Source: Deltaproteobacteria bacterium (GTDB lineage Bacteria; Bdellovibrionota_F; JAHFAK01). From it: 18,845 nt of DNA. Below the pieces are notes generated by a model. The model saw nothing but the letters and a program-made list of their open reading frames with translations. It did not search any database and was not told the origin of the DNA. The stretch spans positions 19,282 to 38,126 of the forward strand of contig JAHFAK010000007.1 in assembly GCA_023250585.1 (NCBI GenBank). The letters are read 5' to 3'. Below, piece after piece: positions 1 to 18,845 of this stretch (within the stretch, counting starts at the first letter, position 1; every line of letters starts with the position of its first letter). Made by a program: the position numbers and the translations under genes.

Positions 1-22
1 CATTTTGAATGCATCTTAGAAT
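1..22. repeat. Right end of a 125-bp palindromic element (copy C, cut by the window edge)
   Basis: The first 22 bases match the right terminus of the complete element at 10553-10677 (bases 10656-10677) at 20 of 22 positions. The mismatches are at window bases 14 and 20. The element body lies outside the window. Its end falls 16 bp before the agmatinase start codon, so it sits in the promoter or leader region of that gene. An in-frame ATG at position 9 is inside the repeat and is therefore an unlikely start for the gene. Confidence 0.7.
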
Positions 23-38
23 AGAGCTAGGGACAACG

Positions 39-914
39 ATGAATTTTTTAGGATTAGAAAAAGAATATACCGAAGAAAAAACTTCAAAAATTGTTATTCT
101 TCCTGTTCCTTTTGAAAAAACAACGTCGTATATGCAGGGAACGAAATACTCCCCGGAAGCTATTATTAAAGCATCGGAGCAAGTCGAACTCTATGATGAA
201 GAATTTGATACGGAAGCATATACGCATGGAATATATACCGATCCTTATTTTTATCGAGAAGTTGATCTTGATAAACTTTCAATAGAAAAGGGCTTAGATA
301 CAATTAAAGATCGTGTTGATCATCATCTTCGCAACAAAAAAATGGTTATTTCTATTGGCGGTGAACATTCAATCACGGCGCTGATTTTTAAATCCTATTG
401 GGAAAAATACAATAAAGATATTGGGATTATTCAATTCGATGCGCACGGAGATTTGCGCGAATCATATCATGATGAAAAGTACAGTCATGCTTCAATAATG
501 AAACGTGTATTTGATTACGTTGATTCTAAAGATAAAGTTTTACAGATCGGTATTCGTGCGATTTCAAAAGAAGAAAGCCTTTTTATAAAAGAACGAAATC
601 TCAATCTTGTTAAGGCGCATGAATTATATGATAATAAAAATGCTTACAAGAAATTCTTAGAGAAACTTCCGAAGCAAGTCTATATAACCGTTGATTTAGA
701 TTTCTTCGATTCTTCAGAAATTCAGCACTTAGGAACACCTGAGCCTGGTGGATTTTCTTATCGAGAGTACATCTCAATTCTAAAAGAAATTAAAAAAACA
801 AAAACGATTGTTGGATTTGATGTAAACGAACTTTCATCGAGCAGTCAATCTGCTGTTTCTGATTTCTATTCCGCACGACTTATGTACAAAACCATAAGCT
901 GTATGATGTCTTAA
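39..914 (+). CDS. speB: Agmatinase / ureohydrolase (arginase) family protein
   Basis: A 291-residue protein of the arginase/agmatinase/formiminoglutamase family. These binuclear Mn enzymes hydrolyse a guanidino group to urea; agmatinase turns agmatine into putrescine in polyamine synthesis. The metal-binding motifs are all visible: GGEHS (His110), DAHGD (Asp134, His136, Asp138) and DLDFFD (Asp219, Asp221), followed by GTPEPGG in the substrate loop. Length is usual for SpeB. The start at 39 was chosen because AGGGA at 29-33 gives a ribosome site 5 nt upstream. The alternative ATG at 9 lies in a repeat and adds ten unconserved residues. The gene converges on the next one, and the two stop codons share TTAA at 911-914. 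Family assignment is firm. Agmatinase rather than arginase or another guanidino-hydrolase is an inference from the motif style. Confidence 0.85.
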   Translation: MNFLGLEKEYTEEKTSKIVILPVPFEKTTSYMQGTKYSPEAIIKASEQVELYDEEFDTEAYTHGIYTDPYFYREVDLDKLSIEKGLDTIKDRVDHHLRNKKMVISIGGEHSITALIFKSYWEKYNKDIGIIQFDAHGDLRESYHDEKYSHASIMKRVFDYVDSKDKVLQIGIRAISKEESLFIKERNLNLVKAHELYDNKNAYKKFLEKLPKQVYITVDLDFFDSSEIQHLGTPEPGGFSYREYISILKEIKKTKTIVGFDVNELSSSSQSAVSDFYSARLMYKTISCMMS

Positions 915-1276
915 GCAGCAAGCTTTAACTCAAGATCGCCATAGATTGGAAGAGGTTTTAAGGATTTAGGTAATGTATCTTTTACTAATTCAATAAGCCC
1001 TAAATCAACCAGAAACATAACGTCTTGGTATACATTTTTAAAATTTTTACCAACTATTTTTGAAAGTTCTTTAATTGAATTCGGTTTATCATGAATAATA
1101 GTTTGTAAAATTGTTAGGCGAGGTGCCGAAAATAATCTTTCAGCGACTTTAACGTTTGAACAAATAATAACCTGATCCTGCGATCGTGAATTTAGTTTTC
1201 CTTCAAGGGCATGCCTCCAGCGTTTTTTTGTTACTTCACTTTTTTCAATGACGATTATAGCTTTTTTTAATTTCAT
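911..1276 (-). CDS. Winged-helix DNA-binding protein, probable antitoxin of a TumE-type pair
   Basis: A 121-residue protein with a MarR/ArsR-like winged helix in roughly residues 45-105 (ERLFSAPRLTILQTI, then a recognition-helix region around SIKELSKIVGKNFKNVYQDV). It resembles the HVO_A0114-type putative DNA-binding proteins that commonly follow TumE/DUF6516 toxins. It overlaps the upstream gene by ATGA (1273-1276), which implies translational coupling with the toxin. As antitoxin it would neutralise the toxin and repress the pair, and a good dyad lies in front of the toxin gene at 1574-1595. The winged-helix call is from sequence pattern; the antitoxin role is inferred from the partner. Confidence 0.65.
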   Translation of the reverse strand: MKLKKAIIVIEKSEVTKKRWRHALEGKLNSRSQDQVIICSNVKVAERLFSAPRLTILQTIIHDKPNSIKELSKIVGKNFKNVYQDVMFLVDLGLIELVKDTLPKSLKPLPIYGDLELKLAA

Positions 1277-1572
1277 ATACTATATCCTTTCTTTTTAACA
1301 AGATCCCAAAAGTCATCTAAGAGTTTTTCATATGTTTTAAATATATATTTTTCTTCTTTACTATGAATATGTAAATGGTGTCCTTTCGGTTTATGATTAT
1401 CAAAACCTACTATAATATTTCCATCATGAACAAGATAGAGAGAATATTTTAATCCCTCCGGATAATGAATATCTTTTGGAATCTGCCAGACTTTTAATTC
1501 TACAATTGCAAATTTATTACTCTTTTTATGAGATATAAGTTTCTTTTCATGAAAAAGTAGGCTTGCTTTCAT
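1273..1572 (-). CDS. TumE-like (DUF6516) toxin
   Basis: A 99-residue protein resembling the TumE/DUF6516 toxin family. It has an N-terminal strand-rich part (FAIVELKVWQIP), a central segment (GLKYSLYLVHDGNIIVGFDN) and a histidine-rich stretch GHHLHIHSKEE, then a C-terminal helix typical of the end of the fold. Members occur as the first gene of a toxin-antitoxin pair followed by a winged-helix antitoxin, which is the arrangement here. No Shine-Dalgarno sequence precedes the ATG at 1572, and the 22-bp dyad 1574-1595 abuts it, so the mRNA may be leaderless. The molecular target is not evident from the sequence. The family call rests on pattern memory plus gene pairing. Confidence 0.6.
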   Translation of the reverse strand: MKASLLFHEKKLISHKKSNKFAIVELKVWQIPKDIHYPEGLKYSLYLVHDGNIIVGFDNHKPKGHHLHIHSKEEKYIFKTYEKLLDDFWDLVKKKGYSI

Positions 1573-1573
1573 C

Positions 1574-1595
1574 TATATGGTTATATGACCATATA
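1574..1595 (-). promoter_or_regulatory. Operator-like dyad over the predicted toxin promoter
   Basis: Perfect inverted repeat with 8-bp arms TATATGGT and ACCATATA and a 6-bp spacer, beginning 2 bp upstream of the toxin start codon. On the minus strand a TTGACT -35-like hexamer lies at 1612-1607, and TCATAT (1588-1583) is at an 18-bp spacing, so the dyad would cover the -10 region and the start site. This is the classical position for autorepression by the antitoxin. The dyad is seen; its role is inferred. Confidence 0.55.
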
Positions 1596-2083
1596 TTAAG
1601 TAAAAAAGTCAAATATTCAAGAATGATTAAATGAATTTTAGAAATAAAGACTGGCAATAGAAATCGTAATTTTTATTACCACTCCTACATAAATAAGTAC
1701 TATGTGTCTCATTCTATCCCTCACATTAGAGATTGAGTCTTATATTACTTATTTTATGCAAGTTGCGAGCCAGGTTTTTATAAAAATAGATAAGTAATTT
1801 CAGTTAGTTAGATTTATTTTCGGATGTATTACTTAGAAATTTGATTAAACGGTATTTGTAAAGTGTAACTTTTTTGCATATTAGAAGTTTTTCAAATGTC
1901 CAGAAGAGATAACTTCTTCTATCCGCCTTCGCGGAGTACGAGGGCATATGCTGTGGGTGAATGCGCGGGAGCTTTGGGGCGGATGTCGCCCCAGGACTTA
2001 CAGGCGGATACCCTCCGTAGCCTTGGCGAAGGAGGGTAATAAATGGTACCACGGCTTTAGCCGTGGGGCTCTATCAAAATTTT
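1596..2083. other. Long intergenic region between two toxin-antitoxin-type pairs
   Basis: About 490 bp without a convincing gene. The part 1613-1920 is AT-rich and I see no RNA gene or conserved signal in it. The part 1921-2066 is sharply more GC-rich and packed with hairpins, listed separately. An 82-codon open frame on the minus strand (1804-2052) runs straight through the hairpin cluster, has a composition unlike a protein, and is not called. Confidence 0.6.
1921..2066. repeat. Cluster of GC-rich palindromes
   Basis: Four inverted repeats stand out from the AT-rich surroundings: TCCGC-cttc-GCGGA (1922-1935); TGGGGCG-gatgt-CGCCCCA (1975-1993); TACCCTCC...GGAGGGTA with an inner GCC-tt-GGC (2009-2038); and CCACGGC-ttta-GCCGTGG (2049-2066). 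Together they look like a composite or remnant repeat of the REP or IS200/IS605-hairpin sort. The third unit resembles a repeat inside the kinase gene at 16363-16389. No T-run follows the last hairpin in the direction of HEPN transcription, so it is not a typical intrinsic terminator. Confidence 0.65.
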
Positions 2084-2476
2084 TTATAATTTTTTAAGAA
2101 CAATTTCACATGTTTTAATAAAGCCTTCTACTTTGTTTTGTACCAATACGACATCATTTTCTTCTACTTCAAAGAAATCCTCGTAGTCACTGTCTTGTCG
2201 TTTTTCAAAAGATTGTGAAAGTGTTTTTGCTATCTCTATAGAAATAACATTTGTTTTCACAAAATGCTTATGAAAGAGAAATATTACTCCGCTATGTTTT
2301 GATGAATCAAGTTCTTGAGTGGCAAGTAATGCACGTGCAGCATAAAACGCTGCATAGTAAAATCTATTAAGTGCTCCATTCAATGATTTATTTTTCAGTA
2401 ATAAGAGACCGTCTTTAAATGTGCTTTTTGATCTTTTCAACCGATACCTTGCTAAAGTCGAGAGCTCTTTCTTCAT
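2084..2476 (-). CDS. HEPN domain protein (partner of MNT nucleotidyltransferase)
   Basis: A 130-residue all-helical HEPN protein. The core signature is ALNRFYYAAFYAARALL in the first helical pair, then SGVIFLFHKHFVKT, and RQDSDYEDFF near residue 95. HEPN proteins in MNT/HEPN pairs act as RNase toxins or as non-catalytic partners. The usual Rx4-6H RNase motif is here R-QDSD-Y with no histidine, so a nuclease function is doubtful. The start at 2476 gives an ATGA overlap with the upstream MNT gene (2473-2476) and a usual family length. A GTG at 2527 in the same frame would add 17 residues and overlap that gene by 55 bp. Fold assignment is good; toxin activity is unproven. Confidence 0.75.
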   Translation of the reverse strand: MKKELSTLARYRLKRSKSTFKDGLLLLKNKSLNGALNRFYYAAFYAARALLATQELDSSKHSGVIFLFHKHFVKTNVISIEIAKTLSQSFEKRQDSDYEDFFEVEENDVVLVQNKVEGFIKTCEIVLKKL

Positions 2477-2823
2477 AGTTGAATGCCAGTCGATTTTAAA
2501 TTCTTTATAAAGGGAGTTATCTTCCACAGACGGTTATTAAATACCGATAGGGGAACAATCCGAGGGGATATATAGACATTATACTTAAGATTAATAGCAA
2601 ACGTACATTCAAAAATCTGATCTAAGATTGGCCGAGCGGAATCTTTAATTAATACGAGAATATCGATGTCAGAATGAGGTGTGTCTTCACCTGATACTTT
2701 TGAACCAAAGAGTACTAATTTAACAAGGTTTTTTTGAAGAAGTCGTGACAGAGTTATTTTTAATTCAGTAACTGCATGTATGTCTTTTTTTTTATGAAGG
2801 ATTTTTTCAATTGATGATCTCAT
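2473..2823 (-). CDS. MNT-type minimal nucleotidyltransferase (HEPN partner)
   Basis: A 116-residue protein with the minimal nucleotidyltransferase signature LVLFGSKVSGEDTPHSDIDILV (residues about 37-58). It contains the GS motif and the DxD pair that binds metal and nucleotide. In MntA/HepT-like modules this protein is the antitoxin and adenylylates the HEPN partner. The third catalytic acidic residue expected after the DxD strand is not obvious, so activity could be weak or absent. It is the promoter-proximal gene of the pair and is coupled to HEPN by ATGA. No clear ribosome site precedes the ATG at 2823. Confidence 0.75.
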   Translation of the reverse strand: MRSSIEKILHKKKDIHAVTELKITLSRLLQKNLVKLVLFGSKVSGEDTPHSDIDILVLIKDSARPILDQIFECTFAINLKYNVYISPRIVPLSVFNNRLWKITPFIKNLKSTGIQL

Positions 2824-2882
2824 ATATGTATGATTTCATTAAAAGAAGGAATTTTCAAGTCCCAATAAAATAGAATGAGCTT

Positions 2883-4127
2883 TTAAGACATAAGATCCTG
2901 ATACAGCGGAAATGCATCACAGAGCTCTCGTATAGTATTTTTGGCTGCTTGAATAATCTTTGTATCCTGAGGGTGTTCAATAATATCAGCGATCATGGTA
3001 CCAATTTTTTTCATTTCAGATTCTTTCATTCCACGTGTGGTTAGAGCAGGGGTTCCAATTCGTATGCCACTGGTAACAAAGGGACTCTTATCATCAAACG
3101 GCACCATATTTTTATTGACGGTCATGCCGGCTTCATCGAGAATTTTCTCTGCATCTTTGCCTGTGATATTTTTATTGCGCAGATCAATGAGCAGGAGGTG
3201 GCAGTCAGTTCCTCCCGTAACGAGCGTAAAATTTCGTTCTTTTAATACTGATCCGAGTGTCCGAGCGTTTTTCAAAACGTGAGTCTGATAATTTTTAAAT
3301 TCAGGTTCTAGTGCTTCTCCTAAAGCAACTGCTTTTGCGGCTATGACATGCATAAGTGGTCCACCTTGCATGCCTGGAAATACAAGCTTTCTAATATTTT
3401 CACCAAATGGTGCTTTCGCCATAATCATACCGCCACGAGGCCCACGTAAAGTCTTGTGAGTAGTGGTCGTGATAATATCACAGTAAGGGACAGGATTAGG
3501 GTAGAGGCCTGATGCTATAAGTCCTGCAGGATGAGCAATATCAGCAAGTAAAATTGCCTTTATTGAATCTGCAATCTCACGAAATTTTTTGAAGTCGAGT
3601 GCTTTTGGATATGCACTAAAACCGGCAATAATCATCTTTGGTTTATGCTCGTTTGCAAGACGAGCAAGATTTTCATAATCAATATCATGAGTGCCTTCGG
3701 TTACTCCATAGGGAATAATCTTGAAAAATTTTCCGGAAAAATTGACGGGAGATCCATGCGTGAGATGGCCACCGCATGATAAATTCATTGCAAGTATAGT
3801 ATCGCCAAAATTCAAGACACTAAAATAGGCTTCCATATTTGCGCTAGATCCAGAATGCGGTTGAACATTGACGTAATCAACTCCAAAGAGTTTTTGTGCG
3901 CGCTCGATAGCAAGAGATTCAGCAACATCTACAAATTCACACCCGCCGTAATATCGTTTACCGGGATATCCCTCTGCGTATTTATTGGTGAAAACACTGC
4001 CAAGAGCTTCAAGCACGGCAACGCTTACAAAATTTTCACTTGCAATGAGTTCAAGTTTATTTTGCTGGCGTTCTAATTCATTTTTGATACTTCTATAAAT
4101 TTCAGGATCTTTTTTTTGAAGATTCAT
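2883..4127 (-). CDS. glyA: Serine hydroxymethyltransferase
   Basis: A 414-residue PLP enzyme interconverting serine and glycine with tetrahydrofolate; it is the main source of one-carbon units. It begins [14 protein letters not shown] and shows [40 protein letters not shown] and the PLP-lysine motif [14 protein letters not shown] (Lys225), ending at the usual family length. The start at 4127 was chosen for fold, length and a GAGG ribosome site 9 nt upstream. The frame is open back to 4250, but that would overlap rpiB by 149 bp with unconserved residues. The gene overlaps the end of rpiB by 26 bp in another frame and is the last gene of the yceD-rpmF-rpiB-glyA run. Confidence 0.95.
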
Positions 4128-4575
4128 TATTTTTCGCCTCGATTGAGTTGATTTTTTCGAGGCGTCGTGTGTGTCGACCACCTTCGAAATTTTCGTTGAG
4201 CCAAATCGTAACAAGTTTTTTTGCACGTTCAGGAGTGGTTGTTCGTCCACCTAATACAAGAATATTTGCATTGTTATGAACTTTCGCCATCTTGGCGCTC
4301 AGTTCATCATGGACAAGCGCCGCACGAACATTGGGAAATTTATTTGCAGCTATTGAAATCCCGATACCTGTGCCGCACATTAATATGCCGAGGCTGTATT
4401 CATTATTAGAAATCTTTTGTGCAACTGCGGCGGCAAAATCAGGATAATCAACCGATTCCTCGGAATGAGTTCCAAGGTCAATTACGGTGTAACCATTGTC
4501 CTGAAGATAATTTTTAACTTCTTCTTTAAGAGAATAACCACCGTGATCAGCTGCAATAAGAATTTCTTTATGCAT
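4102..4575 (-). CDS. rpiB: Ribose-5-phosphate isomerase B
   Basis: A 157-residue RpiB/LacAB-family isomerase that interconverts ribose 5-phosphate and ribulose 5-phosphate in the non-oxidative pentose phosphate pathway. Visible signatures are the N-terminal [12 protein letters not shown] (Asp10, His11), DYPDFA, the catalytic-cysteine loop [14 protein letters not shown] (Cys67) and [19 protein letters not shown]. The last 15 or so residues, rich in Lys, Asn and Ser, are a variable tail that runs into the beginning of glyA. Functionally it connects to deoB and punA further along, because those release ribose 5-phosphate from nucleosides. Confidence 0.93.
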
Positions 4576-4592
4576 ACACTTTCATTCAATGC

Positions 4593-4778
4593 TTATCTTG
4601 CTGCAATAACTTGCTTACCTTTATACTGTCCACATGCAGGACATGCGCGATGTGGAAGCATTGGTTGTCCGCATGCTTTATTTGGACACGTAATAAAATT
4701 ATTTGGTTCAGCAAGATGGTGATGTGCTCTATGCATACCTTGTCGTGATTTACTTTTTCGTCTCTTTGGTACTGGCAT
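4593..4778 (-). CDS. rpmF: 50S ribosomal protein L32
   Basis: A 61-residue basic protein beginning MPVPKRRKSKSRQGMHRAHH, the classical L32 N-terminus. It is followed by a zinc-ribbon of cysteines (CPNKACGQ and CPACGQYKG), so it is of the zinc-binding type. It overlaps the end of the DUF177 gene by 29 bp, and the yceD-rpmF order is the widely conserved one. In many bacteria fatty-acid genes (plsX, fabH) follow; here rpiB and glyA follow instead. Confidence 0.95.
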   Translation of the reverse strand: MPVPKRRKSKSRQGMHRAHHHLAEPNNFITCPNKACGQPMLPHRACPACGQYKGKQVIAAR

Positions 4779-5337
4779 GTGCTTTTCCTTTCTTTATAGC
4801 TATGTTTTGTATATCTTTAAATGGTGATTGATGATCTTCTTCTTGTGGTTTTTCTTCACATTTGCATGTCTCATGATTTCTATTGATTCCACAATACGGG
4901 CAAAGGCCCTTGCAGCTTTCACTGCAACGATAACTCATGGGAACTATAAGTGATAAATGTTCTCCAATTATAGGAACAATATCGAGTTCATCTTTATTGA
5001 GATTAAAAAGGGTTAGCTCTTCCTCATCGTGATATGTATGGTTTTGAAGATTATGTGCATCTGCTTTAAAAAATACACGTTTCATAGTTTCATCGATAGG
5101 AAGAATGAACTCCTCTAAACAATTCATACAACGAGGTTTCAGGTGCGTTTTTACGACACAATCTAAATAGAGATCATGTTCAATAAAATAGACACGAACT
5201 TTAATTTCAATTGAGTCTTTTATATACTTTCTTATTTCATCTTGTGGAGTAAAAAAACTTGCCAAGAGCTCGGGCGCAATAGTTTCTTCGAAGAAGCACT
5301 CCTCATTCTTATTAAGATGTTTTATATTAATTTTCAT
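4750..5337 (-). CDS. yceD: YceD/DUF177 family protein (large ribosomal subunit biogenesis)
   Basis: A 195-residue member of the DUF177 family, always found next to rpmF and linked to 23S rRNA or large-subunit maturation. It has the cysteine pair RCMNCLEEF (about residues 89-97) and a later cysteine-rich stretch, CSESCKGLCPYCGINRN followed by CKC (about residues 138-160), suggestive of a metal-binding site. A charged tail of about 30 residues extends past the usual end and overlaps rpmF. It is the first gene of the housekeeping run. Its upstream region is occupied by a 125-bp palindromic element that begins 47 bp from the start codon. Confidence 0.85.
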   Translation of the reverse strand: MKINIKHLNKNEECFFEETIAPELLASFFTPQDEIRKYIKDSIEIKVRVYFIEHDLYLDCVVKTHLKPRCMNCLEEFILPIDETMKRVFFKADAHNLQNHTYHDEEELTLFNLNKDELDIVPIIGEHLSLIVPMSYRCSESCKGLCPYCGINRNHETCKCEEKPQEEDHQSPFKDIQNIAIKKGKAHASTKETKK

Positions 5338-5383
5338 AACTTAGTTAGTGATATTTTCTCTATGGAAACCATCAAAAAGTCAA

Positions 5384-5508
5384 GGGAACCTCTAAAAACC
5401 ACCCATCTACTTCGTTGTCCACACATTCGCAATCCTCACGTATTGGGATATACGCTCCGGTTGCTCATGTGTGTACGCCTCGTATCTGGACACTTTTTAG
5501 AGGTCCCC
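5384..5508. repeat. 125-bp palindromic element, copy A (MITE-like)
   Basis: Terminal inverted repeats of 15 bp, GGGAACCTCTAAAAA at 5384-5398 and TTTTTAGAGGTCCCC at 5494-5508, match at 14 of 15 positions when one is reverse-complemented. The interior is imperfectly palindromic about its centre. Total length is exactly that of the element at 10553-10677, and the interiors share CTTCGT-GTC and TCCTCA(A)CGTA blocks although the termini differ. No clear target duplication is seen. A related motif, GAGAGGTGCCC, lies just outside at 5525-5535. Confidence 0.65.
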
Positions 5509-5544
5509 AAAAAAACATTGGTATGAGAGGTGCCCTCAAGAATC

Positions 5545-5901
5545 TTACGGCTTTTTAGGTTCTTCTGGCTTTTCCTTCTCTTTTGTCTCTTGAGGAGGTG
5601 TTTCACCCATATTTTGCTTACAGGGCTTTGAAAACAGTCCTTTTACGTTTATCTTTTGTATATTTTTATTCAAATCGCATAGTGTTTTTGCCTTTTCAAT
5701 CCGTTCTTTATTGTATTTTACCTTGAGTTGTATAGCTGCTTTTTCTGTATCAACACCAGTTACCGTAAACCCTTGTTGTACTAAGTCACTTTTGATTTCT
5801 TCGAGCTTGGCGGGATCTTTGGCTATAACTTCCATATCGACTTGTTTTGAGCAAGCCATTATGCTTGATAGAACAAAAGCTATGATAATCAAATATCTCA
5901 T
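5545..5901 (-). CDS. Small predicted lipoprotein, function unknown
   Basis: A 118-residue protein starting MRYLIIIAFVLSSIMACSKQ. The short basic start, hydrophobic run and cysteine at residue 17 make a lipoprotein signal (IMAC) likely. The mature part is charged, with two short alpha/beta-like repeats (VIAKDPAKLEEIKSDLVQQGF, then VKYNKERIEKAKTLCDLNKN) that recall SPOR- or BON-like small folds without matching either. A Pro/Glu/Lys-rich tail follows (TPPQETKEKEKPEEPKKP). Starting at 5901 puts the signal peptide at the terminus; an in-frame start at 5937 would add 12 polar residues before it. It is divergent from rsmB with about 80 bp between. I do not recognise a specific family. Confidence 0.65.
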   Translation of the reverse strand: MRYLIIIAFVLSSIMACSKQVDMEVIAKDPAKLEEIKSDLVQQGFTVTGVDTEKAAIQLKVKYNKERIEKAKTLCDLNKNIQKINVKGLFSKPCKQNMGETPPQETKEKEKPEEPKKP

Positions 5902-5982
5902 ACCACGCTTTGTACTACTAATTGCGTCAAATTGCAATAAAAAAAATTGCTTTTATTCTCGCTCTCGGCTATGGCTGTATGA

Positions 5983-7323
5983 ATGGTACGATCTTCTCCA
6001 CATAACACCCGAAAAATCGCCGTAGAACTTCTTGAAAAAATTGATACTTCAGTTGCACCCTCTCAAATGCTTTTGGAACAAGCTTTTCGTGAGTACACAT
6101 TACCATATCATGATCGTGCTCTCATTAAAGAAACGGTGTGGGGAGTGTTACGCAATCGCAATTTACTCGATTGGATTATTAATCGGGAAATTAAGATAGA
6201 CCAAATAAAAAAAGAATGTATGAATTTTTTGCGAGTAGGAACGTACCAACTTCATTTTTTAGATAAAATTCCTTCATATGCGGTTCTCAATGAAGTTGTT
6301 GGTGCAATCACTCATAAAAAAAATAAAGGATTTGTAAATGCTGTTTTACGTAAGATCAGTAATCAGAAATCGATTCAGCCATCCGTAGCGCAATTTGAGA
6401 ATCTTGCCGATTATTTAGCAACAAAATATTCTCATCCTCATTGGATCGTTGATTTACTTATACAGAATTTTGGTAAAGAAAAAGCAGTTGAGGTACTGCA
6501 GTATAATAATGAAGAATCTCTTTCGTGTATTCGTGTGAATAAATTACGCATTGGAAGAAATCAACTTCTTGAAAAATTGAAAGCAAAAGATATTGAAGTA
6601 TCAAAAACACCCACTTCTCCCGATGGATTAATTATCCATACAAAAGGCGTTCAGATTAATAAGCTTGATGTTTACACTGGTGGAGGATGCGATATACAAA
6701 AAGAATCATCACAACTCGTCAGCTTTATTGTTAATCCACTCAATCATGAACGAATCCTTGATGCCTGTGCTGGTAGCGGTGGTAAGACATTACATATGAG
6801 TGCGCTTATGAAAAATACCGGCGAAGTTACTGCGCTTGATAAAAATATCAATGCGCTTGATCGTTTGCGTACAAATCAAAATCGTTTGGCGGTCAAGAAT
6901 ATAAAAGTATTTCAAAAAGATTTTTTACACTTTGAATCTCGCATACCCTTCGATAAAATTCTCATCGATGCTCCATGCTCTGGGCTTGGAACTATGAGCA
7001 GAAACCCCGAAATTCGCTTTCGAAAACAAACAAAAGATGTTCATACGCTTTCACAATTGCAAGCAAGCCTCTTAGAAAAAGCTGCACAATGTATAAAGCC
7101 ACAAGGCATCCTTGTTTATAGTGTGTGTACGTTTACGAATGAAGAAACAGAAAGAGTGATTACATCATTTTTATCTTCACATAAAGATTTTCAGCTCCTT
7201 CACATTCCTCAAAAGTATATTCCCAAAAATTCACGCTACACTAAAGGCAAGCTTTTAATTTTCCCTCATGAAGGAATGGAAGGCTTTTTTATTGCGATGA
7301 TGGAACGTTTGACTATTACGTAA
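5983..7323 (+). CDS. rsmB: 16S rRNA (cytosine-967-C5)-methyltransferase
   Basis: A 446-residue RsmB (Fmu/Sun) enzyme. Residues 5-135 are a NusB-like RNA-binding domain (RALIKETVWGVLRNRNLLDW, FLRVGTYQLHFLDKIP, NAVLRKI). The C-terminal Rossmann methyltransferase has the SAM site DACAGSGGKT (from Asp260), DAPCSGLGTMSRNPE (Cys332) and YSVCTFTNEETE with the nucleophilic Cys382. It makes m5C967 in 16S rRNA. Length is typical. The ATG at 5983 has no obvious Shine-Dalgarno sequence. The toxin gene follows 26 bp downstream on the same strand. Confidence 0.93.
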   Translation: MVRSSPHNTRKIAVELLEKIDTSVAPSQMLLEQAFREYTLPYHDRALIKETVWGVLRNRNLLDWIINREIKIDQIKKECMNFLRVGTYQLHFLDKIPSYAVLNEVVGAITHKKNKGFVNAVLRKISNQKSIQPSVAQFENLADYLATKYSHPHWIVDLLIQNFGKEKAVEVLQYNNEESLSCIRVNKLRIGRNQLLEKLKAKDIEVSKTPTSPDGLIIHTKGVQINKLDVYTGGGCDIQKESSQLVSFIVNPLNHERILDACAGSGGKTLHMSALMKNTGEVTALDKNINALDRLRTNQNRLAVKNIKVFQKDFLHFESRIPFDKILIDAPCSGLGTMSRNPEIRFRKQTKDVHTLSQLQASLLEKAAQCIKPQGILVYSVCTFTNEETERVITSFLSSHKDFQLLHIPQKYIPKNSRYTKGKLLIFPHEGMEGFFIAMMERLTIT

Positions 7324-7337
7324 ATAATACGTACTCT

Positions 7338-7351
7338 ATATATTAATATAT
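7338..7351. promoter_or_regulatory. AT palindrome at the higB start codon, possible operator
   Basis: ATATATTAATATAT is a perfect 14-bp palindrome that runs into the ATG of the toxin gene (7350). Antitoxins of the HigA type usually repress from such a position. In AT-rich DNA a palindrome of this composition can arise by chance, so confidence is low. Confidence 0.3.
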
Positions 7352-7631
7352 GATAATTGTTCTGAGTCGACATGCAACAAAACAAATTAACAATCTGCCG
7401 GTTCATATATATCGAAAGTACTTATATTGGGTTGATTTAATTAAGTCCGTTGGACTGTATGAAGCACGAAAGTATAAAGGATTTCATGATGAGCCACTGA
7501 AAGGCAAACATGCTGGTCAACATTCAGTAAGGTTATCTAAACAGTATCGCCTTATCTATTGTGAAATGAAAACTACGGATACTCTGGCGATACATATTTT
7601 GGAGGTTAATAAACATGAGTACAAGAAATGA
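7350..7631 (+). CDS. higB: RelE/HigB-like toxin (probable mRNA interferase)
   Basis: A 93-residue protein of the RelE/ParE/HigB fold. It has an N-terminal helical hairpin, the small-toxin motif GFHDEPLKGKHAGQHSVRLS, then QYRLIYCEMK and the C-terminal strand HILEVNKHEYKK, the ending typical of HigB-type ribosome-dependent mRNases. It is the first gene of the pair and overlaps the antitoxin by 17 bp, the toxin-first order of higBA. There is no Shine-Dalgarno sequence; an AT palindrome touches the ATG. Superfamily assignment is sound; HigB rather than another RelE subgroup is inferred from gene order and the HTH partner. Confidence 0.75.
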   Translation: MIIVLSRHATKQINNLPVHIYRKYLYWVDLIKSVGLYEARKYKGFHDEPLKGKHAGQHSVRLSKQYRLIYCEMKTTDTLAIHILEVNKHEYKK

Positions 7632-7887
7632 TCTTCTGACCTTCGGTGATTTTATAAAAAATTATCGCTTGGGAGAGGAAATGAGTCAGACAGAATGTGC
7701 TCGATTTCTTAATATTTCTAGGCAACGGCTTTGCGATATTGAAAAAAATAGATTCAATATGAGTTTAAAACTCTGTCGCAAATTTGCTCGCAAGATTGAT
7801 GTCCCACCTGAATGGCTTGCAAAATTGATCATTCAAGAACAGATCAGAAAAGAAAGGTTAAAACTCCTGGTTAAACTAGTAGCATAA
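7615..7887 (+). CDS. higA: XRE-family helix-turn-helix antitoxin (HigA-like)
   Basis: A 90-residue protein with a Cro/CI-type helix-turn-helix in residues about 12-65 (GEEMSQTECARFLNISRQRL, then a recognition region CDIEKNRFNMSLKLCRKFARKI). A short C-terminal helix probably contacts the toxin. It overlaps the toxin gene by 17 bp, and GGAGG lies 10 nt upstream of its ATG inside the toxin coding sequence. It is expected to bind the toxin and the operon promoter. Just behind it is the target duplication of the 161-bp mobile element. Confidence 0.75.
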   Translation: MSTRNDLLTFGDFIKNYRLGEEMSQTECARFLNISRQRLCDIEKNRFNMSLKLCRKFARKIDVPPEWLAKLIIQEQIRKERLKLLVKLVA

Positions 7888-7892
7888 TACTG

Positions 7893-8069
7893 GTGTAAAT
7901 GTAATAGCTCAGTTAAATGGGAAAAATGAAGATGGATCCCGTGGTCAAGCCACGGGATGACAAACGGGAAACACTCTCAAATTGTCATCCCGCGGCTTGA
8001 CCGCGGGGGATCCAGTTCCATAGAAAAATTACTTAATCCCCCCATTTAACTGAGCTGTTACGTGTAAAT
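7893..8069. mobile_element. 161-bp miniature element with IS66-like ends and 8-bp target duplication
   Basis: The element spans 7901-8061. Its ends are 21-bp inverted repeats (7901-7921 and 8041-8061; 20 of 21 match) beginning GTAAYAGCTCAGTTAAATGG. It is flanked by the perfect direct repeat GTGTAAAT at 7893-7900 and 8062-8069. Termini starting GTAA and 8-bp duplications are hallmarks of the IS66 family, so it is best read as a non-autonomous derivative (MITE); it has no coding capacity. The interior is a nested palindrome: 7931-7963 and 7982-8014 are inverted copies, each containing its own hairpin, CCCGTGG-tcaag-CCACGGG and CCCGCGG-cttga-CCGCGGG. It lies between higA and deoB. Confidence 0.8.
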
Positions 8070-8116
8070 TTTCTTTCCCCTTGCAAGTGAGTCTATTTTC
8101 CAGTACATTTTTTAGT

Positions 8117-9298
8117 ATGGGTATACAGTTCAAACGGGTAGTTATTTTACTTCTCGATAGTATGGGAGTTGGAGAATTGCCTGATGCAGCTTATTATGGC
8201 GATCAGGGATCAAATACCCTCGGGAATTTAGCTCAAGCAGTAGGCGGGCTGAATCTTTCTAATTTTCAGAAGCTTGGCCTTGGCAATCTTACGAATATTC
8301 TGGGTGTTACGCCACGAAAAGATACGAAAGCCTTTTATGGCAAAATGATTGAACAGTCAAAAGGGAAAGACACCACATCAGGACATTGGGAAATTGCGGG
8401 ATTGCTAATTGCAAAAGCATTTCAAACGTTTCCTCAAGGTTTTCCAAAAGAATTAATGGATGCATTTACCAAAGAAACAGGATATGAATATTTGGGAAAT
8501 TATGCTGCTTCAGGAACAGAAATTATTCAAGAACTCGGAGAGAAACATTTACAGGAAAATAAACTCATTGTTTACACTTCTGGGGATAGCGTTTTTCAGA
8601 TAGCCGCACATGAGTCTATCGTTCCTGTAGAAAAGCTTTACAAGATATGCACGATTGCACGAAAGCTTTGCGATCACTATAGTATTGGACGAGTCATTGC
8701 GCGGCCATTTATTGGAACTTTTCCTTCTTTTACTCGTACACATCGTCGATGGGATTTCTCCATGCCACCGCCGTCTAAGACTGTATTAGATTACCTCAAA
8801 GAAGAAGAATTCAAAGTTATTGGTGTTGGAAAAATAGATAACATATTTGCAAATTGTGGAATTACTGATTCCATCCATACAGAATCAAATGACGATGGAA
8901 TTAAAAAGACACTTGAAAAATTGAATGTTCTTGATAAGGGCTTATTGTTTACGAATTTGGTTGATTTCGACATGTTGTGGGGACACAGAAATGATTGTAA
9001 GGGATATAAAAAAGGCCTCGAAGAATTTGATCTTTTTTTACCAAAAATAATCAATAAACTCGAGCACACTGATTTATTAATCATTACTGCCGATCATGGC
9101 TGTGATCCAACAACGCCAAGTACTGACCATTCACGAGAATATGTTCCCGTGATTGCATATACTAAACACAATGAAAAAGGAAAAGACTTGGGAATCCGAA
9201 AAACCTTTGCTGATATTGGTAAAACAATTGATGAAAACTTTGAACTTAACAAGCTTCAATTTGGCACCAGTTTTTTATCAAGCATAGTAGGAAGCTAA
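8117..9298 (+). CDS. deoB: Phosphopentomutase
   Basis: A 393-residue alkaline-phosphatase-superfamily mutase that converts (deoxy)ribose 1-phosphate to the 5-phosphate in nucleoside catabolism. Signatures are VILLLDSMGVGELPDA (metal-binding Asp14), GKDTTSGHWE with the phosphorylated threonine, YTSGDSVFQIAAHE, NLVDFDMLWGHR and ITADHGCDPTTPSTDHSREY with two metal histidines. Starting at 8117 gives the normal length. A TTG at 8081 in frame would add 12 residues and lies just behind the mobile element. No good ribosome site is visible for either. punA follows after 1 bp, so the two are surely cotranscribed. Confidence 0.93.
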   Translation: MGIQFKRVVILLLDSMGVGELPDAAYYGDQGSNTLGNLAQAVGGLNLSNFQKLGLGNLTNILGVTPRKDTKAFYGKMIEQSKGKDTTSGHWEIAGLLIAKAFQTFPQGFPKELMDAFTKETGYEYLGNYAASGTEIIQELGEKHLQENKLIVYTSGDSVFQIAAHESIVPVEKLYKICTIARKLCDHYSIGRVIARPFIGTFPSFTRTHRRWDFSMPPPSKTVLDYLKEEEFKVIGVGKIDNIFANCGITDSIHTESNDDGIKKTLEKLNVLDKGLLFTNLVDFDMLWGHRNDCKGYKKGLEEFDLFLPKIINKLEHTDLLIITADHGCDPTTPSTDHSREYVPVIAYTKHNEKGKDLGIRKTFADIGKTIDENFELNKLQFGTSFLSSIVGS

Positions 9299-9299
9299 G

Positions 9300-10112
9300 A
9301 TGTATACCGAAGTACAAGAAGCGGTAAAGTATATTCGTTCTAAAATATCTACGAGTCCTGAAATAGCACTTGTTCTGGGTTCTGGCTTTGGTAATTTTGC
9401 TTATGAAATGAAGCAGGTCGTTTCTATTGCTTATAAAGACATTCCTCATTTTTTTGTCGGCTCGGTACCTGGTCATGCAAACGAATTACTCGCGGGCGTA
9501 ATTGCAAAGAAGAACATTCTCTGTATGAAAGGTCGTATTCATTACTATGAAGCGGGCGTAATGGAGAAAGTAATATTTCCTATACGTGTTTTACATGCTC
9601 TTGGAATAAAGACGATTATTTTCACCAATGCTGCCGGCGCTATTAATCCGGCTTTTAATCCAGGCGATTTAATTGTTATTCGCGATCATATAAATTGTTT
9701 AGGAACAAATCCTTTAATTGGAAAACACGAAGATGCTTTTGGGTCACGATTTACCGATTTAACGGATACGTATGATCAGGCTTTACGTACTCAACTAAAA
9801 GAAGTTTTTGGACATAGTGATATTCCCTATAAAGAAGGAGTCTACGTAGCCGTTACAGGTCCAAGTTATGAAACACCTGCAGAAATTCGTATGTTTAAAA
9901 CCATGGGCGCTGATCTTGTTGGGATGTCTACTGTCCCATCTGTTATTGTTGCACGTCAAGGAGGGATTAAAGTCGTTGCGGTATCCTGTATAACAAACAC
10001 AGCAGCAGGGATCAGTCCGGCAAAAATATCACATGAAGAAGTTATTGCAACAGGGAAACAAGCTCAAGAGAAATTTAAAAACGTGCTTATAGAATTTATT
10101 AAGCGATTGTAA
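9300..10112 (+). CDS. punA: Purine nucleoside phosphorylase (trimeric, PNP family 2)
   Basis: A 270-residue phosphorylase that cleaves purine (deoxy)nucleosides with phosphate to base and (deoxy)ribose 1-phosphate. Motifs are LVLGSGFGNFA (phosphate loop), GSVPGHANELLAG, MKGRIHYYEA, FTNAAGAINP, VTGPSYETPAEIRM, GMSTVPSVIVARQ and CITNTAAGIS, characteristic of the trimeric PNP/MTAP family. GMST followed by the Asn-containing VSCITNTAAG fits guanosine/inosine-type specificity. AGGAAG at 9289-9294 is a good ribosome site. Its product feeds DeoB directly upstream. Substrate preference (for instance methylthioadenosine) cannot be settled by eye. Confidence 0.9.
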   Translation: MYTEVQEAVKYIRSKISTSPEIALVLGSGFGNFAYEMKQVVSIAYKDIPHFFVGSVPGHANELLAGVIAKKNILCMKGRIHYYEAGVMEKVIFPIRVLHALGIKTIIFTNAAGAINPAFNPGDLIVIRDHINCLGTNPLIGKHEDAFGSRFTDLTDTYDQALRTQLKEVFGHSDIPYKEGVYVAVTGPSYETPAEIRMFKTMGADLVGMSTVPSVIVARQGGIKVVAVSCITNTAAGISPAKISHEEVIATGKQAQEKFKNVLIEFIKRL

Positions 10113-10119
10113 GAAAGGT

Positions 10120-10145
10120 GTCATTCCGACCTTTGCGGGAATGAC
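10120..10145. repeat. GTCATTCC...GGAATGAC palindrome between punA and cdd
   Basis: An imperfect 26-bp inverted repeat with arms GTCATTCC and GGAATGAC (outer 8 bp perfect) and a GC-rich middle. This is a common type of dispersed intergenic palindrome and is similar in style to the GTCATCCCG units inside the element at 7901-8061. It lies within the probable deoB-punA-cdd transcript and could be a processing or stability hairpin. Confidence 0.6.
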
Positions 10146-10154
10146 AGAAAGAAT

Positions 10155-10547
10155 ATGAATCAAAGTACACTTGATGATCGTCTTTTTGAAGCTGCGAAAA
10201 AAGCATACTCAAAAGCACGGGCACGTTTTACAAACTATAGTGTTGGAGCCGCATTATTAGTGGAAGGAGATATTATTATTTCGGGGTGTAATGTGGAATC
10301 TCTCATTCCTTCAAGTTCAATCTGTGCCGAGCGTACAGCGCTGTTTTCTGCTATTTCACAAGGCTATACTCAATTCAAAAAGCTTGTGTTAGTAATGAAT
10401 GCTACTCCTCCAACCGTTTCTTGTGGCGTATGCGCGCAACTCCTTCATGAATTTGCTCAAAAAATTCTTATTACGAGTTACAATCTTGAGGGAAAAAAGA
10501 GAGAATACACCCTTAAGGATTTACTCCCATTTGCTCATACAATTTAA
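10155..10547 (+). CDS. cdd: Cytidine deaminase
   Basis: A 130-residue tetrameric-type zinc cytidine deaminase that converts (deoxy)cytidine to (deoxy)uridine. The catalytic motif CAERTAL (Cys57 zinc ligand, Glu59 proton shuttle) and SCGVCAQ (Cys90, Cys93) are complete, and SGCNVES is the ribose-binding motif. The second motif has Ser in place of the usual Pro before the Cys. It completes a nucleoside salvage and catabolism set with punA and deoB. A 125-bp palindromic element starts 5 bp after its stop codon. Confidence 0.92.
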   Translation: MNQSTLDDRLFEAAKKAYSKARARFTNYSVGAALLVEGDIIISGCNVESLIPSSSICAERTALFSAISQGYTQFKKLVLVMNATPPTVSCGVCAQLLHEFAQKILITSYNLEGKKREYTLKDLLPFAHTI

Positions 10548-10552
10548 TGGTC

Positions 10553-10677
10553 ATACTAAGTTGCATTCAAACGCTAACTGCGTTGGCTTCGTCGTCGGCT
10601 CCTCAACGTACTCATTACGTACGTTTGCGTCGCCTTCTCCTTGCCGCCTTGTTATCATTTTGAATGCAACTTAGTAT
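10553..10677. repeat. 125-bp palindromic element, copy B (MITE-like)
   Basis: Perfect 19-bp terminal inverted repeats: ATACTAAGTTGCATTCAAA at 10553-10571 and its reverse complement at 10659-10677. The interior is nearly symmetrical about the centre (for instance CCTCAACGTA against TACGTTTGCG). The length equals copy A at 5384-5508, and the right end matches window bases 1-22 (copy C). No protein is encoded and no unambiguous target duplication is visible. It might also act as a transcription-ending hairpin behind cdd. Confidence 0.75.
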
Positions 10678-10789
10678 CAGTCGACGGTAGTGTCTATTTG
10701 CTTTTTAAAAATCCCAAACATAAATTTCCGTCAAGAAAAATAGTAGTATAAAAATTTTCTTGCCAGCTAAAGTTAAAATGTCACATTTT

Positions 10790-10807
10790 TGTTTAGATGT
10801 TCAAACA
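10790..10807. promoter_or_regulatory. Upstream activator dyad 1 (TGTTT-N8-AAACA)
   Basis: TGTTTAGATGTTCAAACA, an 18-bp dyad. Its centre is about 127 bp upstream of the GC of the sigma-54 -12 element, the same distance (within 1 bp) as the dyad in front of the second sigma-54 promoter. It is probably an enhancer-type binding site for the sigma-54 activator encoded at 17172-18596. The pattern is seen; the binding protein is inferred. Confidence 0.55.
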
Positions 10808-10820
10808 TATGAAAGAGAAA

Positions 10821-10838
10821 TGTTTCAGATGCTAAACA
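10821..10838. promoter_or_regulatory. Upstream activator dyad 2 (TGTTT-N8-AAACA)
   Basis: TGTTTCAGATGCTAAACA, 18 bp. Its centre is 31 bp downstream of dyad 1, close to three helical turns, as expected for two dimers of an NtrC-type activator binding on one DNA face. It shares 12 of 18 bases with the dyad at 18603-18620. Confidence 0.55.
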
Positions 10839-10911
10839 TACTGAATGCTCTGTGTAATGAGGGAATTATCATAACGTATCAGAATTATGTGTGTTTATAT
10901 ATTCTATTTTT

Positions 10912-10928
10912 TTGGCATGAATATTGCT
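10912..10928 (+). promoter_or_regulatory. Sigma-54 promoter of the kinase/aldolase/sensor operon
   Basis: TTGGCATGAATATTGCT contains the -24 GG (10914-10915) and the -12 GC (10926-10927) with the required 12-base offset, and it agrees with the consensus TGGCAYR-N4-TTGCW. Transcription should start near 10939, leaving a leader of about 75 nt. A near-identical promoter occurs at 18724-18740, and the operon ends with a sigma-54 activator gene. Confidence 0.8.
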
Positions 10929-11015
10929 TATTTAAATTTAATATAGAATCTTCTTGCCAAAGGCTTACTGATAGCCTATGAAAAGGACAAGAACCTCTGG
11001 GGATGGAGGATATGC

Positions 11016-11852
11016 ATGGTAATTGGCGTAATCGGCTCGATTACGAAAGACAGAATTATTATTGATCAAACGAACGATCAGTTTGATCACGTTGGTGGGA
11101 CTGTTTATTATAGTTCACTGACGTTAGCTCATCTTGGATGTTCAGTAATTTCAATTCCACTGTTGGCTGAAAAAGATTCTTATCTTCTAAAACATTTCAA
11201 ACATGAAAATATCGCCTGTTACCCTGCGTGGACTGAAAGGACAACAGAATATGAAAATAGATACCCATCGGATTCTTACGATATATGTGAAAGAACCATC
11301 ATCGCACATGCTTCAGATTTTTCTTTGACGAATACAATACTCAAGAATCTTTCTGTCTGTAGTGCAATTCATTTAGGTCCATTAGCCCATGATGAATTTT
11401 CACCTGATACTTTTACGAAGTTACGAGAACATGTTTCGGGTATTATTGGTTTCGATGCACAGGGTTTTCTCTCTGGAGAAGAAGAGTATTTCAATGAAGT
11501 TGTACAAGGAACGATCGATATCATTAAGCTCAGTTCTCATGAATTACTATCAATAACCAAGGAAACAGATGAAGCAATGGCAGTAGAGAAACTAATAGGA
11601 TTGGGCATACATGAAATTGTTGTGACTCGAGGTTCTCAAGGTTCGACGATTTGTTACAATCAGGAACGGATTGATCTTCCTGCATCTAAGCCACAACAAA
11701 TCATCGATGCTACAGGCTGTGGAGATACGTATTTTGCCGCGTATTTGTTGAAAAGAACTGAAGGATATAGTCGAGAAGACTCTGGAAAATATGCGTCGCG
11801 AATTGCAGCCGAAAAGTTGGCATATCGTGGGCCGATTAAGGATGAAAAATAA
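11016..11852 (+). CDS. PfkB-family carbohydrate kinase
   Basis: A 278-residue ribokinase/PfkB-superfamily kinase. The first motif is present as DHVGGTVYYSSLTLAHLG (residues 24-41), then VTRGSQGS (203-210), and the catalytic and anion-hole motif DATGCGDTYFAAYL (231-244) with Asp237 as base. It would phosphorylate a sugar or nucleoside with ATP in the cytoplasm; the substrate is not deducible. A short lid with sequence unlike ribokinase points away from canonical RbsK. GGAGGA at 11005-11010 is a strong ribosome site 5 nt before the ATG. It is the first gene behind the sigma-54 promoter. Its base composition is higher in GC than the next two genes. Confidence 0.85.
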   Translation: MVIGVIGSITKDRIIIDQTNDQFDHVGGTVYYSSLTLAHLGCSVISIPLLAEKDSYLLKHFKHENIACYPAWTERTTEYENRYPSDSYDICERTIIAHASDFSLTNTILKNLSVCSAIHLGPLAHDEFSPDTFTKLREHVSGIIGFDAQGFLSGEEEYFNEVVQGTIDIIKLSSHELLSITKETDEAMAVEKLIGLGIHEIVVTRGSQGSTICYNQERIDLPASKPQQIIDATGCGDTYFAAYLLKRTEGYSREDSGKYASRIAAEKLAYRGPIKDEK

Positions 11853-12062
11853 GATAGATAGTAGTAAAGCAGCAGGAGAAGAAAGGTGCAACGAAATCAA
11901 ATTAAGCAGAGATTATTAGTAATAACTATTTTGTATTTTCTTATTGCTTTGTCAGAAACAAATCTCCCTGCGAATCAAAAATTGAGATGTACAAATATTT
12001 TTGAAACAAAAATTAAAGGATATTTTAATACAATGGCCAAAGCACTCCTAGAAAGGAAACGT

Positions 12063-12719
12063 ATGAAAGAAGAGCAAATGTTAATAAATAAAAAAGTTAC
12101 AGATATGATCGCCATTGGAAAAACTTTCTATGATAAAAATTGGCTTTTGGGTACATCGGGAAATTTATCCTCACTTATTTCAAGAGATCCTCTCCGATTT
12201 ATTATAACAGCAAGTGGTATGGATAAAGGTACTTTAATTAAAGATGCATTTGTTGAAGTTATTGGTGAAAATAATGGATCCTATCAAGTAACCAAAAATA
12301 CAAGCAAAAAGCCATCAGGAGAAACATTACTTCACAAAGTTATTTACCAATATACCGATGCTGAAACAATTATTCATATACACTCGAGCGAAGCTGTGTT
12401 CGTAGCAGAATTATTTGCCAACAAGGGAATCTTTACGTTTCAGGGATATGAAGTACAAAAAGGTCTAGGGTTTAAAAATATCTGCGAAGAGTGTAGAATC
12501 CCAATACTTGAGAATAAAGAAAATCTTCACGAGTTAGCAAATGAATTTATTTCACGTTGGGAACCATCTCAAATAGCGTTTCTCATCAAAAATCATGGGC
12601 TTTTTGTTTGGGGACGATCTCTTTCGGAAGCAAAGAGGTGTACAGAATTATTGCAACACATGTTTGAATATTCTATTTTGAAAAAAAATTCTGAGGTAAA
12701 AGATAAATATGAATTCTAG
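12063..12719 (+). CDS. Class II aldolase/adducin-family enzyme, MtnB-like
   Basis: A 218-residue zinc enzyme of the class II aldolase/adducin family. WLLGTSGNLSS, GMDKGTL, KPSGETLLH (Glu87), IHIHSSEA (zinc His105 and His107), FQGYEVQKGLG and LIKNHGLFVWGRSLSEAKR (zinc His178) resemble methylthioribulose-1-phosphate dehydratase (MtnB) more than fuculose-phosphate aldolase. It would act on a phosphorylated ketose, such as an isomerised product of the upstream kinase. The start at 12063 has AAAGGA 5 nt upstream and fits the family length. A GTG at 11886 with its own AGGAG would add 59 residues including a hydrophobic run, as if exported. It overlaps the binding-protein gene by 11 bp. The substrate is uncertain. 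Confidence 0.8.
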   Translation: MKEEQMLINKKVTDMIAIGKTFYDKNWLLGTSGNLSSLISRDPLRFIITASGMDKGTLIKDAFVEVIGENNGSYQVTKNTSKKPSGETLLHKVIYQYTDAETIIHIHSSEAVFVAELFANKGIFTFQGYEVQKGLGFKNICEECRIPILENKENLHELANEFISRWEPSQIAFLIKNHGLFVWGRSLSEAKRCTELLQHMFEYSILKKNSEVKDKYEF

Positions 12720-14112
12720 AAAATATATGTTTTTAATCCTGATTATTTTTATATTTAACATACATATGACCGATACTGGATATTGTTGGAGTTTATCTAA
12801 AGCTTCTAAACCATATAAAGGTCAAACTATAACAATCTCATTAATGATTGGGTATGAGGTCAATAAAATTTTGTTGGATAAAGTTATTCCTGAGTTTAAG
12901 AAAAAAACAGGAATTAATGTTGAAGTTCAATTCGTTCCGTATCAAGAAGTTATACCACAACATACGAGAATACTAAAATCTAAGGATTCTAAGTATGATC
13001 TTATTAATGTGGATAATATTTGGTTTCCATTTTACAAGCCTTATCTAGAAAATATTGATCAATTTATTAAAGATTCAAAATTATCGATGCCAAAGTTTAA
13101 TATTTCAGATTTTATTCCAGAATTACTACAGGGGTACCAATGGGAAGAAAATACATACTGTTTCCCATCAACATTTGAGTTCCCTCTTTTAATGGTAAGA
13201 AAGGACTTATTTAAAAAAGCTGACTTCATTGATAAGAATGGAAAGATTATACCACCAAAAAATCTGGATGAATATTATGAATATGCCAAAAAATTAACTC
13301 AAGATATAGATAACGATGGAAAAATTGATGTTTATGGGACAACACTCCATGGCTATAAAACAGGAATTTTTGATGAAGCCATAAGTTGGTATTGGGGTTC
13401 AGGTGGAGAACTTCTTGATAAATCTTTGAACCCAATATTTGGTAATGCTCTACTAATTAAAACCATGAAGATATATAGTAATATCTATCATCATGGGTAT
13501 GCTTCTCCAGAAAGTACAGCATGGGAACTTGGGGAAGCAGCAACTGCATTTAGAACAGGCAAAGCCGCCATGTCTTGGAATTGGACTATGGTTGCACCAT
13601 GGGTACTTGATCCTAAGCTATCTTATGTAGCAGATAAAGTAGAGTTCATTAAGCTCTTTAAGGAAGATACAAAAAGAGTTCATTATTTGAGAGAAGCTTC
13701 AAATGCATTATGTATTCCAAAGAATTCTAATAATAAGAAAGCAGCCTTTTTGTTCATGCAGTTCTATACAAGTCCTGTTATTCAAGAAACTTATGTGTCT
13801 GATCAGTATCGAATTCATCCTTCAAGGAAGTCCATAATTTTCTCCGGAAAATATGCATCTCAGGTTCCATATGCAACTATACAACGCGATGTGATTAAAA
13901 ATCATGAAATTAGGCTTTGCCCTAAAATCCCTGAGTACACTGACATTGATCAAATTGTTGCGATGAGATTTCAACAAATAATGACAGGAGATTTATCTGC
14001 ACAGATTGGTATTGAACAAGCAGTCGTTGATGTTCAGAAGTTATTAAGTCAAGGTAACTATTATGAAGGTAACAAAAGTTATACACCGATCTTTTCTGGT
14101 ATTTACAAATAA
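12709..14112 (+). CDS. Extracellular sugar-type solute-binding protein (family 1)
   Basis: A 467-residue protein with a signal peptide (basic start, hydrophobic residues about 6-18, cleavage probably around residue 26). It is followed by a family 1 solute-binding fold: TITISLMIGYEVNKILLDKV, FKKKTGINVEVQFVPY, YDLINVDNIWFPFY, and a domain-2 region with GEAATAFRTGKAAMSWNW and AFLFMQFYTSP. DIDNDGKIDVYG is a calcium-loop-like insertion seen in some sugar-binding proteins. Such proteins bind oligosaccharides or polyols in the periplasm and normally serve an ABC importer, but no permease or ATPase is encoded nearby. It overlaps the sensor-kinase gene by 50 bp. A sensory role is inferred from that pairing. 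Its codons are markedly AT-rich. Confidence 0.88.
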   Translation: MNSRKYMFLILIIFIFNIHMTDTGYCWSLSKASKPYKGQTITISLMIGYEVNKILLDKVIPEFKKKTGINVEVQFVPYQEVIPQHTRILKSKDSKYDLINVDNIWFPFYKPYLENIDQFIKDSKLSMPKFNISDFIPELLQGYQWEENTYCFPSTFEFPLLMVRKDLFKKADFIDKNGKIIPPKNLDEYYEYAKKLTQDIDNDGKIDVYGTTLHGYKTGIFDEAISWYWGSGGELLDKSLNPIFGNALLIKTMKIYSNIYHHGYASPESTAWELGEAATAFRTGKAAMSWNWTMVAPWVLDPKLSYVADKVEFIKLFKEDTKRVHYLREASNALCIPKNSNNKKAAFLFMQFYTSPVIQETYVSDQYRIHPSRKSIIFSGKYASQVPYATIQRDVIKNHEIRLCPKIPEYTDIDQIVAMRFQQIMTGDLSAQIGIEQAVVDVQKLLSQGNYYEGNKSYTPIFSGIYK

Positions 14113-17100
14113 ATTACGAACAAATTTTTATAGCAAGTTGTTATTGAGTATTATTTGTTTTTCTTTAATACCAACATTATTGTTGATACTAATAGTTTGC
14201 TGTATTTATTCTACTAAATATAATTATGAACTCGAACGTTATTCAATGACTTCTTTACAATTAGTAAGAAGCAATATCCGCACTTATCTTGATAAAGCTC
14301 TTGGAGAAGCCCTTGTTATTGCAAAAATGCAATCAATTAATAATGCTATCTTAAATAGAAAAATAGATGAACTTCAAATGCTTACGTTCGAACTTAAATC
14401 AGCCATCAACGCTGATTTACTTATTATAACAGATGATAATGGTAAAGTTATTACTCAAGCTAAAGATGTACAGAAATATTTACGTTTAATTCTTAGCGAG
14501 AAAAATTTTTCTAAGATTATCATAGAAAATAAGTTTAATAAAGAAATCATTGAAAATGATGATGAAGTATTATTAGTAGCAACGGTTCCTGTATTTAATT
14601 GGGTTGCAAATGGTACAATAACCGTTGGGTACAGACTTAATAAAGAAAGATTAAGCTTAGTCAAAGATTTTCTAGGTTTGGATATTATACTTTTACATAA
14701 AGATGGATCACATAAACATACCTATAGTAATAGTAACTCTGGGATTCAAAAAGTTATTAAACTTCTTATATCAATGAGAGGTATAAATGAAAATAGAACA
14801 CGTTTTTTTAGAGAAAAAGTAAATAATGAATTACAGCAATTTATTGTAGCTCCTCTCAGTGAATCTTCTAAGAAAACTATTATAGCTGTGAGTTCACCAA
14901 TACGATCTTGGTATATTGAATTTTTACAGTTTCAATATACCTTTATTGTACTAATCATTGTTCTAATAATCTCTCTCATCTTTTCTGCGTATAAGTGGGG
15001 AAGAAAAATAACAAAACCATTATATGCAATTTTAGATATTGCTAAACAGGAGAATGAGTTAGACAGTTGTTTTAAAGAAGATGACTTATATACATTAGAT
15101 GAATTTGAAAAGATTGGATATGCTTTTAAAAGGATGGCAAAAAAGATTAAACAACAATCCCGTCTTGCCGCGATAGGCAGCACAACAGCAATCCTAGCTC
15201 ATGATGTGCGTAAGCCGTTCACGAAACTCAAAGCATTGCTCAATTATTTTGATGAATACAAACAATCACCGGTAAAGCTTGAGAATGCGAAGCAAGAAAT
15301 AGAGAAGTCTATTAAGCAAGTTGAGAGCATGATCAATGACATCATGGATTTCTCACGAGAAGTAAAACTTGAGACCAAGCCTGTGCCGCTTGTTCAGCTG
15401 TTTGATTTTTCTATTCGACAGATAACACAAGGGCATGATGAGAGTCTGATTATGTTTGAATATAATGTGAGTCATAGTAAAAAGCCTCGTGTTGATGATG
15501 AGCGAATGTCGCGAGTATTTTCGAATATTATAGGCAATGGCATTGAAGCGATCACGGTTATAGGGAAGAAGAATACGGGAACGATTACGATAACAACAAA
15601 AGATATTCAAAGAGAAGATACGTCATTCATTGAGATAACAATAGCCAATGATGGACCTTTGTTCAAAGAAGAAGATATTCCCAATTTATTTGAGTCATTT
15701 TTCACAAAAGGTAAACGAAAGGGAACAGGACTTGGGCTTGCATCAGCACAAAAGATTATCAATTTACACGGTGGCACTATTACTGCCCACAATAAATCTC
15801 ATGATACAGGAGTAGAGTTTGTAATGACAGTACCTGCATCGGATGAGAAAGAAAGAATAGATCTGACTATACTACCGAAGAATAGCAAAGAAGCAGCGTT
15901 TATAGAATTAAAGAAAGACACACGAGAACTTGATCGAATCATTGAGACAATACAGAATAAGCGATTCAAGATATTACTTTTAGAAGACGAGGCATTGTAT
16001 CGGAGCGCAGTAAAGAGCATGATACAAAAGGATGAAACCCTTCGCAATATCATTACTCTGTATGATGCGCATACGGTGGATGAGGCATTAGAGATAGTAG
16101 AGAAAGAAAATATCTCTCATGCAATAGTTGATATTGATTTAGGTGATGTACAAAACGGCTTTGATTTTCTTGTATATCTTTCCCAAAACCTAAAAACGAA
16201 AAACCAAAAACTATCATGCATGATTCATTCTAATCGCCATTTAGATGAATTCCGGCAAAAGGCATTTTCATTAGGAGCAAAAGCATTTGTTCCTAAGCCT
16301 TTGGCGTTAGAACATTTGGTGGATTTTCTATCGGTTAGCGGCTTGCCCTGCGTAGCACCTGACCTTCATAGCTCTCCGAGCGAAGTAGGTTTGGCAAAGC
16401 AGGCTGATGGGTCAGAGGTTAGCGTCGTAGAAGAAACACGCAAACCGTTAACCGAAAACCACAAGCCAAGAATCCTTGTTATCGATGATGATCCAATACT
16501 ACTGAAAGTAACGGGAGATATTGTTGGACGTACATTTTACGGTGCTACCGTACTTGAAGCGAAAAGCCCAGAACAAGCAATGGACATGCTTCATGACCAA
16601 CAATTCGATTACATCTTGTGCGATATCAATTTCGATAATAGTCCTATGAATGGCTATGAGTTTGTTCATACACTACGAAAGGATACTCCAGGATCAAAGA
16701 TATATCTCGTATCATCGACACCTACTGAATTAGCGTATGATGAAGCAATGCGAGCTGGAGCAGATGGATATATAGAACAGCCAATATCGAAAGAGAAGAT
16801 ACGGACGCTGAGTAGTATTTTTCCTTATGCTCTCCGAACTACGGAGATAGAAAAAGCACGAGCACCTAAAACCCAAAATCTCAAACCGAATCTTCTTCTG
16901 TGTCGTGTCTTTCATGATATGAAGAAACTGCACCTGTTCATGGATAGTTTTATACGAGAATCACAAGGAGAGAATTTGAATGAGTGGAAAGAATTATTGA
17001 AACTTTATGGGGATTATTCATTACGAGTTACGAATCTGTTTCGAGAGTATTTACGAAAGCGTGAAGTAATAATAGATGATGAGGCATTAATGAAAAAGCT

Positions 17101-17200
17101 TAATGCCGAAGCGAAAGCATTGAAAGAAGGGCTTGAGCATGTAATGCTACGAGCCAATACGGAAGGAACCTATGAAGCATCAGAATTTACTCATTGTTGA
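14063..17200 (+). CDS. Hybrid sensor histidine kinase with two receiver domains
   Basis: A 1045-residue membrane kinase. TM1 is at about residues 26-50, an extracytoplasmic Cache-like sensor at 51-288 and TM2 at 292-312, followed by a short HAMP-like linker. The DHp domain has AHDVRKP (His380). The ATPase has N-box NIIGNGIEA (488-496) and GTGLGLA (from Gly554). Receiver 1 runs 634-755 (Glu641, Asp642, phospho-Asp690, Lys745). Receiver 2 runs 801-920 (Asp808-810, phospho-Asp854), but Gln906 stands where the conserved Lys is expected. A helical C-terminal domain from about 935 carries FHDMKKLHLF (His951). It overlaps its neighbours on both sides (50 bp, 29 bp). Base composition shifts near 15150. 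It presumably phosphorylates the next gene's product. Confidence 0.9.
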   Translation: MKVTKVIHRSFLVFTNKLRTNFYSKLLLSIICFSLIPTLLLILIVCCIYSTKYNYELERYSMTSLQLVRSNIRTYLDKALGEALVIAKMQSINNAILNRKIDELQMLTFELKSAINADLLIITDDNGKVITQAKDVQKYLRLILSEKNFSKIIIENKFNKEIIENDDEVLLVATVPVFNWVANGTITVGYRLNKERLSLVKDFLGLDIILLHKDGSHKHTYSNSNSGIQKVIKLLISMRGINENRTRFFREKVNNELQQFIVAPLSESSKKTIIAVSSPIRSWYIEFLQFQYTFIVLIIVLIISLIFSAYKWGRKITKPLYAILDIAKQENELDSCFKEDDLYTLDEFEKIGYAFKRMAKKIKQQSRLAAIGSTTAILAHDVRKPFTKLKALLNYFDEYKQSPVKLENAKQEIEKSIKQVESMINDIMDFSREVKLETKPVPLVQLFDFSIRQITQGHDESLIMFEYNVSHSKKPRVDDERMSRVFSNIIGNGIEAITVIGKKNTGTITITTKDIQREDTSFIEITIANDGPLFKEEDIPNLFESFFTKGKRKGTGLGLASAQKIINLHGGTITAHNKSHDTGVEFVMTVPASDEKERIDLTILPKNSKEAAFIELKKDTRELDRIIETIQNKRFKILLLEDEALYRSAVKSMIQKDETLRNIITLYDAHTVDEALEIVEKENISHAIVDIDLGDVQNGFDFLVYLSQNLKTKNQKLSCMIHSNRHLDEFRQKAFSLGAKAFVPKPLALEHLVDFLSVSGLPCVAPDLHSSPSEVGLAKQADGSEVSVVEETRKPLTENHKPRILVIDDDPILLKVTGDIVGRTFYGATVLEAKSPEQAMDMLHDQQFDYILCDINFDNSPMNGYEFVHTLRKDTPGSKIYLVSSTPTELAYDEAMRAGADGYIEQPISKEKIRTLSSIFPYALRTTEIEKARAPKTQNLKPNLLLCRVFHDMKKLHLFMDSFIRESQGENLNEWKELLKLYGDYSLRVTNLFREYLRKREVIIDDEALMKKLNAEAKALKEGLEHVMLRANTEGTYEASEFTHC
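16363..16389. repeat. Palindromic repeat inside the kinase coding sequence
   Basis: A hairpin unit of the form CCTTCATAGCTC-tcc-GAGCGAAGTAGG (one 3-nt bulge) is translated as part of the linker between the two receiver domains. It resembles the intergenic unit at 2011-2036 (CCCTCCGTAGCC-tt-GGCGAAGGAGGG), with TAGC...GCGAAG-AGG in common. It may mark an in-frame insertion of a dispersed palindrome into a tolerant protein linker. Confidence 0.5.
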
Positions 17201-18596
17201 TGATGAGGTACAAATGAGACAGGAAATTAAGACAGTATTGAGTTCACATTTTACTCTTTATGAAGCATCCGATAGTAATCGAGCGATACAGCTTGTCGAA
17301 GAGAAAGAGATTGATATTGTGCTTTTGGATATATGGCTTGGAGATGAGGTCAATGGCATAGAAACTCTCGGAAAGATACAACGACTCGATAGGGATATTG
17401 AAGTAATCATGATATCGAGCGATGATTCACTGGATCTCATAAATCAATGTGTTGATAGGGGGGTATATACGTATATTAAAAAACCGATTCAGAAAGATGA
17501 ATTACTGATTGCAACACATATAAGTAAGAAGATACGTCAGAAGATCTATGAGTGTCGTATTAACGAAGATCTACATCGAATGCATGAAATATCGCCGGAA
17601 GAACTCGTTGGAAAAAGTAAGACAATCGAAGGCGCAAATCGCGCAATTATGCAATTAGGGAAATATCACACTATAACAATACTCATTCGAGGAGAAAGCG
17701 GTACAGGCAAAGAGCTGGTAGCCCGAGCGCTTCATAAGGAATATGGGAATAATAATCGGCCCTTTGTTGCAGTTAATTGTGGGGCATTATCTCCGAGTTT
17801 AATGGAGAGTGAATTATTTGGGCATGAAAAAGGTTCATTTACAGGAGCAGATCGGCGAAAGCTTGGGATTTTTGAATTAGGAAATGGTGGGGATATATTT
17901 TTAGATGAGATAGCGGAATTGCCCATTGATTGCCAGGCAAAACTCTTACGCGTACTTGACGGGAGTGGATTTATGCGGGTTGGTGGGAGTCGATTACTTT
18001 TTTCTGATTTTCGACTCATCCTTGCAACGAATAAAAACCTGGAAGAAATGGTTCTTGTAGAGAAGTTTCGTGAAGATTTATATCATCGAATAAATGCGCA
18101 TACGATTTATTTACCACCACTTAGAGAGCGCATTGAAGATATAGGAATGCTTTGTGAGTATCTTTTACAAAAGATTTGCAAGAGATTACGAATAAGTCCC
18201 AAACAATGTTCAGAGAAAGTTATTGCCTATTTTGAAAAACTTTCGTGGAAGGGAAATGTCCGAGAGCTCAGGAATATGCTTGAGAATATGGCGGTCAATG
18301 CATCGAGTAATATCTTAGAAGCTCATGATTTACAAAGTCTTGAGGTTGATAGCTTAGTCACTCAAAGATCCCAGGACACAAGAACCCAAACCTTGGCACA
18401 ACAAAGTGGCATTGGTTTAAGTCTGTATAAAGCATCACAAGCCGAAGGGTTATCACATGCACTTGATCATTTTGAAAAGGAAGCTCTTTCATTTGCCATT
18501 CAATCACATGATCAATTAACTCAGGTTGCAAAAACCATGAAGATGTCGAGAACAACACTTTTTCTGAAAATGAAGAAGTATAATTTGATGTCATAG
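17172..18596 (+). CDS. NtrC-family sigma-54-dependent response regulator
   Basis: A 474-residue activator with three domains. The receiver occupies residues 1-120 (acidic Asp10, Asp11, Glu12; phospho-Asp53; Ser82/83; Lys104). The AAA+ sigma-54 interaction domain has Walker A GESGTGK (174-180), GSFTGA (221-226, the sigma-54 contact loop, a variant of GAFTGA) and Walker B DIFLDE (241-246), then ILATNKNLEE and FREDLYHRINAHTIYLPPLRER. A Fis-type helix-turn-helix ends the protein (QLTQVAKTMKMSRTTLFLKM). All parts are intact. AAGGAA 4 nt upstream sets the start, which overlaps the kinase gene by 29 bp. Likely targets are the two sigma-54 promoters in this window, through the TGTTY-N8-AAACA dyads. 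Confidence 0.95.
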   Translation: MKHQNLLIVDDEVQMRQEIKTVLSSHFTLYEASDSNRAIQLVEEKEIDIVLLDIWLGDEVNGIETLGKIQRLDRDIEVIMISSDDSLDLINQCVDRGVYTYIKKPIQKDELLIATHISKKIRQKIYECRINEDLHRMHEISPEELVGKSKTIEGANRAIMQLGKYHTITILIRGESGTGKELVARALHKEYGNNNRPFVAVNCGALSPSLMESELFGHEKGSFTGADRRKLGIFELGNGGDIFLDEIAELPIDCQAKLLRVLDGSGFMRVGGSRLLFSDFRLILATNKNLEEMVLVEKFREDLYHRINAHTIYLPPLRERIEDIGMLCEYLLQKICKRLRISPKQCSEKVIAYFEKLSWKGNVRELRNMLENMAVNASSNILEAHDLQSLEVDSLVTQRSQDTRTQTLAQQSGIGLSLYKASQAEGLSHALDHFEKEALSFAIQSHDQLTQVAKTMKMSRTTLFLKMKKYNLMS

Positions 18597-18602
18597 AATC
18601 AA

Positions 18603-18620
18603 TGTTCGAGAAATGAAACA
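18603..18620. promoter_or_regulatory. Upstream activator dyad at the second sigma-54 promoter
   Basis: TGTTCGAGAAATGAAACA, 18 bp, matching 12 of 18 bases of the dyad at 10821-10838. Its centre is about 127 bp from the GC of the -12 element, the same offset as dyad 1 at the operon promoter. A weak half-site (GTTCA at 18635-18639) lies where the second dyad would be expected. Confidence 0.5.
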
Positions 18621-18723
18621 CAATAATCTCAGAAGTTCATATACTACCATTGTTCATTGAGTGTCTGCAGAGATAGTAAAGCGCAAGCACAGTAATCCCA
18701 GAGAATTATATTTTTCTAAAATT

Positions 18724-18740
18724 TTGGCATGGATCTTGCT
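18724..18740 (+). promoter_or_regulatory. Sigma-54 promoter of the gene at 18788
   Basis: TTGGCATGGATCTTGCT has the -24 GG (18726-18727) and -12 GC (18738-18739) at the canonical offset and differs from the promoter at 10912-10928 at only two positions. The start site should be near 18751, giving a leader of about 37 nt ending in AGGAGG (18775-18780), 7 nt before the ATG. Confidence 0.8.
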
Positions 18741-18787
18741 TTTCTCATTTGTACCTGGGGATAACAATTTCAATAGGAGGATTTTGT

Positions 18788-18845
18788 ATGAAGCGAGCAT
18801 TTATCACGGAACATGGGCCATTGGTACGAAGGCTATCAGAGTTAC
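18788..18845 (+). CDS. Start of an unidentified gene, cut by the window end
   Basis: ATG at 18788 behind a perfect AGGAGG opens a frame beginning MKRAFITEHGPLVRRLSEL that runs off the window. Nineteen residues are too few to recognise a family; there is no signal peptide in what is visible. The sigma-54 promoter and activator dyad make it the likely output gene of the two-component system just upstream. Confidence 0.6.
   Translation, partial: MKRAFITEHGPLVRRLSEL

Follow-up and report, generated by a model that had tools for sequence, protein, structure and literature searches.

A sigma-54-dependent two-component sensor operon that probably activates itself, and also relays its signal to a second activator, is encoded in the stretch of DNA analysed here (the window; 18,845 nucleotides, C14:19282-38126), which comes from a draft genome of 2.24 Mb in 164 contigs with 96.66% completeness. 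In the proposed mechanism, a periplasmic binding protein and a membrane kinase would sense a solute, and the kinase, to judge from the adjacency and overlap of the genes, would phosphorylate the NtrC-type regulator encoded at 17172-18596. This regulator would bind 18-bp dyads with the consensus TGTTTA-N6-TAAACA, which lie roughly 105 bp upstream from the -24 boxes of two promoters, P1 and P2, and would then loop the DNA and remodel the sigma-54 polymerase. P1 would raise expression of its own operon (PfkB kinase, MtnB-like enzyme, sensor and regulator), and P2 would switch on a second, receiver-less sigma-54 activator acting on further targets. A sister operon on contig C91 appears to have the same wiring. 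The promoters, rpoN, the protein domains, the conserved dyad position and the gene order are direct observations; positive autoregulation of the operon by its regulator is what we infer from the sequence.

Sigma-54 promoters and the operon between them

The rpoN gene, on which the sequence-only reading of this DNA depended, was found on contig C92 by a profile search of the genome (PF04552, E 1e-62), along with 11 full-strength sigma-54 activator genes or gene parts. Sigma-54 promoters are readily recognisable in this genome, since the pattern TTGGCAYRNNNNTTGCW has 40 matches genome-wide, versus 0 for the reversed pattern; many of the 40 precede genes for lipoprotein-like or secreted-looking proteins, as judged by reading their N-termini. 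The only exact matches to TGGCA-N6-TTGC in the window are P1 and P2, both with exact -24/-12 spacing and both at the places where the sequence-only reading had put two such promoters. The features of the region are given below; dyad distances, here and throughout unless stated otherwise, run from the dyad start to the C of the -12 GC.

10553..10677, no strand: dispersed element of 125 bp with perfect 19-bp terminal inverted repeats (repeat search; 88-100% copies elsewhere in the genome)
10699..10765, + strand: 67-bp block that may hold a basal (non-sigma-54) promoter (97% identity with the 5' flank of the C102 activator operon)
10790..10807, no strand: dyad 1, TGTTTAGATGTTCAAACA, candidate enhancer (UAS) of P1 (137 bp)
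10821..10838, no strand: dyad 2, TGTTTCAGATGCTAAACA, second candidate UAS of P1 (106 bp; 31 bp after dyad 1)
10912..10928, + strand: P1, sigma-54 promoter TTGGCATGAATATTGCT (pattern match, genome class, dyad-plus-promoter search)
10942..11020, + strand: conserved leader, TTCTTGCCAAA...CTGGGGATGGAG (genome search, five places)
11016..11852, + strand: PfkB-family kinase gene, first after P1 (Pfam PF00294)
11886..12719, + strand: class II aldolase family, MtnB-like (methylthioribulose-1-P dehydratase; PF00596, TIGR03328 above cut-off)
12709..14112, + strand: extracellular solute-binding protein (PF01547/PF13416)
14063..17200, + strand: membrane histidine kinase with HisKA, HATPase and two receiver domains (domain search; 48% identical to the C91 kinase)
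17172..18596, + strand: NtrC-family response regulator with receiver, AAA+ and Fis-type HTH (PF00072, PF00158 and PF02954, in order)
18603..18620, no strand: dyad 3, TGTTCGAGAAATGAAACA, candidate UAS of P2 (136 bp)
18724..18740, + strand: P2, sigma-54 promoter TTGGCATGGATCTTGCT (pattern match; from TGGCA onward identical in C54 and C91)
18788..18845, + strand: start of the P2 gene, first 19 codons of a putative receiver-less sigma-54 activator, MKRAFITEHGPLVRRLSEL..., cut by the contig end

The regulator is intact, and its domain order, Walker A (GESGTGKE) and Walker B (GDIFLDE) motifs and loop, together with rpoN in the genome, place it in the NtrC family. The type assigned to it earlier thus stands, as does its location between the two promoters, which it shares with its kinase; the loop, described as of the GAFTGA type, is GSFTGA, a one-residue variant. 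The solute-binding protein gene has no adjoining transporter permease, and its product is probably a sensor accessory. As the domain of the MtnB-like protein begins near residue 68, its true start may be later than annotated. In the kinase, the second receiver (residues ~804-960) carries Gln for the conserved Lys (EQP), followed by an FHDxKK stretch that resembles a second phospho-acceptor helix, and by reading both are found likewise in the C91 kinase. The genes of this first operon overlap or lie 34 bp apart, and a search for a terminator-like site before P2 found none, so that read-through from P1 into the P2 gene is possible.

Upstream of P1, the 67-bp block might supply basal expression of the operon; its + strand was examined for a sigma-70 consensus and had no match. 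The 125-bp element is MITE-like, with several near-identical genome copies, and lies upstream of the circuit without being part of it. Another dispersed repeat, palindromic and translating as LRQGYGGYPP...SAKADR, occurs at 1804-2052 of the window and at L103 ~11790-11910. The leader (TTCTTGCCAAA...CTGGGGAT) has exactly five sites in the genome (window 10942-11020; L099 7377-7454; L103 11592-11665; L104 10158-10233 and 1707-1785), each before the first gene of an operon in or beside the sensor clusters. An Rfam search of the window leader gave no family match, and a leader hairpin spotted by eye was dropped, with RNAalifold on the five leaders giving no convincing consensus structure.

Dyads at a fixed distance and the sister operon

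All three dyads described in the sequence-only reading are present, and so is their geometry. The centres of dyads 1 and 3 lie ~128 and ~127 bp from the -12 GC, where about 127 bp within 1 bp had been claimed, their ends fall 105 and 104 bp before the TGGCA box, and the 31-bp spacing of dyads 1 and 2 corresponds to about three helical turns, again as claimed. The pattern TGTTY-N8-RAACA occurs three times in the window against 0.17 expected, and none of 200 shuffles reached three. By itself, the dyad is not enriched genome-wide (24 distinct sites versus 19 for the reversed-pattern control), and the worry over selection bias that accompanied the first, by-eye detection was therefore fair. Combined with the promoter (TGTT-N10-AACA-N{90,120}-TGGCA-N6-TTGC), it has exactly three matches in 2.24 Mb, namely P1, P2 and one on C91, versus 0 for the control, so that of the expected non-random occurrence across the genome only the part concerning dyad plus promoter was borne out.

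The combined pattern leaves little room for the reading that AT-rich intergenic DNA produced these inverted repeats by chance and that they were noticed once the region had been chosen. The lack of enrichment of the dyad alone and its detection by eye would fit chance, which is nevertheless highly improbable given these statistics and an independent test on C91 at a position fixed beforehand. The order of elements on C91 matches that of the window (promoter, cargo, binding protein, kinase, regulator, promoter), the regulators and kinases are 46% and 48% identical, respectively, and the two regulators are sisters in the tree with 100/100 support. The cargo of C91 differs, with a methyltransferase identified by family search and hydrolase, MATE-like and acyltransferase genes identified by reading. 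Its first promoter has a dyad, TGTTCAATTTACTAAACT, at 137 bp that matches at 7/8 positions only, and its second has one, TGTTTAAGAGGCTTAACA, at 138 bp that matches at 8/8, compared with 137 and 136 bp for P1 and P2 of the window. At the two C91 promoters, shuffles produced a match of 7/8 or better at 136-138 bp with frequencies of 0.46% and 0.38%. Since the upstream regions of the two operons are otherwise ~30% identical in an ungapped comparison, the shared dyad does not come from recent copying.

A cluster on C75, made up of radical SAM, MFS-like, kinase and regulator genes, likewise has dyads at both of its promoters, at distances of 83 and 127 bp; these count for less, because the C75 regulator is not a sister of the window regulator and the distances differ. 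The motif was defined without the C91 and C75 promoters, and 4/4 of these have a dyad of at least 7/8 in the 150 bp upstream, versus 3/37 other sigma-54-type promoters (Fisher p = 3.5e-4). The C75 regulator (L102 236-1549) has GAYTDA where GAFTGA is expected. By reading, the sensor modules have recurring neighbours, namely a thrombospondin-type-3-like repeat protein, a lipoprotein-like protein of ~250 aa and a Ser/Thr kinase-AAA-TPR-like protein (L099 267-6711; L103 2-5970; L102 6362-8733; L104 1767-2588).

Regulators on C5, C102 and C153 form a separate clade (100/99 support), and a different dyad, TGTA-N10-TACA, lies at exactly 66 bp in 3/3 promoters that follow their activator genes, a regularity noticed post hoc. 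The kind of dyad hence follows the regulator clade, an argument that every regulator reads a dyad of its own. The C153 activator (L105 1-130) is without an intact receiver, unrelated sequence and a TGA stop preceding its AAA+ domain at the contig start.

The dyads are very probably real control sites, and their conserved position upstream of the cognate sigma-54 promoters of the window and C91 makes the enhancer reading well supported; the regulator is predicted to bind them. Their placement may be compared with Clostridiales, in which most UASs lie 100-250 bp upstream (PMC6615313). A variant of this scheme, in which the paralogous regulators of the window, C91 and perhaps C75 share the dyads in a cross-connected network, or in which the regulator represses one of the promoters, would make the loop something other than a simple self-contained positive one. 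The same dyad consensus near three regulators fits such sharing, and the sequence does not reveal whether regulation is positive or negative; this variant is rather unlikely all the same, as each cluster has its own kinase and the dyads hold a constant position at promoters of the sigma-54 type, which depend on an activator.

The repeated putative activator gene behind P2

Of the P2 gene, 58 bases lie within the window, which ends at the contig end, and they are preceded by an AGGAGG ribosome-binding site at 18775-18780. The same type of start, MKRAFIT(E/G)HGPLVRRLSELRKLKGSTITIHIYGESG in the longest copy, recurs near-identically at five contig ends (C14, C54, C64, C75 and C91), following a sigma-54 promoter in all five. 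The protein runs for 36 N-terminal residues from the start codon directly to GESG, with no receiver, and this GESG is the beginning of a Walker A motif resembling those of the genome's other sigma-54 activators. Near-identical Fis-type HTH fragments (IMAYEKELLERLLVKNNWHRMKTSKELGISRNRLYKKMQALGI) at the contig edges of C63, C148 and C91 are candidates for the 3' end of the gene family, and directly downstream of one of these 3' ends, on C148, lies a sigma-70-family-like gene (L142 ~265-1170). The middle of the gene is absent from the assembly, and its identity as an activator rests on the 5' and 3' fragments, which presumably belong to one gene. These fragments are most simply read as a receiver-less sigma-54 activator present in several near-identical copies whose middle collapsed in the assembly. 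PspF-type EBPs consist of an AAA+ domain and an HTH, with no receiver, and the P2 gene product, readable here as N- and C-terminal fragments, would be of this type.

Because P2 leads to a further, putative sigma-54 activator gene with at least five occurrences in the genome, the circuit has an output; a sister regulator on C91 shares the dyad consensus, which makes cross-talk possible. The description of the circuit as closed therefore does not hold.

The identity among the copies begins on the left at the -24 box (TGGCATGGATCTTGC) in C14, C54 and C91, and at TTGGCACGT in C64 and C75. The window-type dyad was sought at the C54 and C64 copies and is absent there, other inverted repeats being present, and no regulator of the window/C91 clade adjoins these two copies. 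The P2 repeat was also searched for in IMG/VR and was absent. A tentative explanation is that a cassette of sigma-54 core promoter, leader and receiver-less activator was copied to at least five places, with its left edge at the -24 box, so that various upstream activators, each with enhancers of its own, would drive the same second-tier activator in a plug-in two-tier sigma-54 network of paralogous sensor modules.

The P2-encoded activator, or some other Fis-type regulator, might instead be the protein that reads the dyads, in which case the loop would run via the second activator. This protein would be expressed from a dyad-bearing promoter, and its C-terminal helix (SRNRLYKKMQ) somewhat resembles that of the window regulator (SRTTLFLKMKKY). 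Such a reader is improbable, given that the promoters of the near-identical gene copies on C54 and C64 lack this kind of dyad, that dyads occur at both promoters of both operons having a window/C91-type regulator, and that the C-terminal fragment of the P2 activator scores far higher with the C145 (75) and C7 (73) activators than with the window regulator (39).

Relatives, precedents and meaning

Conservation of the dyads in relatives, which the sequence-only reading had named as a check, was examined by substitute within the genome, where the C91 sister operon gave a positive result. The searches turned up no close relative: the one same-class genome compared gave kinase and regulator matches of ~32-42% identity, one regulator locus and two kinase loci in G001 showed no sigma-54 promoter with such a dyad, and a scan of GTDB r220 with the kinase alignment returned remote kinases only.

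The mechanism is of a known kind, as three precedents indicate. In Myxococcus xanthus, the Nla28S/Nla28 kinase-regulator operon has a sigma-54 promoter and is autoregulated, as predicted here, and Nla28 directly activates other EBP genes via repeated sites (PMC9765219). Nla28 uses tandem 8-bp direct repeats, whereas the window system has 18-bp inverted repeats at one fixed distance, and here, unlike in the Nla28 cascade, the downstream activator gene recurs together with a core promoter of its own. ZraSR (HydHG) of Escherichia coli similarly pairs a kinase with a sigma-54-dependent NtrC-type regulator whose direct binding sites lie upstream of both its own operon and the neighbouring target zraP; this target is a periplasmic chaperone, while that of the window would be a second sigma-54 activator, and cargo and sensor differ as well (PMC7657598). 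For Desulfovibrio vulgaris, autoregulated EBPs were predicted by the same inference from the same layout, with an inverted repeat such as yGTCA-N6-TGACr upstream of the EBP gene; the dyad sequences are different, and conservation was between species there and is between paralogous operons here (PMC4641369).

The underlying mechanism is therefore textbook, and the unusual part is the repeated core promoter with its activator, together with the paralogous modules. The analysis gives a concrete enhancer code, in which dyad sequence and distance are matched to regulator type, for a lineage of which hardly any close relatives have been sequenced, and it suggests that sensor modules in this lineage share a repeated second-tier sigma-54 activator. 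If this is true, sigma-54 networks can grow by the copying of a core promoter and activator behind different enhancers.

Follow-up and report, generated by a model that had tools for sequence, protein, structure and literature searches.

What does a family-1 solute-binding protein (SBP) do in an operon that also encodes a sugar-type kinase, an aldolase, a hybrid histidine kinase (HK), and a response regulator (RR), and no visible transporter? We addressed this question for a stretch of 18,845 nucleotides (hereafter, the window) from the genome of a Deltaproteobacteria bacterium (GTDB lineage Bdellovibrionota_F; JAHFAK01), whose phylum is barely sampled, with almost no sequenced members. The contig that carries the five-gene operon is referred to as C14; C54, C64, C75, C83, C91, C101, C117, and C126 are other contigs of the same genome.

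Layout of the operon

The genes form one operon on the forward strand (Table 1), in the order PfkB kinase, MtnB-type class II aldolase, SBP, hybrid HK, and NtrC-type sigma-54 RR. Both the open reading frames and the Pfam families agree with the order proposed earlier from the nucleotides alone (hereafter, the sequence-only reading), and the overlaps that it described among the last four genes are present at all three junctions (11 bp for aldolase/SBP, 50 bp for SBP/HK, and 29 bp for HK/RR). Within the operon, there is no Rfam match, and the internal terminator signal is not above chance. The contig (38 kb) stops at the last base of the window, 249 bp past the RR gene, so the 3′ side beyond position 18,845 cannot be read.

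Table 1. Genes, promoters, and putative operators of the operon (window coordinates)
Feature	Sequence	Position	Strand	Remarks
Putative RR operator dyad	TGTTTAGATGTTCAAACA	10790..10807	+	-123 from the operon's sigma-54 promoter
Second putative operator dyad	TGTTTCAGATGCTAAACA	10821..10838	+	-92; 31 bp from first dyad
Operon's sigma-54 promoter	TGGCATGAATATTGCT	10913..10928	+	Perfect match
PfkB-family kinase gene		11016..11852	+	PF00294
Class II aldolase gene, MtnB type		11886..12719	+	PF00596; TIGR03328 above cut-off
SBP gene		12709..14112	+	PF01547 (SBP_bac_1); AF2 model
Hybrid HK gene		14063..17200	+	HisKA, HATPase_c, two receiver domains; dCache_1 below threshold
RR gene		17172..18596	+	Response_reg, Sigma54_activat, HTH_8
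Putative operator dyad	TGTTCGAGAAATGAAACA	18603..18620	+	-122 from second sigma-54 promoter
Second sigma-54 promoter	TGGCATGGATCTTGCT	18725..18740	+	Perfect match; identical at C91 and C54
Start of multicopy gene X	MKRAFITEHGPLVRRLSEL...	18788..18845	+	Cut by contig end

The PfkB kinase carries a DATGCGD motif, and its nearest full-length solved relative is TM0415 (phmmer E 1.3e-12, residues 3–277). The aldolase, with relatives that include aq_1979 and APIP, exceeds the NCBIfam cut-off for MtnB, methylthioribulose-1-P dehydratase (TIGR03328; 166.2 vs. 137.05 bits); its reading frame has a hydrophobic N-terminal extension (residues 10–29) and an alternative start near position 12,064.

The HK comprises, in order, a transmembrane segment, a dCache-like periplasmic domain, a second transmembrane segment, HisKA, HATPase, REC1, REC2 (in which Gln takes the place of the conserved Lys), and a C-terminal DHp-like segment with the residues HDMKK. 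Because the two transmembrane segments lie at about residues 22–53 and 283–314, the extracytoplasmic part should span about 54–282, close to the sensor range of 51–288 suggested before. Fold prediction for the sensor domain from the single sequence, without an alignment, was poor (pLDDT 41) and was not used, and a scan of viral contigs with the kinase as query, itself uninformative, returned no match. The RR consists of a REC domain, a sigma-54 AAA+ domain with the GSFTGA motif, and a Fis-type helix-turn-helix.

A solute-binding protein beside a kinase

The AF2 model of the SBP (pLDDT 89) is a complete two-lobed, MalE-like fold of the sugar-type family 1, and matches 5iai with a VIA Z of 44.2 and an rmsd of 2.3 over 392 residues (Z is also ∼44 to MalE3). 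The nearest solved relatives (5iai, 4rya, which binds sorbitol, 5ci5, and MalE3) all bind carbohydrates. No NCBIfam model matched the protein, which is probably soluble and periplasmic. The lack of an ABC permease at the operon, already remarked upon in the sequence-only reading, holds for the entire 38-kb contig, on which none of the genome's 14 BPD_transp_1 (PF00528) domains is found. No transporter is visible in the operon's transcript up to the contig end, 249 bp after the RR gene, and the next gene has its own promoter.

Neither the SBP search of genome contigs nor the searches of 59 sampled genomes and of the phylum (two genomes) turned up close homologues of the operon, and distant SBP relatives were surveyed in their place. 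A MalF/G-like permease adjoins 76 of the 80 closest SBP relatives elsewhere, making the operon's SBP an exception among its relatives. It had been proposed that homologous operons in which the SBP always accompanies a transporter would speak against a sensory role. The distant relatives do lean that way, yet they are only 20%–29% identical and none lies in a homologous operon, so they do not simply refute a co-sensor.

Within the genome, the pairing recurs. At four loci, an SBP gene directly precedes a kinase gene, overlapping or abutting it, and the SBPs belong to four different Pfam families: SBP_bac_1 (the C14 operon), SBP_bac_5 (C91), Peripla_BP_6 (C64), and SBP_bac_3 (C101). This supports the earlier view that the SBP is coupled to the hybrid kinase and not to a transporter. 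Outside the phylum, for two of the six full-length relatives of the sensor, the gene immediately upstream encodes an SBP and overlaps theirs (SBP_bac_5 in one case, L086, and a phosphonate-binding type in the other, L088).

Sigma-54 promoters, putative operator dyads, and gene X

Perfect sigma-54 promoter sites number 35 genome-wide, as opposed to two for the reversed pattern, and the operon has one at either end, a feature absent from the sequence-only reading. The putative operator, TGTTYN8RAACA, occurs exactly three times in the window, where 0.17 would be expected (0 of 200 shuffles), although this count is partly circular, given that the motif was read from these sites. With at most one mismatch, it precedes every one of the six promoters, of operons and of X, on C14, C91, and C75; shuffling puts the chance of each such occurrence at about 5%–6%. 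The dyads at the four C91 and C75 promoters took no part in defining the motif and are independent support. Upstream of the X promoters at C64 and C54 the dyad is missing; a candidate on C117 was rejected as a poly-T match of chance type. The combination of dyad and sigma-54 promoter at both ends of the operon suggests autoactivation.

A genomic repeat starts exactly at the second sigma-54 promoter (18,725). The gene that begins downstream, X, occurs in five near-identical copies, all at contig ends. X has a GGAGG Shine-Dalgarno sequence and looks protein-coding. There is no convincing Pfam match in either frame; translated, the longest copy is similar to sigma-54 AAA+ domains at their start, the P-loop region (score 57 vs. 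a maximum of 43 among 500 shuffles, over a short alignment). X adjoins four HK–RR loci, and the dyad is common to three of them.

Related loci in the same and a sister genome

The related loci at C91, C64, and C75, which have SBP_bac_5, Peripla_BP_6, and no SBP, respectively, carry enzymes other than those of the C14 operon, and all adjoin the start of the near-identical, sigma-54-driven X. At C91, genes for MatE and an acyltransferase precede SBP_bac_5, and the kinase is 75%–76% identical to the operon's HK in DHp/CA and REC1, with a sensor that has no detectable similarity. The C75 locus includes radical SAM/SPASM, a 46-aa ORF, and MFS, and at C64 an SBP–HK–RR set lies beside X. In a sister genome (G001), SBP_bac_5 is encoded upstream of all three of the nearest kinase cores, in the same operon, twice with radical SAM/SPASM and once with YcaO and a 77-aa ORF. 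In the stretches read, these kinases have no adjacent sigma-54 RR; thus, the full module is seen solely in the operon's own genome. No ABC importer was seen in the related kinase-core loci.

Proposed mechanism and precedents

We propose, with a probability of about 0.68, that the operon encodes a self-activating three-component sensory module, made up of an SBP co-receptor, the HK, and the RR. The SBP would bind a small periplasmic ligand, probably sugar- or polyol-like, and present it to the extracytoplasmic domain of the HK, serving as a co-receptor instead of a transport subunit. The HK would phosphorylate the NtrC-type RR via its REC domains, and possibly also via the C-terminal DHp-like His segment. 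The RR is predicted to bind the dyads about 70–125 bp upstream of the −24/−12 promoters and so to turn on its own operon (PfkB kinase and MtnB-type aldolase included), as well as X, near-identical at five places. The C91 and C75 modules have a related kinase–regulator core and the same operator type and precede other X copies, so that a number of distinct inputs seem to feed into a single output, X. On the best reading, the operon belongs to a lineage-specific set of SBP–HK–RR modules with this shared output. We counted against the co-sensor mechanism the permeases beside most SBP relatives, the poor fold prediction for the sensor domain, the two X promoters without a dyad, and the end of the contig inside X, which hides the rest of the X transcript.

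Several known systems resemble parts of this design. LuxP–LuxQ–LuxU–LuxO also combines a periplasmic SBP, a hybrid kinase, and a sigma-54 RR, and its several inputs converge on repeated sigma-54-driven targets, as those of the present modules may do, but the SBP is of another family, the Hpt protein is separate, and the targets are the Qrr small RNAs, whereas X, with its ribosome-binding site, seems to encode a protein. XylFII–LytS differs from the C14 operon in SBP class, kinase class, and RR. Its likeness is that a transport-type SBP takes the co-sensor role, forming a 2:2 complex with the extracellular domain of the kinase (as cited in PMC10384115).

The statement in the sequence-only reading that the arrangement lacks a recognized precedent was too strong, given PgtC–PgtB–PgtA (PMC11077982) and CuaDSR (PMC10384115). 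In the Salmonella phosphoglycerate system, a sensor protein acts with an HK and a sigma-54-interacting RR, the regulatory genes are clustered, and, in a further likeness, the controlled transporter, PgtP, is not an ABC importer (PMC11077982). Pgt differs in that it controls PgtP and has no kinase/aldolase genes (PgtC was compared by description only), and the operon's RR falls outside the PgtA family (NF047793, 136 bits vs. a cut-off of 650). The Pgt genes were not found near yfdC in E. coli Nissle. The three-component system CuaDSR of Ruminiclostridium cellulolyticum has a family-1 SBP whose gene adjoins those for the HK and RR; this SBP binds the extracellular domain of its kinase, which is only predicted for the C14 operon, and differs from the transport SBP (PMC10384115). 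However, its RR is of AraC/YesN type, its kinase is not hybrid, and its targets are an ABC importer and a phosphorylase (PMC10384115). New here, relative to the known systems, are the perfect sigma-54 promoters with upstream dyads at both operon ends and the sister loci that share X.

What is sensed, and what the enzymes are for

If the SBP were an orphan transport protein that lies beside a two-component system by chance and works with a shared permease, for instance that of C83, the permeases next to 76 of its 80 nearest relatives would be accounted for. We consider this very improbable, because the SBP gene overlaps the kinase gene by 50 bp, SBP–kinase pairs recur with other SBP families, and the C83 SBP locus shows no detectable similarity at 1e-4. 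It is also unlikely, if less so, that the enzymes work in the salvage of methionine or 5-deoxyribose, with the sensor genes just co-transcribed. The aldolase score above the MtnB cut-off fits salvage, as does an MtnA gene on C126, but that gene is unlinked to the operon, the PfkB kinase is not MtnK, and the operon is driven by its own sigma-54 promoter. Further, acireductone dioxygenase (PF03079), required for oxygen-dependent methionine salvage, was not found in a profile search of the 97%-complete genome.

Two other readings concern the ligand, and both are compatible with the co-sensor mechanism. The SBP fold and the enzymes make sugar sensing, as originally suggested, plausible, but peptide-modifying enzymes and peptide-type SBPs in the related loci of the phylum mean that nutrient sensing is not the sole reading. 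For the SBP–kinase pair to detect an external sugar or polyol that is imported by a transporter encoded elsewhere and degraded by the kinase–aldolase pair has somewhat less than an even chance. The carbohydrate-binding relatives of the SBP favor it, PfkB and a class II aldolase are a usual ketose kinase/aldolase pair, and the compounds sensed by PgtCBA and CuaDSR are then taken up. Yet the aldolase is of the MtnB type, the operon has no isomerase or dehydrogenase, and the sole other SBP_bac_1 importer in the genome (C83) comes with an SBP, an ATPase, and maltodextrin-type neighbors of its own. More tentatively, the enzymes of each locus might make or modify a secreted molecule that is sensed by the SBP–kinase–regulator set, with sigma-54 positive feedback. 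The signal would be sugar-derived at the C14 operon and a modified peptide elsewhere, in the manner of LuxPQ–LuxO with other signals. The pairing of the kinase core with biosynthetic, not catabolic, enzymes in related loci (C75, G001, and C91), the lack of a visible ABC importer there, and the single promoter for enzymes and receptor are in line with such communication. Against it, precursor, product, and export are all putative (the 46-aa and 77-aa ORFs are candidates), the radical SAM and YcaO matches fall short of the cut-offs that NCBIfam sets for named systems, catabolism or salvage is the usual role of PfkB and MtnB, and the RR is not a LuxO equivalog (NF041946, 269.6 bits vs. a cut-off of 800). 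On this same tentative footing, the phylum might have a family of autoactivated chemical-communication modules, with many inputs to the one output X. Each would combine tailoring enzymes, often its own SBP of matching class, a constant kinase core with a swapped sensor, a sigma-54 regulator, and a shared operator type, with X resembling a receiver-less sigma-54 activator. The tailoring sets would be kinase plus MtnB-type aldolase, methyltransferase plus SDR, and radical SAM/SPASM or YcaO plus a small peptide gene.

Significance

In one genome, transport-type SBPs of four families stand beside kinases whose core is conserved while the sensors are exchanged, so that the way in which SBP co-sensors evolve can be put directly to the test. 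The sister copies with other SBPs or enzymes beside the same X hint at a family of circuits for sensing chemicals and possibly for communicating by them. Should the ligands be products of the enzymes, these would be a new class of signaling loci, in which sugar- or peptide-derived signals are joined to LuxPQ–LuxO-like logic.

Operon structure and genome setting

The five-gene operon proposed in the sequence-only reading stands, with all five genes recovered as open reading frames with family matches (table below). The last four genes overlap successively by 11, 50, and 29 bp, and the operon is a real, coherent three-component system. The window forms the final 18,845 bases of its contig, in a genome of 2.24 Mb (164 contigs, 97% complete); the phylum was sampled by two genomes only. 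A MITE- or REP-like inverted repeat lies shortly before the regulatory region of the operon.

Coordinates of features in the window and of genes discussed elsewhere
Feature	Location	Position	Strand	Remark
Inverted repeat	window	10553-10685		ATACTAAGTTGCATTCAAA / TTTGAATGCAACTTAGTAT around ~95 bp
Sigma-54 promoter	window	10913		perfect
PfkB protein	window	11016-11852	+	
MtnB-type aldolase	window	11886-12719	+	
In-frame extension of the MtnB-type frame	window	11886-12063	+	60 residues, with hydrophobic segment
Solute-binding protein	window	12709-14112	+	
Hybrid histidine kinase	window	14063-17200	+	
Sigma-54 response regulator	window	17172-18596	+	
Sigma-54 promoter	window	18725		perfect
Start of gene X	window	18788-18845		
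MtnA	L089	5793-7139		
46-codon frame	L206	4870-5010	-	good Shine-Dalgarno
77-codon frame	sister genome, L216	1844-2077		strong Shine-Dalgarno

A binding protein with no ABC permease on its contig

The absence of an ABC permease, also claimed from sequence, was borne out: the genome encodes 14 BPD_transp_1 domains, all of them on other contigs. The only other SBP_bac_1 protein of the genome (contig C83) has its own two permeases and MalK-like ATPase, with neighbors resembling glucan phosphorylase and glycoside hydrolase. For 76 of the 80 nearest relatives of the window's binding protein (bacterial genomes, 20%-29% identity), the flanks examined include a MalF/G-like permease, and no operon among the 80 contains a kinase-regulator pair; the window protein therefore departs from its relatives. 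It likely acts as a co-sensor. Its structure model, built with 22 relatives (pLDDT 89), has the complete family-1 sugar-binder fold (Z of 44 against both 5iai and maltose-bound MalE3), from which we infer that the ligand would be a sugar or polyol.

Two membrane segments of the kinase enclose an extracytoplasmic region (~230 residues) that matches dCache_1 below threshold; HisKA, HATPase_c, and two receiver domains follow. In the first receiver, the acidic pocket, Asp, Ser, and Lys are all retained; in the second, Gln replaces the conserved Lys, as it does in the paralog on contig C91. An HD(M/L)KK segment after the second receiver is conserved in both kinases (HDMKK in the window kinase, residues ~945-1010); it resembles an additional DHp histidine box and is possibly a phosphotransfer domain. 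The two kinases are 75%-76% identical in their catalytic and first receiver parts, and comparison of their sensors gave no detectable similarity. Of six full-length relatives of the sensor from other phyla, two overlap an upstream binding-protein gene of a different family. The regulator is of the NtrC type, with GSFTGA and a Fis-type HTH.

Comparable arrangements are known. PgtC-PgtB-PgtA comprises a sensor protein, a histidine kinase, and a sigma-54 regulator working together (PMC11077982). CuaDSR uses a family-1 binding protein as co-sensor (PMC10384115, which cites XylFII-LytS as another binding-protein co-sensor). Nothing in the literature covered, which included few subscription journals, described an invariant kinase core combined repeatedly with different binding proteins and tailoring enzymes and having a common operator and output.

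Promoters, putative operator, and gene X

A genome-wide count gave 35 TGGCNNGNNNNTTGCW sites and 2 with the pattern reversed; sigma-54 promoters are thus genuine and frequent in this genome. Many perfect ones precede genes with lipoprotein-like starts (L041, L047, L051, L053, L055, L062, L064), which suggests a sigma-54-controlled surface regulon.

The window has three instances of the putative operator TGTTYN8RAACA, all upstream of its two promoters (-123, -92, -122); the motif was derived from these sites, so this count alone is circular. Two other contigs provide an independent test: when up to one mismatch is allowed, the dyad lies upstream of the promoters of both the operon and X on C91 (-123, -124) and on C75 (-69 and -89; -113), at ~5% chance each in shuffled sequence. 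The majority of the other sigma-54 promoters have no dyad.

Gene X has five near-identical copies (the window, C54, C64, C75, and C91; the latter four in L045, L046, L049, and L056), each cut at a contig end because the assembly breaks where the copies repeat. The repeat begins exactly at the -24 element, the five promoters are identical or similar, and the ATG follows a GGAGG ribosome-binding site. The gene body is absent from the assembly. The longest readable peptide (36 residues) scores 57 against the region before the P-loop in the AAA+ domain of the C64 regulator (maximum of 43 in 500 shuffles); judging from this match, the product of X may be a sigma-54 activator that lacks a receiver.

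Related loci and the nature of the ligand

Related loci on other contigs of the genome
Contig	Gene content
C91	hydrolase, MatE, hexapeptide transferase, SBP_bac_5, hybrid kinase, sigma-54 regulator, then the window's X promoter and X
C64	divergent from X: sigma-54 regulator, methyltransferase, SDR, Peripla_BP_6 binding protein, overlapping kinase
C75	sigma-54-promoted radical SAM/SPASM gene, 46-codon frame, MFS protein, kinase, regulator, then X
C101	SBP_bac_3, then kinase; without X
C54	X adjoins sigma-54-like promoter and operon; no regulator

In the sister genome (same class), the operons of the three kinases nearest in catalytic core comprise SBP_bac_5, radical SAM/SPASM, and hybrid kinase twice (78% identical DNA), and SBP_bac_5, YcaO, and hybrid kinase once. 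Directly upstream of the latter lies a 77-codon frame with a signal-like N-terminus and the C-terminus YDSCGTHFTNER. The 46-codon frame, between the radical SAM/SPASM and MFS genes, is a possible modified-peptide precursor.

As for the window's enzymes, the aldolase scores over the NCBIfam cut-off for MtnB, with Aquifex aq_1979 its best solved relative; GTG 11886 and an ATG near 12064 both have plausible ribosome-binding sites. MtnA is encoded elsewhere and acireductone dioxygenase was not found in the 97%-complete genome; thus the full oxygen-dependent salvage route is absent. MtnA has 448 residues, of which ~100 are extra at the C-terminus and matched no family. The nearest full-length relative of the PfkB protein is TM0415, a myo-inositol kinase.

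The ligand has two candidate readings: the sugar-type fold and enzymes of the window operon favor nutrient sensing, and the related loci favor the sensing of a self-made signal.
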